Shown here piece after piece: positions 1 to 64,000 of a DNA stretch of 64,000 nt. This DNA comes from Lactobacillus xujianguonis (GTDB taxonomy: Bacteria; Bacillota; Bacilli; Lactobacillales; Lactobacillaceae). Each line of letters opens with the position of its first letter. The first letter of the stretch is position 1. The stretch is taken from positions 62,001 through 126,000 of the forward strand of contig NZ_ML136873.1 of assembly GCF_004009905.1 (NCBI RefSeq), written 5' to 3'. The translations under genes were made by a program, and so were the position numbers. The notes beneath the pieces were generated by a model. The model was not told the DNA's origin, did not search any database, and was given only the letters and a program-made list of their open reading frames with translations.

Positions 1-1103
1 AAAACGTGATCACAGACCGGAATCTGACACTTTTCAGCTGGTAAAAACAGTCCTAATTCAGTCATCAAGACACTTAAGGCAATGGTCTTCAAGGTAATCG
101 TTTTCCCACCAGCATTTGGGCCAGTGATGATGAGACCACGTTGTGGTTGACCAATTTTCACTGATAAAGGAACCGGGTTAGCCAATAAGGGATGGCGCAT
201 TTCGCGTAAGACTAGTTCATTACTCGTGTTTAAATCTGGCCGGGTGCCACCGATCGCTCTAGCGTATTTCGCCCGCGCCAGAATCACATCAAGTTCAGTA
301 ATAATTTGTAAATTATGCTCAATTACTGTTAATTGCTCGAAAACTTCAGCAGTCAACATCCCTAAGATTTGCCATTCAATAGCTGAAATTTGAGCAGTGA
401 TTTGCGTTTTACGTGCAATCAAGTTAGCCGCCTTAGTCGGTTCCATGTAGACTGTTCCACCATGATTAGAGACGTCAACTACTTGTCCTGGAAAGCTTTT
501 ACGGTAATTGGCTTTTACCGGTACAGTATAATGACCATCCTTTTCTACGACCAACTTCTCTTGCAAAGCTGCTTGATATTTTTTACTCTGCAACAAGTGC
601 TGCAAACTATTCTTTAAGTCGGCATTGATTTGCTTCACCTGCACGCGTAATCTGGCTAGGTCATGGTCAGCGTGACTAGCTACTTCTCCATGTTCCACCT
701 TTTGATAAATTTCATCTTCAAGCTGAGTGAGAATTTCAATTTCAGTTCCATAACTAATTAAAATTGGCGCTTGTGCTTGTCGCAGTAAGAAGCGCTTCAA
801 TAGTCGGTTCACCCGAATGAAGTCGGCTACTTTTTCTAATTCGGCGGCAGACAAAACTAAGCCCTTACTTACCTTTTGCAGTAACGGCTTCAGTGAATCT
901 GATGATACAAACGGCACATGTAATCCGCGCTGCAAGATTTCAACCATTTCGGCAGTTTCATTCAGCAGCAAAGTAGTCGCGTTTAAGCTTGTCTTCGGCG
1001 CCATTTGTGTAATCAAGCTTTTGGCTTCTGGCGTGGTGGCGTAACTGGCGACTAATTCTCTCACCCGATCAAGGCCGAGTTCATCATTATTTATTTTGTT
1101 CAT
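1..1103 (-). CDS. MutS2-like DNA mismatch/recombination ATPase, C-terminus cut by window edge
   Basis: The reading frame begins at an ATG at 1103 (MNKINNDELGLDRVRELVAS) and stays open to base 1, giving 367 residues of a protein that continues outside the window. The N-terminal two thirds is the helical core/clamp region of MutS proteins. A Walker A motif of MutS type (GPNAGGKT) sits near residue 326, about where MutS2 carries it; MutS2 proteins are usually near 780 residues. Whether a C-terminal Smr nuclease domain is present cannot be seen, so a shorter MutS-like ATPase is possible. An 8-bp inverted repeat (1148-1155/1172-1179) lies just upstream. The family acts on branched DNA or collided ribosomes; the role here is inferred. 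Confidence 0.8.
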   Translation of the reverse strand, partial: MNKINNDELGLDRVRELVASYATTPEAKSLITQMAPKTSLNATTLLLNETAEMVEILQRGLHVPFVSSDSLKPLLQKVSKGLVLSAAELEKVADFIRVNRLLKRFLLRQAQAPILISYGTEIEILTQLEDEIYQKVEHGEVASHADHDLARLRVQVKQINADLKNSLQHLLQSKKYQAALQEKLVVEKDGHYTVPVKANYRKSFPGQVVDVSNHGGTVYMEPTKAANLIARKTQITAQISAIEWQILGMLTAEVFEQLTVIEHNLQIITELDVILARAKYARAIGGTRPDLNTSNELVLREMRHPLLANPVPLSVKIGQPQRGLIITGPNAGGKTITLKTIALSVLMTELGLFLPAEKCQIPVCDHV

Positions 1104-1304
1104 TAATTCGTATCCTCAAGAAAATTCAGTGATAGTTTGACACTTTTTCTAGAGGAACAAGTATTTAAGTCCCTCTAGACTAAAATACAATGCTTAGCAT
1201 ATGGCATATTTCCTTTTCTATTTTTTGATTAGGTTAATGATACTATGGAAGTTAAAGATTTGCCAAGATTTTTTAGATGAAGATTAGAAAGATGTCAAAG
1301 ACGA

Positions 1305-2280
1305 TTATGATGGTTCATTATTTTTTACTTTAGCTTCATTTAAATTACTTAAAGCTAAGTTTACTTCTGCAATTGTTGCCTGCTTGTTATTCAAAACACT
1401 CTTAGCTTTTTCAATGTACCAATTATATCTAGATTGATAGAAATCTCTATTATCTCCTAACTTAGCTTGATCTAATGCTTGCTGTAACTTCATTTTATTA
1501 GATAAAGTTTCAACTTGACTTTCTTGCTTAGCCTGTTTGTAAGTATTAGCTACCCTTAATTTTGGTCCAAATGCATATCTAGTTCTGGTAGCTTTAACAA
1601 AGGCATTTTCCCAGGTATCTGTATCTTGGTAATGCCAAAAATCTTCAATTTGATAGAACAATTCCGTTTTTTTCACTAAGAATCCAAATATATATTAATT
1701 TCTTAACAGGAATTACTGTTCCACTAGCAAGTAATGCATTTTTAGTTTTTTCTTTTTGACCATTAATATCGTACACGTTATTAGTTTTGACATACACGTG
1801 AGGTGTTTTATTACATGACTTTAAATTCTGTATAACTTTAGTTTTGAGATCTAAGTTTTTAATATATTCCTCTTTAGTACCTTTAATATGATAGAAGGTT
1901 TCGTATCCTTCTGTAGGATCATCTTCTCTTAGTTCGCCTATCCCATCAATAGTAATTTTGGTCCTTGGAGATAATCTTCTTATTATTACTAAAGGATCCT
2001 TATCACCATAAACTGGAATTGATTTATTCTTAGTTTCAACTTTAAGTTCATTAACACATAAGTAATTCTTGTTTATTAAGTAAACATTAGCTGCCTTAAT
2101 AAAACCACCATGTCCAATACTGTAGAATTTTTGTCTCTTAATTGTATGATATGGTAAATAATAATAGCGGTAATCTATAGTCACATAATAATATAACTTA
2201 CCATACGGCTTTATTGATCTTATCTTGTCAGTATATTTAATTAAAGCGTTCTTTTTTAATTTTACAATCGGCCATAAATA
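1305..2280 (-). pseudogene. Remnant of SLAP-domain (S-layer-type) surface protein, truncated and frameshifted
   Basis: Two overlapping frames (about 2280-1645 and 1676-1305) join at one frameshift near 1680-1690. The upstream frame carries two SLAP-like repeats: one with FYSIGHGGFIKAANV, one ending VYDINGQKEKTKNALLASG, which resemble the cell-wall-anchoring repeats of lactobacillus S-layer proteins. Upstream the frame is closed by a stop at 2281-2283 and there is no good start codon or signal peptide, so the N-terminus is lost. The downstream part is a charged helical segment (VANTYKQAKQESQVE and following) with no domain I recognise. The family attaches non-covalently to the cell wall; this copy looks dead. 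Confidence 0.7.
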
Positions 2281-2403
2281 TCACTTTCTGCTTTTTATAG
2301 ACAACAATTAAAAAAGCCTACTCTTCAACTAAGAAGAATCGACTCTTTTATGCGCACAAGTGTGTATAATAAAAGCAACGAATTTACGACAGAGGTGAGT
2401 TTC

Positions 2404-2805
2404 ATGAGACGAGCTGTTTATCCTGCAGTTTTTGACGATTCCAAAAACGATGAAAAAGATTATTACTCAATTGATTTTCCTGATGTACCTGGAGCCTTTA
2501 GTGAAGGACATGGTCTAGCTGATTCACTCTATAACGCTGAACAAACATTGGGCTTAGCTTTATATGACATTCCAGATAACAAGTTACCTAAACCAACACC
2601 AATTGCCACTGTAGAAAAGTTCTGCAAAGTACATTACCCTAATGCTAAAGTTTATCCTGTTGCGGCTGATCTCGATGAGGCTGCTAAAGAAGTAGTGCCT
2701 GTGATGGTCCGAAAAAACACTCGAATCCCAGGTGATATTGCGGTTAGAGCAGAAAAAGCTGGGATCAATTTTTCTAAGACCTTAACCAAATCACTCGAAA
2801 AATAA
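2404..2805 (+). CDS. HicB-family antitoxin-like protein (orphan)
   Basis: The 133-residue protein starts at ATG 2404, just after a GAGGTG ribosome binding site; an in-frame ATG at 2350 lacks one. Residues 1-65 read as the degenerate RNase-H-like HicB fold (YPAVF...YYSIDFPDVPGAFSEG...SLYNAEQTLGLALYD). The C-terminal part (IPGDIAVRAEKAGINFSKTL) resembles the small DNA-binding domain seen in many HicB proteins. HicB normally neutralises the HicA mRNA interferase, but no hicA-sized frame lies on either side. It may be a solitary antitoxin, an anti-addiction remnant, or a regulator. Confidence 0.7.
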   Translation: MRRAVYPAVFDDSKNDEKDYYSIDFPDVPGAFSEGHGLADSLYNAEQTLGLALYDIPDNKLPKPTPIATVEKFCKVHYPNAKVYPVAADLDEAAKEVVPVMVRKNTRIPGDIAVRAEKAGINFSKTLTKSLEK

Positions 2806-2826
2806 TTAGCAGCTTTAAATCAATAG

Positions 2827-2854
2827 AAAAAGCACTCTTAAGAGTGCCTTTTTT
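2827..2854. terminator. Bidirectional intrinsic terminator
   Basis: The perfect palindrome GCACTCTTAAGAGTGC (2832-2847) is flanked by A-rich and T-rich runs. It sits between the convergent hicB-like and crp/fnr-like genes and can end transcripts from both sides. Confidence 0.85.
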
Positions 2855-3504
2855 CATAGCAGCGTAATCTTCTTTCCCTTAACCTGAATGCGGCCATCTT
2901 TTTCCAGCTCTTTTAGCTTGCGGCTAAAAGTCTCCGGCGTAATGCCTAAGTAACTAGCTAAGTCTTTCTTTTTTAGCTGCAAAGTCACCGTCATCGTGCC
3001 CTGCTTCTTCTCTAAGTCCTCTAAATGCGCCATAATTCTTTCTTTGGCATCCATCGAATTACGCCGCACCGTATTTTGCTCAACGGTAATTAAACGCTGC
3101 CCAAAGTCATTAAGTAGGTTAAGCGCTAAATCGGGTGTTTCATGCAATAGTTTTTGAAAATCCTTCCGCGTCATTGAGCACACCCAAGTATCCGTAGTTG
3201 CCTGCACATAATTTTCCCTGCTTTGGTCACTAAACAGGTGCTCCTGGCCCTCAGAATCACCCTTGTTTAAGGTGCCCAAGACCACTTCTTTTCCATCTTC
3301 GTTCAAGCTATAGACCTTCGCGTGCCCCTTATCCATGACCAGCATGCCGTCTTTGCCATCAAAGGGCTGACGAATCAAACTACCTTTTGGAAAAAACTCC
3401 TGGTGAGCTGAAATCGGCACGAGTTTTTCTCTTAATTCAACGGGTAAATTTCTAAAAATTTCTGCTTTACTCAAGCAAGCTAATGGAGAATGATTTTTTT
3501 GCAT
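2854..3504 (-). CDS. Crp/Fnr-family transcription regulator, FLP-like
   Basis: This 216-residue protein has an N-terminal cyclic-nucleotide-binding-type beta barrel (about 15-125), a dimerisation helix, and a C-terminal winged helix with recognition segment SYLGITPETFSRKLKELEKDG. There is no four-cysteine iron-sulphur motif. Only two cysteines are present, C10 and C109, an arrangement matching the FLP proteins of lactobacilli, where a pair at similar positions forms a redox-sensitive disulphide. It is preceded by an extended -10 (TGCTATAAT on the minus strand, TATAAT at 3537-3542). A perfect FNR-type palindrome lies 15-28 bases before its start, so autoregulation is likely. Redox sensing is inference from the family. 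Confidence 0.85.
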   Translation of the reverse strand: MQKNHSPLACLSKAEIFRNLPVELREKLVPISAHQEFFPKGSLIRQPFDGKDGMLVMDKGHAKVYSLNEDGKEVVLGTLNKGDSEGQEHLFSDQSRENYVQATTDTWVCSMTRKDFQKLLHETPDLALNLLNDFGQRLITVEQNTVRRNSMDAKERIMAHLEDLEKKQGTMTVTLQLKKKDLASYLGITPETFSRKLKELEKDGRIQVKGKKITLL

Positions 3505-3518
3505 TTTCCTCGCCTTTC

Positions 3519-3532
3519 TTGATTTAGATCAA
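3519..3532. promoter_or_regulatory. FNR/FLP-type operator
   Basis: TTGATTTAGATCAA matches the FNR consensus TTGAT-N4-ATCAA perfectly. It overlaps the predicted transcription start of the fnr-like gene on the minus strand, a position that suits autorepression, and lies upstream of the divergent plus-strand gene. Confidence 0.75.
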
Positions 3533-3653
3533 TTTTATTATAGCAAGTTCTTTCTAAAATAAAAGTTGTCAAGTGTTAGAAAAACAATTCGCTCTCAATT
3601 GGTTGTATATTAAAGATGCAACTAACAGTAGTATCTTAGAAAGGACTTTTATC

Positions 3654-4208
3654 ATGACAAAATACATTGCACACATTACCGCCTTAAACGCTGATAAAAT
3701 TGGCTGCAACCCTCACGGAACTGCCGAATTTACCGAAAATGGTGACAAATTGCACATCAAGGTTGAAATGTTCGATACCCCAAAGAACATCGAACACTGG
3801 GAACACTTCCACGGTTTCCCTGACGGCAAGGATGCTAATGTGCCAACCATGGCTCAAGACAAAAATCACGATGGCTTCATTGACTTACCAGAGACTGAAG
3901 AAGTTTCAGGAACAACGATGGTACCATTAGACGATGCACCACAAGACATGAATATTCCCCATGACGGCTATCCTGTTGCTGACAGCGAAGGTCACTACGA
4001 ATACGAAATTGATGTGCCATTGAAAGACTTACAAGCTAAGTTTAAATCTGCCTTTGGTACCGACGACTTGCAATTAGACAAGCGGGTCGTTTACGTTCAC
4101 GGTGTCCCAAAGGACTTAGACTTACCTGACACAGTTGGTGGTTGCGTAATGAGTTACGATGCTCATACTACTTTGCCAATTGCTGCTGGTAAGATTGAAA
4201 AAGCTTAA
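3654..4208 (+). CDS. Conserved hypothetical protein, CHRD-like
   Basis: The start at ATG 3654 is chosen because AGAAAGGA precedes it; the longer frame to 3573 has no ribosome binding site. The 184-residue product has no signal peptide or membrane segment and is acidic and histidine-rich (EHWEHFHGFPDGKDANVPTMAQ, then DKNHDGFIDLPETEE, which resembles a calcium-loop-like DxNxDGFID). The His-x-His spacing and beta-rich pattern resemble CHRD or Cu/Zn-SOD-like folds, but I do not recognise a function. It is divergent from the FNR-like gene and shares its upstream region, so it may belong to the same regulon. Confidence 0.6.
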   Translation: MTKYIAHITALNADKIGCNPHGTAEFTENGDKLHIKVEMFDTPKNIEHWEHFHGFPDGKDANVPTMAQDKNHDGFIDLPETEEVSGTTMVPLDDAPQDMNIPHDGYPVADSEGHYEYEIDVPLKDLQAKFKSAFGTDDLQLDKRVVYVHGVPKDLDLPDTVGGCVMSYDAHTTLPIAAGKIEKA

Positions 4209-4248
4209 TAATTTTCTCTAAAAACCTCATCATGTATATTTGACATTT

Positions 4249-4281
4249 AAGCCCCAGGAGGCTATTCCTTGGGGCTTTTTT
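4249..4281 (+). terminator. Intrinsic terminator
   Basis: A stem of AAGCCCCAGGA pairing with TCCTTGGGGCTT is followed by T6, downstream of the CHRD-like gene. Confidence 0.85.
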
Positions 4282-4368
4282 GCATTATTCACTATCTTTT
4301 GATAAGCTATTATATATAATATTTTTTTAATTATATTTTTCAGAAGAAAGGAGCCTTTTTCTCCGCTC

Positions 4369-5716
4369 ATGAATAAAGAAGAAAAGCAAACCTTGCCGCC
4401 TAAGAAGAGTTATAAAAAAGCACCCTTGATGCCAGTTCACCTCCGGGTGTTAGTTGCGGTTATTTTAGGTCAAATCGCCTGTGGCTACGCCTTAGGAATC
4501 TCTGGTACTGCTCTGTCTAACGCCGCTGATTACATCAAGATTAGTGACACTTGGACGGGGTTGATCGGAGCTGGTGCCTTAATTGGGCTGGCTGGGAGTT
4601 TAATCGTAGGTCGCCTATCTGATAAGATCGGTCGCCGCCGTTTGTTAATGATGAATATGTATTTCTTAGCAGCTTTACTTTATTGCACCTCTTAACCGCT
4701 AATTTCTTGCTCACCCTTACTATTAGAATCGCCATTGGTTTAATGATTGCCGTTGACTATACGGTCGGTAATGCCCTCTTGACCGAATGGCTACCTAAAG
4801 GCGAAGATAGTAAACGTCAAAGTCATTTATTGATTTACTGGACGATTGGCTTTATTATTGCTTATCTTGTCGGAAGTAATTTATCTGGTTTTGGCGCTTA
4901 CACTTGGCAAGTTATTTTAGCCACTGGTGCAGTACCTGCTTTAATTACTGCCATCTTCAGATCAGTCTTTCCTTTACCAGCTTCTCCAAGTTGGTTGGCC
5001 AGTCAAGGTAAGGTTAAACGCGCTAATAAAGTCATCAAGAAGCACCTTGGTCGTAAATGGGGAATTCCTAGAAAGTTTCTCAAGCGCAACAAGCCTAAAA
5101 AAGATATTTCCTGGGGAATATTATTTAGCAAGCAATATCTTCGGCGGACTTTAGTCGGCGGAATCTTCTATGCCTGCCAAGCTTTTGCCTTCTTTGGAAT
5201 CAGTATTTTCTTACCAATCCTTTTTAGAAGGAATGGGTGTTACTGACAGTAAGATTTCTGGTGTCATTTATAACGGCGGGATGTTCATCGGGGTTTTATT
5301 CGGAACTTTCATCTTCAATAAGATCAGCCGGCGCGCCTTCTTAATTAGTAACTTCTTGATTTCTGCTGTTTTAATTGGTAGCTTAGCTTTGATTCCAGGA
5401 ATGAATTCAAACCTGCAATTAGGAATCTTCACTATCTTTGCTGTAATTCTTTCATCTGGCTTAGTCTTAGATTATCCATATCCAACGGAATTATTTGACA
5501 TTAAGGTTCGTGGTACTGGGGGTCGGAACAGTCATCACTATTAGCCGAATTGGGGCGGCGGCTGGTACTTTCCTTTTACCTGTTTTAACTAATGTTGGTG
5601 GAGCTAATTTAGCCATGCTGGTTTGTGGCTGCGTTTTATTATTCAGCTTCATTGTCTGCCTAATTTGGGCACCTGAAACTTCACCTAAATTTATGAAAGA
5701 CAAGCCACAACAATAA
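4369..5716 (+). pseudogene. MFS sugar-type transporter with three frameshifts
   Basis: Four consecutive fragments in shifting frames (4369-4695, about 4690-5246, about 5230-5544, about 5515-5716) together read as one MFS transporter of about 448 residues. The first carries the loop 2-3 motif GRLSDKIGRRRL. The breaks lie in homopolymers: loss of a T near 4687, an extra T in the T5 run at about 5220-5225, and an extra G in the G5 run near 5520. Correcting each restores a continuous protein ending APETSPKFMKDKPQQ. The putative ribosome binding site (GGAG) is separated from the start by a complementary CTCC, which may also weaken initiation. The substrate is unknown. Decay or sequencing error cannot be told apart here. 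Confidence 0.8.
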
Positions 5717-5727
5717 TTATGGCTGTC

Positions 5728-5762
5728 AAAAAGGCGTTATCTTCTGCGATAACGCCTTTTTT
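5728..5762. terminator. Bidirectional intrinsic terminator
   Basis: A stem of AAAAGGCGTTATC pairs with GATAACGCCTTTT, with A- and T-runs on either side, between the convergent MFS remnant and ABC-F gene. Confidence 0.88.
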
Positions 5763-5764
5763 GT

Positions 5765-7159
5765 TTACTTTTGAATTAATTTTTTATCTTTGAACTGATA
5801 CTGTTTTTGGCAAAACATCTCCAAAAACTTCTGATCATGCGACACTACCAAGCAAGTGAACTGTGCTTGCTTTAATAACTTGGCAATCGCTGTGACACTT
5901 TCTGGATCAAGATAATTAGTTGGCTCATCTAGTAATAGAATTTTCTTTTCACTTAAGTACAGACTCTTCATCAGTGTTATCTTCGCCAATTCGCCACCAC
6001 TTAAAACAGTTAACGGTGTATCTAAATCGGCGAATAGATCTAGTTGGACAAGCAACCGCTTTACGTCTGCTTTAGCTAAATCGGTTTCTTTGAAGAATTG
6101 TTCCACTGTTTGTTTGGATTTGGCTACTGTATCATTAAAGCCTAAATAAATCGCTTTTTGGCCCCAAGTTTGTTCAGTGAAATATTGCTCTAAGTATTTA
6201 AGTAACGTTGTTTTACCAACACCATTCTCACCCAAAATTCCTATCAGTTCTCCAGTCTTCACTGTTAAACTAGTTTCCTTTAACAATTCTTCCTTTTGCG
6301 GACTAAGTAACTGAGGAATTCTTATTTGATACGAGCGCAATTTCTCGTTAGTCGCATGAATCTTAGGCAAATAAATTTGATGCTGATAAAAACTTGCTTG
6401 CTTAGGTAACTTTTTGAGTTCTCGCTCAGCGCGTTTAACACGAGCATTTAAGCTCTTTTGCACACTATCTTTACTCTTGGTGACTAATCGGCCTGGATCA
6501 TCCCTAGTCGGACGATATTGAGCAAAACGCACGCTTTTATCCCTTAGACTTGTAATCCTTGCCGTAATTTGTTTCTGAGCAATTGCTCGTTTTTCATTAA
6601 AATTAGCAACCTCTTGTGCTTCAATCTTCTGCTGCTGCACAAAATTATCATAATTACCCGGGAAATTAATTAGCTGATGCGGTCGCAAAATCAAAGTTCT
6701 TTGACATACTTGATTAACAAATGACAAATCGTGGCTTGCGATTATTATGGCGCCATCATAATGTTGCAACAGATATACCAGATTTCGGCTATTTTCTGCA
6801 TCTAAATAGACCGTTGGTTCATCAAGTAAAAGAATTGACCCTGGCAACCAAATGGTATTTTCTATTAGCTCCAGCCGTTTTTCTCCTGCACTTTTTGCGT
6901 CAAATTCGCCCTCATAATCGATCTGCGGAACATAGTTAATGTCCCCGTAGCAGCGAATTTGACCGCTATCAGGCTTAATTTGACCGCAAATCAAGTTGAA
7001 AAGCGTGGACTTGCCAATCCCATTTGGCCCAATAATGGCTACTCGTTCATTTTGATTAATTGAAAAAGTTAAATCAGTAAATAAATCACGCTTTGGGTAA
7101 GCGAAACTGACATGTTGGACATTTAAAATAGTTGTTTGCTTAAATTTTGTATTTGACAT
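5765..7159 (-). CDS. ABC-F family ATPase, probable ribosome-protection/antibiotic-resistance type
   Basis: The 464-residue protein has two nucleotide-binding domains and no membrane segments, the ABC-F layout. The first has Walker A GPNGIGKST and Walker B ILLLDEPTVYLD, with an atypical signature (SAGEKRLE). A charged linker follows (about 190-270). The second has GENGVGKTT, LSGGELAKITL and ILLLDEPTNYLD. At 464 residues it is shorter than most (about 490-650). ABC-F proteins act in the ribosomal E site; resistance-type members displace drugs such as lincosamides, pleuromutilins or macrolides. The short leader ORF and terminator upstream are typical of drug-inducible resistance members, which favours that role over a housekeeping EttA-like one. 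Specificity cannot be read. Confidence 0.85.
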   Translation of the reverse strand: MSNTKFKQTTILNVQHVSFAYPKRDLFTDLTFSINQNERVAIIGPNGIGKSTLFNLICGQIKPDSGQIRCYGDINYVPQIDYEGEFDAKSAGEKRLELIENTIWLPGSILLLDEPTVYLDAENSRNLVYLLQHYDGAIIIASHDLSFVNQVCQRTLILRPHQLINFPGNYDNFVQQQKIEAQEVANFNEKRAIAQKQITARITSLRDKSVRFAQYRPTRDDPGRLVTKSKDSVQKSLNARVKRAERELKKLPKQASFYQHQIYLPKIHATNEKLRSYQIRIPQLLSPQKEELLKETSLTVKTGELIGILGENGVGKTTLLKYLEQYFTEQTWGQKAIYLGFNDTVAKSKQTVEQFFKETDLAKADVKRLLVQLDLFADLDTPLTVLSGGELAKITLMKSLYLSEKKILLLDEPTNYLDPESVTAIAKLLKQAQFTCLVVSHDQKFLEMFCQKQYQFKDKKLIQK

Positions 7160-7176
7160 TATAACCTGCTTTTTCT

Positions 7177-7203
7177 AAAAAAGTCAGGATCTGTCATCCT
7201 GAC
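7177..7203 (-). terminator. Attenuator terminator in the ABC-F leader
   Basis: On the minus strand GTCAGGAT-GACAG-ATCCTGAC is followed by a U-run, 18 bases before the abcF start and directly after the leader-peptide stop. The loop GACAG can alternatively pair with CTGTC inside the leader ORF, giving a possible antiterminator. Confidence 0.75.
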
Positions 7204-7238
7204 TAACGAACGTTGGACAGGTTTTTACGAATTCTCAT
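7203..7238 (-). CDS. Leader peptide MRIRKNLSNVR of the ABC-F attenuator
   Basis: An 11-codon frame begins with ATG at 7238, preceded by AAGGTG at suitable spacing, and its stop codon abuts the terminator stem. It has no protein-level similarity that I recognise; the position suggests a regulatory ORF. A drug-stalled ribosome on it would leave or release the alternative pairing CTGTC/GACAG and let RNA polymerase pass into abcF. This follows the ribosome-mediated attenuation known for other ABC-F genes (vmlR, lmo0919 type). Confidence 0.6.
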   Translation of the reverse strand: MRIRKNLSNVR

Positions 7239-7334
7239 AACCACACCTTATTTCTATTTAAGATGAATTTATTATAAAATTATTAAAATGAATTGTAAAT
7301 AAAAAGTTGAGTGCTTACCACTCAACTCTTTTGA

Positions 7335-8888
7335 TTATCCATCTAATTCAACTTCTTGCAGTTTCTTCATTTCATCGTAAACTTTGCCACGTTCATTAGA
7401 GTCAACTGCCAGCACTAGCATATCACCAGCCGCAATCTTGGTTTGCCCATGAGGAATGATTTCTTCGCTGCCGCGACGAATCATCTTAACTAAGGTATCC
7501 TTTGGCCAAGCAACATCAGCCACTTTTTCGTCTACTAAGCGGCTGCTTTCATAAACTGGTACTGTTAATTGATCTTCATGACCAGACGCCTTAGCCACCC
7601 CATTTTTACCTTGCATTGCGTCAGCCAAGCTATCGTAGATTGGGCGACCGCCTAACATTTCATCAACTAAGAGCGCGATAAAGGCAACCACTGCTAACGG
7701 CATTAAATGTAAAAGCGAGCCAACCATTTCAGTGATCAAGATAATTGCTGTGAACGGTGCACGAATAATCGCTGCAAACAGCCCTGCCATTGAGAAAATT
7801 ACCAAGTTAACAACTAACTTTTGTGGTAATAAACCAAGTTGCACCATTAAAGTCCCATAAGTAGCTCCAATCAAAGCTCCCATGGTTAAGATTGGTAAGA
7901 AGATCCCACTTGGTAAACCTGAATCATAAGAAACGATTGAGAAAACAATTCGTAAAATAAAGAAGAACGCTAAAACGCCAACTGTAATCCAGCCCTGCGT
8001 GGTAATTGTCTTTGATAATGACAAGATTAAACGATTACCAGGACCCGTAATTAATGGCCAGAAATAAGCAATTGGCATCAAGATTGCCAACGGAATTAAG
8101 CCATGAAGCCAGCGTGGCAACGCAGTGATTTTTTGATAAACCTTTTTCAAGCTAAACAGGCTTAACTTATAGCAGTGTCCAATTAATCCTAAAACAACGC
8201 CTAATAAAAGCAAATGCCAGTACAAGCCGATTGGAAAAGAGTGGTTGTACGAAATTGCTAAGGAAGGCTTCAAGCCAAAAAAGTTAGAAACCACGAAATT
8301 AGAAGCAATCGCGCCTGCTAAGGCATTAAGCCAAACACGTGGTGAGAAGTTATGAAAGACCTCCTCAAGAACAAATAAGGCCCCTGAGAGCGGTGCACCA
8401 AAAGCAGCTGATAAACCACTGGCTGCTCCTGTTGCCAGCAATACACGCGAATTAGTTTTGGTTTGCTTAAAGCCTTCACCAACACCTTGACCGATTGATG
8501 AACCTAACTGTAGCGATGGTCCTTCTGGCCCTAAGAATAGACCGGTCCCAATGACAAGGATTCCGCCAATTAACTTCCGCCATAGAATTGGGAACCATTT
8601 AACTGACAATTTTCCTTGTAATTCAAGTTTTACTTCAGGAATCCCAGAACCACCAACGTGTGGTTGGTGCTTAACAAAATAGCCTGCAATGACGCCAACT
8701 AAGCAAAATCCAATCGCGATTACTAATAGCCACCACAGATTTTGATGAGCTAAGGCAAATAAATGTAGCCAAAAGCCTGATGTCTTTTCAATGCCAAACC
8801 TAAAAAGTCCTACTACTGCACCAGTTAAAATCCCTACAACCAGTGCTTCTAATAGCAGTGTCAAAGTCGTTGTTTTCCCGTGCTTCAT
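7335..8888 (-). CDS. CLC-family chloride channel/transporter with C-terminal TrkA-C domain
   Basis: A 517-residue membrane protein starting at the second Met (MKHGKTTT), which has GGGG upstream; the ATG at 8906 would add six residues without a ribosome binding site. The CLC signature motifs are present in order: GSGIPEVK near the first selectivity loop, GPEGPSLQLG with the gating glutamate, and GLPSGIFLPILTMG. The membrane part covers about residues 10-410, and a soluble RCK/TrkA-C domain follows (about 445-515, ending EEIIPHGQTKIAAGDMLVLAV). The family moves Cl- or exchanges Cl-/H+ (or F-) across the cytoplasmic membrane; acid resistance is a common role. Which ion is moved cannot be told. 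Confidence 0.88.
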   Translation of the reverse strand: MKHGKTTTLTLLLEALVVGILTGAVVGLFRFGIEKTSGFWLHLFALAHQNLWWLLVIAIGFCLVGVIAGYFVKHQPHVGGSGIPEVKLELQGKLSVKWFPILWRKLIGGILVIGTGLFLGPEGPSLQLGSSIGQGVGEGFKQTKTNSRVLLATGAASGLSAAFGAPLSGALFVLEEVFHNFSPRVWLNALAGAIASNFVVSNFFGLKPSLAISYNHSFPIGLYWHLLLLGVVLGLIGHCYKLSLFSLKKVYQKITALPRWLHGLIPLAILMPIAYFWPLITGPGNRLILSLSKTITTQGWITVGVLAFFFILRIVFSIVSYDSGLPSGIFLPILTMGALIGATYGTLMVQLGLLPQKLVVNLVIFSMAGLFAAIIRAPFTAIILITEMVGSLLHLMPLAVVAFIALLVDEMLGGRPIYDSLADAMQGKNGVAKASGHEDQLTVPVYESSRLVDEKVADVAWPKDTLVKMIRRGSEEIIPHGQTKIAAGDMLVLAVDSNERGKVYDEMKKLQEVELDG

Positions 8889-8933
8889 AATAACCCCGCT
8901 TTTCATAAAATTCGACAGTTACTATTCTACAAC

Positions 8934-8968
8934 AAAAAAGAGAACTCCCATAGGAATTCTCTTTTTTG
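8934..8968 (-). terminator. Intrinsic terminator after gnd
   Basis: An A/T-flanked stem AGAGAACTCC/AGGAATTCTCT lies 16 bases beyond the gnd stop and upstream of the CLC gene. Confidence 0.8.
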
Positions 8969-8983
8969 TTACACGTGTAACTA

Positions 8984-10387
8984 CTATTTTTCTTCGTACC
9001 ATTCAGTATGGAATGTACCTTCACGGTCATTTCTTTGATAAGTGTGAGCACCAAAGTAATCGCGTTGACCTTGAATCATGTTTTGTGGCAAGTTTGGATT
9101 GAAAATTGATTCCAAGTAATTAAGGGCAGCGCTCGAAGTTGGCGTTGGAACACCAGCCTTAGTTGCAAATTCAACTGACTTTCTCAAAGCTGGTAAGTTT
9201 TCTTCCATCAACTTTCTGAAGTAGTCATCTTGGAACAAGTTCATGAGCTTGTCACCTTTATCGTAGGCATTTTCAATATCCTTGAGCATTGCGGAACGAA
9301 TAATGCAGCCTGCTTCCCAGTCTTGGGCAATTGACTTGTAACGCAAGTCCCAGTTGTAAGCTTCAGCAGCCATCGTTAATTGTTGGAAGCCTTGAGCATA
9401 AGCAACAGCTTGAGCTAATTGCAAAGTCTTTTCAAATTCGTCAACTAAGTCACTGGAAATTTCACCCTTGTAATCAAACTTAGTAGGCTTAATACCACTC
9501 TTAACTGCCAAGTGTGCTTGCTTACTCATGAACCGAGCCATTACCGCTTCAGCAACCACTGTAATTGGAGCACCAAGAGCTACACCATCTTCAAGCATCC
9601 AGTTACCAGTGCCCTTGTATGAGGCAACATTTAAGATGTGGTCAATGATATGATCAGAAGTTAAGTCATCTTTTTGAGCTAAAACTTTAGAAGTGATTTC
9701 ACTTAAGTATGCTTCAACCTTGCCGTGGTTCCACTTGTCAAAGATGGCAGACATTTCATCATTGCTCTTATGAGCAACGTCACGCAATAAGTTATAAACT
9801 TCCGCAAATTCTTGCATAATGCCGTATTCAATACCGTTGTGAACCATCTTGACATAGTGGCCTGCCCCTTCAGGGCCCATGTAGCTAACACAAGGTTGGC
9901 CTTCCTTATTCTTAGCTGCAATTGCTTCTAAGATTGGTGCAACCTCGTTATAAGCTTCTTCATCCCCACCTGGCATTAAGGCAGGACCATTCAAGGCACC
10001 TTCTTCACCACCGGAAACGCCCATTCCGATAAAGTGAATGCCATGCTTTTCCATTTCGTGGTAACGACGGTTGGTGTCGTGATAATTGGAGTTCCCACCG
10101 TCGATTAAAATATCGCCCTTATCAAGAAGTGGTAGTAACTTTTGCAAGGTTTGATCAACTGGATTACCAGCCATAATTTGAATCAAAATTTTACGTGGCT
10201 TTTCAAGAGAATTAACAAACTCTTCCCAGCTATAGCAAGGCTTTAACTTGTCATCTTCATACTTAGCAAAAGCATCAACTTCTGGCTTATCAATACTAAA
10301 GCCAGAAACTGAAAAGCCATGATTTCTTACGTTTAAAGCGAGGTTTTTACCCATAACGGATAAACCGATAACGCCAAATTGTTGCAT
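8984..10387 (-). CDS. gnd: 6-phosphogluconate dehydrogenase, decarboxylating
   Basis: The 467-residue enzyme oxidises 6-phosphogluconate to ribulose 5-phosphate and CO2, giving NADPH. The N-terminal Rossmann domain reads GVIGLSVMGKNLALNV. The substrate-site motifs GGNSNY and GGEEGALNGPALMPGG follow, then the catalytic-lysine helix HYVKMVHNGIEYG. The all-helical C-terminal domain ends with QRDYFGAHTYQR, as in typical homologues. It is monocistronic, with a -10 (TATAAT, 10421-10426) and GGAGG (10398-10402) upstream. It supplies the oxidative pentose-phosphate branch and reducing power. Confidence 0.96.
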   Translation of the reverse strand: MQQFGVIGLSVMGKNLALNVRNHGFSVSGFSIDKPEVDAFAKYEDDKLKPCYSWEEFVNSLEKPRKILIQIMAGNPVDQTLQKLLPLLDKGDILIDGGNSNYHDTNRRYHEMEKHGIHFIGMGVSGGEEGALNGPALMPGGDEEAYNEVAPILEAIAAKNKEGQPCVSYMGPEGAGHYVKMVHNGIEYGIMQEFAEVYNLLRDVAHKSNDEMSAIFDKWNHGKVEAYLSEITSKVLAQKDDLTSDHIIDHILNVASYKGTGNWMLEDGVALGAPITVVAEAVMARFMSKQAHLAVKSGIKPTKFDYKGEISSDLVDEFEKTLQLAQAVAYAQGFQQLTMAAEAYNWDLRYKSIAQDWEAGCIIRSAMLKDIENAYDKGDKLMNLFQDDYFRKLMEENLPALRKSVEFATKAGVPTPTSSAALNYLESIFNPNLPQNMIQGQRDYFGAHTYQRNDREGTFHTEWYEEK

Positions 10388-10436
10388 CTTTTCATTTCCT
10401 CCATAAAAAACTCTACTACCATTATACGAGTAGAAA

Positions 10437-10470
10437 AGAAAAAAGCGAAATCAAAGATTTCGCTTTTTTT
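10437..10470 (-). terminator. Intrinsic terminator after pyruvate oxidase
   Basis: GCGAAATC-AAA-GATTTCGC with a U-run on the minus strand lies 20 bases downstream of the pyruvate oxidase stop. Confidence 0.85.
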
Positions 10471-10490
10471 ATTACTTTTTATCAAGCAAA

Positions 10491-12302
10491 TTAGTGTTGT
10501 GAAGCACCTGAAGTAGTATCTGGTTCTGGATCTGGTTCTGCTTCTTCTTCATGTTGAGATGCACCTGAAGCAGCATCAGTAGCAATACCATACTTTTCAG
10601 CAAAGTAGCTGAATGGCTTCAAGTCTTCTGCTTGATACTTCTTGACGAAGGCTGGATCGTCAAGGGTGTTCAATTCAGTTGAGTAAGGCATTTCGTGAGT
10701 GTACTTAATGTCGATCAATGCAGGACCGTCAGTTTGTTTCCATTCCTTAACTGCCTTTTCGAATTCTTCCTTGGTACGAACAGTGTAACCCTTAACGTTC
10801 ATACCTTCAGCAACCTTAGCCCAGTCGTTACCTGGAATAAGAACACCTGATAATGGTTGGTTTGATTCATCTTCTTGTTCTGCTTGGATGTAACCAAGAG
10901 TGTCGTTACTGAAGACAATGTTCAAAACGTGCATGTTGTAACGAGCCATAGTTAACAATTCTTGACTCATCATAGCAAAGCCACCATCACCGGCTAATTC
11001 CCAAACTTCACGGTCTGGGTAAACAGTTGCTGCAGTAAGAGCTGCTGGAGCACCGTAACCCATAGTTGCGTGTAAGCCTGAAGTAGTCCACTTTTGGTCA
11101 TCGTGCATCTTAAGAAGACGTACGTGGTCCATGTTGACGTTACCAACATCGATTGCGAAGACTGCATTGTCTGCAGCTTCCTTGTTAATTACATCCCAGA
11201 TTGGTTCAGGACGTACAGGCATTTCCTTTGAATCCTTGAAGCTGTCTTGCCATGCATCCCAGTTTTCACGGTCTGCCAAAGCTGCCTTGTAAAGTGGAGT
11301 TTCTTCCTTGTCTTCACCGGCATCGATGATTGCACGAAGAGCCTTCTTAGCATCAGCTAACATTGAAACATCAACTGAGTGACGCTTACCAAGCTTGTCT
11401 GAGTCAACATCAATTTGGATAACCTTAGCATCCTTAGGGAACCATAATACTGAGAATGGTGAGTTGTTACCAACCCAAACTACCAAGTCAGTGTGGCTTT
11501 GAATTTCGTTAGGAGCCTTTGAACCGATACGGCCGATAGTACCCATGTATGCTGGGAAATCATCTTCAACAATACCCTTACCAAGGTATGATGAAAGAAG
11601 TGGAGTCTTGAACTTGTTAGCAAATTCCTTCAATTCTTCACCGGCATCAGCTTCTCTAGCACCGTTACCGAAGTAAACAACTGGGTTCTTAGCTTCCTTA
11701 AGAAGCTTAACTGCGTCTTCAACTGATTCCTTAGTTGGAGCAGCGTAATTTGGCTTAACGTGGTTTTGGTAAGTTACACGGAAGTTGTCATCAATCTTTT
11801 GCCAACCAAGGTCCTTAGAAATAATTAAAACAGCAGGACCCTTCTTTGCGTAAGCTTGACGAATAGCTTCATCCATCAAAGTTGGAATTAAGTCAGCAGT
11901 CTTAGGTTGAGCGCACCATACACTAGCATCTAAGAACCACTTGTCTTCATCAAATGCTTGGAAGAAGTCAATGTCTTGACGACTAGTTGGAACGTTAGCA
12001 ACGATTGCTACCATTGGAGTCTTGTCAAACTTAGCATCGTACAAACCATTGTAAAGGTGAGCAGCACCAGGACCAGCTGAACCAAAACATACACCAAGCT
12101 TACCAGTCAACTTGTATTCAGCAGAAGCAGCTAAAGCACCTGCTTCTTCATGACGGACTTCGATAAACTTGATCTTGTCCTTAAAGTCGTGAATGGCGTT
12201 CATACTTGAGTCGAATGAACCACCTGGGAAACCATAAATATGATCGATATGCCAATCATATAACACCTTTAACATAGCGTCTGCGCCGTTAATTTTTGTC
12301 AT
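10491..12302 (-). CDS. Pyruvate oxidase (ThDP/FAD-dependent)
   Basis: The 603-residue enzyme converts pyruvate, phosphate and O2 to acetyl phosphate, CO2 and H2O2. The PYR domain has the cofactor-activating glutamate in FIEVRHEEAGALAASAEYK; a FAD-binding central domain and a PP domain with GDGGFAMM...N...TLGYIQ follow. This is the spxB/pox type of lactic acid bacteria. The last about 30 residues are unusual: an acidic linker (EEEAEPDPEPD) between two copies of SGASQH, absent from typical homologues in my recollection. The 5' region carries cre-like sites, so CcpA control is plausible. An AAGGAGATG ribosome binding site precedes the start. Confidence 0.93.
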   Translation of the reverse strand: MTKINGADAMLKVLYDWHIDHIYGFPGGSFDSSMNAIHDFKDKIKFIEVRHEEAGALAASAEYKLTGKLGVCFGSAGPGAAHLYNGLYDAKFDKTPMVAIVANVPTSRQDIDFFQAFDEDKWFLDASVWCAQPKTADLIPTLMDEAIRQAYAKKGPAVLIISKDLGWQKIDDNFRVTYQNHVKPNYAAPTKESVEDAVKLLKEAKNPVVYFGNGAREADAGEELKEFANKFKTPLLSSYLGKGIVEDDFPAYMGTIGRIGSKAPNEIQSHTDLVVWVGNNSPFSVLWFPKDAKVIQIDVDSDKLGKRHSVDVSMLADAKKALRAIIDAGEDKEETPLYKAALADRENWDAWQDSFKDSKEMPVRPEPIWDVINKEAADNAVFAIDVGNVNMDHVRLLKMHDDQKWTTSGLHATMGYGAPAALTAATVYPDREVWELAGDGGFAMMSQELLTMARYNMHVLNIVFSNDTLGYIQAEQEDESNQPLSGVLIPGNDWAKVAEGMNVKGYTVRTKEEFEKAVKEWKQTDGPALIDIKYTHEMPYSTELNTLDDPAFVKKYQAEDLKPFSYFAEKYGIATDAASGASQHEEEAEPDPEPDTTSGASQH

Positions 12303-12402
12303 TATAAGTGCATCTCCTTAAATAAATATCATTAATCTCAATACTCATTAAAACATAAATATTCACAATTGCAAACGTTATTTATCACTACTGCCACAAC
12401 GG

Positions 12403-12416
12403 TGTAAACGTTTTTA
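12403..12416. promoter_or_regulatory. cre-like (CcpA) site upstream of pyruvate oxidase
   Basis: TGTAAACGTTTTTA differs from the cre consensus TGWAANCGNTNWCA at one position. It sits in the pox 5' region, where CcpA repression of aerobic pyruvate metabolism would make sense. Confidence 0.5.
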
Positions 12417-12727
12417 GAAAGAATGTGATTTCACAAACTTGAAGAATAAATAAAAATTTATGACGGCGCTTTAACTATCATTAATGTGAATTTTTTATCA
12501 ATCTATTCTATTAATAACTAAAAAATTGATATATTTTTTTACTTTTTTTAAATAAAAAAATTTTTGAAATTTTTGATAATTTTACTTATCTCTAAATTAT
12601 TTTCAACCGTGTTATTTTTGCTAAATGCTTTTAAATCAGTGCTTTAGCTTATTCTTCTAGGAGCAAAAGGTAACATTAATCACTGGAATGTAATTAAATT
12701 TACTGATTTTATCTAAAAGCGAATTTT

Positions 12728-12736
12728 TTATCCACA
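12728..12736 (+). promoter_or_regulatory. Consensus DnaA box outside oriC
   Basis: TTATCCACA is an exact DnaA-box consensus, located in the intergenic region 5 kb from oriC. A lone box may be chance. Confidence 0.45.
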
Positions 12737-12741
12737 GAATT

Positions 12742-12777
12742 AAAAAAGAGCACTTGCTTTACTCAAGTGCTCTTTTA
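12742..12777 (-). terminator. Intrinsic terminator after mnmG
   Basis: AAGAGCACTTG pairs with CAAGTGCTCTT, followed by a U-run on the minus strand, 20 bases after the mnmG stop. Confidence 0.87.
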
Positions 12778-12796
12778 TTAGACTGTTGATAATTTT

Positions 12797-14701
12797 TTAT
12801 TTTTGAATTTTGGCGTACTTTCCGTTTTGAATGTAGACACTTAAAATAGCCAAGTCCGCTGGATTAACACCAGAGATTCTTTCAGCTTGAGCTAAGGTTT
12901 CTGGTCGAATCTTTTCAAACTTTTGCCGTGCTTCAGTTGCTAAGCCTTCAATGGCGTTGTAATCAATATCAACTGGAATTTTCTTAGCTTCTTGCCGGTG
13001 CAAACGATCAATCTGCACTTGTTCTTTCTTAATGTAACCAGCGTACTTGATATTGATTTCTACTTGTTCTTTAACATAGCGATCATCAGCCACCTTTTCG
13101 CCAGTTAATTTTTCAATATCATTAATCTTAACCCGCGGTCTTCTCAAGAACACATCTGCCTTTAAACCAGCGCTCAATGGATCTTCACCAATATTAGCCA
13201 AATAAGTTTGAACTTCTTCAGTTGGATGGATGGTAATTGCTGCTAAGCGAGCTTTAGCGTCTGCGATTTGCTTTTTCTTTTCTTCAAATTTAGCAAAACG
13301 TTCATCAGAAATTAAACCTAATTGGTGACCATATGGCGTTAAGCGCAAGTCAGCATTATCATGACGCAAAATCAGCCGATATTCAGCTCTAGAAGTTAAT
13401 AAGCGGTAAGGTTCATTAGTACCCTTAGTTACCAAATCATCAATTAAAACGCCAATATAAGCCTCATCTCGGCCCAAAGTAAAGCCAGGCTTGCCTTCTG
13501 CTCTTAAAGCGGCGTTAATTCCAGCAATTAAACCTTGACCAGCTGCTTCTTCATATCCAGAAGTTCCGTTCATTTGACCAGCAGTAAAGAGATTCTTGAT
13601 CTTCTTAGTTTCCAAAGTATGGGTCAATTGCCATGGATCAATGACATCATATTCAATCGCATAACCTGGGCGCATCATTTCCGCATGTTCAAGTCCTGCA
13701 ACGGTATGCAGCATTTTAAGTTGCACTTCTTCAGGCATTGAAGTCGAGAAATCACCAACATAAACTTCCTTGGTATTTCTACCTTCTGGTTCAAGGAAAA
13801 GTTGGTGACGATTCTTGTCCGCAAATCTGACCACCTTAGTTTCAATTGAAGGACAATAACGTGGTCCTACGCCGACAATATCTCCAGAAAACATTGGTGA
13901 ACGATCAAGATTATCATTAATAATTTCGTGCGTCACTGGATTAGTGTAAGTCATCCAGCAAGAAATTTGATCCTTTAAATAATCTTCATCCCTACTCTCG
14001 TATGAAAAGTGGCGGGGAATCTTATCACCAGGTTCTTCTTCAGTCTTTGAGTAATCAATGGTATTGCCATTTACTCGTGGAGGAGTACCAGTCTTAAACC
14101 GGCGCAACTTAAAGCCAAGTTTTTCCAAATTCTCAGATAATTTAATGGCCGGAATCGTATTGTTAGGACCAGATGAATAATTCAATTCACCAATAAAAAT
14201 GCGTCCGCGAGCAGCTGTCCCCGTAGTCAAGACGACGCTTTTAGCATGATATTCGGCCCCAGTATTAGTAATTACACCGTGGCAAACACCATCTTCAACT
14301 ACTAATTCATCGACCACAGCTTGACGCAAGGTCAAATTCTCAGTGTTTTCAATGACATCTTTCATGTGTTCATGATATTGCCACTTATCAGCTTGTGCCC
14401 GCAAAGCCCGGACTGCCGGACCCTTACCAGTATTTAACATCCGCATTTGAATGTAGGTCGCATCAATGTTTTTACCCATTTGCCCGCCTAAAGCATCAAT
14501 TTCACGGACAACGGTTCCTTTAGCAGGCCCGCCAACTGAGGGGTTACATGGCATGAAGGCCACCATATCAAGGCCAATCGTTAGTAGCAATGTTTTTTGC
14601 CCCATATGAGCACTAGCTAAAGCTGCTTCTGAGCCAGCATGCCCTGCTCCGACAACAATTACATCATATTCATTGGAATTATAAGTTTTCATTTTATTCA
14701 T
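12797..14701 (-). CDS. mnmG: tRNA uridine-5-carboxymethylaminomethyl synthesis enzyme MnmG (GidA)
   Basis: The 634-residue FAD protein works with MnmE to install the cmnm5 group at U34 of tRNAs reading NNA/NNG codons. The N-terminal dinucleotide-binding motif is [16 protein letters not shown]. The conserved GTPPRVNG and [17 protein letters not shown] segments are visible. Start at MNKMKTYNS, with TAGGGGA upstream; a start three codons later is possible. It follows mnmE by 15 bases in the same operon, so the two partners are made together. Confidence 0.96.
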
Positions 14702-14716
14702 ACTTTTCCCCTAAAA

Positions 14717-16105
14717 CTACTTACCTAAACAGAATTGACTAAAGAGTGCGTTAATTAATTCATCTGGCGCACTATCACCAGTAATCTCACCTAATGTATC
14801 CCAAGCACCATTAAAGTCAATTTGCGCAATATCAACTGGAATCTCATTTTCGACGGCCTTAATCACATCTTGCAATTGCTTTTTAGCCTTTTGCAATAAG
14901 CCGGCTTGCCGCTGGTTAGTGACCATCACTTGATCATTAGAGTTTTCAATTCCTGAGAAGAAGAGCTTCTTGATCAAATCTTCCAATTCATCCAAATTCT
15001 TTTCTTTCAAGATCGAAGTTGAAATTACTGGGCTATTAGTCATTTGCTGCATCTTTTCAATGGTTAACTTTTGTCCAAGATCCAACTTATTCAAGATGAT
15101 AATCCGCTTTTTATTTTTCGTTTCTGCAATTAAAGCTTGATCTTCTTGGGTTAAATCTTGGCTACCATCAATTAACAGTAAAACCAAATCTGCCTGCTTG
15201 AGCGCTTTTTGCGAACGTTCAACCCCAATTTTTTCAACCTTGTCTTCCGTATGATGAATCCCAGCCGTATCGATTAACTTCAGCGGAACACCCTTAACTG
15301 AAACATATTCTTCCAAAGTATCCCGCGTAGTGCCCGCTACATCAGTAACGATCGCCTTATCACTTTGGGTTAAATAATTTAATAAAGAAGATTTACCAAC
15401 ATTAGGCTGACCTACAATTGCTGTCGCTAGACCGTTACGCAAAATGGTTCCTTCTTGAGCGGTTTTAAGTAAGCGGTCAATCTTCTTAATCACATCGTTA
15501 GAAGTATCAGCCATCTGTTTAGCCGTAATTTGATCAGCATCGTATTCTGGATAATCGATATTAACTTCAACGTTGGCCAAAGTATCGAGAATTTCCTTGC
15601 GCATTCCGCGAATTTTTTCTAATAAACCGCCTGCTAGTTGTCCGACAGCCACTTGCCGTGCTTTATCAGTTTTCGCACGGACAATATCCATCACACTTTC
15701 AGCTTGGGTCAAATCAATCCGGCCATTCACAAAAGCCCGTTTTGTAAATTCTCCTGGATCAGCCATCCGTGCTCCGTTAGCCAGCAATAATTGCAAAATA
15801 TGGTTAGTGACTACAATCCCGCCGTGACAGTTAATTTCAACCATATCTTCACGCGTAAAAGTCTTAGGCGCTCTGAGGACCGTCACCATTACTTCATCAA
15901 TGGTCTTATCAGTTTCTGGATCAATAATATGGCCATAATGAATGGTATGCGTTGCTACCTTGGTTAAATCTGCTCCTTTAAAAACATGATTAGCAATTTT
16001 AATTGCTTCTTCGCCTGACATGCGCACAATTGAAATCCCACCTTCACCAATTGGGGTTGAGATCGCGGCAATCGTATCAAATTCAGTCAAAGTTTGAGCC
16101 ATCAT
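14717..16105 (-). CDS. mnmE: tRNA modification GTPase MnmE (TrmE)
   Basis: The 462-residue protein has the tetrahydrofolate-binding N-domain (about 1-120), a helical domain carrying an inserted Ras-like GTPase ([29 protein letters not shown]), and the C-terminal FCLGK motif whose cysteine is conserved. It supplies the one-carbon chemistry for U34 modification together with MnmG next door. AAGGAGA stands before two adjacent ATG codons; either may be used. Confidence 0.96.
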
Positions 16106-16122
16106 CTATCTCCTTTTTCCAA

Positions 16123-16177
16123 TAAAAAAAGCGCATTATGCCATCACGAACAAACCTCATGATGGATAAAGCACTTT
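16123..16177 (-). terminator. Intrinsic terminator between yidC and mnmE
   Basis: A long imperfect stem (AAAGTGC/GCGCTTT closing an inner CCATCA/TGATGG hairpin) ends in a U-run on the minus strand. It may separate the rpmH-rnpA-yidC unit from mnmE-mnmG. Confidence 0.65.
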
Positions 16178-16220
16178 GACTACTTTATCTAAAAATGATT
16201 TTAGATTTAATATTCAATTA

Positions 16221-17090
16221 TTATTTGCGTCTTAAACGCTTGTAGGTTCTTCTTATACGACGTTTACGCTCACGCTCAGCCTCAGCCTTGGCTTCTTGTT
16301 CACGCTTATACTTAATTGGATTTTGTAAAATAAACGTTTGCACTGCCTGGAAGAGGTTAGAAACTACCCAGTAAAGTGTAATCGCAGATTGGAACCAAAT
16401 TGCCATTACACCAACCATAATTGCCATTCCGTAGGTCATCACCTTCGTCATCATATTTTGTGATGACTTAGGAGTCGACATTTGACTAATATAGGTTGAA
16501 ATAAAGGTAAAGATCATCGCCAAAATCGGCATGATGTAATATGGATCGGGTTTACTTAAATCCATCCATAAAAAGCGCCCATTTTGGAGTTGTGGCGTCC
16601 GCCAAATAGCTTGATACAAAGCATACATAACTGGTAACTGAATTACTAGTGGTAAACAACCAGTATACGGATTAACCCCAGCTTCTTTATATAGCTTATT
16701 GGTTTCTTGTGACAATAACTGTCTTGACTCTGCATCGCGTCCAGGATATTTCTTCTGTAATGCACTAACTTGTGGCTGAATTTGTTGCATCTTAGAAGTA
16801 CTTCTAATTGACATTGCATTTAGAGGCAACAAAATAATTCTGACTAAAATAGTAAAGACAATAATTGTCCAGCCATAATTATTTCCAAGAAGCTTAGCAA
16901 GCCAAAGCAAAAATGCAGAAACGTAATAAACAATCCAACGATCCCACCAATTTCCACTTGTATGAGAAATTGGCGCCATTTGTTGACTGGAAGTATTAGT
17001 AGCACATCCGGTCAAAACTACCGCGATCGTCAAAACCGCAAGAATCGCAAGAAGACGTTTAACATTTTTCTTTGTTAAAATGTCTTTCAC
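16221..17090 (-). CDS. yidC: Membrane protein insertase YidC/OxaA (lipoprotein precursor)
   Basis: The 289-residue precursor starts with a lipoprotein signal peptide, lipobox LTGC with lipidated Cys about residue 29. The OxaA core follows, with segments near residues 50-95, 140-165 and 190-245 ([39 protein letters not shown]). The very basic C-terminal tail ([18 protein letters not shown]) suits ribosome binding. Its start overlaps the rnpA end by 4 bases, the conserved rpmH-rnpA-yidC arrangement. Confidence 0.95.
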
Positions 17091-17461
17091 TTTTCACTTT
17101 CCTCAATTTCATCTGGCATTTCTTTCATGACGTGAGCCAAGGTCAGAGCATGAACTAAATTTTTGCGTACCTCAGTCATGTCAAAGTTGCGAGCATAAGG
17201 CCGAGTAATTACCAAAAAATCAGCTTGCGGATCAATTTCCACCTTCTTTTCGGTAAGTACTGCCCGAATGTAACGCTTGAGTCGATTGCGAACAACGGCA
17301 GTATGACCGACCTTCTTACCAACAGAAATTCCCACCCGGAAGTGTTTGTTTTCTGTTTTTTCTATCTTATAGATAACAAAAGCTCGATTAGCGATTGATT
17401 CGCCTTCTTTAAATACATGCTGAAAATCTCTTTCAGACTTTACACGATATGATTTTCTCAA
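17087..17461 (-). CDS. rnpA: Ribonuclease P protein component
   Basis: The basic 124-residue protein partners the RNase P RNA in tRNA 5' maturation. The family RNR motif is seen in [27 protein letters not shown] precedes it. It lies between rpmH and yidC, behind a hairpin that may reduce read-through from rpmH. The C-terminal tail ([11 protein letters not shown]) is acidic. Confidence 0.96.
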
Positions 17462-17487
17462 AACGTTTCATTCCACTCTAGTAGACT

Positions 17488-17515
17488 AAAAAAACCACTG
17501 GGATTCAGTGGTTTA
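17488..17515 (-). terminator. Terminator/attenuator between rpmH and rnpA
   Basis: AACCACTG-AATCC-CAGTGGTT followed by U7 on the minus strand overlaps the rpmH stop codon. Placed inside the operon, it probably sets the L34:RnpA ratio. Confidence 0.8.
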
Positions 17516-17653
17516 AGCAGATAAGACTTTTCTACCCTTTGCACGGCGTCTTGCTAAAACCTTACGGCCATTTGATGTGCTCATACGCTTCATAAAGCCG
17601 TGAACACGTGAACGGTGACGCTTCTTAGGTTGGTAAGTTCTTTTAGTTGACAT
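17513..17653 (-). CDS. rpmH: 50S ribosomal protein L34
   Basis: The 46-residue protein reads [20 protein letters not shown] at its start and ends GRKVLSA, a complete L34. The start at 17653 is fixed by GGAGGTGCAG upstream; a longer frame to 17728 has no support. It is transcribed away from oriC and is the first gene of the rpmH-rnpA-yidC group. Confidence 0.97.
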
Positions 17654-17792
17654 AAACTGCACCTCCATTTTTATGTGCCAACTGCACAATTTCTTATCTA
17701 GAATAGCATGATTACGCAAAAAAACCAAGTATTAATTGAAAAAAGTCAAGCCCTAAAACTCCTTTTTCGGCTCTTTTTTTGTTTAAAAGCAA

Positions 17793-18069
17793 TGTGGATA
17801 AAAGCACCCATTTTTTGTCCACAATTTAAAATCCACAGACTTTTTCTCAGTTTTTTTCACATTCAACAAGGTGTGGAAAACAAAATAAACATGCTTGTGC
17901 ATAACTTCTGTATTTCAGATGTTTCTAAGTGACAAGCAAAAACATTTATGCACAACAGCCTTGTGGATAAAGAAAATAGTCATTTTTTCATTTCTTTGCT
18001 TGTGGATTACTGTATAATAATTATGCACAGTCTGTTAATTCTACTTTTAGTATTTTCGGTTGTGGAAAA
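17793..18069. other. oriC, upstream DnaA-box cluster (rpmH-dnaA)
   Basis: About ten DnaA-box-like 9-mers lie here in both orientations. They include TGTGGATAA at 17793 and 17962, TTGTCCACA at 17815, AAATCCACA at 17829, TGTGGAAAA at 17872 and 18061, TGTGCATAA at 17896, TTATGCACA at 17946 and 18021, and TGTGGATTA at 18001. A -10-like TATAAT (18013-18018), apparently for dnaA, lies among them, so DnaA autorepression is likely. This corresponds to the incA/B part of a Bacillus-type bipartite origin. Confidence 0.9.
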
Positions 18070-18116
18070 CTTTCAACTTCAATAATAAAAAATTTTTTAT
18101 TTAGGAGGAATGTTTT

Positions 18117-19481
18117 TTGTTCAATATTGACGATTTTTGGCAACACTTCAATGACGAAATGCGCATTCGTTTTAATGAAGTTGCCTACAATGCTTGGTTC
18201 AAAAATACAAAACCTCTCTCCTATAACAAAAATACTCATGAGTTAAAAATTTCTGTTCAAAATCCCGTTGCAAAAGGGTATTGGGAAAAAAATCTTGCAT
18301 CTCAATTAATCCAATCTGCTTACGGCTATAATGGAATGGAAATTTTACCTGTCTTTCAAATTGAAGGTGAAGCTGGGCCTGAGCGGATAGTAACTCCGGA
18401 ACCGCGTCAACCAGCAAAACAAACTGTTACTCATCACCAAAATGATGAATTCACCAAAGATTTGAGTTTAAACGACAAGTACACCTTCGATAATTTTGTT
18501 CAAGGGGAAGGTAACAAGCTCGCTGCTGGTGCTGCACTGGCAGTTGCCGACAGTCCAGGTAGTTTTTATAATCCTTTGTTTATTTTTGGTGGAGTTGGTT
18601 TAGGTAAAACCCACTTAATGCAAGCGATTGGTCATCAAATGCTAGCTGAGCGACCAAATGCAAAAGTGGTTTACATTCAAAGTGAGACCTTCGTCAACGA
18701 CTTTATCAATTCCATCAAAAATAAAACGCAAGACCAATTTCGGGAAAAATATCGGACTTGCGATTTACTGTTAGTGGATGATATTCAATTCTTCGCTAAA
18801 AAAGAAGGCATTCAAGAAGAGTTCTTTCATACTTTTGAGACTCTTTACAATGACCAAAAGCAAATTGTAATGACTAGTGATCGCCTGCCAACTGAAATTC
18901 CAGATCTCTCAGAGCGTTTAGTTTCAAGATTTACTTGGGGACTCCAAGTTGAAATTACTCCTCCTGATTTGGAAACTCGGATCGCCATTTTGCGGCGCAA
19001 AGCTGAAGCAGAAGGATTGACAGTGGACGACGCCACTTTAAATTACATTGCTTCACAAGTTGACACTAATATTCGTGAACTAGAAGGCGCTCTAGTAAAA
19101 GTCCAAGCTCACGCAACAATTGAAAAAGAAGATATTAATGTTAACTTAGCCCATGATGCTTTAGCCGATTTAAAACTCGTTCAAAAGAATCGCGGATTGC
19201 AAATTTCTAAGATTCAAGAAGTTGTGGCTAACTATTTCCAAACCTCAACAGAAGAATTAAAAGGTAAAAAGCGGGTACGCCAAATTGTGATTCCAAGACA
19301 AATTGCAATGTATCTTTCTCGCGAATTAACTGACGCTAGTCTACCTAAGATTGGCCAAGAATTCGGCGGAAAAGATCACACTACGGTCATGCATGCTTGC
19401 GATAAGATTAAGAATCAAATTAAGATTGATTCTGATATTAAATCGGCAGTATTTGAATTGACGCAAATGCTTGATCGCTAA
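18117..19481 (+). CDS. dnaA: Chromosomal replication initiator protein DnaA
   Basis: The 454-residue AAA+ initiator starts with TTG at 18117, eight bases after AGGAGG; an ATG at 18110 is in another frame and stops after six codons. Domain I (1-90, FWQHFNDEMRIRFNEVAYNAWF), a linker (about 90-115), the ATPase domain with GGVGLGKTHL and LLLVDDIQFF, and the C-terminal DnaA-box-binding helix-turn-helix GGKDHTTVMHACDKI are all present. It is flanked on both sides by DnaA-box clusters. Confidence 0.98.
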   Translation: MFNIDDFWQHFNDEMRIRFNEVAYNAWFKNTKPLSYNKNTHELKISVQNPVAKGYWEKNLASQLIQSAYGYNGMEILPVFQIEGEAGPERIVTPEPRQPAKQTVTHHQNDEFTKDLSLNDKYTFDNFVQGEGNKLAAGAALAVADSPGSFYNPLFIFGGVGLGKTHLMQAIGHQMLAERPNAKVVYIQSETFVNDFINSIKNKTQDQFREKYRTCDLLLVDDIQFFAKKEGIQEEFFHTFETLYNDQKQIVMTSDRLPTEIPDLSERLVSRFTWGLQVEITPPDLETRIAILRRKAEAEGLTVDDATLNYIASQVDTNIRELEGALVKVQAHATIEKEDINVNLAHDALADLKLVQKNRGLQISKIQEVVANYFQTSTEELKGKKRVRQIVIPRQIAMYLSRELTDASLPKIGQEFGGKDHTTVMHACDKIKNQIKIDSDIKSAVFELTQMLDR

Positions 19482-19488
19482 TTTAGCG

Positions 19489-19620
19489 TGTGGACAAAAG
19501 TCCTAAGTTTTGCACATGTTATTAACTTGCACTATTCCTTTAACTTGGGATTTGTGGAAGTTTTCAACAGAATACACAGGGCCTACTACTACTAAGTAAT
19601 AAAATATATAATTAAATAAA
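19489..19620. other. oriC, downstream part with DnaA-trio and unwinding element
   Basis: Between dnaA and dnaN are DnaA-box-like 9-mers (TGTGGACAA 19489-19497, TGTGGAAGT 19553-19561, TTTTCAACA 19561-19569). Then come a short GC stretch (GGGCC), a DnaA-trio (CTACTACTACTA, 19583-19594) and an A/T-only tract (TAATAAAATATATAATTAAA). The order box-GC-trio-AT matches the strand-opening site described for Bacillus subtilis oriC. Confidence 0.85.
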
Positions 19621-19649
19621 ATAAACGTACTCGTAATTAGGAGGCAGAA

Positions 19650-20780
19650 ATGAAATTTACAATTAACCGTAATTTGTTCATTGAAAATTTGAATAATGTC
19701 ATGCGTGCCATTTCTTCAAGAGCTACTATTCCAATTTTAAGTGGGATTAAGTTAGTTCTCTCAAATGAAGAATTGACCTTAACTGGTAGTGACACTGATA
19801 TTTCAATTGAGATTAAAATTCCTGTTAGTGAAGACTTAACTGTTGAATCAACTGGATCAATTGTCTTACCAGCCCGTTTCTTCAGTGAAATTATTAAGAA
19901 ACTTCCAGGTAAAGACTTCTCTTTTGAAGTAATGGAAAGTTTTCAAACTAAGATTTCTTCAGAGAACAGTGAATTCACTATTAATGGTTTAGACGCTAAT
20001 AATTTCCCAAGATTGCCAGAAATTCCAGATGAAGCAACTTTCAACATCGCCGGCAAAATCTTACGCGAGATTATCAACGAAACCCAATTTGCTGTTGCTA
20101 CTCAAGAAAGTCGCTTAGTTTTAAGTGGGGTACACTTTACTTTTAGTCCTAACACAATTAAAGCCGTTGCCACTGATTCTCACCGTTTGTCTGAACGTGA
20201 AATCGTTCTTGAAAATGGTCCCCAAACAGCAACTGATTTGATTATTCCAGGTAAGAGTTTGCAAGAATTATCACGCATTATCGGTGAAAGTGATCCTGAA
20301 ATTACAGTATGCCCAGGGGACAATCAAGTTTTGTTCAAGAGTAATAACATTTCCTTCTACTCCCGCTTACTTGATGGTAACTATCCTGACACTGACCGCT
20401 TATTGCCAACTGAAAGCACGACTAGTGTTGAATTTGACTTAGCAGAACTTTCAAGCGCACTTGACCGGGCAAGTTTGTTGACTCATGAGGGAAGAAACAA
20501 CGTAGTTGACTTAGATCTTGATGTGGAAAACCAAAAAGTTAAGTTAAGTGGTACTTCTGCTGAAATCGGTAATGTAGAAGAAGAAGTTAGCTTCAAGAAT
20601 CTGGAAGGTAATAATCTTAAGATTTCATTTAACCCAGATTATTTACGTGATGCCCTCAGAGCTTCAGTTACTGATGCAGTAATTATGAAATTCACCCAAC
20701 CATTACGGCCATTCACAGTTACACCAAATAAAGATGACATTCAATTTGTGCAACTAATTACGCCAGTTAGAACATTTTAA
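19650..20780 (+). CDS. dnaN: DNA polymerase III beta subunit (sliding clamp)
   Basis: The 376-residue clamp begins MKFTINRNLFIENLNNVMRA, with GGAGG seven bases upstream. Three similar clamp domains are visible. The C-terminal PFTVTPNKDD...VQLITPVRTF corresponds to the conserved end of the family. It tethers polymerase to DNA. It follows dnaA across the unwinding region and ends before two terminator-like hairpins. Confidence 0.97.
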   Translation: MKFTINRNLFIENLNNVMRAISSRATIPILSGIKLVLSNEELTLTGSDTDISIEIKIPVSEDLTVESTGSIVLPARFFSEIIKKLPGKDFSFEVMESFQTKISSENSEFTINGLDANNFPRLPEIPDEATFNIAGKILREIINETQFAVATQESRLVLSGVHFTFSPNTIKAVATDSHRLSEREIVLENGPQTATDLIIPGKSLQELSRIIGESDPEITVCPGDNQVLFKSNNISFYSRLLDGNYPDTDRLLPTESTTSVEFDLAELSSALDRASLLTHEGRNNVVDLDLDVENQKVKLSGTSAEIGNVEEEVSFKNLEGNNLKISFNPDYLRDALRASVTDAVIMKFTQPLRPFTVTPNKDDIQFVQLITPVRTF

Positions 20781-20795
20781 TTTTGATAAGTAGAC

Positions 20796-20823
20796 AAGGT
20801 TCACCAAATGGTGGACCTTTTTT
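20796..20823 (+). terminator. Intrinsic terminator after dnaN
   Basis: AAGGTTCACC-AAAT-GGTGGACCTT followed by T6. Confidence 0.85.
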
Positions 20824-20913
20824 ACTGTCTTTTTACGTTAAGTCCTCAAAATTGACGTTAAATTATTTTTAACCTCAAACACTATGATCAGGTTTGGTTA
20901 ACTACAAAACGCT

Positions 20914-20946
20914 CAAAACGCCCAAAAACGGCGTTTTAGTTTGTTT
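20914..20946 (+). terminator. Second terminator-like hairpin before yaaA
   Basis: AAAACGCC (20915-20922) pairs with GGCGTTTT (20930-20937), followed by a T-rich run. It lies 45 bases before yaaA, so it could instead be part of a yaaA leader. Confidence 0.5.
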
Positions 20947-20990
20947 TTTACTTCATAAACGAATATAATTAGATAGGGAAATAAAGTGTA

Positions 20991-21218
20991 TTGAAGGTGA
21001 GTGCTATCAAGGAATTTACAATCAAGGGTGAATATATTACCTTAAGCCAATTTTTAAAAGAAGAAAGTATTATTTCTTCTGGTGGCGAGGCAAAATGGTA
21101 TTTGCGTGAAAATCCAGTAATTTTGAATGGTGAAAGTGAAAATCGTCGTGGCAAGAAATTGCATCCTGGCGACACGGTTCAAGTCGGTGATGCGGAATAT
21201 CAATTTCGGCAAGCCTAA
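20991..21218 (+). CDS. yaaA: S4-domain RNA-binding protein YaaA
   Basis: The 75-residue protein consists mostly of one S4 domain ([26 protein letters not shown]... then [19 protein letters not shown]). It begins with TTG at 20991; GTG at 20997 is an alternative. It is the usual small gene between dnaN and recF, and its stop codon shares one base with the recF ATG, implying coupled translation. RNA binding is inferred from the domain; the biological target is unknown. Confidence 0.9.
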
Positions 21219-22345
21219 TGTACCTAGATCATTTTAGTGTGCAAAATTACCGCAATTTGAAGCAAATCGACACGCATTTTGATCCTAACGTTAATATTTT
21301 CATTGGTAAGAATGCCCAAGGTAAGACTAATCTCTTAGAGGCAGTTTATTTTTTAGCTTTAACAAGGTCCCACCGGACAAGTAGTGACAAAGAATTGATT
21401 CACTTTGGTGATGAGTTTGCTAACGTTCGCGGGCAAGTTCATAAGAGTCAAGTGGTCTTGGATTTGAGGGCCTTAATTACCAAAAAGGGTAAAAAAGTTT
21501 GGATCAATCGAGTTGAACAAGCTAAATTGTCCAAGTATGTTGGGCAATTAAATGCGATTTTATTTTCGCCGGAAGATTTGGATTTAATTAAGGGTGCTCC
21601 TAGTTTACGACGACGCTTCATGGACCAAGAATTTGGGCAGATAAACGCAGAGTACTTGTATTTTGCCAGTAAATATCGGCAAGTTTTAATTCAAAAAAAT
21701 AATTATCTTAAGCAGCTGGCTAAGGGTGAAGCAAAAGACCAGATCTTTTTGGATGTGTTGTCAGATCAATTAGCAGGAATTGCGGCCGAAGTTATTTCGC
21801 GCCGCTTTAAATTTTTAAAATATTTAAGTCATTCCGCTAGTTTAGCCTATCAAGAGATTAGTTTAGCAGGTGAAAAGTTGACATTGACTTACCACCCTTC
21901 GGTAGCAGGTATTAATGCTGACGATAGTACTGAGAGTATTTATCAAAAGGTACTAGCTAACTATCAAAAAAATAAGCAAACTGAGATTAGAAAAGGAACC
22001 ACCTTGTCTGGTCCGCATCGAGATGATCTTGAATTTAAACTTGATGGCAAAAACGCCCACTTGTATGCCTCGCAAGGCCAACAACGTTCAATTGCTTTAA
22101 GCATTAAATTAGCTGAAATTAGTTTAGTGCATCATTTAAGTGGCGAATATCCGGTCCTACTCTTAGATGACGTAATGAGTGAACTTGACCATGATCGTCA
22201 AAGCGCTTTATTAAACTATATTCACGGTAAAACACAAACTTTTATTACCACTACAGATTTAGAAGGTATTTCCTGGGAAATTATCAAACAGCCGAAGATT
22301 TATCATATTGACTCCGGCAAGATTAGTTTAGAAAAGGAGAGTTAA
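21218..22345 (+). CDS. recF: DNA replication and repair protein RecF
   Basis: The 375-residue SMC-like ATPase loads RecA at gaps with RecO/RecR. Walker A is [13 protein letters not shown]. The family motifs [17 protein letters not shown] (signature) and [11 protein letters not shown] (Walker B) are in order. It overlaps yaaA by one base and its stop immediately precedes the gyrB start, so the yaaA-recF-gyrB-gyrA genes form one operon. Confidence 0.97.
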
Positions 22346-24307
22346 ATGGCTGATAAAAAAGAAAAACTTGAACAAGTTAAGCACTATGAAAAAGAAGCTG
22401 ATAAATATAATGCTAGTCAAATTCAAGTTTTAGGTGGACTTGAAGCTGTTCGTAAGCGCCCTGGTATGTATATTGGGACTACTAGTTCACAAGGTTTACA
22501 CCATTTAGTATGGGAAATTATTGATAATAGTATCGATGAACGATTAGCTGGTTTTGCTAGCAAGATCGAAGTTACTGTTAATGAAGACGGCAGCGTTACC
22601 GTACAAGATGATGGACGTGGGATTCCAGTCGATATTCAAGAGAAGACTGGTCGGCCAGCTCTAGAAACTGTCTTTACTGTTCTTCACGCCGGAGGAAAAT
22701 TCGGCGGTGGCGGATACAAAGTTTCTGGTGGTTTGCACGGTGTAGGTGCCTCAGTTGTTAACGCTCTTTCCACTAAGCTAGATGTTACCGTTATGCGGGA
22801 TGGTAAAAAGTATGCCATTGCCTTTGATCACGGCCGGGTTAAGGAAGAAATGAAGCAAGTGGGAACTGTGCCATTAGATCAACACGGAACGATTGTCCAC
22901 TTCTATCCAGATCCTGATATTTTTACTGAAACAACCACCTTTGATGACAAGATCTTAAAGAACAGAATTCGGGAATTGGCCTTTTTGAATAAGGGCTTGA
23001 AGTTAACCTTTACTGATAAGCGGAAAGAAACTGCCGAAACTGATGTCTATAAATTTGAAGGCGGAATTAAAGAATACGTTGCCTTTTTGAACAAGGATAC
23101 GGAAGTCTTATTTGATGAACCAATTTATGTTGAAAGTGACTATCAGGGCATCAACGTTGAAGTTGCTTTGCAATATACCAACGGCTATAAAACGACTTTA
23201 ATGACCTTTGCCAACAACATTCACACCTATGAAGGCGGGATGCACGAAGCTGGCTTTAAGACGGCTTTAACACGGGTAGTAAACGATTATGCTCATAAAG
23301 CTAAAATCTTAAAGGATAAGGACGATAACCTTTCTGGTGAAGATATTCGTGAAGGGATGACAGCAGTAGTTTCTGTTAAGCACCCAGATCCGCAATTTGA
23401 AGGCCAGACTAAGACTAAGTTAGGTAACTCTGACGCTAGAACTGCAGTTGATAAGGCCTTTTCAGAAACCTTTAGTCGCTTCTTGATGGAAAATCCTGCT
23501 GTAGGCCGGAAGATCGTGGAAAAGGCACAATTAGCTGAACGTGCACGGACAGCTGCTAAGCGTGCGCGTGAAGTTACGCGAAAGAAGTCAGGGCTAGAAA
23601 TTGCTAACTTGCCAGGTAAACTAGCTGATAACACCAGTAACGACCCAAGTATCTCAGAGTTATTCATCGTCGAAGGTAACTCTGCCGGTGGTTCTGCTAA
23701 GCAAGGACGTTCACGGTTAACGCAAGCTATTTTGCCAATTCGTGGGAAGATTTTGAACGTGGAAAAAGCCTCAATGGATCGAATTTTAGCTAACCAAGAA
23801 ATTCGTTCTTTGTTTACAGCTTTAGGCACTGGCTTTGGGGCTGATTTTGACGTTTCAAAAGCCCGTTATCACAAGTTAATCATCATGACTGATGCCGATG
23901 TCGATGGGGCCCACATTAGAACTTTGCTTTTGACGCTCTTCTACAACTACATGCGTCCAATGATTGAAAAAGGATATGTTTACATCGCTCGTCCACCTCT
24001 TTACCAAGTTCGTCAAGGTAAAGTAGTGAAGTATCTTGACACTGACGAAGAGTTGCATGATTACTTAGGTAGCTTGCAACCAAGTCCTAAGCCAGTTGTT
24101 CAACGTTACAAGGGGTTAGGTGAAATGGACCCAGAACAGCTTTGGGAAACAACCATGAACCCAGAAAACCGGCGCCTTGATCGGGTTAGCCCAGAATATG
24201 CTAAAGATGCCGATGCTGTGTTTGAATTACTCATGGGTAACGAGGTTGCTCCACGGCGAGACTTCATTCAAAAGAACGCTAAATATGTTGAGAACTTGGA
24301 TGCTTAG
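22346..24307 (+). CDS. gyrB: DNA gyrase subunit B
   Basis: The 653-residue ATPase subunit has the GHKL domain ([31 protein letters not shown]), the transducer, and a TOPRIM domain with [14 protein letters not shown] and the metal-binding [12 protein letters not shown]. It ends after the usual short tail. GGAGAG precedes the ATG. It forms the A2B2 gyrase with GyrA and introduces negative supercoils. Confidence 0.98.
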
Positions 24308-24317
24308 GAGGTTTTAA

Positions 24318-26807
24318 ATGGATAACGATAATCAAATGCAGGATCATAGAATCCGCAACGTTGACTTAACTAGCACCATGCGTAGTTCATTCCTAGACTA
24401 TGCGATGTCAGTTATCGTTGCACGTGCTTTGCCAGATGTACGTGATGGGTTAAAGCCCGTTCAGCGTCGTATCCTTTACGGAATGAGTGAATTAGGTGTT
24501 ACCCCTGATAAGCCTTATAAAAAGAGTGCCAGAATTGTTGGGGAAGTTATGGGTAAGTTTCACCCACACGGTGACTCCTCAATTTATCTCGCAATGGCTC
24601 ACATGGCACAAGAATTCTCATATCGCTACATGCTAGTTGATGGGCACGGTAACTTCGGTTCTGTCGACGGGGATGAACCAGCCGCAATGCGTTATACCGA
24701 AGCTAGAATGAGCAAGATTGCCGTTGAAATGCTTCGGGATATCAACAAAAATACGGTTGATTGGCAACGTAACTATGATGATACTGAAAATGAACCAGTA
24801 GTTTTACCAGCCAGAATCCCTAACTTGTTAGTTAACGGAGCAAATGGGATTGCCGTTGGGATGACTACCAACATTCCACCACATAACTTACGTGAAGTAA
24901 TTGGTGGTTTACATATGTTGATGAAGAACCCTGATGCCACAACCAAGGACTTGATGAAAGTTATTCCTGGACCAGACTTCCCGACTGGCGGAATTATCAT
25001 GGGCCGTGGCGGAATTTACCGGGCTTATGAATCTGGTAAGGGCAATATTGTTGTTCGTGCCAAAACTAATATCGAAACTGAAAAGAGTGGCCGTGAACGA
25101 ATTATCGTCAGTGAAATTCCATACATGGTTAACAAGGCTGAATTGGTTAAGAAGATTGCGGATTTAGCTCGTGAAAAAATTATCGATGGGATTACCGGTG
25201 TGCGGGATGAATCCGACCAGACTGGGATGAGAATTACTATCGATATTCGCCGGGATGCCAGTGCTAGTGTAGTTTTGAATAATTTATTCAAAGAAACACA
25301 AATGCAGGCTAACTTCGGAATGAATATGGTTGCCATTGTTGATGGTGCCCCACACTTCTTAACCTTGAAGCAAATGCTTCAATACTACTTGAATCACCAA
25401 GAAGATGTGGTTACTCGCCGGACTAAGTTTGAATTAGCTAAGGCCGAAGCAAGAGCTCATATTCTTGAGGGGTTATTAATTGCCCTTGATCACATTGATG
25501 AAATTGTTAAGATTATTCGTCAAAGTGAATCTAGTGATATTGCTAAGGCAGCTTTGATCAGTCGCTTCGGTTTAGATGATAAGCAATCACAAGCTATCTT
25601 GGACATGCGGCTGGTACGGTTGACTGGTTTAGAGCGTGACAAGGTTAAGGCAGAATATAAGGATCTGCAAGCTAAGATCGCTGATTACAAAGACATTTTG
25701 GCTCACCATGAGCGGATTGATCAAATTATCTATGATGAATTACTTGATATCCAAAAACGCTTCGGTGATGATCGCCGGACTGAAATCGGTGCTAGTGAAG
25801 TAGTTTCAATTGAAGATGAAGATTTGATTGAAAAGCAAAATGTCCTTTTGACTTTAACTCACCGTGGTTACATCAAGCGGATGCCAATCACCGAATTCAA
25901 GACTCAAAACCGTGGCGGTAAAGGAATCAAGGGGATGGGTGTTCAAGATGATGACTTTATTGAACACTTAATCTACTCAAGTACGCATGATTTACTTTTG
26001 TTCTTTACTAACAAGGGCAAGGTTTACTCAAAGAAAGCCTATGAAATTCCAGAATATGGCCGGATGGCTAAAGGCTTACCAATTGTGAACTTGCTTCAGT
26101 TAGACAAGGGCGAAAAGATTCAAACCGTGATTAATATTCCTCAGGGTGCTGATGACAACTACTTGTTCTTCATCACCAAGATGGGAACCGTTAAGCGGAC
26201 GCATGTCAGTGAATTTTCTAATATTAGAAATAGTGGGTTGATTGCCTTAACCCTGCGTGATGGGGATGAATTAAGCAATGTCTTAACTACTGACGGTCAA
26301 CAAAATATTTTAATCGGGACGCACTTAGGTTATGCAGTAACCTTCAATGAAAGTGATGTTCGTCCAATGGGAAGAACAGCTGCCGGTGTTCGCGGAATTA
26401 ACTTGCGTGATCACGATTATGTAGTTGGCTCAGAAGTAATTAAGCCAAATGATGAAGTCTTAATCATTTCCGAAAAAGGTTATGGTAAGCGGACTGCTGC
26501 TAGTGAATACCCAATTAAGGGCCGTGGCGGTAAAGGAATTAAGACCGCAAATATTAGTGAAAAGAACGGTCCACTTGCTGGCGTAACCGTTGTTGATGGT
26601 ACTAAAGATATTATGGTTATTACTACCGACGGAATCATGATCCGCTTTAAGGTGGATGATGTTTCTCAAACTGGGAGAAATACGTTAGGTGTTCGGTTAA
26701 TCAAAGTAACTGATAATAACCAAGTTGCTAGTTTAGCTATTGTCCCAACTGAAGAAGATCAAGAAGTTACGGACGATGATGCGGAAGCTACCGACGAAGA
26801 AGAATAA
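24318..26807 (+). CDS. gyrA: DNA gyrase subunit A
   Basis: The 829-residue subunit has the active tyrosine in [10 protein letters not shown] (Y126) and the GyrA box [11 protein letters not shown] at the start of the C-terminal wrapping domain, which identifies gyrase rather than topoisomerase IV. The acidic tail ([18 protein letters not shown]) is typical. In the quinolone pocket ([12 protein letters not shown]) serines 87 and 88 are present, but the position equivalent to E. coli D87 is leucine (L91). GGAGG at 24307-24311 and the 10-base gap after gyrB indicate co-transcription. Confidence 0.98.
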
Positions 26808-26913
26808 AAAGTTAAGAAAGTTTAAACATTAATTTTTAGAAAAAAATTATCAAGCATTTCTGTGTATCTAATATTAGAGGAGCAAAATTCCTCGAGGATC
26901 ACGTGAATTTTGT

Positions 26914-27017
26914 TTGGTAATTTTTTTGGTTCTGTGCTAGAATTAGGCATTGCGAGTAATAATTTCCATTACTCCTTGTTCTTGATTTTAGCAAGAACCA
27001 TTTAGTCCAGAAGGAGG
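26914..27017 (+). promoter_or_regulatory. rpsF promoter and regulatory leader that can sequester its ribosome binding site
   Basis: A promoter with TTGGTA (26914-26919), an 18-base spacer and extended -10 TGCTAGAAT (-10 at 26938-26943) starts the rpsF-ssb-rpsR operon. In the leader, GAGTAAT (26954-26960) pairs with ATTACTC (26968-26974). Overlapping CTCCTT (26972-26977) can instead pair with the ribosome binding site AAGGAG (27011-27016), around an inner hairpin GTTCTTG/CAAGAAC. These two pairings exclude each other. S6 leaders in Firmicutes are known to bind the S6:S18 complex for autoregulation; that this leader does so is inference. An upstream CAAAATTC/GAATTTTG hairpin (26883-26912) may be the gyrA terminator. 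Confidence 0.65.
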
Positions 27018-27028
27018 TGCAATAGTTC

Positions 27029-27325
27029 ATGGCAACTACTAAGTACGAAGTAACTTACATTATCAAGCCTGATATTGATGAAGAATCAAAGAAGGCTCTC
27101 GTTGAAAACTACGATAAGGTTATCGCAGACAACGGTGGTACTATGGTTGAATCCAAAGACTGGGGCAAGCGTCATTTTGCATACGAAATCGACAAGTATC
27201 GTGAAGGTACTTACCACATTATGACTTTCACTGCAGAAAACGCAGACGCAGTTAACGAATTCAGTCGTTTGTCAAAGATTGACAACGCCGTTTTACGTTC
27301 AATGACTGTTAAGTTAGACAAATAA
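27029..27325 (+). CDS. rpsF: 30S ribosomal protein S6
   Basis: The 98-residue protein reads [16 protein letters not shown]...[26 protein letters not shown], complete for S6. It starts at ATG 27029 behind AAGGAGG. It is the first gene of rpsF-ssb-rpsR; its product pairs with S18 in the 30S platform. Confidence 0.97.
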
Positions 27326-27372
27326 TTTATTATCGAAAAAAGACCGTGATTTAGGAAAGGGAGGACCTAAGT

Positions 27373-27897
27373 ATGATTAATAGAGTTGTACTTGTTGGCC
27401 GATTAACACGTGATCCTGAATTGCGTACTACTGGGAGCGGAATCTCGGTTGCTACGTTTACTCTTGCTGTTGACCGTCAATTTACAAATAGCCAAGGTGA
27501 GAGAGGCGCAGATTTTATCAGCTGTGTAATCTGGAGAAAATCTGCAGAAAACTTCTGCAATTTTACTTCTAAAGGTTCATTAGTTGGGATTGATGGCCGA
27601 ATTCAAACCAGAAGTTACGATAATAAAGACGGGCAAAGAGTTTATGTCACTGAAGTTGTCGTAGATAATTTCGCATTGCTCGAATCACGTAAGGATCGTG
27701 AAGCCCGCGGTCAAAATGGTGGTTTTACACCAAATAATAATGGAAATGCTGGCGCACAAAACACTAACAATTTCCAACCTAATAATGGCGGAGCACCTGC
27801 TGCAAATACCAATAATGCCCCTCAAGATAAGCCACAAGATCCATTTGCTGGCTCAGGGGATACCATTGATATTTCAGATGATGATCTTCCATTCTAA
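27373..27897 (+). CDS. ssb: Single-stranded DNA-binding protein
   Basis: The 174-residue protein has an N-terminal OB fold ([20 protein letters not shown], then [14 protein letters not shown]), a Gln/Asn-rich flexible linker (about 110-160), and the C-terminal partner-binding tip DISDDDLPF. The arrangement between the S6 and S18 genes is the standard one. GGGAGG lies just upstream of the ATG. Confidence 0.97.
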
Positions 27898-27927
27898 AAA
27901 TAAAATTGAAAGAAAGGACCTAGGGAT

Positions 27928-28164
27928 ATGGCTCAACAAAGAAGAGGCGGCCGTCGTCGTCGCAAGGTTGACTACATTGCAGCTAACCACATCGACTACG
28001 TTGACTACAAGGACGTTGACCTGTTGAAACGTTTTATCTCAGAAAGAGGTAAGATTTTACCACGTCGTGTCACTGGCACTAGCGCAAAGAATCAACGTAA
28101 AGTAGCAAACGCAATTAAGAGAGCTCGTATTATGGGCTTGTTGCCATTTGTTGCTGAAGACTAA
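27928..28164 (+). CDS. rpsR: 30S ribosomal protein S18
   Basis: The 78-residue basic protein contains [37 protein letters not shown] in sequence (typical of S18; only the core is described here) and the family end [10 protein letters not shown]. It completes the rpsF-ssb-rpsR operon, 30 bases after ssb. Confidence 0.96.
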
Positions 28165-28187
28165 TTCAGTCAAATATTAATACGTTT

Positions 28188-28229
28188 AAAAAGAGATCGA
28201 AGAAGTTAACTTTTCCGATCTCTTTTTTT
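28188..28229 (+). terminator. Intrinsic terminator after rpsR
   Basis: AAAGAGATCG pairs with CGATCTCTTT across a loop, followed by T7. Confidence 0.87.
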
Positions 28230-28305
28230 ACATTCTATCCCCTCGCTTGCCGGATACGGTATAATTAATTTGAAGAACGATACCTATTTTTAGGAAGGAT
28301 CTTTC

Positions 28306-30327
28306 ATGAAAGATTTTTTACGTAAACTTGAATTACCCGCCTTTATTCGAGACGCGCGACTCACAGCTTCTGTAGTTGTTATTCTGTGTTTATCGCTATT
28401 AGGCGCGGTACTTGGAATGATAATGAAACCTTTATTTGGGCTGGCATTATTATTGATTTTTATCTTAACGGTTGCGATTGCTATTTATGGCACTTATATT
28501 TTGGCTGGTAATGCAAATAATTTTGCGATTAACTTGTCTTACCGCATTAAGCGCAGTGAGCAAGAAGCTTTAATTAAGATGCCACTGGGGATTTTGCTGT
28601 ATGATAATGAGCATCAGATTCAGTGGGTTAACCCCTACTTGCAACTTTACTTAAAAGACGATGATCTGATTGGCCATACAATTGAATCCGTTGATCCTGA
28701 TTTAAATAAATTACTCAATGAAGCAATTGCTGCTAAAACCGCAGAAAATCATATGGTTCATTGGGATGGACACGAATTTGAAATGGTGGTCCAGGATGAT
28801 CTGGGAGTTATCTATTTGTTAGATATCACTCGCTATGCTAAGATTGAGCGCAAGTATGAAGCTGATCGTTTAGCAATTGGATTAATCTTTATTGATAACT
28901 ATGATGAATTAAGCGAAGCTATGCATGATCAGGAATTAACCAGCATGAGTTCTTATGTGCAAAATAAACTCAGTGATTATGCTAAGAAGTTTAATTCATA
29001 TCTGAAGCGAATCGATGAAGATCACTTTTTGCTCTTAGCGCATATGCAAGATTTGAAGCAAATGGAACAAGACAAGTTCTCAGTGCTTGATCGAGTACGG
29101 CAAGAAACAAGCCGTAACAATACTCCATTGACACTTTCGATTGGGATCGCCTTTGGTAGTGATTCATTAACTGAAATTGCTAACCAAGCGCAATCTAACC
29201 TCGATTTAGCCTTAGGACGTGGTGGAGACCAAGTTGTTTTGCGTCAACCTGGTAAAGATGCCCGCTTCTATGGTGGTAAGTCTAATCCAATGGAAAAGCG
29301 GACTCGTGTCCGGGCCCGGATGGTTGCCCAAGCAATTACTGAATTATTCAAAGATGCCGATCGCGTCTTTGTCGTTGGTCACCAACGACCTGATATGGAT
29401 TCAGTTGGTAGTGGTATTGGGGTTGTCAAAATTGCCCGTTTGCATGGCGTAACAGCTCACTTTGTACTTGATACCAGCAAGACTAATTATGATGTCGGGC
29501 GTTTAGTGGCACGGATGGCTAAAGAAAAGAAGGATGAAGATATCTTCATCAATCCAGCTGATGCCCTGAATACGGCAACTGATAAATCATTACTGGTAAT
29601 GGTTGACCACTCTAAATATTCGATTACTTACTCTCAAAAGCTCTATGATCGCTTGAAGAATCGGATTATTGTGATTGATCACCACCGGCGTGGTGAAGAA
29701 TTCCCAGAAAACCCAATGTTAACGTATGTTGAACCTTATGCTTCTTCAGCGTGTGAATTGGTAACGGAGATGATCGAATACCAACAGCCAGCTGGTGGGA
29801 AGCGAGTCTTAACTGACTTAGAAGCAACGGCAATGCTGGCCGGGATTGTGGTTGACTCCAAAGAATTCTCGCTGCGGACTGGCACTAGAACCTTTGATGC
29901 GGCCAGTTATTTGCGGTCAATTGGCGCTTCTTCAGCAGTGGTCAGCTCCTTACTCAAAGAAGACATTGATAGCTTCTTAGAGCGGACGCACTTAGTAGCC
30001 ACTTTGAAGATGGTGCGGCCACACATGGCAGTGCTTTGCGGACCGGATGATAAAATCATTGATCCAATTGTGACAGCACAGGCAGCTGATACAGCCCTAG
30101 ATTTGGAAAATGTGGGTGCCAGCTTTGCCATTACTCGGCGCAGCGCGGATACTATTGGGATCTCCGCTCGTTCAATGGGTAAGATCAACGTGCAATTAAT
30201 CATGGAAAAATTGGGCGGTGGTGGTCACCTTTCCAATGCTGCAACGCAAATTAAAGGCGTTACAATTGAAGAAGCACGTGCGCAATTGCTAAAGGCAATT
30301 GATGAATATGAACAAGAAAATGAATAA
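28306..30327 (+). CDS. gdpP: Cyclic-di-AMP phosphodiesterase GdpP (DHH/DHHA1)
   Basis: The 673-residue protein has two N-terminal membrane helices (about 20-65), a PAS domain (about 85-150), a degenerate GGDEF domain (about 175-300), then the DHH phosphodiesterase (GHQRPDMDSVGSG, VDHSK, IDHHRRGEEF) and a DHHA1 domain with the GGGGHLSNAATQ nucleotide-binding loop. It hydrolyses c-di-AMP to pApA and so affects potassium, osmotic and cell-wall homeostasis. It is followed at 17 bases by rplI. Start ATG 28306 follows AGGAAGGA. Confidence 0.95.
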   Translation: MKDFLRKLELPAFIRDARLTASVVVILCLSLLGAVLGMIMKPLFGLALLLIFILTVAIAIYGTYILAGNANNFAINLSYRIKRSEQEALIKMPLGILLYDNEHQIQWVNPYLQLYLKDDDLIGHTIESVDPDLNKLLNEAIAAKTAENHMVHWDGHEFEMVVQDDLGVIYLLDITRYAKIERKYEADRLAIGLIFIDNYDELSEAMHDQELTSMSSYVQNKLSDYAKKFNSYLKRIDEDHFLLLAHMQDLKQMEQDKFSVLDRVRQETSRNNTPLTLSIGIAFGSDSLTEIANQAQSNLDLALGRGGDQVVLRQPGKDARFYGGKSNPMEKRTRVRARMVAQAITELFKDADRVFVVGHQRPDMDSVGSGIGVVKIARLHGVTAHFVLDTSKTNYDVGRLVARMAKEKKDEDIFINPADALNTATDKSLLVMVDHSKYSITYSQKLYDRLKNRIIVIDHHRRGEEFPENPMLTYVEPYASSACELVTEMIEYQQPAGGKRVLTDLEATAMLAGIVVDSKEFSLRTGTRTFDAASYLRSIGASSAVVSSLLKEDIDSFLERTHLVATLKMVRPHMAVLCGPDDKIIDPIVTAQAADTALDLENVGASFAITRRSADTIGISARSMGKINVQLIMEKLGGGGHLSNAATQIKGVTIEEARAQLLKAIDEYEQENE

Positions 30328-30344
30328 CAGAAAGGAATATGACA

Positions 30345-30800
30345 ATGAAAGTTATTTTTACACAAGACGTTAGAGGCCGTGGTAAGCGTGGACAAGTTAA
30401 GAATGTCCCAGATGGTTACGCTCAAAACTACTTGATTAAGCGTGGTTTAGCTAAGGCTGCAACTAAGGGTAATATGAATACCTTGAAGCGGGTTGAAGCT
30501 AACGAAAAGGCTGCTTATGAAGCAGAAAAGGCCGAAGCTGAAAAGATTAAGGCAGTGCTTGATAAAGACGAAACTGTTGTTAACTTCAAGTCAAAGGCTG
30601 GTACTGATGCACGGCTATTTGGTTCAATCTCTAGCAAGAAGATTGTTGAAGGTTTGGAGAAGCAATACGGTATTAAGATCGACAAACGCAAATTAAGCCT
30701 TCCTGAGCCAATTAAAGCCTTGGGCTACACAAATGTACCTGTTAAGTTGTTTAAGGGCGTAGACGCTACAATTCGCGTTCATATCACCGAACAAGATTAA
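30345..30800 (+). CDS. rplI: 50S ribosomal protein L9
   Basis: The 151-residue protein starts MKVIFTQDVRGRGKRGQVK. ATG 30345 is preferred because AAAGGA lies eight bases upstream; the ATG at 30339 is only two bases from it and would add MT. The N-domain (VPDGYAQNYLIKRGLA), a long connecting helix rich in Ala/Glu/Lys, and the C-domain (GSISSKKIVEGL...) are intact. It lies between gdpP and dnaB, as in other Firmicutes. Confidence 0.96.
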   Translation: MKVIFTQDVRGRGKRGQVKNVPDGYAQNYLIKRGLAKAATKGNMNTLKRVEANEKAAYEAEKAEAEKIKAVLDKDETVVNFKSKAGTDARLFGSISSKKIVEGLEKQYGIKIDKRKLSLPEPIKALGYTNVPVKLFKGVDATIRVHITEQD

Positions 30801-30827
30801 GACACTAAGTAAAAGTGGTTGTGATTG

Positions 30828-32216
30828 ATGGATAACATTGTTTCTCAACAAATACCGCATGATTCAGATGCGGAAAAAGCTGTCTTAGGGGCAATCTTTA
30901 TTGATCCTGAAGCAGTGGCTGAAGCTGATGCTGTTGTTCAGCCGGAAGATTTTTATGAACGAGCTAACCGCTATATTTTCCAGGCGATGTTAGATTTATC
31001 CGATCGTGGGGATGTAATTGATCCGTTAACGCTGCAGGATGAATTAACTAAGAAGAATCAGCTGGAAGATATCGGCGGGATTGCCTATGTATCACAGTTA
31101 GCAATTTCAACGCCAACCGCTGAGCACGTAACTTACTATGCACAGATCGTGCACCGGAAGGCCATGCTTAGAAGATTGATTGCTGCCAGTCAAAACATTA
31201 TTAATAATGCGATGGAAGGTTCAGATGACGTGACCGACATCTTAGATGATGCCGAAAGCGAGATCATGAACGTTTCTTCAGAAAACAATACTGGTGGTTT
31301 TAGGGCAATTAAAGAAATTGTTAACTCAGCCGTTGAAGATATTAACAATATTCCGCAAGACGGTAACATGGTTACTGGTTTGCCAACAGGCTTTTCGGAA
31401 CTAGATAAAATGACGACTGGATTTCATGATGATGAATTAATTATCGTGGCAGCTCGTCCTGGTGTTGGTAAGACTTCCTTTGCCTTAAACGTGGCGCAAT
31501 ACGTGGGCTTGCATACCGATAATACGGTTGCGATGTTCTCGCTTGAAATGAGTGGGGAACAGTTAGTGCAAAGAATGCTGGCCTCAGAAGGTTTAATTGA
31601 TTCTCAGCACCTTAGAACAGGTCAACTTGATGAAAATGAATGGCGCAAGTTGATCGTGGCCTCAGGGTCTTTAGCCAATACCAGTATTTACATTGACGAC
31701 ACACCCGGAATTAAAATGAGTGAGATTCGGGCTAAATCGAGACGACTAGCCAAAGAAAAGGGGAAACTCGGTCTGATTGTGATTGACTACTTGCAGTTAA
31801 TTGAAGGACCACGGAGTGAATCACGGCAGCAAGAAGTTTCTGCTATCTCTCGGCAATTAAAGAAGCTCGCTAAGGAGCTTCACGTGCCCGTCATTGCCCT
31901 TTCGCAGTTGTCACGGTCAGTTGAGCAGCGGCAAGATAAACGCCCTGTATTGTCCGATATTCGTGAATCTGGGTCAATTGAACAGGATGCCGACATTGTT
32001 TCTTTTCTTTACCGGGATGATTATTACCGTGATGAAGAAGACGGCGAGTCTGGCGATGATGACGGCGAAGTAGAAGCAGAAGACGATAATGGTGAAGTTG
32101 AAGTCATCATTGAAAAGAACCGTTCAGGTAGTCGAGGAACAGTCAAATTAATGTTTTCCAAGCCTTATAACCGGTTCTCGAATCTGGATTATGCGCATGA
32201 TGCGCCGGATAAATAA
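30828..32216 (+). CDS. dnaB: Replicative DNA helicase DnaB (DnaC in Bacillus nomenclature)
   Basis: The 462-residue hexameric helicase starts at ATG 30828 (a TTG one codon earlier is the alternative). The N-terminal primase-interacting domain begins IPHDSDAEKAVLGAIFIDPE; the RecA-like motor has AARPGVGKTSFALN and DYLQLI. Between motor motifs is an acidic insert of about 30 residues (EEDGESGDDDGEVEAEDDN), longer than I expect for the family. It unwinds DNA at the fork. A terminator follows. Confidence 0.96.
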   Translation: MDNIVSQQIPHDSDAEKAVLGAIFIDPEAVAEADAVVQPEDFYERANRYIFQAMLDLSDRGDVIDPLTLQDELTKKNQLEDIGGIAYVSQLAISTPTAEHVTYYAQIVHRKAMLRRLIAASQNIINNAMEGSDDVTDILDDAESEIMNVSSENNTGGFRAIKEIVNSAVEDINNIPQDGNMVTGLPTGFSELDKMTTGFHDDELIIVAARPGVGKTSFALNVAQYVGLHTDNTVAMFSLEMSGEQLVQRMLASEGLIDSQHLRTGQLDENEWRKLIVASGSLANTSIYIDDTPGIKMSEIRAKSRRLAKEKGKLGLIVIDYLQLIEGPRSESRQQEVSAISRQLKKLAKELHVPVIALSQLSRSVEQRQDKRPVLSDIRESGSIEQDADIVSFLYRDDYYRDEEDGESGDDDGEVEAEDDNGEVEVIIEKNRSGSRGTVKLMFSKPYNRFSNLDYAHDAPDK

Positions 32217-32249
32217 GCATAAGTACAAAAATTTAATTACATACCCATG

Positions 32250-32276
32250 AAAGCCTTTACGTGTAAAGGCTTTTTT
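32250..32276 (+). terminator. Intrinsic terminator after dnaB
   Basis: AAGCCTTTAC-GT-GTAAAGGCTT followed by T6. Confidence 0.88.
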
Positions 32277-32337
32277 GCATATAATTAATGCAGCATATAA
32301 AACGCAGTTAGAACATAAAAAGAAAAGGATGATGAAC

Positions 32338-33216
32338 ATGGCAGATAAAAAGTATGTAGGCAGTATTGAAGCTGGTGGAACCAAGTTTATTGTTGCCGTG
32401 CAAGATGTCGCAACTGGCAAAGAAGTTGCAAGAGACCGGATCCCTACCACGACTGCTAAGGAAACTTTAGCCAAGACGGCAGAGTTTTTTAAGGAGCATC
32501 CAGTTGATGCTTTAGGAATTGGGACTTTTGGTCCGATTGATATTAACCAAAATTCACGCACCTTTGGTTATATTTTGGATACACCAAAGCCAGGTTGGTC
32601 AGGAACTAACGTGAAAGGTTATTTTGAAAAGGAATTAGGCATTCCCGTTGTCATGACGACTGACGTTAACGCTTCTTGTTATGGCGAATATATTGCGCGT
32701 GGCCGTGATAATTCTAAGTCTTACTTCTACATCACAATCGGTACTGGAATTGGTGCTGGCATTGTACAAGAAGGTAAGTTTGTGGGATTAAACAATCACC
32801 CAGAAATGGGTCATATGTTAGTTAAGACATATCCTGGTGATGACTATGAAGGACACTGTCCATTCCACGGTAACAAGTGTGCCGAAGGGATGGCTGCTGG
32901 TCCTTCAATTGAAGGACGTTTAGGTATTCCAGGTGAAAAGGTTGCCCGTGACAACAAGGTCTTCACATACATTGCCTACTATGTTGCTCAAGTTCTTTTC
33001 AACGCTTATATGGCTGCTCGTCCTGATGTGATGGTTGTTGGTGGTTCAGTTTTAACTGAAGACGACTTGGTTAAGGTACGGAAATTCTTTGATGACTTTA
33101 ACAACAACTATGTTGCTACGCCAGATTTGGATAAGTTGATTGTACGTCCAGCTGTCGCAGATAACGGTTCAGCTACTTTAGGTGATTTTGAATTAGCGAA
33201 AACTGTCTTGAAATAA
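32338..33216 (+). CDS. scrK: Fructokinase, ROK family
   Basis: The 292-residue sugar kinase has the phosphate-binding GSIEAGGTKF loop, GTFGPIDI, the second nucleotide loop TIGTGIGAGIV, and the ROK zinc region from about residue 157 with His, Cys-Pro-Phe-His and Lys-Cys-Ala ligands (GHCPFHGNKCAEG). This pattern is typical of fructokinases that phosphorylate fructose to fructose 6-phosphate. Start 32338 is chosen from AAAAGG nine bases upstream; ATGs at 32329 and 32332 are alternatives. No sucrose genes lie next to it. Confidence 0.88.
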   Translation: MADKKYVGSIEAGGTKFIVAVQDVATGKEVARDRIPTTTAKETLAKTAEFFKEHPVDALGIGTFGPIDINQNSRTFGYILDTPKPGWSGTNVKGYFEKELGIPVVMTTDVNASCYGEYIARGRDNSKSYFYITIGTGIGAGIVQEGKFVGLNNHPEMGHMLVKTYPGDDYEGHCPFHGNKCAEGMAAGPSIEGRLGIPGEKVARDNKVFTYIAYYVAQVLFNAYMAARPDVMVVGGSVLTEDDLVKVRKFFDDFNNNYVATPDLDKLIVRPAVADNGSATLGDFELAKTVLK

Positions 33217-33237
33217 AAATTAATTTGCATAGACTAG

Positions 33238-33279
33238 AAAACTAAGAATTGCTATCGAAAAGTAATTCTTAGTTTTTTT
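33238..33279 (+). terminator. Intrinsic terminator after scrK
   Basis: AACTAAGAATT pairs with AATTCTTAGTT, followed by T7. Confidence 0.88.
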
Positions 33280-33308
33280 GTAAATAAAATATTTTAGGGG
33301 ATGAGCTT

Positions 33309-34508
33309 ATGCATAAATGGATTTTTATGCAGCGACTGCAACTGGTTTTAGCTGGTTTAATTTTGGTAGTAGCTAGTATTTAGAATGGCTTAGGGATGCC
33401 GATAGCTTTGCTTATTTTCGGCATGCTCTTAGTAATCGCAGCCTTAATTTTTAATGGCTTCAAGTATGAGCAACCATGGTGGCTCACGATTAAGGAATAC
33501 GTTAATGCCTTCATACCAATAGCGCTAATTTTAGCTTTAAAAATTCTATTTCACTTTGTGCTAAAGAATACTTCATTTCCTAAGCCGATAAGTATAACTA
33601 TTTACAGTATCTTAGCTTTAACCCTATTTTTACCATTTTTAAAAGTAAGCCTAGTCCCACTAAGAAAATTCATTCCTAAATTATTGGCAGTGTTTATTTT
33701 ATCAATCTGTGTTTTAAATCTACTAGTTACAAGTTATCATTTTAAGAATGAAATCTTGTTTGCCATTAATGATTCCAGCATTATCAACGCTTTTCTGTTT
33801 TTAGGATTTGCACTTTATTTAGGGAATAAGTGGTGGCAAACAGCTAAAATGAATTTATATTTTAGCGGTGCGTTTAAATCTCAATGGCTATTTCTGCTTA
33901 TTTTGTTAGTTTTTATCATTGGGAGTTCAGTATTCAGTGCTCTAATTAATTTGACTAGTCAATTTAAAGATGCTATTTGGAATTGGACAGCCACATTTTC
34001 AATATTAAATAAATTCCCAGGCTTAAATCTCATTTTGGCTGCAATTGAAGCAGGAATTTTAGAAGAAACATTGCGCTGGCTCAATCTACGAATAGTTTTG
34101 AGTAAGTTTAGGCATCATCGTGGAAGAATAGAATTAGCGGTTTTAATTAGTGCTTTAATTTTTGCCGTTAGTCATAGCGTAAATTATTTTAGCGGACAAA
34201 CAGCTGCATTAACGGCAGTTCAAATCTTTATCACTCTAGGTTTCTGCTTATTCTTAGCAGCGGTTTATCTTTATACGGGACAATTTTGGTTAATCGTTTT
34301 AATTCATGCTTGCCAAGATTGGCTCGTCTTTCGGATCAAAGTTAATCCTCTTGCAGATATGTCAGCGTCAGGGTGGTGGTTATCAATTGATCCTCATCAG
34401 TTTTTGCCTAGCTTGCTTGTCGTTTTAGTATATGGTGCTTTTACTATTGTGCTGTTAACGGGCAAGAGGAGAAGCGTGATTAAAGCTCATCTGGAAAAAA
34501 TGTCTTGA
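33309..34508 (+). pseudogene. CPBP-family intramembrane metalloprotease, amber codon at codon 25
   Basis: An ATG at 33309 with AGGGG upstream opens MHKWIFMQRLQLVLAGLILV and runs into TAG at 33381-33383. The same frame then continues without a break to 34508 as a membrane protein of about 370 residues from Met 33396. The C-terminal half carries the CPBP (Abi/CAAX-like) motifs: EEtlRWL (ILEETLRWL, motif 1), FAVSHSVNYF (motif 2) and LIHACQDW (motif 3). Reinitiation at 33396 has a poor ribosome binding site, so the gene is either inactive, expressed from an internal start, or misread at one base. Lactobacillus members are often linked to bacteriocin immunity; no such locus is adjacent. Confidence 0.7.
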
Positions 34509-34524
34509 AATAAAAAAAGCAAGA

Positions 34525-34567
34525 AAAAAGCCTGAATTCTTAACAAAAGGTTAAGTCGGGCTTTTTT
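34525..34567 (+). terminator. Intrinsic terminator after the CPBP gene
   Basis: A long imperfect stem (AAAAAGCC...CTTAAC/GGTTAAG...GGGCTTTTTT) with a terminal T-run. Confidence 0.8.
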
Positions 34568-34644
34568 AATTCTTTTCAAATGACACAGTGTCACACTTCA
34601 TGTAAGATTAAGACATAAACTAAAACAAGAAAGGAGGATTGGCT

Positions 34645-34833
34645 ATGGCTAGAGAAAATACAGGTCTCAAAGACAAAGTTGTCGGCAAGATGAAAGAAGT
34701 CGAAGGTAAGCTTACCGGCGACAAATTGCGCGAAGCCCAAGGCAAGGCGCAACAGACCAAAGGAAAAGTGAAAGATAGGATAGATGATGTTCGCAAAAAC
34801 ATCGAAGAACACAAGGAAGAGAAGGTGACCTAA
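34645..34833 (+). CDS. CsbD-family stress protein
   Basis: The 62-residue, highly charged protein reads NTGLKDKVVGKMKEVEGKLT at its N-terminus, the CsbD pattern of amphipathic helices, and lacks cysteine and aromatic residues. ATG 34645 lies seven bases after AAGGAGG. CsbD proteins accumulate under general stress in many bacteria; their biochemical role is unknown. The next gene starts two bases after its stop, so the two form an operon. Confidence 0.85.
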   Translation: MARENTGLKDKVVGKMKEVEGKLTGDKLREAQGKAQQTKGKVKDRIDDVRKNIEEHKEEKVT

Positions 34834-34834
34834 G

Positions 34835-35101
34835 ATGTTACATTGGTTATGGGTATTAATTGTAGGTGGCGTTATTGGCTTGATCGCAGGTGCAATCACT
34901 GGCCGCGGTCAATCAATGGGCTGGATTGCTAATATTTTAGCAGGATTGATTGGTTCTTCAATTGGCCAAGCATTGCTTGGGTCATGGGGACCACAAGTAG
35001 CCGGCATGGCTGTCGTGCCATCAATTTTAGGAGCAGTGATCTTAGTATTGATTGTTTCCTTCATTATAGGCATGATGAATGGTCGTCGCCGGACAGACTA
35101 A
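34835..35101 (+). CDS. GlsB/YeaQ/YmgE-family membrane protein
   Basis: The 88-residue protein has three hydrophobic segments rich in glycine (LWVLIVGGVIGLIAGAITG, GWIANILAGLIGSSIG, ILGAVILVLIVSFIIG), the so-called transglycosylase-associated family. It is coupled to the CsbD-like gene. Family members accompany general-stress or Asp23-type genes; the function is not established. Confidence 0.87.
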   Translation: MLHWLWVLIVGGVIGLIAGAITGRGQSMGWIANILAGLIGSSIGQALLGSWGPQVAGMAVVPSILGAVILVLIVSFIIGMMNGRRRTD

Positions 35102-35129
35102 TGAAAAAAATAAATAAAAAATGAATCCA

Positions 35130-35167
35130 AAAAAGGTATTTGAGTTAGCTAGCTCAAATACCTTTTT
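35130..35167. terminator. Bidirectional intrinsic terminator
   Basis: AAAGGTATTTGAG pairs with CTCAAATACCTTT between convergent genes. Confidence 0.88.
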
Positions 35168-35175
35168 CTTCTAAT

Positions 35176-36408
35176 TTACTTTTTGTGAAAATGATGCCCG
35201 TTAAATTTCTTCTTTTCTAGTAACTTCTTGTCTAGCTTGATATCTGGCAGATCAGGATCATAAAATTCAAAGAAAATTGGGGCCTTTTTAGAGTCTGAGC
35301 TCTTAGGGTAATCCTGGTACTGATATTCCGTACTAGTGAAGGGCACGTTGTTACTTTTGCGATAAGTTTCCCAGATATCGGTAAACATGGTGTTAAAAAT
35401 TTTCCGTAACTCAGGGTCAAGGGACATTAAAACCTTACTGAGACGGTAAGTTCCTAGCAGTTTATGAGCGGTTAATTGATTAACATCGCTGATGTCTAAG
35501 TTTTCAAAAGCATTAAACAAGGCGGAGAACATCTTGCCTCGCTTGGCGTCAGGGATGGAATGGTTGAAGTGAATTAAAGAGTGACGAATAATGCGCGCAC
35601 CAGTTGAAAGGCCATCAGCTAACACGAAACTATCCCGGCCAACGCGCCAACGACGTGGATCATGTTGATCAGTCATGGAAGCGTCGCATTTGATGATTAA
35701 GGTGCGTTCGGGATGGTCCAACATAGCACCAATGATTGAGCCTTCTGGGAGGTAGGTCTTTAGTTTAGGCAGGATGAGCTTAAAGCCAGGGGAAGTAAAG
35801 ACTTTATGGTAAAAGCCTGGTCCATCAAAGTTGAGAGCCTTAATCACGCGATCTTGAATTTCTGGTCGTACCGCACTTAAGGCATATTGCGCAAAGTTGC
35901 CGCCCTTAGAGTGGCCGACTAAGTAGATGCGATCATTGGGGAAGTCATTAGCGATCCGGTTTAAGTAGCTAGCGGCGACATTTTGTCCGTAAACTTCCGG
36001 GGTATAGTTCATAACCATATCTTCCTGCCAACCAATCATTGTGCTGTCTGTGCCGCGGTAGGAAATTAAAATTGTTTTATCGGTTAAACGGAAAGTAGCA
36101 GCAGTAAATTGCAAGGGATGTGGTGCGGTCTCTAAGCGATTAGTCCAGTCAAGGATCTCTAAATTGCCTAGACGGGGACTGTGCGGCAATAAGAAAACTT
36201 CGGTTCCAGTTTCGTCGTGCATTTGATGTTGGAAAGAGGGGAGTTTACGCAATTGTTCTGCCACTTCAGCGAAGGTGTGGCCGACGGCTGATTCATCGCC
36301 GGGTAAGTAGATAAGTGAAGCTAAAAGAGCCGCGTCGACGCTATTAAAAGGCTTCTCGCTGAAAGAGAGGTCACCTCGCCAACGTAAGTATTCAAGTGAA
36401 TTTGCCAA
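35176..36408 (-). CDS. DUF2974 (Mbeg1-like) alpha/beta-hydrolase
   Basis: The 410-residue protein has the lipase nucleophile elbow GHSKGG within YLVGHSKGGNFAQYAL, preceded by the strand ILISYRGTDSTMIGW that forms the oxyanion side. This is the DUF2974 pattern common in Firmicutes. There is no signal peptide, so it appears cytoplasmic. The C-terminal about 60 residues are basic and low-complexity. Substrate unknown; a lipase/esterase role is inferred from the fold. Confidence 0.8.
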   Translation of the reverse strand: MANSLEYLRWRGDLSFSEKPFNSVDAALLASLIYLPGDESAVGHTFAEVAEQLRKLPSFQHQMHDETGTEVFLLPHSPRLGNLEILDWTNRLETAPHPLQFTAATFRLTDKTILISYRGTDSTMIGWQEDMVMNYTPEVYGQNVAASYLNRIANDFPNDRIYLVGHSKGGNFAQYALSAVRPEIQDRVIKALNFDGPGFYHKVFTSPGFKLILPKLKTYLPEGSIIGAMLDHPERTLIIKCDASMTDQHDPRRWRVGRDSFVLADGLSTGARIIRHSLIHFNHSIPDAKRGKMFSALFNAFENLDISDVNQLTAHKLLGTYRLSKVLMSLDPELRKIFNTMFTDIWETYRKSNNVPFTSTEYQYQDYPKSSDSKKAPIFFEFYDPDLPDIKLDKKLLEKKKFNGHHFHKK

Positions 36409-36476
36409 AAAATCTTCCTTTCTAAGATAAGTGTGATGTTATAACTTTAATTTTAGCAATTTTTTACTGCAAAAAT

Positions 36477-36508
36477 AAAAATATGTCCCATCAAAAGGAC
36501 ATATTTTG
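36477..36508 (-). terminator. Intrinsic terminator after mgtC-like gene
   Basis: AAAATATGTCC pairs with GGACATATTTT, ahead of an A/T-rich run on the minus strand. Confidence 0.8.
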
Positions 36509-36530
36509 AAAGAAAATTAACTTTTAAGGC

Positions 36531-37241
36531 TTATTTCCCGCCACGAGTATAACTAATGCGGGTGATGTCAGGATACTTCCTGAGCGCCATAATAATGTCA
36601 TTCTCGTCTTGTTTATTATCGATAATGCCATCAACGTTGAAGACAATGCGTTCATCACTTACATCAAGAATCTTGACGGAGACATTTTCGACTTTATTTT
36701 CTTCAAGTTCGTGCGTAATTTGCGCCAGAATATGATGCTTGTTGACTGCTTCAATTTGAATATTAAAGCGGACATGGAGGATGATCTTATTAATTAAAGT
36801 ATCATCGTGGAAAAGCATTTGCACAATAAAGAGAAAGGCTGTTGAGAGAATGCCGATGACGTACATTCCGGCACCAACTGCCATCCCGATTGCAGCAGTT
36901 GCCCAGACGCCGGCTGCAGTGGTCAAACCAGAGATTTGCTCCCGGCGTACCAGAATAGTACCGGCACCAATAAAGGAAATCCCAGTAACGATCTGAGCGG
37001 CAATTCTGGAAGGGTCTAGCGCGATATTATGCATATTAAGAATATCGGCAAAACCATATTTAGAAACAATCATGAACAAAGCAGAAGCAATCGCAACCAC
37101 GATGTGGGTTCTCACCCCTGCACTTTTTCTTTGAATGGCCCGCTCATAACCAATGGCGCCACCGCAGACGGCAGCAATAATGATTCTGAGTAGCCAATCA
37201 ACTTGAATTTGAAATGGAGCCAAGGTAATTAGGCTAAACAT
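36531..37241 (-). CDS. MgtC/SapB-family membrane protein
   Basis: The 236-residue protein has four to five N-terminal membrane helices with the family motifs GGAIGYERAIQRKSAGVRTH and GTILVRREQISGLTTAAGVWATAAIGMAVG (read in parts), followed by a soluble ACT-like C-terminal domain (about 155-232). MgtC proteins support growth in low magnesium and modulate the F-type ATPase in some pathogens; the lactobacillus role is unknown. A terminator follows, and it is transcribed alone. Confidence 0.87.
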   Translation of the reverse strand: MFSLITLAPFQIQVDWLLRIIIAAVCGGAIGYERAIQRKSAGVRTHIVVAIASALFMIVSKYGFADILNMHNIALDPSRIAAQIVTGISFIGAGTILVRREQISGLTTAAGVWATAAIGMAVGAGMYVIGILSTAFLFIVQMLFHDDTLINKIILHVRFNIQIEAVNKHHILAQITHELEENKVENVSVKILDVSDERIVFNVDGIIDNKQDENDIIMALRKYPDITRISYTRGGK

Positions 37242-37344
37242 GAAATCCCTCTTTCTATTAATATTTGGATCACGGCTTCCATTTTAGTCTATTTGGCTTA
37301 AATTTACAGGTAAGAATTTTTTTGAAACTTTTTTCAAAAAACAC

Positions 37345-37373
37345 TTGCATGGGATAGATCTATATGGTTTAAT
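37345..37373 (+). promoter_or_regulatory. Promoter of tRNA-Thr
   Basis: TTGCAT (37345-37350), a 17-base spacer and an extended -10, TGG then TTTAAT (37368-37373), lie 34 bases before the tRNA. A small hairpin, GTTGTC-GGTGA-GACAAC, occupies the predicted 5' leader (37381-37397). Confidence 0.7.
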
Positions 37374-37406
37374 TAATACTGTTGTCGGTGAGACAACGCA
37401 AGAGTT

Positions 37407-37479
37407 GCTGACTTAGCTCAGTTGGCAGAGCACCTCACTAGTAATGAGGAGGTCGGAGGTTCGAACCCTCTAGTCAGCA
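37407..37479 (+). tRNA. tRNA-Thr (anticodon AGT)
   Basis: The 73-nt cloverleaf has acceptor stem GCTGACT/AGTCAGC, D loop AGCTCAGTTGGCAGAGC, anticodon stem CCTCA/TGAGG with loop CTAGTAA (anticodon AGT), and T arm GGAGG-TTCGAAC-CCTCT. The discriminator is A and no CCA is encoded. Confidence 0.95.
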
Positions 37480-37493
37480 TAAATAGATTCGTT

Positions 37494-37523
37494 AGACATG
37501 GTTTAAACGCCATGTCTTTTTTG
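37494..37523 (+). terminator. Intrinsic terminator after tRNA-Thr
   Basis: AGACATGG-TTTAAACG-CCATGTCT followed by T6. Confidence 0.88.
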
Positions 37524-37591
37524 TTGTCTTGCATACAAGATTATTTGATACTGTGTGTCAAATGTCATACAATATAAATGAGGTGGTAAAT

Positions 37592-37852
37592 ATGGATTCA
37601 AGAGTAGATAGTAGAGTTCCAACTGATATTAAAGAAAAAGCCAGCAAAGAATTGGCCGCACACGGTTTGTCTATTTCCAGTTTTATCAGAATGGTATTAT
37701 CATCAGTTGCAAATGATGGACTACCTAAATATTGGGGAATTCCTAATGCTGAGACTATGTCATCAATCGATGAAGCTATTGATGACATGAAGAATCCTCA
37801 TTTAAAGAGTGCATCTTCATATGATGAGCTGGAGAAATTACTAGATGAGTAA
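37592..37852 (+). CDS. RelB/DinJ-family antitoxin
   Basis: The 86-residue protein starts at ATG 37592 after GAGGTGG; upstream in-frame codons lack a ribosome binding site. The N-terminal ribbon-helix-helix reads SRVDSRVPTDIKEKASKELA...GLSISSFIRMVL, the RelB/DinJ pattern. It overlaps the toxin gene by eight bases, so the pair is co-translated. It is expected to bind its own promoter and neutralise the toxin. Confidence 0.87.
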   Translation: MDSRVDSRVPTDIKEKASKELAAHGLSISSFIRMVLSSVANDGLPKYWGIPNAETMSSIDEAIDDMKNPHLKSASSYDELEKLLDE

Positions 37853-38216
37853 GATAATTCCTACAAGTCGATTTAAAAAGCAAAGAAAAAAGGTTAAAAA
37901 GAATCCGCGCTGGCACAACATTTTCTATGGTGAAGTACCTTTTGAAGATGACCATCGTTCTCCTTGGCAGTACATTATTGAATGTTTTTTAAATGATGAT
38001 CCAATTCCTGATTACTTTTATGAACATCCAATTACATTGACTAAGCGTCAACGCCAGGAGATTAAAAATAGATTTGGCAGTTTGACTAATCTAGACATTA
38101 GAGGATTAGATTTACATTTTGACGGTCATAACGGAGATCATTTACTCCTGTATATTAGAACGAATAAAGACATAATATATTTAGCAGGCATAGGCACTCA
38201 TTCAGATTTATTTTAA
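37845..38216 (+). CDS. YafQ-family mRNA interferase toxin
   Basis: The 123-residue basic protein begins SRFKKQRKKVKKNPRW and ends with the YafQ-like segment RGLDLHFDGHNGDHLLLYIR...IIYLAGIGTHSDLF, which contains the His/Asp region used for ribosome-dependent mRNA cleavage in this family. It is longer than typical YafQ (about 92), owing to an insertion of about 25 residues after the N-terminal helices (FYGEVPFEDDHRSPWQYIIE). Whether the catalytic residues are complete cannot be judged without alignment. Confidence 0.78.
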   Translation: MSKIIPTSRFKKQRKKVKKNPRWHNIFYGEVPFEDDHRSPWQYIIECFLNDDPIPDYFYEHPITLTKRQRQEIKNRFGSLTNLDIRGLDLHFDGHNGDHLLLYIRTNKDIIYLAGIGTHSDLF

Positions 38217-38291
38217 AACGCTAAAACATCTAAGATGGGACTGTCAAAAAGTGGGAGATATTTTTGTTAACTAACCGTCCGCTTTTTTATG

Positions 38292-38362
38292 TATAATCGC
38301 TGAAGTGCATGTCGGAGTAAGAGAATTGCGAGCAGTTGATTAATTTATTAATCTTCTGCTTT
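38292..38362 (+). other. Possible short transcript with the first copy of the dispersed motif
   Basis: A TATAAT (38292-38297) precedes a motif copy (38304-38324). An inverted repeat follows (AGCAGTTGATTAA/TTAATCTTCTGCT) with a short T-run. No coding frame is visible. It could be a small RNA or a remnant; the -35 element is unclear. Confidence 0.3.
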
Positions 38363-38399
38363 TGATACGAAGTAAAAATGGTTAATCTATAAATTAAAA

Positions 38400-38453
38400 T
38401 CAATTCTCGTTGATTCTCGTTGATTCGTGTCGATTCTCGTTCAATTCGACACG
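38400..38453 (+). repeat. 10-bp tandem repeat followed by an inverted repeat
   Basis: Consecutive 10-mers CAATTCTCGT, TGATTCTCGT, TGATTCGTGT, CGATTCTCGT form an array in phase with the DNA helix. It runs into a perfect inverted repeat, CGTGTCGA (38426-38433) and TCGACACG (38446-38453). The region is intergenic, about 150 bases before the next gene. Its role is unknown. Confidence 0.65.
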
Positions 38454-38603
38454 CAATTCGATAAGTAATCGCTCAACTGCTTGTCCCCGTAAGAAAAAAG
38501 CTTGTCGAGAAAGCTCGAGATTTTCGATAAGCAATAAAAAAGTACGTTTCGCTATACCTTTCAATAAAACCAACTACAATAAGAGTTGAAGAAGGCGTTT
38601 TTT

Positions 38604-38852
38604 ATGACAAAAAGATATGAAAAAGAAGTCAAAGAAGCGGAAAGTGTATTAGAGGATAAGAAATTAACGGATAGCGAAATCTCACAAGAGTTAGTTTCTA
38701 AGGACCATCCAACTGAAAATGTGAAGCCAGCTGAGATTGATTTCTTGCGTAAAAAGCCATCTTTAGCAATGCAAATTGATTTTACCTTGTTAGGTGACCG
38801 TGCTGGATTGTCCAAGGAAGCTAAGGAAGAAGCCGCAGCTGCAGCTAAATAA
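38604..38852 (+). CDS. Small charged hypothetical protein
   Basis: The 82-residue protein (MTKRYEKEVKEAESVLEDKK..., ending EAKEEAAAAAK) starts at ATG 38604 with GAAGAAGG upstream; a TTG at 38586 is less likely. It is rich in Glu, Lys and Ala, has no signal peptide, membrane helix or cysteine, and looks partly coiled or disordered. I do not recognise it. It stands alone between the repeat region and a terminator. Confidence 0.65.
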   Translation: MTKRYEKEVKEAESVLEDKKLTDSEISQELVSKDHPTENVKPAEIDFLRKKPSLAMQIDFTLLGDRAGLSKEAKEEAAAAAK

Positions 38853-38869
38853 TGTTAGTGAAAATAAAT

Positions 38870-38906
38870 TAAGTCCATTGCTCCATGAAAGGCAATGGAC
38901 TTTTTA
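38870..38906. terminator. Bidirectional intrinsic terminator
   Basis: AAGTCCATTG pairs with CAATGGACTT between convergent genes. Confidence 0.87.
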
Positions 38907-38926
38907 TTTTTTTGTGAAAAGTAGCA

Positions 38927-39856
38927 CTAACAATATGAATCCACAATCTTCCTCAACTGCTTCAAATACGCATCCTTCAAACTTTCCGGTTCAATAATTC
39001 GTACATCACTGCCTAACTTAAGTAAATATTGCACCATGTAATCTAATTCTTGCGGATTATACTGTCCAGTCAGGTAATTGGCGTTATGGTGCGTTTCAAC
39101 TTTCATACTAGGATAAAGGTCGCGCAAGGCGGCCTTTTTTCCGTGTTCAGTGAGTCGACAGCGAAATTTAATGGTGCGGAAATTATTGAAGTAATTAGTT
39201 CTAATCTTAGTGAGTTCTGCAATCTTCTTAGTTTGCTTGTCAGGAGACAGTTTCAACTGTTTTAGTTTATTGCATTTGTAGATACGGTAAGTTTCACGCC
39301 TTAGATCAAAAGCCTCGGTGTACCAAAGCCCATTTTGATAAAAGATATTGGCAATCTGCAAAGTTTGCTTTTGCTCGGCTTGAGTATTCTGGCAAGTAAC
39401 AGCTAGATTCTGCGTCGCAGCCTGCAACAATAAAGTTAAGTTTTGTGTGTCATCGACGGAAGGTTCACGACGATATTTCACAATATTTTGCATCTGCTTG
39501 ATTTGCTTCTGGTAGTTGATCGGCAATGATTTTAGCAGTTTTTGGTAAATACTACTGAATGATTTTTTTAATGGGGTAGTAGATACCAGATCCATTGATT
39601 TTAGTGCAAAAAAGATGGCGTTGATCTCCTCAAAATTGAATTTGATGGGTACCCAGAGTTTTTCTTGGCTAATCTTGTAGCCACCGTTACGACCAACTTC
39701 TGAGTATAAAGGCAAGCCCATTTCCTCAAGCTCTGCAATGTCGCGCAGGGCAGTCCTTTCAGAAATTTTAAACTTGCTGGTTAGTTCATTTAAGTTAAAA
39801 CTTTTGCGATAGGAAAGATAAATTAATTCTTGGTTAAGACGATCTGCTTTTTTCAT
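38927..39856 (-). CDS. YafY-type transcription regulator (HTH_11 + WYL domain)
   Basis: The 309-residue protein has an N-terminal DeoR-like winged helix (LNELTSKFKISERTALRDIAELEEMGLPLYSE), a middle segment, a WYL domain around residues 165-235 (LWYTEAFDLRRETYRIY) and a WCX-like C-terminus. WYL regulators sense ligands that are mostly unknown and often include nucleic-acid or small-molecule signals. It is divergent from the FMN-binding protein gene at 39940 and probably controls it. Confidence 0.85.
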   Translation of the reverse strand: MKKADRLNQELIYLSYRKSFNLNELTSKFKISERTALRDIAELEEMGLPLYSEVGRNGGYKISQEKLWVPIKFNFEEINAIFFALKSMDLVSTTPLKKSFSSIYQKLLKSLPINYQKQIKQMQNIVKYRREPSVDDTQNLTLLLQAATQNLAVTCQNTQAEQKQTLQIANIFYQNGLWYTEAFDLRRETYRIYKCNKLKQLKLSPDKQTKKIAELTKIRTNYFNNFRTIKFRCRLTEHGKKAALRDLYPSMKVETHHNANYLTGQYNPQELDYMVQYLLKLGSDVRIIEPESLKDAYLKQLRKIVDSYC

Positions 39857-39939
39857 TAATAAAATCCTTGATAAATACTGACAACTTTTGACAGGGTTTA
39901 ACTGTATTATAAAGAATGCAAAGTGAAAGGATGAAGAAA

Positions 39940-40326
39940 ATGACGAAGTTTATGAATGAAGAATTTTTAGATGTTTTATTTGATAAAGGACCTGCGACGA
40001 TCGTTAGCGTGAACGGTAATCCGGCTAGCGTGGTTAACACCTGGACGCAATACATTAGCGTGGTGCGCGATGATACCCTGCTGATTCCTGCTGCGGGGAT
40101 GCATTCAATTGAAAATGACTTCGAGAATGATCCTAAGCATGAGTTGACGATTGCGATTGGTTCTTACAATTATGAAGGTAAGGCCGGCATGGGTCGCGGC
40201 TACCACATTCATGGTCAGGGCGAGTTCATTACTGAGGGTGAATATTTCGAACAAATGAAGGCACAATTCGATTGGATTCGTGCAGTGTTAGTTGTGAAGA
40301 TCCATGATATTGAACAGAAGATTTAG
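39940..40326 (+). CDS. Pyridoxamine 5'-phosphate oxidase-family flavin-binding protein
   Basis: The 128-residue protein has the split-barrel pattern (FLDVLFDKGPATIVSVNGNPASVVNTW, then DTLLIPAAGMHSIENDFENDP and IHGQGEFIT in family order). ATG 39940 is nine bases after AAAGG. Members bind FMN, F420 or haem-related ligands; the substrate here is unknown. The divergent WYL regulator is probably its controller. The gene ends next to a copy of the dispersed motif and a terminator. Confidence 0.75.
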   Translation: MTKFMNEEFLDVLFDKGPATIVSVNGNPASVVNTWTQYISVVRDDTLLIPAAGMHSIENDFENDPKHELTIAIGSYNYEGKAGMGRGYHIHGQGEFITEGEYFEQMKAQFDWIRAVLVVKIHDIEQKI

Positions 40327-40375
40327 GCAATAAATCTCCAAAGTTCTTGTCCACGTAAGAAAGAAGAGCAAAACT

Positions 40376-40418
40376 AAAAGCAATCAGAAATGAGTTTTCA
40401 AGTCTGATTGCTTTTTTA
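40376..40418 (+). terminator. Intrinsic terminator
   Basis: AAAGCAATCAGA pairs with TCTGATTGCTTT, followed by T-rich sequence. Confidence 0.85.
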
Positions 40419-40471
40419 GGTTTTTAGAAATTTGGGAATGTATTTAACGAATGAAATTATGAGGTTGTTGC

Positions 40472-40708
40472 TTATTCAGCTAACTTACCAACAACGTCTA
40501 AGTTAGCTAAAACTTTATCACCATGAGGAGAGTGCTTGAGTGCTTCGGTAAGATCTTGTCCTGCAAGGTTTCCATGGTGCTTGCCACCGTGCCATTCAGG
40601 AATGTCAGTGACATCGTAAACGACGCCGTTGACTGCTACATATGCTTTGTGTCCATCTTGACCGTTAAATTCTGCTAATTTATCTTTTGTAAAAATCTTT
40701 TCTGCCAT
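40472..40708 (-). CDS. Cytochrome b5-like heme/steroid-binding domain protein
   Basis: The 78-residue protein is a single soluble cytochrome b5-like domain: FTKDKLAEFNGQDGHKAYVAVNGVVYDVTDIPEW (core), then HGGKHHGNLAGQDLTEAL and HSPHGDKVL carrying candidate axial histidines. There is no signal peptide. Lactobacilli generally do not make haem, so the bound ligand is open: imported haem, a steroid-like molecule, or none. It is alone in its unit, facing msrB across about 175 bases. Confidence 0.82.
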   Translation of the reverse strand: MAEKIFTKDKLAEFNGQDGHKAYVAVNGVVYDVTDIPEWHGGKHHGNLAGQDLTEALKHSPHGDKVLANLDVVGKLAE

Positions 40709-40886
40709 GAATATCCACCTTTCTAGTAGAAACGTTAAACTAACTAATCGAATAGTACCATTATTTATTTAAAAATGCAACATTATTTTTTCGCCTAATT
40801 ACAAGCATATAAGTTGAATCAGCTTACACTGCAGTATAAAATAATAATCAACTAAGTAATTGAATAGTTAAAAAGAAGGTGCTTTG

Positions 40887-41306
40887 ATGGAAGAAAAAGA
40901 ATTAGCTCATTTAACTCCTAAGCAATATGCTGTTACGCAAAAAGGCGCAACTGAGATGGCATTTACTGGGAAGTATGATGACTTTTATGAAAAGGGCATC
41001 TATGTAGATGTGGTTTCTGGAGAGCCATTATTTTCTAGTGAAGATAAGTATGATGCTGGGTGTGGTTGGCCGTCATTCACTAAGCCAATTAAGAAGCTCG
41101 ACTATAAGGTTGATAAATCTTTCTTCATGAGAAGAGTGGAAGTCAGAAGTCCAGAAGCTGATTCTCATTTAGGGCATGTTTTTGATGATGGTCCGGTTGA
41201 AGAAGGCGGTTTACGTTACTGCATTAACTCAGCAGCGTTGAACTTTATTCCTTATGATGAGTTAGAAGAAAAAGGCTACGGTCAATACAAGCAATTATTT
41301 AGTTAG
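40887..41306 (+). CDS. msrB: Peptide methionine (R)-S-oxide reductase MsrB
   Basis: The 139-residue enzyme reduces methionine-R-sulphoxide. The catalytic Cys is in [11 protein letters not shown], a second Cys in AGCGWPSF, and [11 protein letters not shown] is the substrate loop. The two CXXC zinc sites of many MsrB proteins are absent. Start ATG 40887 follows AAGAAGGTG. It is 12 bases from msrA, so both enantiomers of Met-sulphoxide are covered by one operon. Confidence 0.95.
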
Positions 41307-41318
41307 GGGGGATGGCAA

Positions 41319-41840
41319 ATGGCTTTAGATACTGCAATTTTTGCTGGTGGTTGCTTTTGGTGTATGGTTGAACCTTTTGACAGCTTACCAGGCGTAGAAA
41401 AGATCGTGAGTGGTTATACTGGTGGACATGTAGCTAACCCTACTTATGAAGAAGTATGTGCGGGAAATACCGGTCATACAGAAGCTGTTGAAATTACTTA
41501 TGATCCAGACAAGATGCCTTATGACAAACTGCTCCAATATTACTGGCAAGTAACCGATCCAACGGATGCAATGGGGCAATTCCAAGATCGCGGTGATCAA
41601 TATCGACCAGTAATTTACTACAATTCCGAAGTACAAAAGCAAGCGGCAGAGAAATCTAAGCAAGCTTTGGCTGATAGTGGCAAATTTGATGATCCAATTG
41701 TTACGGCAATTGAACCAGCACAGCCATTTTATGCAGCCGAGGATTACCATCAAGACTTCTATAAGAAGAATCCACTTCGCTACATGATTGAAGAAGCTGG
41801 TGGCCGGGCTCGCTTTGTGAAAAAACACTGGGGTAGATAA
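41319..41840 (+). CDS. msrA: Peptide methionine (S)-S-oxide reductase MsrA
   Basis: The 173-residue enzyme has the catalytic [11 protein letters not shown], with two cysteines CFWC, and the family segments [17 protein letters not shown] and [13 protein letters not shown]. It uses thioredoxin for recycling, which fits the thioredoxin cluster 6 kb away. GGGGGATGG upstream serves as ribosome binding site. It is followed by a winged-helix gene at 23 bases. Confidence 0.96.
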
Positions 41841-41862
41841 ATTAATTTAGGAGGTTAAGGTT

Positions 41863-42351
41863 ATGGCAGAATTAACCACAAAATTATTTCTTGATGTAAA
41901 GAAGTTAGAAAAGTATCAAACTTTATTAAAGAAGCAAGTTCATTTAGAGAATAAGGCTGCATTAACTAATTTCCCTAATAACCGCATTTACAAAAAGGTG
42001 CTCAGAACTCTTAGCAAGAATGGCAATGAGTTAACTAGCAACGATTTAATTTTCAAGTATAATTTCCGGTTAAGTGAAGTTACGGACGCAGTCGCTGCTC
42101 TTACAGCCAGTGATTTAATCACTAAGGAAGATATCAGCGACACGGAATGCAAGTTGAAGTTAACCGATCAAGGTATTGCTGCAATCAAGGACTTTAATAA
42201 GAGCCGTGATGAAATTGCTCAAGCTGCTTATGGTAGTTTAACTGAAGATGAACAAAAGCAACTCGACGATTTAGTTAACAAGTTGCTTAAGGACTACGAG
42301 AGTAGAGATGTGGACTACGCTGGTTTAATTGACTTATTGCACCTCAACTAA
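41863..42351 (+). CDS. Winged-helix (MarR-like) protein of unknown function
   Basis: The 162-residue protein has a central winged-helix-like stretch (NRIYKKVLRTLSKNGNELTSNDLIFKYNFRLSEVTDAVAALTASDLITKED in outline) and flanking helices that could dimerise, a MarR-like plan. It has no cysteine that would suggest thiol sensing except one near residue 108 (DTECKL). It follows msrB-msrA in the same direction after AGGAGG, so it may regulate or simply accompany them. I am not certain of the family. Confidence 0.55.
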   Translation: MAELTTKLFLDVKKLEKYQTLLKKQVHLENKAALTNFPNNRIYKKVLRTLSKNGNELTSNDLIFKYNFRLSEVTDAVAALTASDLITKEDISDTECKLKLTDQGIAAIKDFNKSRDEIAQAAYGSLTEDEQKQLDDLVNKLLKDYESRDVDYAGLIDLLHLN

Positions 42352-42363
42352 TATTAATAATTA

Positions 42364-42403
42364 AAAAATGGCTACTAATCGTTTGGGATCAGTAGCCATT
42401 TTT
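42364..42403 (+). terminator. Intrinsic terminator of the msr unit
   Basis: AAATGGCTACT pairs with AGTAGCCATTT, followed by T-run. Confidence 0.86.
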
Positions 42404-42438
42404 ATGTTCGTAGTTTGACAAATAATTCATCAGCCAAT

Positions 42439-42468
42439 AAAGTATTCAATATAATGATTTAATACTTT
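42439..42468. promoter_or_regulatory. Candidate operator upstream of the first ArsR-rhodanese gene
   Basis: AAAGTATT (42439-42446) and AATACTTT (42461-42468) form a perfect 8-bp inverted repeat, with a TTGACA-like -35 at about 42415. It lies 10-40 bases before the start codon, suitable for autorepression. It differs from the thioredoxin-unit palindrome. Confidence 0.5.
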
Positions 42469-42477
42469 GGAGATAAT

Positions 42478-43119
42478 ATGGACAAACAATACCAATACAA
42501 GACAGAGATGTTTACAGCACTAGCGCAGATGGCCAAAGGGCTTGCAAGTGATAGTCGTTTAGTCATCTTACATTTACTATTTCAAGCTCCTAGCACGGTT
42601 GAGACACTAGCTAAAGAGAGCGGCTTGAGCGTTGCCAATACTTCAAGACATTTGCAGGTTTTAAAGCAAAGCAATTTAGTCAAGTCAGTTAAAGATGGTA
42701 ACTATATCATTTACAGCTTAGCTAATTACAAAATCTATGATCTAATCAATTTATTGATTGATATTGGCGAAGATGAAATTGCTGATTTTAAGAAGGCGCA
42801 AAATACTGCCAATAGTGAACCGGGTGTCAAAACGATTTCTTTAGCCGATGCTAAAAAAATCAAGGCACATAGCTTTATGCTTGATGCCCGAACCGAGCAT
42901 GAATATAACGAAGGTCATGTCGATGGAGCAGTGAATATCCCTTATACAGAAATTGAAGAGCATTTACAAGAGTTGCCTAAGAATCAACCGATTATTGTCT
43001 ATTGTCGTGGTCGCTTGTGTCCAATTACTAATGATGTGACGAAAGAGCTGAATGATAATGGCTTTGAAGCTTATAGTTTAAATAATACGTGCCGCGATTG
43101 GCAAGAACTAAATTGCTAG
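42478..43119 (+). CDS. ArsR-family regulator fused to a rhodanese domain (copy 1)
   Basis: The 213-residue protein joins an ArsR winged helix (about 10-95; VETLAKESGLSVANTSRHLQ) to a single rhodanese domain (about 118-212). The rhodanese active loop is YCRGRLC (C176, C181). No ArsR metal-site CVC motif is present, so it more likely senses sulphane sulphur, persulphide or a disulphide at the loop cysteines than a metal. Further cysteines are C205 and C213. A paralogue with the same loop at the same residues lies at 47676. The sirtuin gene follows in the same direction. Confidence 0.88.
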   Translation: MDKQYQYKTEMFTALAQMAKGLASDSRLVILHLLFQAPSTVETLAKESGLSVANTSRHLQVLKQSNLVKSVKDGNYIIYSLANYKIYDLINLLIDIGEDEIADFKKAQNTANSEPGVKTISLADAKKIKAHSFMLDARTEHEYNEGHVDGAVNIPYTEIEEHLQELPKNQPIIVYCRGRLCPITNDVTKELNDNGFEAYSLNNTCRDWQELNC

Positions 43120-43296
43120 AGTGCTTGTCTGCGTAAGAATCAGCCCGTTAGCATTTATTTATAATACGCTTTAGCAAAAGCTGTAGTGAATTATACAGTT
43201 TGTCTAAAAATGATCTTAATTACTTGTTCAAGACATGTTTTAATTTTAGCGAAAGTTAAAGACGCGTTGTATGAGATTTTTTAAAGAGGTTTCTAC

Positions 43297-44142
43297 ATGA
43301 ATAAAATTGAACAATTAGTTGACCAAGTAAAAGCTGCCGATGCCATTGTTGTCGGTGCAGGTAGTGGGATGTCCAGAGCTACTGGTTTAGCCTCCTGGTA
43401 CGAAGATAGTCCCTTGTACATGGACAATATGAAATATTTTGCTAAAAAATATGGCTTTCAAGGCTTATTCCAAGGATTTTATACTCGATTTGAATCAGAA
43501 GAAGAACACTGGGCTTTCTATCTGGAACTGTATAAAATGATGACCGAAATTCCGCCACAGAAGCCAACTTATGAATATTTGCGGAAATTAATTGGTGATA
43601 AACCCGTGCATTATGTCACGACTAACCAAGATATGCTCTTTACTAAATATTTCCCAGAAGAGCAGGTAAGTGAGATTCAAGGGTCATGGCATTACTTCCA
43701 AAGTTCACGTCCTGCAAGCGATCGCAAGCTTTATCCAACTAAGGGAATGCTGGACGTTTTGTACGACAAGATTGAAGATCATCGTCTGCCAAGTGATCTG
43801 ATTCCACGCAGTGATGTTGATGGGGCAGCACTTATTCCGTGGGTACGTGGTCCGGAATTCTTAGAGGATCAAGAGTATTATGAAGAACACCAAAAGTGGA
43901 ACAAGTTCATGGGAGAACATCGTGGTGAAAAGATCCTCTTCCTTGAAATGGGTGTGGGCCGGATGACACCGATGTTTATTCAGGAGCCATTCTGGGAAAT
44001 GACACAATACATGCCTGATTCATTCTATGTGAACATTAATCCACGGGATGCCCGTACTAATCCAGCAATTGAAGATTGTTCCTTGTTAGTTGATGAAGAT
44101 ATCAATGATGCCTTAAAAGCAGCTAGTGAAATGATCAAATAG
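43297..44142 (+). CDS. Sir2-family protein, class-M-like (possible mono-ADP-ribosyltransferase)
   Basis: The 281-residue protein has the NAD-binding motif VVGAGSGMSRATGL, TTNQDMLF (N110, D112) and a segment EIQGSWHYF in which the deacetylase histidine of the usual HG motif is glutamine (Q128). The four zinc cysteines are missing. As I recall, class M sirtuins (SirTM) use Asn and Gln at these sites and ADP-ribosylate a lipoyl carrier protein. The usual partners (macrodomain, GcvH-like carrier, lipoate ligase) are not nearby, so the target is unknown. The upstream neighbour is an ArsR-rhodanese regulator. Confidence 0.75.
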   Translation: MNKIEQLVDQVKAADAIVVGAGSGMSRATGLASWYEDSPLYMDNMKYFAKKYGFQGLFQGFYTRFESEEEHWAFYLELYKMMTEIPPQKPTYEYLRKLIGDKPVHYVTTNQDMLFTKYFPEEQVSEIQGSWHYFQSSRPASDRKLYPTKGMLDVLYDKIEDHRLPSDLIPRSDVDGAALIPWVRGPEFLEDQEYYEEHQKWNKFMGEHRGEKILFLEMGVGRMTPMFIQEPFWEMTQYMPDSFYVNINPRDARTNPAIEDCSLLVDEDINDALKAASEMIK

Positions 44143-44165
44143 CTAGAGTGCTTGTCCCAGTAAGC

Positions 44166-44213
44166 AAAAAGAGTCTTATCGTTGCAAATAATTGCGCTGA
44201 TAAGGCTCTTTTT
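44166..44213 (+). terminator. Intrinsic terminator after the sirtuin gene
   Basis: AAAAAGAGTCTTATC pairs with GATAAGGCTCTTTTT. Confidence 0.83.
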
Positions 44214-44661
44214 GTAGTTAATGAAAGCTTTTAATTTAGAAACTAAGATGATGACAAATTAAGTAGTAGAGAAAGTGATGAGTCTCATTATCTTAGATTA
44301 ATCTATATCTGTCTCACAAAAGCAACTTAAGTTACTTCGCAGAGTTAAGTATAAAAATGTGTTACTGAGATTAAAACATAACGGAGTTTGTGTGCTTTAT
44401 TTCAGGGATACACAATTTTCGATAAACCTTTTCCGTTTATCGCTTCTTAATTATACCTACTTCTATTAGCCATTGCTAGCTAAAAGCGTGATTTTGAAGA
44501 GGTTCTATCCATTCTCTACTTGAGTGTTTCATTTTAAATAATTTACTTTAAAAGTGAAGAGCACTCTTCATTTTTCGAAACTATGCTTACAGCTAGTAGC
44601 AAACCAGTTGCTTGTCTGCGCCCATTAAATAGTATATATTGACATCATAGGTAGGGTGATA
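44214..44661. other. Long intergenic region with two strong hairpins and a motif copy
   Basis: About 450 bases with no credible coding frame. It contains the perfect hairpin CGATAAAC/GTTTATCG (44420-44442). A terminator-like TGAAGAG-CA-CTCTTCA with T5 (44555-44575) follows, and then the last, partial copy of the dispersed motif (44606). An untranslated RNA ending at 44575 is possible but unproven. Confidence 0.5.
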
Positions 44662-45288
44662 ATGTTGTTATATGATACGCAGAGTCGCATAAAATACGGC
44701 TTGATTAAGGCGTTAGAGCAAAAGCCGCTGTATGATCTCAAAGATCTTGATGTCATCAAAAATGCGGAAGTTGCAAATGCCACTTTTTATAAATATTACG
44801 CAAATAAAATTGTTTTATTAAAAGATGTCGAAGCTAGTTTGTTAGCAGAACTAAAGAAGGCACTAGCAGAAGACTTGAAAGTTTGGTACCATCCTAAGCA
44901 TTCTCTTTCTAAAAAGGATATTGCCCGCTTGGTGGAAAATGGTTTGAACAATACTTTGGATTTCTTCGATAAATATCATCAAGAGCTTTTAGTATTGACT
45001 TCCAATAATGGCGATCCTGTCTTGCGGCATACCTTGGTTGACGTGGTCAATCAGCGGTTGGTCCGGATCTTAAAATACTACTTCAATATCTATGAGCAAG
45101 AGGGGATGTTGGCTAAGAAGCCCAAGTTGTTTGATTATGTCGCTTATCGCTGGTCCAATGAAATTATTGATGACTTACTGTATTGGATAATCAACCGGAG
45201 TAAGATGACGTTTGATGATGCTAAACAATGTTTGAGTATGTCATTTACTCAGTCCGTGTATGAGATTGTTACGCATGGCTTTAATTAA
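44662..45288 (+). CDS. TetR-family transcription regulator
   Basis: The 208-residue protein has a TetR-like N-terminal helix-turn-helix (IKYGLIKALEQKPLYDL...VANATFYKYYANKIVLLKDVE) and a helical C-terminal domain. ATG 44662 is preferred; GTG at 44656 is two codons earlier. The ribosome binding site is AGGTAGGG. Its target is not evident: the neighbours are an intergenic region and a secreted-protein gene. Confidence 0.82.
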   Translation: MLLYDTQSRIKYGLIKALEQKPLYDLKDLDVIKNAEVANATFYKYYANKIVLLKDVEASLLAELKKALAEDLKVWYHPKHSLSKKDIARLVENGLNNTLDFFDKYHQELLVLTSNNGDPVLRHTLVDVVNQRLVRILKYYFNIYEQEGMLAKKPKLFDYVAYRWSNEIIDDLLYWIINRSKMTFDDAKQCLSMSFTQSVYEIVTHGFN

Positions 45289-45301
45289 ATAGTTAAAAAT
45301 G

Positions 45302-45325
45302 ATTGGCCTAAAGGCCAATTTTTTC
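45302..45325 (+). terminator. Intrinsic terminator
   Basis: ATTGGCC-TAAA-GGCCAAT followed by T6. Confidence 0.85.
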
Positions 45326-45479
45326 TGCCTAAAAGCAGCTTCATTATATTGTAAATGCTACATATTTTTAGATAATAATATATAAATACCAAATTCAAAA
45401 ATTTATCCCAAATTATCGCTTCATTCTCAAGATAAAGTTGTATAATACATGTATTAATTCTTGGAAGGGGAATATAAAA

Positions 45480-46139
45480 ATGAAATTCAAAAAGTTGTTA
45501 GTAAGTGTAGTTGTTTTAGCTGGTGCAGCTTTGACAATGACTACGATGCAAAATTCAGTCAAGGCTGATACTACTGCTAAGAGTGAAAATGCGGTCCAAA
45601 CTAAGCCAATGCAAGGAGTCAAGAATCGTCCTGATTTGACTAAGAAGGGCTACATCTTACGCGTGATCAACGATAAGTACGCTGATAAGATCTATGTTGG
45701 TAAGAAGAACTACTCCAAGTCTTTAAAGAGCTTTGAACTTAAAGGTGTAAAAACTGTTAGCGCTAAGAAGGTTCAAAACGTTAAGTTCAGAGTTGAAAAA
45801 GAATTTGATTACTCAAAGCGTCATACTGGTGCGCCAGTCTTCTTACTTGCATCCAAGGATAAGAATTACTTCATTTGGACGACTCAATCAGGTTTACAAT
45901 ACTTCTACCTTAACAACAAGAACATGCGCGGAGTTAAGAAGGCTTTAACTAAGATTGCAAATTCTGATAACCGTCAAGTAAAGAAGGGTAAGAACAAGAA
46001 GCAATTAGACTTAGCCTTTAAAGCTGCTAAGAAGTTACGTGGTAAGCAAAAGAAGTTTGTCGTTAGTTCATTGAAAGAACTTAAGAAAGACGGCACGATG
46101 GATATTGAAGGGTCAAACTTATTACTCTTTGGTTTTTAA
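45480..46139 (+). CDS. Secreted basic hypothetical protein
   Basis: The 219-residue precursor begins with a Sec signal peptide (MKFKKLLVSVVVLAGAALTM, likely cut after the Ala in VKA-DTT near residue 30). The mature part is very lysine-rich (KKAKK-type stretches) and beta/alpha mixed, without an LPxTG motif or a domain I recognise. Electrostatic attachment to teichoic acids is possible. ATG 45480 follows GGAAGGGG; the longer frame from 45438 would hide the signal peptide. Confidence 0.75.
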   Translation: MKFKKLLVSVVVLAGAALTMTTMQNSVKADTTAKSENAVQTKPMQGVKNRPDLTKKGYILRVINDKYADKIYVGKKNYSKSLKSFELKGVKTVSAKKVQNVKFRVEKEFDYSKRHTGAPVFLLASKDKNYFIWTTQSGLQYFYLNNKNMRGVKKALTKIANSDNRQVKKGKNKKQLDLAFKAAKKLRGKQKKFVVSSLKELKKDGTMDIEGSNLLLFGF

Positions 46140-46245
46140 TTAGTAAGTGAGAAACTTCTTTTTAATTAAAATATTTCTATGTGTTACACATGAAACATCT
46201 TGCAAAAAATTAAATCAGCGGTATGATTAAAACGTTAGTTGAATA

Positions 46246-46332
46246 GGCGATGACGTTCGCCATTAAGCGAGTAAAATCTGATGACGTCTACTATTGTGAG
46301 GGGCAGAGCCCCACTAATAGTAGACGTTTTTT
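46246..46332 (+). promoter_or_regulatory. Fluoride riboswitch (crcB motif) with terminator
   Basis: GGCGATGACGTTCGCC (46246-46261) then CTGATGACGTCTAC follow the crcB-motif consensus (GGCGATGG..GTTCGCC ... CTGATG..GCCT). The 3' segment GTCTACTATT (46286-46295) pairs with AATAGTAGAC (46316-46325), followed by T6: a terminator that overlaps the aptamer. The genes it controls are the two CrcB fluoride exporters. Fluoride should prevent termination. Confidence 0.9.
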
Positions 46333-46345
46333 AATGGAGGTAAAT

Positions 46346-46735
46346 ATGTCAGACAAAGTAAAAAACTATCTCAGCGTGGGTTTCTTTGCCTTTTTCGGTG
46401 GAGCATTGAGATGTTACTTGAATAATATTTGGGCGCAAAGTGGAACCTTCTTTGCTAATGTTACTGGCTGCTTTTTGTTAGCCTTTTTAACTTACTTCTT
46501 CTTGGAATATCGAGAGGGGCGTGATTGGCTTGCAACTGGACTTTCAACGGGCTTTGTTGGTGCTTATACTACTCTTTCAAGTTTTAAACTTGATACTCTG
46601 AAGCAATTATTAGAAGCAAGTTATTTACCAGCTGTGACCTACTTTTTATCATCAATTGTTTTTGGCTTGCTCTTTGCAGCTTTGGGTATGCTAGTTGGTA
46701 AAAAAGTAGGACAATTTTTTACGAGAAAGGCATAA
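46346..46735 (+). CDS. crcB: Fluoride ion transporter CrcB, first subunit
   Basis: The 129-residue protein starts at ATG 46346 behind GGAGG, after the riboswitch; the frame upstream runs through the riboswitch and is not coding. Four membrane helices are evident, with the CrcB signatures GGALRCYLNN, FFANVTGCFLLAFL and STGFVGAYTTLSSF. It pairs with the second CrcB three bases on. Fluoride export as a heterodimeric Fluc channel is inferred from the family. Confidence 0.93.
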   Translation: MSDKVKNYLSVGFFAFFGGALRCYLNNIWAQSGTFFANVTGCFLLAFLTYFFLEYREGRDWLATGLSTGFVGAYTTLSSFKLDTLKQLLEASYLPAVTYFLSSIVFGLLFAALGMLVGKKVGQFFTRKA

Positions 46736-46737
46736 CA

Positions 46738-47097
46738 ATGAACACAATTATTTTAGCAGGAATTGGGGCAATCTTTGGCGCTTGTGGACGTTACGCCATT
46801 ACTAATTATGGTAAGAAAAACTGGCCTAGCTTCTTCCCATTTGCGACCTTGTTGATTAACTTAAGTGGGGCATTTTTATTAGGATTGGTTTTTGCCTTAC
46901 ATGTTTCACCATTTTTGTATGCTTTAATTGGCACAGGAGTCTTGGGTGGCTACACTACTTTTTCAACTTTAAATGTTGAATTGCTAGGTAAGCTAAAAGA
47001 TCATCAAACCAAAAACTTTTTCTTATACTTACTTGCTTCATATTTGGGAGGACTACTGTTAGTATTTGCTGGATATTATTTAGGCAAAATATTCTAG
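46738..47097 (+). CDS. crcB: Fluoride ion transporter CrcB, second subunit
   Basis: The 119-residue membrane protein has GAIFGACGRYAITNYGKKNWP, FATLLINLSGAFLLG and GTGVLGGYTTFSTLN, the usual CrcB motifs. It lies two bases after crcB1 and forms the second half of a Fluc pair under the fluoride riboswitch. Confidence 0.93.
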   Translation: MNTIILAGIGAIFGACGRYAITNYGKKNWPSFFPFATLLINLSGAFLLGLVFALHVSPFLYALIGTGVLGGYTTFSTLNVELLGKLKDHQTKNFFLYLLASYLGGLLLVFAGYYLGKIF

Positions 47098-47134
47098 CAC
47101 AAAACTAAAGCAGCATAACTTTTAATCCTGATTG

Positions 47135-47194
47135 TTGACTTGTAAAAAGTAAGTGATATGATAAAAGCAAAGTTCACCAAAAACGTAGAATAGC
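47135..47194 (+). promoter_or_regulatory. Promoter and operator of the thioredoxin/ArsR-rhodanese unit
   Basis: TTGACT (47135-47140), a 16-base spacer, TATGAT (47157-47162), then TTCACCA-AAAA-CGTAGAATAGC (palindrome-like at 47173-47190; CGTAGAATAGC at 47184-47194). The same elements with the same 49-base offset stand before trxB. Confidence 0.75.
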
Positions 47195-47210
47195 AAAAAG
47201 GAGAAAAATT

Positions 47211-47357
47211 ATGACTGATAAAAAGAATGAAAAGAAGACCCCACTTTTTACTTCAATCAGTGATGACAACAATTTGAGTGCTGGTGTATGTGGTCCAGAT
47301 GGTTGTGAAATTGATTGGAGCAAGGCAAAGAAAAATGCAGACTCTGACAAGAAATAA
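47211..47357 (+). CDS. 48-residue CX4C microprotein
   Basis: ATG 47211 behind AAAGGAGA starts a 48-residue frame (MTDKKNEKKTPLFTSISDDN ... ending DSDKK). Its only cysteines are C27 and C32 in VCGPDGCEIDW, a CX4C pair. It is charged, with no membrane segment. It is the first gene after the operator, overlaps the thioredoxin-like gene by 23 bases and shares its operon, so a redox or sulphur role is plausible. I do not recognise the family; the strong ribosome binding site and operon position argue that it is real. Confidence 0.7.
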   Translation: MTDKKNEKKTPLFTSISDDNNLSAGVCGPDGCEIDWSKAKKNADSDKK

Positions 47358-47652
47358 GATCGCAACCTTACCACCAAATGCTGTCCTTTATTTTGATAAT
47401 GACTGGTGCTCGCAATGCTACAGCGAGAATAAGGTAGTTACTGAGATTGAAAAAGTCGTTGGTGAAACTGTGCCTTTCTTTGAAGTCAATGTCACCGAAT
47501 TTCCTGAGCTAGCAAGTAAGTATCAGGTACTTTCCGCACCGAGTCTTGTCTTGCTTAAGAATGGCCAAAAGGTTGATCAATTTAGTAAGTTTCTTGATCA
47601 AAACCAATTTAAAGCAGTTTTCCAATATTATTTTGGAGCTTTACAGCATTAA
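47335..47652 (+). CDS. Thioredoxin-family protein with CSQC active site
   Basis: The 105-residue protein starts at MQTLTRNK (47335); the longer frame to 47278 would lie in the preceding gene. It has the thioredoxin fold pattern: YFDNDWCSQC (C25/C28) then VPFFEVNVTEFPELASKYQVLSAPSLVLLKNG, with the cis-proline region SAPS. The CSQC pair differs from the CGPC of standard TrxA, so it is a specialised thioredoxin-like protein. It is co-transcribed with an ArsR-rhodanese regulator and lies before trxB, which could reduce it. Confidence 0.85.
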   Translation: MQTLTRNKIATLPPNAVLYFDNDWCSQCYSENKVVTEIEKVVGETVPFFEVNVTEFPELASKYQVLSAPSLVLLKNGQKVDQFSKFLDQNQFKAVFQYYFGALQH

Positions 47653-47675
47653 TAATGAAGAAGGTGGAATAGTTT

Positions 47676-48311
47676 ATGCAAAAAGATCGTGCCAATGCCT
47701 ATCAAGATGCGGCTTTTGCGCAAGTGCTGCGAATTGGCAAAGCCGTCAGCAATCTAACCCGACTCAAGATAATTTTTATCTTAGATCAAGGTAAGAAGTC
47801 GGTAGAAGAGATCGCCAAGGCAATCGGAATCAGTGTTGGAACCACTTCGAAGAACCTGCAGCTTTTAAAGCAAGTTAACTTAGTTAAGGAAGAAAAAGAT
47901 AAAAACTTTGTCTTTTATGCTTTAGCCAATCCGCAGGTCAGCCAGCTTTTTTCGTTATTAATTAGTTTGGCAGAAAGCTCCTTACCAGAAATGCAGTCAC
48001 TTGAGGAAAATTTTGAAGTCGTACCCAAAATCACTTTGAACCAGTTAAAGGGAAAAGAATTGACCGGAACCTATATCTTGGATTTACGACCTAAAGATGA
48101 ATTTGCTAACCAGCATTTGCCGCATGCGCATAATATTCCCTTTAATGAAATTGATTTTAAGAACTTACCATTTAAGAATGATGAAGATGTCGTAGTTTAC
48201 TGTCGCGGTAGGCTTTGCGGAATTGCGGAAGTGGTTGGTAAAGAGCTAAAGAATCATGGCTATCAAAAGGTAAAGGTACTAAATCAGAGTGTCTCTGAAT
48301 TAAAAAATTAA
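47676..48311 (+). CDS. ArsR-family regulator fused to a rhodanese domain (copy 2)
   Basis: The 211-residue protein has an ArsR winged helix (about 12-95; VEEIAKAIGISVGTTSKNLQ) and a rhodanese domain (about 120-210) with the loop YCRGRLC (C176, C181). The residue positions match those of copy 1. It is the last gene of the microprotein-thioredoxin unit and probably the regulator of both thioredoxin operons. Such fusions elsewhere (BigR/SqrR-like regulators and sulphur-linked rhodaneses) sense reactive sulphur; here that is inference. A terminator follows. Confidence 0.88.
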   Translation: MQKDRANAYQDAAFAQVLRIGKAVSNLTRLKIIFILDQGKKSVEEIAKAIGISVGTTSKNLQLLKQVNLVKEEKDKNFVFYALANPQVSQLFSLLISLAESSLPEMQSLEENFEVVPKITLNQLKGKELTGTYILDLRPKDEFANQHLPHAHNIPFNEIDFKNLPFKNDEDVVVYCRGRLCGIAEVVGKELKNHGYQKVKVLNQSVSELKN

Positions 48312-48321
48312 CAGCTAAAGA

Positions 48322-48350
48322 TTGAGTGGAAAAATTCCACTCATTTTTTT
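48322..48350 (+). terminator. Intrinsic terminator of the thioredoxin/ArsR-rhodanese unit
   Basis: GAGTGGAA-AAA-TTCCACTC followed by a T-run. Confidence 0.88.
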
Positions 48351-48361
48351 AAACAAAATAG

Positions 48362-48421
48362 TTGACTTACAAAAAGTTAGTGATATTATAATTATATAAT
48401 TCAACGAAAGCGTAGAATAGC
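48362..48421 (+). promoter_or_regulatory. Promoter and palindromic operator of trxB-dsbA
   Basis: TTGACT (48362-48367), a 16-base spacer, TATTAT (48384-48389), then TTCAACG-AAAG-CGTAGAA (48400-48417), a near-perfect 7-bp-arm palindrome ending in CGTAGAATAGC (48411-48421). It repeats the layout at 47135. Confidence 0.78.
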
Positions 48422-48451
48422 TAACACGAAATAATCAATGAGGTGAAAACA

Positions 48452-49381
48452 ATGAAAGAATACGACTTAGTAGTAATTGGTGCAGGTCCTGGTGGAATGA
48501 CAGCCGCTCTTTATGGAGCTCGCGCTAACTTAAAGGTAGCAATGATCGACCGTGGTGTTTATGGTGGTCAAATGAACAATACTGCTGAAGTAGAGAATTA
48601 TCCTGGTTTTCCTTCAATTTTGGGTCCAGAACTAGGCGAGAAGATGTACAAGAGTACAGTCGACCAAGGTGTCGAATTCGTCTACGGCGACGTGCAAGGA
48701 ATTGAATTAGGTGAAAACAAGCGCCGCATTATTAAGATGGATCCCGAAGATATTTCTGCTAAAGCAGTCATTATTGCGACTGGTTCAGATAACCGAAAAT
48801 TAGGCATCCCTGGCGAAGAAGAATATAGCGGCAAAGGCGTTTCATACTGCGCAGTCTGCGATGGTGCTTTCTTCAAAGATGAAGATGTTGCCGTTGTAGG
48901 TGGTGGTGACTCAGCTATTTCAGAAGGCTTATACCTAGCTAACGTAACTAAGGACGTTAATGTGATTCACCGCCGTGATCAATTAAGAGCAGAAAAGGTT
49001 TTGCAAACCCGGGCCTTCAAGAATCCTAAGATGGAATTCACTTGGGGTAGTGTTCCTGTAGAAATTGTTGGTGACGAAAATAAGGTAACGGGCATCAAGG
49101 TGCACAACAAGAAGACTGATGAAGACAAGGTTATTCCTGCTGCAGGGGTCTTCATCTACATTGGTAATGTTCCTAACAGCCAACCATTCCAAGACTTAAA
49201 CATTACTGACAAAGACGGCTGGATTATCACTAATGATCAAATGGAAACTTCCATCCCTGGAATCTATGCCATCGGTGATGTTCGGCAAAAGAAATTACGT
49301 CAGATCGTGACAGCTGTTGGAGAAGGCGGAATTGCTGGTCAAAATGCTTTCGAATATTTGAGTAGCTTAGAAGAAAACTAA
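48452..49381 (+). CDS. trxB: Thioredoxin reductase-like flavoprotein
   Basis: The 309-residue protein has the FAD motif VIGAGPGGMTAALYGARANL, the redox-active SYCAVCDGAFF (C133/C136), the NADP loop VVGGGDSAISEGLYLANV and the FAD-closing IPGIYAIGDVRQKKLRQIVTA. It reduces thioredoxins with NADPH. ATG 48452 follows GAGGTG; a GTG at 48443 is nine bases earlier. The active site and size are typical of TrxB. The promoter is shared with the preceding thioredoxin unit. Confidence 0.94.
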   Translation: MKEYDLVVIGAGPGGMTAALYGARANLKVAMIDRGVYGGQMNNTAEVENYPGFPSILGPELGEKMYKSTVDQGVEFVYGDVQGIELGENKRRIIKMDPEDISAKAVIIATGSDNRKLGIPGEEEYSGKGVSYCAVCDGAFFKDEDVAVVGGGDSAISEGLYLANVTKDVNVIHRRDQLRAEKVLQTRAFKNPKMEFTWGSVPVEIVGDENKVTGIKVHNKKTDEDKVIPAAGVFIYIGNVPNSQPFQDLNITDKDGWIITNDQMETSIPGIYAIGDVRQKKLRQIVTAVGEGGIAGQNAFEYLSSLEEN

Positions 49382-49403
49382 TTCATAACTTAAGGAGAAA
49401 AGA

Positions 49404-50060
49404 ATGGAAATTAAATACTGGTCCGATATTGCTTGCCCATTTTGCTACATTGGCTCAACTAGAATGAAGAAGGCCATGAAAGAAGTCGGCATTTATGACG
49501 ATACTGATTTGGAATTAAAATCTTTCCAATTAAATCCGATGGAAAGTAAGACTGCTAAGCCTGGCGACTATATTAACCACTTCACTGGTGGTAACAAGGC
49601 TATGGAAGATGATGCTCGTCAAAAGATGGCATACATCACCCAAATGGCTGCTGGTGAAGGCTTGGAATTTCATTTAGATAAGGTTGTGCCAACTAATACC
49701 ATGGATGCCCACCGCTTGATTAAATTAGCTGAAAGCAAAGGTGATCGTGACCTAGTTGAACGAGTTATCAGCCGCTTCTACAAGGTTTACTTTACTGATG
49801 GTAAGTCAATTGCGGATCATGGAGTTTTGACTAACGCAGCAGTGAAAGCAGGCTTAGAGCGACAAGAAGTTCAGGATATTTTAAATTCTGATAAATACCC
49901 AAAGGAAGTTGTCGCTGATGAAGTTGAAGCCCAACAATTAGGCATTCAAGGCGCACCATTCTTTGTACTGAATAATAAGTATGCCATTAGCGGTGCGCAA
50001 CCTTATGAGGTCTTCGTGCAAGCATTAGAAAAAGTAAAAGCTGAAGAAGCCCAAGCGTAA
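49404..50060 (+). CDS. DsbA-family (FrnE-like) oxidoreductase
   Basis: The 218-residue protein has the thioredoxin-fold start KYWSDIACPFCYIG (CPFC, C11/C14), a helical insertion, and the cis-Pro region GIQGAPFFVLNNKYAISGAQP. There is no signal peptide, so it is cytoplasmic, unlike periplasmic DsbA. It lies 22 bases after trxB, in the same operon. FrnE-like members are associated with oxidative stress; the substrate is unknown. Confidence 0.9.
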   Translation: MEIKYWSDIACPFCYIGSTRMKKAMKEVGIYDDTDLELKSFQLNPMESKTAKPGDYINHFTGGNKAMEDDARQKMAYITQMAAGEGLEFHLDKVVPTNTMDAHRLIKLAESKGDRDLVERVISRFYKVYFTDGKSIADHGVLTNAAVKAGLERQEVQDILNSDKYPKEVVADEVEAQQLGIQGAPFFVLNNKYAISGAQPYEVFVQALEKVKAEEAQA

Positions 50061-50099
50061 AAAATAAGCTCAATCATGACGATTGAGCTTATTTTTTTG
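50061..50099. terminator. Bidirectional intrinsic terminator
   Basis: AAATAAGCTCAATC pairs with GATTGAGCTTATTT between the convergent dsbA-like and cobalamin genes. Confidence 0.88.
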
Positions 50100-50102
50100 A
50101 CT

Positions 50103-50645
50103 CTATTTCTGTTTGCTTTTCACATCTTGATAACCATCTAAGACATTAGCGTAACGCGCTAAGACAAAGAGGTAATCAGATAGGCGGTTCATGTATTTCA
50201 AATTGCTGGCAGCTAACAGCTGCTGTTCTCGATTCAAAGTCACCATTGCTCGTTCTGCTTGTCTAGCAAGGGTTCGCGCGTATTGTAGGTTTGCACCTGT
50301 CACTTTACCACCAGGCAAGATAAATTCGGGAATCTTAGGTAATTTCGGTGTTAATTCATCAATCCTTTTTTCTAACGCAGCCACTTTGTCATCATTAATT
50401 CCATGCCGGCGCTTAACGACAATGTCGGCTTGTAATAAATATAAATCACGCTGAACTTCGATTAATTCATCTTGTAAGCTTGCTGTCTTTTCTGAGAGAT
50501 TGGCTAGTACTACGCCTAAGTAAGATTGCAAAGAATCAATTTCTCCTAAAGCAGTAATTTGCAAGTCATCTTTCGGGACCATCTTGCCCGTTACTTGCTT
50601 AGTTAGCCCTTGGTCACCAACTTTGGTATAAATCTTGATTGTCAT
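50103..50645 (-). CDS. Cob(I)alamin adenosyltransferase, PduO type
   Basis: The 180-residue protein reads IYTKVGDQGLTKQVTGKMVPKDD...ALGEIDSLQSYLG at its N-terminus and ends LSDYLFVLARYANV, the PduO/CobO-type pattern with ATP-binding basic residues. It converts corrinoids to adenosylcobalamin, the cofactor of the class II reductase three genes away. It is coupled (one shared base) to the S-component gene. Confidence 0.92.
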   Translation of the reverse strand: MTIKIYTKVGDQGLTKQVTGKMVPKDDLQITALGEIDSLQSYLGVVLANLSEKTASLQDELIEVQRDLYLLQADIVVKRRHGINDDKVAALEKRIDELTPKLPKIPEFILPGGKVTGANLQYARTLARQAERAMVTLNREQQLLAASNLKYMNRLSDYLFVLARYANVLDGYQDVKSKQK

Positions 50646-51166
50646 TAGATCACTCTTTCATAACGCTGCAAGGCTAAAGTAAGAGGTTTATAAAGCACCA
50701 GATAAAAGGCAAAATTACCAACAGCATGGTAGGTATCAAAGACTAAACCTGAGACCCAGTAGGCAAGAAAGGCAGGTAGTCCGCCGTAAATTGTCATCCC
50801 GAAGCTGACTAAAAAGCCATACTCGTAACCAAGGAAAACTGCTAGAGTGACTTGCAGTAAGAGGTGTTTTTTCAACGGTAAAATCTTGGCTACTAAGATA
50901 ACGGTCAAGACGCAGCCGATATAAGCAAAAATTTGCGGAATTGTCCAAATCCCAAAACCTAAGACAATATTGGATAAAATCATGGTTAAAGCCGCCAGGA
51001 TAATCCCAAAGCCGCCACCCAGCGTGAGGGTCACAATCATAATGATATCCGTTACTGGTTGCACATTCGGAATCGGAATTACCTTGAAAACTCGCAGAAC
51101 TACGGCTAAGGCGGTTAAGAGGGCCAGCATCGTTAGCCGGCGCAGCTGAATTCTTTCAGTAACCAT
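50645..51166 (-). CDS. ECF transporter S-component, probably corrinoid-related
   Basis: The 173-residue integral membrane protein has five or six hydrophobic segments and a basic N-terminus (RIQLRRLTMLALLTALAVVLRV), typical of ECF S-components that bind a vitamin and share a common EcfAAT module. The ligand is not fixed by the sequence. Its neighbours (adenosyltransferase, DUF4430 lipoprotein, B12-dependent reductase) point to cobalamin or a precursor. Confidence 0.8.
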   Translation of the reverse strand: MVTERIQLRRLTMLALLTALAVVLRVFKVIPIPNVQPVTDIIMIVTLTLGGGFGIILAALTMILSNIVLGFGIWTIPQIFAYIGCVLTVILVAKILPLKKHLLLQVTLAVFLGYEYGFLVSFGMTIYGGLPAFLAYWVSGLVFDTYHAVGNFAFYLVLYKPLTLALQRYERVI

Positions 51167-51172
51167 GTTTTA

Positions 51173-51553
51173 TCACTTCACTTTAGCTAAGGTAAACTTC
51201 ACGTGATCCTTGTTCTTCACTGTTTGGTCGGCAGCGCCTTTATTAGCCCACTTACCATTGATAGTGTAAGTCCAGTAGATCTTCTTCTTAGGATTTTGCT
51301 TCTTGCCAGCAATACCAGTAATGAAGCCTTTATTTTCTTCTACCTTCCAGCCCTTCTTTAAGCCAGTCATGACCTTGGCATGCTTTTTTAACTTAATTTT
51401 CTTAGTAGAAAAGTTCTTTTTCCCTTGGCGTAAAGTGTAAGTCACCGTAATACGGTTACTAGATTTGGCAGCCTTAGATTGGTTAGAGCAGCCAGAAAGG
51501 GCAAAGGTAAAAATTGTTGCAGTTGCAATTACAGCAGTCAGTTTAGTTTTCAT
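51173..51553 (-). CDS. DUF4430-domain lipoprotein, possible cobalamin-binding
   Basis: The 126-residue precursor has a lipoprotein signal (LSGC, lipidated Cys about residue 22) and a domain resembling DUF4430/transcobalamin-C-like modules: VTYTLRQGKKNFSTKKIKLK, LKKGWKVEENKGFITGI, then KIYWTYTINGKWANKGAADQTVKNKD, with the pattern W-x-Y-x-I-N-G. It sits between the reductase and the S-component, so a role as a surface corrinoid-capture protein is plausible. That is inference. Confidence 0.75.
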   Translation of the reverse strand: MKTKLTAVIATATIFTFALSGCSNQSKAAKSSNRITVTYTLRQGKKNFSTKKIKLKKHAKVMTGLKKGWKVEENKGFITGIAGKKQNPKKKIYWTYTINGKWANKGAADQTVKNKDHVKFTLAKVK

Positions 51554-51582
51554 GTTTTTTCTCCTTGTAATAAAAAATTCTT

Positions 51583-53811
51583 CTATTTAGTTGGGCAAGC
51601 GCCGCCAGCACAGTCACTTTGACCGACTAATTCTAAGTCTTTTTGATCATCGTTTTCTTTCATAAAGACGGCTTCGACATTACCCGTAATTTTATTAGCT
51701 TTTTCTTCGTATTTGGCCTTATCAATTGGCTCCTTAGGTGCTTGCTTTAAGCTGCCACCATAGTAGGGAAGTAGCGAAGTGGACTTAATAATGTGGCGGT
51801 ATTGGTGGAGCAAGGGTTCAATTTCTTTACTTTCCTTATCTTGGAAGGTGATGGTGCAGGACACCGCATTATCAGACCAGTAGGTTTGTAAAAAGGCTTG
51901 GGTCGCAAACTGTTCCGCAATTGAAACTGTTCCCGCAGAAGCAAAGTTCTTACTGTCGGCATTAGCGGCTCGCAGTGGAAATTCCACACAAATGGTGTTC
52001 TTAGTGTAAATATCGGGTTCAGTGTAGTAGCCACATTCCTTTAAGGCTGGCAGCAGTGGATCAGAAGCTTGGAATCTAATTCTTTGAATTAAGTAACCAG
52101 CATAGTGGAAGTGCATCCCTTCAGACACACCAGCTAATTTTGCTACCGTTCCTGATGGCTTAACGGTCGTGTGCTTAACCGAAGTTTGGCAGCCTAATTC
52201 TTGGCTGTAGTCTTGATCAGCCTGCAGAATCGCTTGGTATAAGTCGTCAAAAGTTTTAACAATTTCTGGATCATAAATTGGCTTTTGGATTGTTTGTCCA
52301 TCCTCATCAGTAGCCTTTTCAAAGCCAGTAACTACGCGGTGACCAAAGCGGGATAAAATCCAATCTTGAATCCCTGACATGGAGACTCCAATGCGGCGAT
52401 TCTTCTGAATAATCTTGCGGGAAACTTCCCAATCATAGTGGCTGAAGGTTACTCGCTTAGCAAAACGCACGGCTAAGCTAAAGGATTCTTTTAAGTTCCA
52501 GCCTTGCTGTTCAGCCACAAAAGGAAAGACTTCAAACAAGTTACATGGTTCACCGTTAGCTAAGGAAATTTCCCCACAAGGATTAGTCCCTTCAACTGCA
52601 TCGTCAATGCCAGCTTGATAACCATCCGCAATGCGGCCGTAGTTGCGAGATAATTCGAGGTTAACGACACCAGGTTCGCCGTTGTGCAAAATTCCATCTG
52701 CAATTGGACCATAATTATCAAACTTCGAATTGATGGCCACACTATTGTTAGAAGCCCAACGGTGATGGTAGAGTTTTTCCTTATCTTGCTTCATCTTGAT
52801 AAAGTCTTGATCATCGTTAGAGCCCAAGGCCAATTCAGCTGAACGGCGAACGTTACCAGCGACGACGGTTTTACCGATCAAATTACAAATATCAGTCGCG
52901 TCAACAGCGGATAAGTTTTGCCCAGCTTTCGCATTTATAACTTGATTAATGTCCAAGAACATTTCAACTAAGGGCATCGGGCCAGAGGCGGTTCCGCCAA
53001 AGCCATGAATTTTAGCACCATAGGGCCGAATCTTGCTGATATCAAGGACTAACTTGTGTTTACCTTCAGGATTATTGCGGTTAAAGTGCATATCAATTAA
53101 ACGGGCATTAGCTAAGATCCAGCCTTCACGGGTATCAGGCAATTCGTAGTAGATGTAGTCATCTTGCTCTTGCTCTTCTTTAGCCCAAGTATCCTTGTCA
53201 ACGGCACCAACTTTAAGTGAAGGTTCGTAAGACTGGCTCTTTTTGTCGATAACAACGGTTAAGTCAACAGCTTGATCAACAGTCGGAATCTGCTTAATGT
53301 TGTCTTTAACAACAGAGAAGCCGACGCCGCCACCTTTCATTAATTGGTCGAATAAAAAGGAGAAGGGCATGGAGACTGCGACTTCGTTTTTATCTAAGTA
53401 AGCAGGTACCAAGTGACTGTCCCCGTAGTGTTGCGGGCGAATAGCAATGAACCAGCAGTTGTTAAGTGAATCACCCGTGCGCTTTTGATAGTCGGTTCCA
53501 GAAATCCAAAGATTCCGGCCAGATGGGGTGGCACTTAAGCCATAAGTTAGGCGGAATAATTTTTGGGCTTCAGTAGTTAATTCGTTGATAACCGCAGGAG
53601 AAGGATTATTCTTCAAGCGCGGATCGAGGTTAATATTTCCTTCAATGACCCGTTTGACGGTTTCGTCCCAATTTTCTGAACGATTTTTGTCGTCTAACCA
53701 GCGGGCGTAGGTCCGTTTATAAGTGACCCAGCCCAGTTCACCCCAATGGGGTTTAATTTGTTGTTTCACTCGTTGAATGAAATTTTGATCTAATTGAATA
53801 GTTTTCTGCAT
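51583..53811 (-). CDS. Adenosylcobalamin-dependent ribonucleoside-triphosphate reductase (class II, RTPR)
   Basis: The 742-residue enzyme reduces nucleoside triphosphates to dNTPs with a cobalamin-generated thiyl radical. It has NPCGE (catalytic Cys region), the substrate-channel cysteines, and a C-terminal pair SDCAGGAC (C734, C739) matching C731/C736 of the Lactobacillus leichmannii enzyme. Its length is the same, and the monomeric class II form needs no O2. NrdR-like boxes stand upstream. It is followed by corrinoid handling genes on the same strand, and the cysteines fit reduction by the thioredoxin system. Confidence 0.95.
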   Translation of the reverse strand: MQKTIQLDQNFIQRVKQQIKPHWGELGWVTYKRTYARWLDDKNRSENWDETVKRVIEGNINLDPRLKNNPSPAVINELTTEAQKLFRLTYGLSATPSGRNLWISGTDYQKRTGDSLNNCWFIAIRPQHYGDSHLVPAYLDKNEVAVSMPFSFLFDQLMKGGGVGFSVVKDNIKQIPTVDQAVDLTVVIDKKSQSYEPSLKVGAVDKDTWAKEEQEQDDYIYYELPDTREGWILANARLIDMHFNRNNPEGKHKLVLDISKIRPYGAKIHGFGGTASGPMPLVEMFLDINQVINAKAGQNLSAVDATDICNLIGKTVVAGNVRRSAELALGSNDDQDFIKMKQDKEKLYHHRWASNNSVAINSKFDNYGPIADGILHNGEPGVVNLELSRNYGRIADGYQAGIDDAVEGTNPCGEISLANGEPCNLFEVFPFVAEQQGWNLKESFSLAVRFAKRVTFSHYDWEVSRKIIQKNRRIGVSMSGIQDWILSRFGHRVVTGFEKATDEDGQTIQKPIYDPEIVKTFDDLYQAILQADQDYSQELGCQTSVKHTTVKPSGTVAKLAGVSEGMHFHYAGYLIQRIRFQASDPLLPALKECGYYTEPDIYTKNTICVEFPLRAANADSKNFASAGTVSIAEQFATQAFLQTYWSDNAVSCTITFQDKESKEIEPLLHQYRHIIKSTSLLPYYGGSLKQAPKEPIDKAKYEEKANKITGNVEAVFMKENDDQKDLELVGQSDCAGGACPTK

Positions 53812-53844
53812 AAAAAGTTCTCCCCTTGAAAAGGTGTTAATGTT

Positions 53845-53898
53845 TCACAACATACAATCTATTGATGACAAAATTGAGAATACCACAATATGTTGTAT
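53845..53898 (-). promoter_or_regulatory. NrdR-box-like pair upstream of the class II reductase
   Basis: CCACAATATGTTGTAT (53883-53898) matches the NrdR box ACACWATATNTWGTGT-type consensus at 13 of 16 positions. A weaker second match (TCACAACATACAATCT, 53845-53860) lies 22 bases away. Tandem boxes are typical for NrdR control of ribonucleotide reductase genes. Confidence 0.55.
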
Positions 53899-54102
53899 TG
53901 TAAACCGAAAAAAGATCGCTTTTGGGGAGTTGCTAAGTGCAAATCTTTGTCGCTCTTGGCAAGTGCTGACCAAAAATTTTTCGTACATAATTGCTTTTTT
54001 TGGCGTGAATTTTTAAATGCTAAATAATCTGTTTGTGTAACGCCTATTATTAGGCATAAAATAGGACACAAGTATTGTTTTTTATTGAAAGAGAGGGATT
54101 GA

Positions 54103-55140
54103 ATGCAGAATGCTTGGCAGAGATTTAAAGCTAACGTGCCCTTGCGGCGAGCGGTAGTTTTAATGATCATTATTTTATTTCTTTATAAATTGCGGTCGAT
54201 GATGAACACCATCTTGTTGACCTTTATTTTTACTTATTTGGTAGTGCATTTGGTGCGTTTAGTGCAAAAACACGCGCCGAAAATTCCGACCGGTTTGATT
54301 GTGAGTGTCACCTATATCTTGATTTTGCTCCTCCTGTATTTTGTCATTACGGTTTATATGCCAATGCTGGTGGGGGAAATTACTAAGATTTTTAAGTCGG
54401 TGAAAGCTTTTTATGAAAGTAACAATATGCCAGGGATGATGAAATATCTTAAGCATTACGTCAGTCAAGCCGAAATTACGAAGCAGGTTAAAAATGGGAT
54501 GACGATTATGTTCCATACTTTAACCAGTGTCGGGACGTTGACGGTTGCCACCTTCATGTCACTGATTTTGAGTTTCTTCTACACGATTGAATTGAAACAG
54601 ATGAATGAATTTTCAAGTCTATTTGTGAAGAGTGGAATTTTTAAGTGGTTCTTTGAAGATGTCAGCTTCTTTGGTAAAAAGTTTACTAACACCTTCGGCG
54701 TGGTTTTAGAAGCGCAGTTCTTCATTGCCATTTGCAACACTGCTTTAACGATGATTGGCTTAGCGATTATGCGGATGCCACAGATTGTCGCTCTAGGCCT
54801 CATGGTCTTTATCTTGAGCTTAATTCCGGTGGCGGGGGTCATTATTTCTTTGATTCCGTTGAGCGTTATTGGTTATTCAGTGGGCGGATTACGGTATGTA
54901 ATTTACATTTTTGTCATGATCATGATTATCCATGCGATTGAAGCTTACATTTTGAACCCGAAGTTTATGGCCAGCAAAACCGAATTGCCCATCTTTTATA
55001 CTTTTTTGGTTTTGCTGTTTGCAGAACATCTCTGGGGTACTTGGGGCTTAATCGTCGGGGTACCAATTTTCACTTTCTTACTCGATGTGATGGAAATTAA
55101 ATCAGCCCGTAAGAAGAAGCAAAAGAAGGTAACGCAATGA
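54103..55140 (+). CDS. AI-2E-family membrane protein
   Basis: The 345-residue protein has eight predicted membrane helices in the PerM/AI-2E-transporter pattern, with the conserved LIPVAGVIISLIPL segment and C-terminal EAYILNPKFMASKTELPIF. Members export varied small molecules or act as Na+/H+-type carriers; the AI-2 name is historical. It overlaps the SGNH hydrolase gene by four bases. GAGAGG at 54090-54095 precedes the ATG. Confidence 0.85.
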   Translation: MQNAWQRFKANVPLRRAVVLMIIILFLYKLRSMMNTILLTFIFTYLVVHLVRLVQKHAPKIPTGLIVSVTYILILLLLYFVITVYMPMLVGEITKIFKSVKAFYESNNMPGMMKYLKHYVSQAEITKQVKNGMTIMFHTLTSVGTLTVATFMSLILSFFYTIELKQMNEFSSLFVKSGIFKWFFEDVSFFGKKFTNTFGVVLEAQFFIAICNTALTMIGLAIMRMPQIVALGLMVFILSLIPVAGVIISLIPLSVIGYSVGGLRYVIYIFVMIMIIHAIEAYILNPKFMASKTELPIFYTFLVLLFAEHLWGTWGLIVGVPIFTFLLDVMEIKSARKKKQKKVTQ

Positions 55141-55709
55141 AAGTCTTATTAACAGGTGATAGTATTATTGCCCGGCATGAAGGCTTGAGTCAGCCGCGTT
55201 TGAACGCGAACTTGAAGCAAAAAGTACCAGGAATTGAGCTAACCAATACGGCAGTATCCGGCATCAATTCTGGTGCTTTTTTTGCAAGATTGAGCGAATT
55301 GGTGTTAACGCAGGACCAACATGACGCGTTAGTGATCTTGCTAGGAACCAATGACTTGGCAACGCATAAGCAGGTGCCGCTGGCGCAGTTTAAGCAAAAT
55401 ATGTCTTTGATTGCTTCGGCAGTGGTGTGTGAATACTGGCCACCAAAGGTGATTTTGGTTTCGCCGCCAGCGGTCGATGAGCAGAAGCAACATGTGCGCA
55501 GTAACAAAGTCGTGGCGCAATATAGTCAGGTGGTTGAGGCAGTAGCGCAGGAATATCATTTTCACTATGTGAATCTCTATCAGGCAATGATTGAGCGGGG
55601 GAACTTAGCTAGTTTATGTCAGGGCTTAAAAAATGATGGTTTGCACTTCGGTCAAGCTGGTTATGAATTGCTGGCTGACTTACTAGGACAAGCACTTCAG
55701 GAAATTTAG
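55137..55709 (+). CDS. SGNH/GDSL-type hydrolase
   Basis: The 190-residue protein has the blocks of the SGNH fold in order: LLTGDSIIARHEG (Ser nucleophile of GDS), NTAVSGINSG (Gly), LLGTNDLATH (Asn) and NDGLHFGQAGYELL (Asp/His). There is no signal peptide. It is translationally coupled to the AI-2E-family gene (ATGA overlap). The substrate (esters, acetyl groups or lysophospholipid) cannot be told. Confidence 0.85.
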   Translation: MKVLLTGDSIIARHEGLSQPRLNANLKQKVPGIELTNTAVSGINSGAFFARLSELVLTQDQHDALVILLGTNDLATHKQVPLAQFKQNMSLIASAVVCEYWPPKVILVSPPAVDEQKQHVRSNKVVAQYSQVVEAVAQEYHFHYVNLYQAMIERGNLASLCQGLKNDGLHFGQAGYELLADLLGQALQEI

Positions 55710-55718
55710 GGTAAAGAA

Positions 55719-55746
55719 AAAAAGCACTTTTGAAGTGCTTTTTTAT
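55719..55746. terminator. Bidirectional intrinsic terminator
   Basis: AAAAGCACTT-TTG-AAGTGCTTTT between convergent genes. Confidence 0.87.
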
Positions 55747-55748
55747 TT

Positions 55749-55931
55749 TTATCTCACAACTGCCCACAGCAAACCACCAATCAGTCCCAGTGCCAGCAGC
55801 GGTAATAATAAATAAGTGAAGAAGATAGCAGTGATAATGGCTACGAAGAGAAAGGCGAAGATCTTAATGACGCCGATTCCCAATTTAAAGAAGAGCCAAA
55901 GTAAAAATAGTCCTAATATTAATGAAAGCAT
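55749..55931 (-). CDS. Small hydrophobic membrane protein
   Basis: The 60-residue protein is almost entirely hydrophobic (two segments, LILGLFLLWLFFKLGIGVI and LLPLLALGLIGGLLWAVV), with one or two transmembrane passes. I do not recognise the family. It lies between a terminator and the ABC ATPase gene on the same strand, 38 bases downstream of it. Confidence 0.6.
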   Translation of the reverse strand: MLSLILGLFLLWLFFKLGIGVIKIFAFLFVAIITAIFFTYLLLPLLALGLIGGLLWAVVR

Positions 55932-55969
55932 CCTTCAATACCTCCGATTTCTTATGAGAAATATTTTAG

Positions 55970-56728
55970 CTAATTGGCAAAATATTGCAAGAGATCATCT
56001 TCAGTTAACTGCGATTTTTCCGGATTCTTAAGATCTAAGACGATGCGGCCACTATTTAAGATAATGGTACGATTGCCGTATTTTAAGGCGTCCTTTAATT
56101 GGTGGGTAATCATGATGCAGGTCAGGTGCTGCTTTTGGACCACGTCATTAGTAAGTTCTGAGAGTTCATGACTAGTATTGGGATCTAGCGCTGCGGTGTG
56201 TTCATCCAATAAGAGCAATTTTGGCCGTTTAATGGTTGCCATCAGAAAGCTCAAGGTTTGTCTTTGTCCACCAGACAAGTTGCCCACAAAGGTGTGCAGG
56301 CGATCACTTAAACCATTCGGAAGTTGAGCGGTTTCTTGTTTGAAAAAGTCCAGGTGTTGGTCCAGTCCGCGCAAGTGTAAGCCGCGCCGCTGGCCCCGTT
56401 TGGTAGCTAATAATAAGTTCTCAGCCACGGTCATTCTTGGAGCGGTTCCCATTTTAGGATCCTGAAAAACTTGGGCAATGTCTTTAGTCCGTTTAACTTC
56501 AGAGTAATTAGTGATGTCTTGCCCATCAAGCAAGATCTGGCCAGAAGTGGGCATTAATGAACCATTGATAATATTAAGCAAAGTCGATTTTCCGGCCCCG
56601 TTAGTTCCTAAGAGAGTAACGAAATCACCATCGTTTAAGGTCAAATTAATATCTTTCAAGATTCGTTTTTCTTCGGCGGTACCCGCATTAACCGTGGTAT
56701 TGATGTGTTTTAATTCAAGTTTACTCAT
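55970..56728 (-). CDS. ABC transporter ATP-binding protein (TrpXYZ-type)
   Basis: The 252-residue ATPase has Walker A LLGTNGAGKSTLLNI, signature LSGGQRQTLSFL and Walker B KLLLLDEHTAALD, where the usual Glu-Pro of the B motif is Glu-His, with the H-loop MITHQ. It is coupled by a 4-base overlap to the permease gene. The three-gene unit (substrate-binding, permease, ATPase) resembles tryptophan/tyrosine or purine-type importers of Firmicutes (PF04392 family substrate-binding protein). A leader with a Trp codon in a regulatory ORF supports Trp. Confidence 0.88.
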   Translation of the reverse strand: MSKLELKHINTTVNAGTAEEKRILKDINLTLNDGDFVTLLGTNGAGKSTLLNIINGSLMPTSGQILLDGQDITNYSEVKRTKDIAQVFQDPKMGTAPRMTVAENLLLATKRGQRRGLHLRGLDQHLDFFKQETAQLPNGLSDRLHTFVGNLSGGQRQTLSFLMATIKRPKLLLLDEHTAALDPNTSHELSELTNDVVQKQHLTCIMITHQLKDALKYGNRTIILNSGRIVLDLKNPEKSQLTEDDLLQYFAN

Positions 56729-57624
56729 GGCTTTTCAATTCCTTTCTTTAAGAGCTGCTTAATGTGGAATTTTTCTTGGAAGAGCGGCAACATCAAGCAG
56801 AGCGCTAAGATAATGGCGGAGATCAACTTGAAGTCGTTGGTGCTGAAGCCTAGCTGTAAGACTAAGAGTAAAACTAAGCGGTAAAGAATACTGCCGACCA
56901 CTACGGCGACAAGCCGAGCAGACAAGCTCAAGTTTTTACCATAGACAACTTCACCAATGATAATTGCTGCCAGACCGATAACCATGGTTCCAATTCCCAT
57001 GTTTACGTCGGCGTAACCGCCGTTTTGAGCCAAGAGCCCACCAGCCAGGCCGATTAGCCCGTTAGAAATCATTAAGCCGAGGATCTTCATGTTGTCGGTG
57101 TTAATGCCAAGCGAGCGCGCCATGGTTTCATTGTCTCCGGTGGCAATAAAGGCTTGACCCAGATCGGTATTTAAGAACAGGGCCAGCAGAACGACAACCA
57201 GAATGGCGATTAATAAGCCGATTACAATTGTAGGGAAGTTAGGTGGCAATTTAGCTAAAAATTTGCTGTTTAGTAAAGTGGCTTGGTTAAGTAAACCAAC
57301 ATTGGCTTTACCTAAAATTCGCAAGTTAACGGAGTAGACACCGGTCATGGTTAAAATTCCGGCTAAGAGAATAGGAATTTTTCCTTTAGTATAGAGCAGG
57401 CCAGTGAATGCCCCCGTAAGCATCCCGCCGATAAAAGCTAAAATGGTGGCAAGCAAAGGATTAACGCCATGCACTAAGGCGCTAACGCAAAGCGCGGCAC
57501 CGAATGGGAAGGTCCCTTCCACTGTCATATCGGGGAAGTTTAAAATTCTGAATGAAAGATAGAGGCCAAGGGCGAGGATTCCCCATAAGAGGCCCTGACC
57601 GATAGTCGAAGTTACTAAACTCAT
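56725..57624 (-). CDS. ABC transporter permease (TrpXYZ-type)
   Basis: The 299-residue integral membrane protein has eight or more hydrophobic segments in the branched-chain-type permease pattern (GALCVSALVHG, FSFRILNFPDMTVEG-like start, GLMISNGLIGLAGGLLAQNGG). It overlaps both neighbours by four bases, so the operon is translated as a unit. The substrate is inferred from the unit: probably an aromatic amino acid. Confidence 0.85.
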   Translation of the reverse strand: MSLVTSTIGQGLLWGILALGLYLSFRILNFPDMTVEGTFPFGAALCVSALVHGVNPLLATILAFIGGMLTGAFTGLLYTKGKIPILLAGILTMTGVYSVNLRILGKANVGLLNQATLLNSKFLAKLPPNFPTIVIGLLIAILVVVLLALFLNTDLGQAFIATGDNETMARSLGINTDNMKILGLMISNGLIGLAGGLLAQNGGYADVNMGIGTMVIGLAAIIIGEVVYGKNLSLSARLVAVVVGSILYRLVLLLVLQLGFSTNDFKLISAIILALCLMLPLFQEKFHIKQLLKKGIEKP

Positions 57625-58613
57625 TTAATGATCCGTCCTTTCTGGTGAGCAGCTTGCAAGATTTTATTAGGTAAGTGAATGTTTAATTGGCGAGCTGTTT
57701 TTTGATTAATCACTGTTTCATAGTGTTTGATCCGCTGGATTGGTAAAGTGGCAGGCTTTTTACCTTTGAGCACTTCGGCAGCCATTTTTCCGGTTAAGAT
57801 ACCCATGTCGTATTGACTAACGGAGCGGGTGGCTAAACCGCCTTCCTTGACCATGGTGTCAGCGGCAGGGAAGATCGGAATTTGAGCGGCATTGGTGGCT
57901 TTGAGTAGGGCCGCAAAGCCGGAAGCAATTGTGTTATCAGTTGGAACGTAAACTGCGTCAACTTTGCGTGCCATGGTTTGAGCAACTTGTTCAATATCAT
58001 TGGTGGAAGTGACCGTGTAGGTTTTAACTGTTAACTTGTCTTTTTCAGCTAACTTTTTAAATTCTTGATATTCGGCGGCGGAAGAATCGTCGCTAGAAGT
58101 GTAGATTACGCCGATGGTCTTTAAGTCGGGCATGATGGTTTTGATTAAGGCCAGTTGGGCGGCAATGGGTTGCTGGTCTTTCACACCGGTAACTTTGCCG
58201 CCGGGATGACGCAGCGATTTGACTAAGCCAGTGCCAATCGGATCACTGATGGCGCCCATAATGATGGGCGTATTGCTGTGCTCGTTAGCAAGTGATTGCA
58301 CGGCTGGGGTGGCAATCCCAATCGTTAAAGCAGCATGTTCATTGGTAAAACGATCACTCATTGATTTGAGATTGCTCTGATCATTCTGGGCATTTTGGTA
58401 ATCAATAGTAATGTTCTTGCCATTGCGGTAGCCTTCTTCAGCTAAGCCATGAATAATTCCGCGGTGGATTTGATCAAGAGCGGGATGACTCATGGTCTGC
58501 AAGATGCCGATGGTCGGCCGCGCTTGTTGGTCTTTACTTTGTTTTACTTCGCTAGCGAAGGCAACAATGAGAAAAGCGAAGAGCGCGATAATTGTCGTTA
58601 TCAGTCTTTTCAT
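57621..58613 (-). CDS. ABC transporter substrate-binding protein (TrpX-like)
   Basis: The 330-residue protein has an N-terminal membrane segment (about 5-22) without a lipobox, so it may be held by an uncleaved anchor. A two-lobe periplasmic-binding fold of the PF04392 type follows (TIGILQTMSHPALDQIHRGI, GISDP-like AISDPIGTGLV, VYVPTDNTIASG). GAGGAG lies upstream. It is first in the operon, behind a complex leader. The name TrpX-like rests on family, operon and leader together. Confidence 0.83.
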   Translation of the reverse strand: MKRLITTIIALFAFLIVAFASEVKQSKDQQARPTIGILQTMSHPALDQIHRGIIHGLAEEGYRNGKNITIDYQNAQNDQSNLKSMSDRFTNEHAALTIGIATPAVQSLANEHSNTPIIMGAISDPIGTGLVKSLRHPGGKVTGVKDQQPIAAQLALIKTIMPDLKTIGVIYTSSDDSSAAEYQEFKKLAEKDKLTVKTYTVTSTNDIEQVAQTMARKVDAVYVPTDNTIASGFAALLKATNAAQIPIFPAADTMVKEGGLATRSVSQYDMGILTGKMAAEVLKGKKPATLPIQRIKHYETVINQKTARQLNIHLPNKILQAAHQKGRIIK

Positions 58614-58636
58614 AATTTACTCCTCATAATAAAAAA

Positions 58637-58662
58637 AGCATTTCCGATTGCGGGAAATGCTT
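58637..58662 (-). terminator. Second leader terminator of the Trp-type ABC operon
   Basis: AAGCATTTCC pairs with GGAAATGCTT, followed by U7 on the minus strand, 24 bases before the substrate-binding gene. Confidence 0.85.
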
Positions 58663-58670
58663 AAAACAAA

Positions 58671-58696
58671 ACCCGCACAGTGATGGCTGTGCGGGT
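58671..58696 (-). terminator. First leader terminator-like hairpin
   Basis: Perfect 10-bp stem ACCCGCACAG / CTGTGCGGGT, with UUUUGUUUU after it on the minus strand. Confidence 0.8.
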
Positions 58697-58706
58697 AATT
58701 TGGTGT

Positions 58707-58825
58707 GAAGATTTACCAGCACAGATGCGATCTTGTGGGTCGCATCTGCACTTGCAGAAAACAACCCTAGTGCTGGTTTTGCCAACGAACGATCATTTTG
58801 AGTACTGCTAACATGGTAAATCTTC
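58707..58825 (-). promoter_or_regulatory. Leader-peptide attenuator region of the Trp-type ABC operon
   Basis: A perfect 11-bp inverted repeat (GAAGATTTACC at 58707-58717 and GGTAAATCTTC at 58815-58825) encloses the leader ORF. A 7-bp repeat (CCAGCAC 58716-58722, GTGCTGG 58770-58776) spans the ORF end, and a 9-bp hairpin CAGATGCGA/TCGCATCTG (58722-58748) lies between. Pairings share bases (58716-58717), so they compete. The ribosome binding site of the leader ORF lies in the outer stem. Confidence 0.7.
58767..58814 (-). CDS. Leader peptide MLAVLKMIVRWQNQH
   Basis: The 15-codon frame starts at ATG 58814 with AGGAAGA upstream and ends with TAG at 58767-58769. It has one Trp codon near its end (TGG, residue 11). 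It is placed between a complementary stem and two terminators, ahead of the substrate-binding gene: a typical regulatory ORF. A ribosome that waits at Trp would leave different RNA segments free than one that reaches the stop codon. It is not known to me as a described leader. Confidence 0.65.
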   Translation of the reverse strand: MLAVLKMIVRWQNQH

Positions 58826-58886
58826 CTTTCTGACTAAGTTAACTAGAATTTTAATTTTCTTTTTAAGAAAAGTCAACAGGTATAAG

Positions 58887-59033
58887 TTACATAAATCTGA
58901 TGCCACTCCATCCGGAACCTTTATAGGTATTGTTGATAATGTTTAAGTAAAATTTACCAACGGCAGGAGATAATTTAGATTGAAGTGCTAAGTTTCTAAC
59001 TTGAGCTAAGAAATCATTTAGTACACCTTGCAT
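58887..59033 (-). CDS. Small hypothetical protein (48 residues)
   Basis: ATG 59033 behind AAGGGAG starts a 48-codon frame (begins MQGVLNDFLAQVRNLALQSK, ends YKGSGWSGIRFM). It may form an amphipathic helix with a Gly-rich end. It begins within the preceding frame's last codons. I do not recognise it; the Gly-Ser-Gly-Trp-Ser-Gly ending and size recall small secreted or bacteriocin-like peptides, but there is no double-glycine leader. Confidence 0.5.
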   Translation of the reverse strand: MQGVLNDFLAQVRNLALQSKLSPAVGKFYLNIINNTYKGSGWSGIRFM

Positions 59034-59155
59034 GTACTCTCCCTTGAGGAGTCTATTTTAACTCTGACCAGAGCTTGATATTCTACATCTGAAATTTTGT
59101 CGATATCAGTAATTATTTTGTCTTGTGTTGCAATTTGCTTTTTTCTACCAAACAT
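59018..59155 (-). CDS. Small hypothetical protein (45 residues)
   Basis: ATG 59155 starts a 45-codon frame (MFGRKKQIATQDKIITDIDK..., ending RESTCKVY) preceded by TAGGTC/AGGTGA. It is charged and soluble. It overlaps the next frame by 16 bases. No family recognised. Confidence 0.45.
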   Translation of the reverse strand: MFGRKKQIATQDKIITDIDKISDVEYQALVRVKIDSSRESTCKVY

Positions 59156-59207
59156 TTTTAATGACCTAGTTCACCTAAAATATTGCTTTCTAAATTTTTG
59201 CTGGGAG

Positions 59208-59462
59208 TTATTTATTCTGGCATTGATCTTCATTTCTCAACGAATGATCGTATTTGTCTAAAAAGATTAATACTATAACACATATTACAACTGCGATGCA
59301 TTTAAGAACACCATTAAGACCACGGAGACCATTTGCAATACCGAATAGCTTAAGTAAGGCATCAATACACTCGAAATTAAAGAATATATATAAGAAGCCA
59401 TCAATCAAAGAAAAAATGCTTAAGCAGCTGATAAATACATTTAAGAATTTTTGGCGGTTCAT
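59208..59462 (-). CDS. Small membrane protein (84 residues), possible immunity-type
   Basis: The 84-residue protein has two hydrophobic segments (FLNVFISCLSIFSLIDGFLY and VLKCIAVVICVIVLIF), a short basic/acidic tail and two or three cysteines in the helices. ATG 59462 follows AAGGAAG. It is first of three consecutive small genes on the minus strand. Two-helix proteins of this size next to small peptides can be bacteriocin immunity proteins, but no bacteriocin transport or processing genes are nearby. Confidence 0.5.
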   Translation of the reverse strand: MNRQKFLNVFISCLSIFSLIDGFLYIFFNFECIDALLKLFGIANGLRGLNGVLKCIAVVICVIVLIFLDKYDHSLRNEDQCQNK

Positions 59463-59649
59463 CTCATTTCTTCCTTTCTTGCATTAGAGCGGTAACTAGC
59501 TGTATTTTATTTAATAAATATATCATAACGATATCATTTTATTTTTTTACTTGTCAATATGAAGGGAAAATCAGTGCTTCCTAGATACTTATTTTTTGCG
59601 CTAAAATGAAATTTGCTATAATTAACTTCTACAAGAAAGGGGATGCAAT

Positions 59650-60357
59650 ATGCGCTACCACCAAATAATTTTTGATGTTGATGACACTTTAATCGACTTT
59701 GCGACCACCGAAGATTTTGCTTTTAACAGCTTGTTTAAGGCTCATCACTGGCCAACTTCACCAGATATTCAACGCCGCTACCATGCCTATAATCAGGGCT
59801 TGTGGCGCGATCTTGAGCAAGGTAAATTAAACTATGAAGAATTAAGTGAACGCTGCTTTAGAGTCTTCTTGAAGCAGAATTTAGACATTGACGTTGATGG
59901 CCAACAAACCATGGATGAGTATCGCTCTTACTTTGGCGAAGCTCATCAGCTCTTGCCTGGGGTGAAAGATACTTTGAAATTTGCCAAAAAAGCAGGCTAT
60001 AAGTTAACAGTCTTAAGTAATGGTGAAAAGTTCATGCAACGCCATCGTCTAAAATTGGCAGGCATCTATGATTATTTTGACTTAATTGTGACTTCTGAAG
60101 AAGCTCATTACCAAAAGCCTGACGAGCATGCCTTTGACTATTTCTTCAGCCGGACTGAGATTGGGCCTAATGAAACCATCTTCTTCGGGGATGGGCTGCA
60201 GTCAGATATTTTAGGTGCGGAAAAATATGGCCTTGATAGCATTTGGTACAATCATCGTCACCGCAAGAATACCTTGAATTTACATCCTTTATTTACAGTT
60301 GAAAATTATCCGCAATTCGTGGAATTGATGCAGCAAGATTTTCAAAAGAAATATTAG
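59650..60357 (+). CDS. HAD-family nucleotidase, YjjG type
   Basis: The 235-residue HAD phosphatase has the nucleophile motif FDVDDTL (Asp-x-Asp), the threonine/serine motif TVLSNGE, lysine in the third motif (QKPDEHAF) and the final FFGDGLQSDILGA. The cap domain is helical, as in YjjG/YfnB, which clear non-canonical pyrimidine nucleotides. An extended -10 (TGCTATAAT; TATAAT at 59617-59622) and GAAAGGGG are upstream. Alternative HAD substrates are possible. Confidence 0.85.
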   Translation: MRYHQIIFDVDDTLIDFATTEDFAFNSLFKAHHWPTSPDIQRRYHAYNQGLWRDLEQGKLNYEELSERCFRVFLKQNLDIDVDGQQTMDEYRSYFGEAHQLLPGVKDTLKFAKKAGYKLTVLSNGEKFMQRHRLKLAGIYDYFDLIVTSEEAHYQKPDEHAFDYFFSRTEIGPNETIFFGDGLQSDILGAEKYGLDSIWYNHRHRKNTLNLHPLFTVENYPQFVELMQQDFQKKY

Positions 60358-60458
60358 TGTGTTACACGTGAAACAGCCAAGTCTTCAATCAAGTAATCAA
60401 GCCTAGCTTTCGTTATAATTGAAGAAATGATTATTTTACGAAGGAAGGATATTGATTG

Positions 60459-61304
60459 ATGTTAACAGATACATATACCTTGAATAATGGTGTCAAGATT
60501 CCAGTTGTTGGCTTTGGTACTTGGCAAACTCCTAGTGGCGAAGTTGCGAAAGAATCAGTTTTAGCTGCCTTAAATAGTGGTTACCGCCACATTGATACTG
60601 CCGCTGCTTATGGCAATGAAGAAAGTGTCGGCGAAGGCATTAAGGCTAGTGGCATTAACCGCCATGATTTGTTTGTCACTACCAAGTTATGGAACAGCGA
60701 CCATGGCTATGACAAGACTAAGCAGGCAATTGATACTAGTCTCGAAAAATTGGGTTTAGATTATCTTGACCTCTACTTAATTCACTGGCCAAATCCAGCC
60801 GCTATGCGTGATCACTGGGCTGAATTAAATGCAGAAAGTTGGCAAGCAATGGAAGAAGCTGTGAAGGCAGGGAAGATTAGAGCTATTGGGGTATCCAACT
60901 TTAGAAAGCACCACTTAGATGAATTGCTGAAGACGGCAGAAATTAAGCCAGCTGTAAACCAGAACTACTTGAATCCAAGTGATATGCAGGAAGACTTAGT
61001 TAAGTACAACAATGAACTGGGAATTTTGAATGAAGCTTACAGTCCTTTAGGTACTGGTGGTTTGCTAGGCAATGAAACAGTGAAGGCAGTTGGCGAGCAC
61101 TATGGTAAGTCACCAGCACAAGTCTTGATTCGCTGGTCCTTACAACATGGCTTCTTGCCACTTCCTAAGTCAGTGCACCCGAAGTACATTGAAGCTAATG
61201 CAGAAGTGTTTGATTTTGAAATTAGTCCGGAAGATATGAAGACTTTAGATGGTTTGCATGGAGCTGCTAAGGTAGCTAATGATCCGGATGAAGTTGATTT
61301 CTAA
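60459..61304 (+). CDS. Aldo/keto reductase
   Basis: The 281-residue enzyme has the AKR catalytic set: Asp in HIDTAAAYGNE, Tyr in AAAYGNE, Lys in VTTKLW and His in YLIHWP, plus the C-terminal NADPH-binding IRWSLQHGFLPLPKS. It reduces aldehydes or ketones such as 2,5-diketogluconate-like substrates with NADPH; the true substrate is unknown. ATG 60459 follows AAGGAAGGA. A terminator follows. Confidence 0.92.
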   Translation: MLTDTYTLNNGVKIPVVGFGTWQTPSGEVAKESVLAALNSGYRHIDTAAAYGNEESVGEGIKASGINRHDLFVTTKLWNSDHGYDKTKQAIDTSLEKLGLDYLDLYLIHWPNPAAMRDHWAELNAESWQAMEEAVKAGKIRAIGVSNFRKHHLDELLKTAEIKPAVNQNYLNPSDMQEDLVKYNNELGILNEAYSPLGTGGLLGNETVKAVGEHYGKSPAQVLIRWSLQHGFLPLPKSVHPKYIEANAEVFDFEISPEDMKTLDGLHGAAKVANDPDEVDF

Positions 61305-61309
61305 TGAAT

Positions 61310-61338
61310 AATAAAAAAGCAGCTTAAGGCTGCTTTTT
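61310..61338 (+). terminator. Intrinsic terminator
   Basis: AAAAGCAGC-CTTAA-GGCTGCTTTT type stem with flanking runs; it may also end the minus-strand EEP transcript. Confidence 0.8.
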
Positions 61339-61341
61339 CTT

Positions 61342-62444
61342 TTACTTCAATTCAAAACTTAACCGCACCGGATTATGGTCCGCGTAGCGATAATCAGTAT
61401 CCAAATTATGGGCTGTAGCTTTAACATTCTTAGAAACAATGAAGCCATCACAAATCGTCATGTAGTTAACTTGGGGATTATATTTCATATCTGTTGCCCG
61501 GACCGTCGCAATCTTTTCACGATTATCAGCTTTGATCATCGTGAAGTTCTTAGGCAACATCTTCTGATCTAGAACAGATACCCAATCAGGAATTTTTTCT
61601 TGATGAGCAAAATGCGTCATCATATCCTTGCCCAGTGCATGGTTAAAGTCACCACCAACAATGACGTAATTTCCATCATGATATTCTTGTTCCATAACTT
61701 TTGAAATCAACTTCATCTGCGCCTTACGCAGCTTGCCACCCTTATCGTAGGCGGACATGTGACTATTGATCATGATTAAGTACTTACCATTATTAATCGG
61801 AAAACGCATGACAACAAAACAGCGATCAAGATCAGTAAACTTAGAGATAAAGGCGCTAGTGACAGGATACCTTCTTCTCACCGCACTGGTCATGTGATAG
61901 CGACTCATACTAAGCAAGCCAGACTGTACGCTGCCGTGTGGATCATAAGGTGGCCAAGCTAGGTATGCACTGTGAAAGTTATTAACGAAAACATAATTAA
62001 AGTGCGGAAAAGCTTGTTTCACCATTTTTACCTGGTTCACATAGTGACTACGAGTCGAATGGGTGTCGATTTCTTGGAAAAACATGAAGTCAGGATCTTG
62101 CTTTTTCATGGTATGAATTACGCCATTAGTTGAATCGAGAACCGCTTGTTTAGAAATAGCCGTTCCGCGCCAACCATGCGTTTTCTTACCATTTTTAGTT
62201 CACCATGATCCATAAAGAAGTCAACATCATGATTGTAAGCGCCAAAGCTAACATTATAAGTCGTGGCCGTGTAAGGATGATGCAAGCGCAGTTCGGTTTT
62301 TTGATTATTACCAATTGCTAAAGGTTTGTGGTCTTTAATCCGGTAGTAGTGGGCTTGCATATAGCCGACGTAACCACCAGCAGCGACTAGTAGAATCCCA
62401 ATAAAAATTAGGAAGCCGATGCCGATTCTTTTTAATACTTTCAT
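61342..62444 (-). pseudogene. Endonuclease/exonuclease/phosphatase-family protein with one frameshift
   Basis: Two frames (62444-62118 and 61342-62109) join at a one-base deletion in an A-run (CTAAAAATGG, about 62198-62203). Reinsertion of one A gives LKNGKKTHGWRGTAISKQAV and a continuous protein of about 367 residues. It has a signal/anchor helix at the N-terminus (IGIGFLIFIGILLVAAGG) and the EEP motifs in order: TATTYNVSFGAY, FMFFQEIDTHSTRS, MINSHMSAYD, VIVGGDFNH and YADHNPVRLSF. It is a membrane-anchored DNase-I-like phosphatase, probably extracellular, if repaired. Real decay and sequencing error are both possible. Confidence 0.8.
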
Positions 62445-62527
62445 TCTTGCCTCTTTCTAAAATTTCCAATCCATTATAACAAAGCGGTAAAATTGAAGAT
62501 AAGATGAAACGATAGGAAGTGAACCAG

Positions 62528-64000
62528 GTGAAAGAATTAACAGTAGGCATGATTGCCCATGTTGACGCGGGGAAGACGACTTTGTCTGAAGCACTGTTAT
62601 ATGAAGCAGGGAACTTGCGCAAGCTTGGAAGAGTGGACAAAGGGGATGCCTTTCTTGATCCGGATGAATTAGAGAAGAAGCGTGGAATTACCATCTTTTC
62701 TCATGAAGCGCAGGTCACAACTGCAGACCTTAAGTTAACTTTACTCGATACGCCAGGACACATTGACTTTGCCTCACAGACAGAGGAAGTACTGAGCGTG
62801 TTAGATTACGCAATTTTAGTTATTTCCGCACCAGATGGGGTGACGAGTTTCACGAAGACTCTTTGGCATTTATTGCAGAAGTATCAGCTACCGGTATTTA
62901 TCTTCGTTAATAAAATGGATGCTCCCGATGTGAGTGTAAAAAGTGTAAGCGATCTTTTACAAAAGGACTTAGATAGTAACTGCATCGATTTCTCAACTGA
63001 AGATGAAAGTTGGACCGAAAATATTGCGACTACGGATGAAGCTTTGCTGGACAAGTATTTAGGCGGAGAGAAGCTGACCGATGAAGAAGTCCAAGCTTTA
63101 ATTAAAGAGCGTAAAATCTTCCCAGTTTATTTCGGCTCCGCTTTGAAACTTTCAGGGATCAAAGAATTCTTGGTTGGCTTAACCAAATGGACAATTGAAT
63201 TTGTCCCTAAACAGGAATTTGCTGCGCGGGTATTTAAAATTTCGCATGATGAAAAGGGCGAGCGTTTAACTTGGCTGAAAGTTTTAGGTGGCAAATTAGC
63301 GGCGAAAACGGAATTGTTGTCAGGAGAAAAAGTTGATCAAATCCGTGATTATGATGGTACCAAGTTTCAGGTTTTACCAGAAATCAAAGCTGGGCAAGTG
63401 GCTGCTGTTACTGGGCTGAAGTCGAGTTATCCTGGTCAAGGTTTGGGCAAGGAAGCAGATGCTCCAAGTGCAAGTCTGCAACCAGTCTTGTCTTACCGCG
63501 TTAATTATCCAGCTGACCAATTAAGCGAATGCTTGGCGGCCTTAAGAATATTAGAAGATGAAGATCCGCAATTACATGTTACTTGGGATGAACATTTACA
63601 AGAAATTCACCTGCAGGTAATGGGCGAGATTCAGTTGGAAATTTTGCAGCAGCTGTTACAAGATCGCTTTGGCTTGGCAGTCACTTTTGATGAAGGCAGT
63701 ATCCTTTATAAGGAAACAATTACTAAGCCAATTGAAGCAGTGGGACACTTTGAACCTTTGCGGCACTATTCTGAAGTCCACTTTTTACTTGAGCCTGGTC
63801 CTAGAGATAGTGGCGTTGTCTTTGAAAATAAATGCAGTCTCGAAGTCTTAGACAAGAACTGGCAACATCAGATTATGACGGCCTTGGCTTCTAAAGAACA
63901 TCTCGGCGTCTTAACTGGCGCGCCTTTAACCGATGTGAAGATCACCTTGATTGGCGGTCGCGGCAGTAATGTTCATACGGTTGGCGGCGATTTCCGTGAG
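62528..64000 (+). CDS. Tet(M)-like ribosome-protection GTPase, C-terminus cut by window edge
   Basis: From GTG 62528 (AGGAAG nine bases upstream) the frame is open to the window edge, 491 codons of an expected about 650. It resembles Tet(M)/Tet(O)-type elongation-factor-G paralogues: GMIAHVDAGKTTLSEALLYE (G1), DKGDAFLDPDELEKKRGITIF (switch region), DTPGHIDFASQTEEVL (G3), NKMD (G4), then domains II and III. Tetracycline resistance is only a family-based guess; distant members in lactobacilli may be housekeeping or resistance-unrelated. The C-terminal loop that dislodges the drug is outside the window. Confidence 0.8.
   Translation, partial: MKELTVGMIAHVDAGKTTLSEALLYEAGNLRKLGRVDKGDAFLDPDELEKKRGITIFSHEAQVTTADLKLTLLDTPGHIDFASQTEEVLSVLDYAILVISAPDGVTSFTKTLWHLLQKYQLPVFIFVNKMDAPDVSVKSVSDLLQKDLDSNCIDFSTEDESWTENIATTDEALLDKYLGGEKLTDEEVQALIKERKIFPVYFGSALKLSGIKEFLVGLTKWTIEFVPKQEFAARVFKISHDEKGERLTWLKVLGGKLAAKTELLSGEKVDQIRDYDGTKFQVLPEIKAGQVAAVTGLKSSYPGQGLGKEADAPSASLQPVLSYRVNYPADQLSECLAALRILEDEDPQLHVTWDEHLQEIHLQVMGEIQLEILQQLLQDRFGLAVTFDEGSILYKETITKPIEAVGHFEPLRHYSEVHFLLEPGPRDSGVVFENKCSLEVLDKNWQHQIMTALASKEHLGVLTGAPLTDVKITLIGGRGSNVHTVGGDFRE

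Follow-up and report, generated by a model that had tools for sequence, protein, structure and literature searches.

A candidate tryptophan leader-peptide attenuator ahead of trpX in Lactobacillales, with a match to the trpB motif in its 3′ half

In the Escherichia coli trp leader, the position of the ribosome on two adjacent Trp codons decides whether the antiterminator or the one terminator forms from four strands, and classical leader attenuators usually hold several or tandem regulatory codons, a feature that is not strictly defining. The leader described here, from Lactobacillus xujianguonis, would work in a similar way but has a single Trp codon, seven strands, two terminators in series and a lock on its ribosome-binding site (RBS). 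In Firmicutes, leader peptides have been published for histidine genes (PMC2965389, in the part available), and a 2008 survey tabulates Trp T-boxes on ABC transporters, in columns that are ambiguous in the portion available (PMC2494555). The Trp T-box of Streptococcus suis trpXYZ acts on the same transporter family, with the expected sign of regulation, but binds tRNA directly, without a leader peptide, according to the available part of its description (PMC9382623). The nearest described element is the trpB motif (Rfam RF04312; SRC-39-1). The available sections of its publication present it as a strong riboswitch candidate of unknown ligand, with more than 900 representatives and with an amino-acid-type ABC transporter gene or trpB downstream; they place an antiterminator in the right shoulder of the P1 hairpin and add that a classic attenuator cannot be ruled out (PMC11109978).

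The trpX leader and the trpB motif

The window (the whole stretch of 64,000 nt analysed here) carries on its minus strand the arrangement that the original prediction had read from the letters, a short ORF with a Trp codon, competing repeats and two terminators before a transporter gene, and that observation was upheld. Its main features are:

58848..58876, minus strand: promoter-like sequence TTGACT-17-TAAAAT, 10 of 12 consensus matches
58767..58814, minus strand: leader ORF MLAVLKMIVRWQNQH, 15 codons, with the stop codon included in the span; homologous leaders in 100 distinct sequences
58782..58784, minus strand: Trp codon, the proposed sensor; TGG in 100/100 distinct leaders and a Trp codon at 65/70 RF04312 loci
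58663..58696, minus strand: terminator 1 with its U-rich tail; stem 58696-58671
58631..58662, minus strand: terminator 2 with its U tail; stem 58662-58636
57621..58613, minus strand: trpX, Trp ABC transporter substrate-binding protein; NF041285, 477 bits
56725..57624, minus strand: ABC permease of the trpX operon; family matches below cut-offs only
55970..56728, minus strand: ABC ATPase of the trpX operon; matches below cut-off among the best 25 of 188 families

The ORF predicted to have 15 codons and one Trp codon was located at 58814-58767 (minus strand), preceded by the SD-like sequence GAAAGGAAGA, and the two terminators (58696-58671 and 58662-58636) stand ahead of the substrate-binding gene, which runs from 58613. 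The transporter is of the Trp type, as had been proposed, its TrpX scoring 477 bits against the NCBIfam TrpX equivalog NF041285 (cut-off 390). The leader region contains three terminator-like sites, one of which is the same stem on the plus strand, against a shuffle mean of 0.1, and its minimum free energy (MFE) is −80.3 kcal/mol (z −7.29), with 0/200 shuffles equally stable. The promoter-like site is weak evidence, because shuffles of the region yield 1.1 such sites on average.

The claim that this is not a described element holds for the leader ORF, which is absent from the available part of the published trpB motif description, but not for the 3′ half of the leader, which is a sub-threshold match to RF04312 (PMC11109978). 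Model positions 1-107 align to window positions 58752-58661 with 43.3 bits (E 4.7e-5), short of the gathering score of 59. The architecture of the family is present, with the P1 hairpin first, an intrinsic terminator next and a transporter gene (trpX) downstream, and the Rfam model covers the helix termed S4 below together with terminator 1. As published, in the sections available, the description of RF04312 lacks a leader ORF, arm A, S1, S2 and any coupling to a second terminator (PMC11109978), and our searches of the open-access literature turned up no paper that assigns it a Trp leader. At 18 loci of relatives, RF04312 passes in 3, falls below the gathering score in 9 and gives no match at E ≤ 0.01 in 6. 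Across the order, 54/325 genomes score above the cut-off and 177/325 match at E ≤ 0.001; in a phylum-wide draw 4/329 genomes match, two of them outside the order (G1365 and G1202).

Because the RF04312 model lacks the ORF, its loci were chosen as an independent test of the Trp codon; the sample comprised the 30 best and 40 picked loci, was not random and shared some genomes with the first leader set. An SD-ATG ORF with a Trp codon lies 15-75 nt upstream at 65/70 of these loci, compared with 0.65 in the block-shuffled control, and Trp-CAA is found at 55/70 (control 0.04). Other ORF codons are also common there (CAA at 60 loci, AGA at 42), Trp being the commonest. Among the five misses, the Trp codon is present at L255, where the ORF starts with GTG, and at L297, where an ATG start is lacking, while two loci carry Tyr/Phe codons in place of Trp (L299 and L306). 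The fifth miss, at a gene end (L292), looks like a chance match.

As judged by sequence comparison, the element is a real, order-wide Trp leader-peptide attenuator. Its 3′ half was in print before, as a candidate orphan riboswitch. New, to the extent of our searches of the open-access literature, are the leader, the link between both terminators by a chain with two registers, and the Tyr/Phe sister. A concrete answer is thereby proposed for that orphan: the signal would be the translating ribosome at a Trp codon.

Alternative pairings, covariation and geometry

The strands that take part in the proposed switch, and in the two repeats first noticed, are:

58814..58824, minus strand: S1 5′ arm, with part of the SD and the first start-codon base; pairs with 58708-58718
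58708..58718, minus strand: S1 3′ arm; shares 4 nt with the hub
58770..58776, minus strand: S2 5′ arm, last ORF codons; 99.4% of cells paired
58716..58722, minus strand: S2 3′ arm, within the hub; pairing in alignment columns
58760..58767, minus strand: arm A, its start 17 nt downstream of the first Trp-codon base; A:B duplex
58736..58743, minus strand: portion of arm B that pairs with A (S3); covariation, swap test, duplex
58740..58749, minus strand: portion of arm B that pairs with C (S4); covariation, swap test
58715..58730, minus strand: arm C, the hub; pairs with B (S4), the ORF end (S2) or D (antiterminator 1)
58687..58696, minus strand: arm D, terminator 1 5′ arm; pairs with C in the proposed ON state; C:D swap test
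58672..58677, minus strand: arm E, terminator 1 3′ arm; pairs with F in the proposed ON state; E:F swap test
58649..58654, minus strand: arm F, terminator 2 5′ arm and loop; E:F swap test

The first repeat, AAGATTTACCA at 58824-58814 with TGGTAAATCTT at 58718-58708, is the perfect 11-bp repeat described originally, and its stem does take in the RBS, through some of the SD bases and the initial A of the start codon. The second, CCAGCAC (58776-58770) with GTGCTGG (58722-58716), has the 7 bp assigned to it but ends just before the TAG stop codon (58769-58767) and does not enter it. The two repeats overlap by three bases, TGG at 58718-58716, where two had been counted, and the hairpin that follows measures 10 bp (58749-58740 / 58730-58721), not 9. 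The mutual exclusion of the two stems is supported by the hub bases that S1 and S2 share. Three pairings were absent from the earlier reading: the strand that follows the Trp codon with the 5′ arm of the hairpin (A:B; 58767-58761 / 58743-58737), the 3′ shoulder of the hairpin with the 5′ arm of terminator 1 (C:D; 58724-58715 / 58696-58687, one mismatch), and the 3′ arm of terminator 1 with terminator 2 (E:F; 58677-58672 / 58654-58649). Antiterminator and terminator helices are mutually exclusive.

The element is very probably a ribosome-mediated transcription attenuator that reads tRNA-Trp charging through a seven-strand chain and is ON at low charged tRNA-Trp. This reading draws on conservation, covariation, geometry and gene association, from which we infer stalling, the direction of the response, read-through and the transport function in this strain. 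The seven strands would adopt two registers, OFF being B:C, D:E (terminator 1) and F:G (terminator 2), and ON being A:B, C:D and E:F. With ample Trp, the ribosome would reach the stop codon and cover A, B:C would form and both terminators would fire. With charged tRNA-Trp scarce, the ribosome would stall on the single Trp codon and leave A, about 16 nt downstream, free just past its edge to capture B; capture of B would free C, C:D would disarm terminator 1, and the freed 3′ arm of terminator 1 would disarm terminator 2 (E:F), so that trpXYP would be transcribed. Serial terminators would thus be wired together via alternate pairing. S2, which joins the ORF end to C, and S1, which joins the leader RBS to the end of C, would act as guards that occupy C when the leader is untranslated. 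The idea of Trp leader attenuation of the transporter is therefore retained, but the decisive switch is probably the seven-strand chain and not the first and second repeats alone. Indeed, S1 versus S2 as a switch by themselves was considered and rejected: both are conserved, neither reaches the terminators, and they are kept here as guards.

The original prediction had called for an alignment of the leader across lactobacilli, and in it the repeats and the Trp codon are conserved and the repeats covary. The alignment columns of 27 leaders show covariation in S4 (B:C), S3 (A:B) and S2, with 98.4%, 84.3% and 99.4% of cells paired, respectively; strand B covaries with two partners, since S3 and S4 share it. 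In a cognate-swap test, the duplex energies of arms from the same leader were compared with those of arms exchanged between leaders (10,000 permutations), using 100 leaders and 38 representatives below 75% identity. S1, S2, S3 and S4 each gave 0/10,000 in both sets. The single leaders that beat the median swap number 74 for S1, 93 for S2, 76 for S3 and 100 for S4, of 100, and by this measure S1 and S3 are thus not evident in every leader. C:D could be compared in the 66/100 leaders where the search found a usable terminator 1, with −11.2 kcal/mol against −9.6 when swapped (0/10,000; 1/10,000 for 26 representatives), and E:F in 63 leaders, with −10.7 against −7.6 kcal/mol (0/10,000, also for 24 representatives); third terminators that the script found in or near coding sequence were left out. 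The negative strand pairs gave, per 10,000 for all leaders and for representatives, 3314 and 440 (U:C), 9891 and 8175 (A:V), 1688 and 8112 (A2:V), and 494 and 259 (U:B), and in the terminator set 760 and 2457 (C:E), 1819 and 6511 (D:F), and 5041 and 6776 (C:F). Two of these negatives, U:B and U:C (representatives), are not flat. In all, six helices, not counting the terminators, are more stable with arms from one leader than with exchanged arms.

The leader set came from 102 scanned loci, of which 101 matched and gave 100 distinct leaders after removal of a duplicate core and of two rows of alignment A2 that were antisense. The Trp codon is present in 100/100 and the next codon is CAA in 99, counts that are ascertained because the search model contains these bases. 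The window leader has an SD, a start, a stop and a regulatory codon of the matching amino acid; it holds one Trp, not the several or tandem regulatory codons of classical leaders, and in the set 83/100 leaders have one Trp codon and 17/100 have two. An SD-like sequence occurs in 93/100, the choice of start having favored SD presence, and 10-14 codons precede Trp in 83/100. One leader from the same genus (L084) appears identical to that of L. gallinarum (L002).

A ribosome with the Trp codon in its A-site ends about where arm A starts, by the textbook footprint. In the 78 aligned leaders, arm A begins at a median distance of 16 nt (range 11-20) from the first base of the Trp codon, and an A:B duplex of −4 kcal/mol or lower forms in 78/78; the stop codon lies 9-30 nt from Trp, and its correlation with the position of arm A is 0.34. 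We folded transcripts ending in the 5′ arm of terminator 1 with ribosome-covered bases masked. With one ribosome only, C:D pairing at Trp relative to stop is higher in 26/66, lower in 0 and unchanged (≤0.5 pair) in 40, and for the window leader equilibrium folding with a single ribosome at Trp did not yield the ON state. In its stepwise MFE structures A:B forms first unless the ribosome sits at the stop codon, S4 appears once the hub is transcribed, S2 and A:B coexist briefly when no ribosome is present, and all three ribosome states end in S1, S4 and both terminators. Single-ribosome equilibrium folding supports the switch weakly. With a second ribosome on the start site, at least 3 C:D pairs form in 52/66 leaders at Trp versus 15/66 at stop, C:D being up in 59 and down in 1; the start-site mask alone already gives at least 3 C:D pairs in 37/66. 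In these models, then, the ON state needs a second ribosome on the start site.

Moving the ribosome along the leader with the start-site ribosome in place, the peak of C:D is seen with Trp or the next codon in the A-site (mean 7.42), followed by a drop to 2.4-2.9 at codons +3 to +6. C:D is also up at codons −6 to −4 (36-41/66), which overlap the start-site mask, and at +7 and +8 (30 and 39 of 66), past most stop codons. Stalling at the stop codon was rejected as the signal because arm A tracks Trp, staying about 16 nt from it while the stop shifts (correlation 0.34), and because C:D is low at +3 to +6. A bolder version of the attenuator, which we offer as a tentative possibility, is an AND gate of two ribosomes that would topple the terminators one after the other, in a modular family of Trp or Tyr/Phe chassis. 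One ribosome would be held on the sensor codon while a second, on the leader start site, kept S1 open; the RNA would then read a ribosome queue and not a single stall, since the start-to-Trp spacing fits two stacked ribosomes. One chassis, with Trp or Tyr/Phe codons, would serve sister transporters, trpB and aro genes across the order.

Competing explanations

A single Trp codon is few for a classical attenuator, and other explanations were weighed against one. In TnaC, the ribosome tunnel senses the leader peptide, free Trp being the ligand, and sensing of a QLNxRW-Q nascent peptide in this manner, with free Trp and not codon starvation as the signal, would be the least improbable of the competitors, though we still judge it improbable. 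Residues before Trp are conserved, with Asn at −3 in 65/100 leaders, Arg at −1 in 64/100 and Leu at −4 in 46/100, the last by several synonymous codons (TTA, TTG, CTT); the QLNN stretch is common to the Tyr type (below), and the masked-ribosome scan agrees just as well with a Trp codon in the P-site (+1). Set against this, induction by free Trp has the wrong sign for an importer, and Gln at +1 is not universal at the RF04312 loci (W-CAA at 55/70). Moreover, Arg at −1 is CGT in 64/64 and Gln at +1 is CAA in 99/99, and these invariant codons therefore indicate a constraint on the RNA or the codon. That the trpB motif is instead a metabolite-binding riboswitch, as proposed, and the short ORF incidental, seems more doubtful again. 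It was published as a strong candidate, in the sections available (PMC11109978), and has strong hairpins and a terminator, but a Trp ORF accompanies 65/70 RF04312 loci compared with 0.65 in shuffles, the distance from arm A to the Trp codon is held whatever the position of the stop, alternative pairing accounts for the covarying strands, and in the sister family RF02863 both the codons (Tyr/Phe) and the genes differ.

A tRNA-Trp-binding T-box or T-box-like element is highly implausible here. It has the precedent of S. suis trpXYZ, and in the window the Trp codon and the next base (58784-58781) read UGGC, the T-box sequence quoted in the available text of the same source (PMC9382623), which is probably a coincidence; this leader, though, has an SD and an ORF, and T-box covariance models gave no match in the window at gathering scores and none in the leader up to E 10. 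Palindromes that are merely terminators or repeats without regulation are common enough in intergenic regions as far as terminators go, but with several mutually exclusive pairings both conserved and covarying, in tests run with negative controls, this last explanation is scarcely credible. The attenuator reading tRNA-Trp charging remains the preferred account.

Distribution, downstream genes and the Tyr/Phe sister

A covariance model, R1, built from 27 leaders matches 248/397 Lactobacillaceae genomes in 26/40 genera (E ≤ 0.01) and 94/395 genomes sampled across the order (E ≤ 0.001), and a second model in a class-wide draw matches 14/398 genomes, all 14 in the same order; the element reaches beyond the lactobacilli. 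Among 80 named TrpX loci, the leader was recognized in L. gallinarum, Ligilactobacillus equi, Levilactobacillus brevis and Lactobacillus sp. Sy-1, and a variant missed by R1 is present in Bombilactobacillus (L005); the other 75, mostly of 28-43% TrpX identity, were scanned just for Trp-containing small ORFs. At the window locus R1 also has an antisense match (E 0.007), the palindrome read backwards, and a weak match lies elsewhere in the genome of the window (C4:3373-3459, E 0.028).

A TrpX homologue lies downstream at 56/60 fetched loci, and the four exceptions have trpB (L187; 617 bits, cut-off 392), peptide-binding genes (L162 and L174) or a reverse transcriptase (L156). In a wider census, with a first gene called in 164/167 Trp-type loci from two locus sets that overlap in genomes, the 164 comprise 153 TrpX-kind substrate-binding proteins, 6 TrpB, 1 peptide-binding protein (L162, the seed itself) and 4 unclassified genes, namely L097, where the script skipped trpX, L174, and L156 with L235, which are one genome. 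The Trp-type leaders at L162 and L174 stand before binding proteins of the family-5 peptide type, a hint that Trp might be obtained by taking up peptides. In the genome of L156 and L235 (G118), a reverse transcriptase ORF (Pfam RVT_1) follows the leader at the place expected for trpX and probably belongs to a group II intron.

RF02863 was named in E. faecium, where the available part of the source treats it only as an sRNA; on Northern blots this sRNA_2410, of 195 nt, appeared as two transcripts (PMC5593968), a pattern that would be compatible with two terminators. We found a Tyr/Phe leader of the YYFSYFR kind at 56/56 RF02863 loci, 52 by pattern and four by reading (L309, L316, L317 and L348), a count that is partly ascertained because the match begins inside or near these codons; a start of the SD pattern is lacking at 9/50. 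RF02863 gives no match in the window at its gathering score, none in the leader up to E 10 and none in the genome at E ≤ 0.001. Like the Trp type, the sister has A:B / B:C pairing after the leader peptide, often shares QLNN and, at 46/50 loci (a count taken without a control), has an S2-like word pair, TTTAGCT with GGCTARR. It differs in its Tyr/Phe codons and in its downstream genes, which are aroE, DAHP synthase or a separate transporter clade. In the swap test on 36 distinct leaders of 41 parsed from 50 loci, where the windows for A and B overlap in part, A:B and B:C each gave 0/10,000, the median swap being beaten in 26 and 16 of 36; C:D had no swap signal (9266/10,000), both strands being nearly invariant.

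The first genes at the 56 Tyr-type loci are 36 substrate-binding proteins, 18 AroE and 2 DAHP synthases, one of each enzyme having been confirmed. In a quick tree of 184 substrate-binding proteins, subject to a long-branch warning, the 149 Trp-type and 35 Tyr-type proteins split at one branch with support 100, and shuffled labels need about 32.5 changes. Tyr-type proteins fall below the TrpX cut-off in 5/5 cases (332-373 bits) and Trp-type proteins above it in 2/2 (468-478). If true, the proposal predicts how much of Lactobacillales regulates Trp uptake, the aro genes and probably the uptake of Tyr/Phe.

Several neighboring arrangements were also seen. In other Lactobacillus genomes a Tyr-type leader precedes TrpX-like paralogues with about 40% identity to the TrpX of the window (L226, L227, L229, L230 and L231). 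Four genomes have a Trp-type leader with trpX and, about 3-4 kb further on, a Tyr-type leader before aroE, two of them found by reading (L223 and L306/L307) and two from match positions and first genes (G448 and G463). The window itself holds a fluoride riboswitch (RF01734) at 46237-46297 on the plus strand, at 45.2 bits, above the gathering score, and Ref68 (Lacto-3 RNA, RF02840) lies about 570 bases from the trpX leader of Ligilactobacillus equi (L003, 1753-1623).
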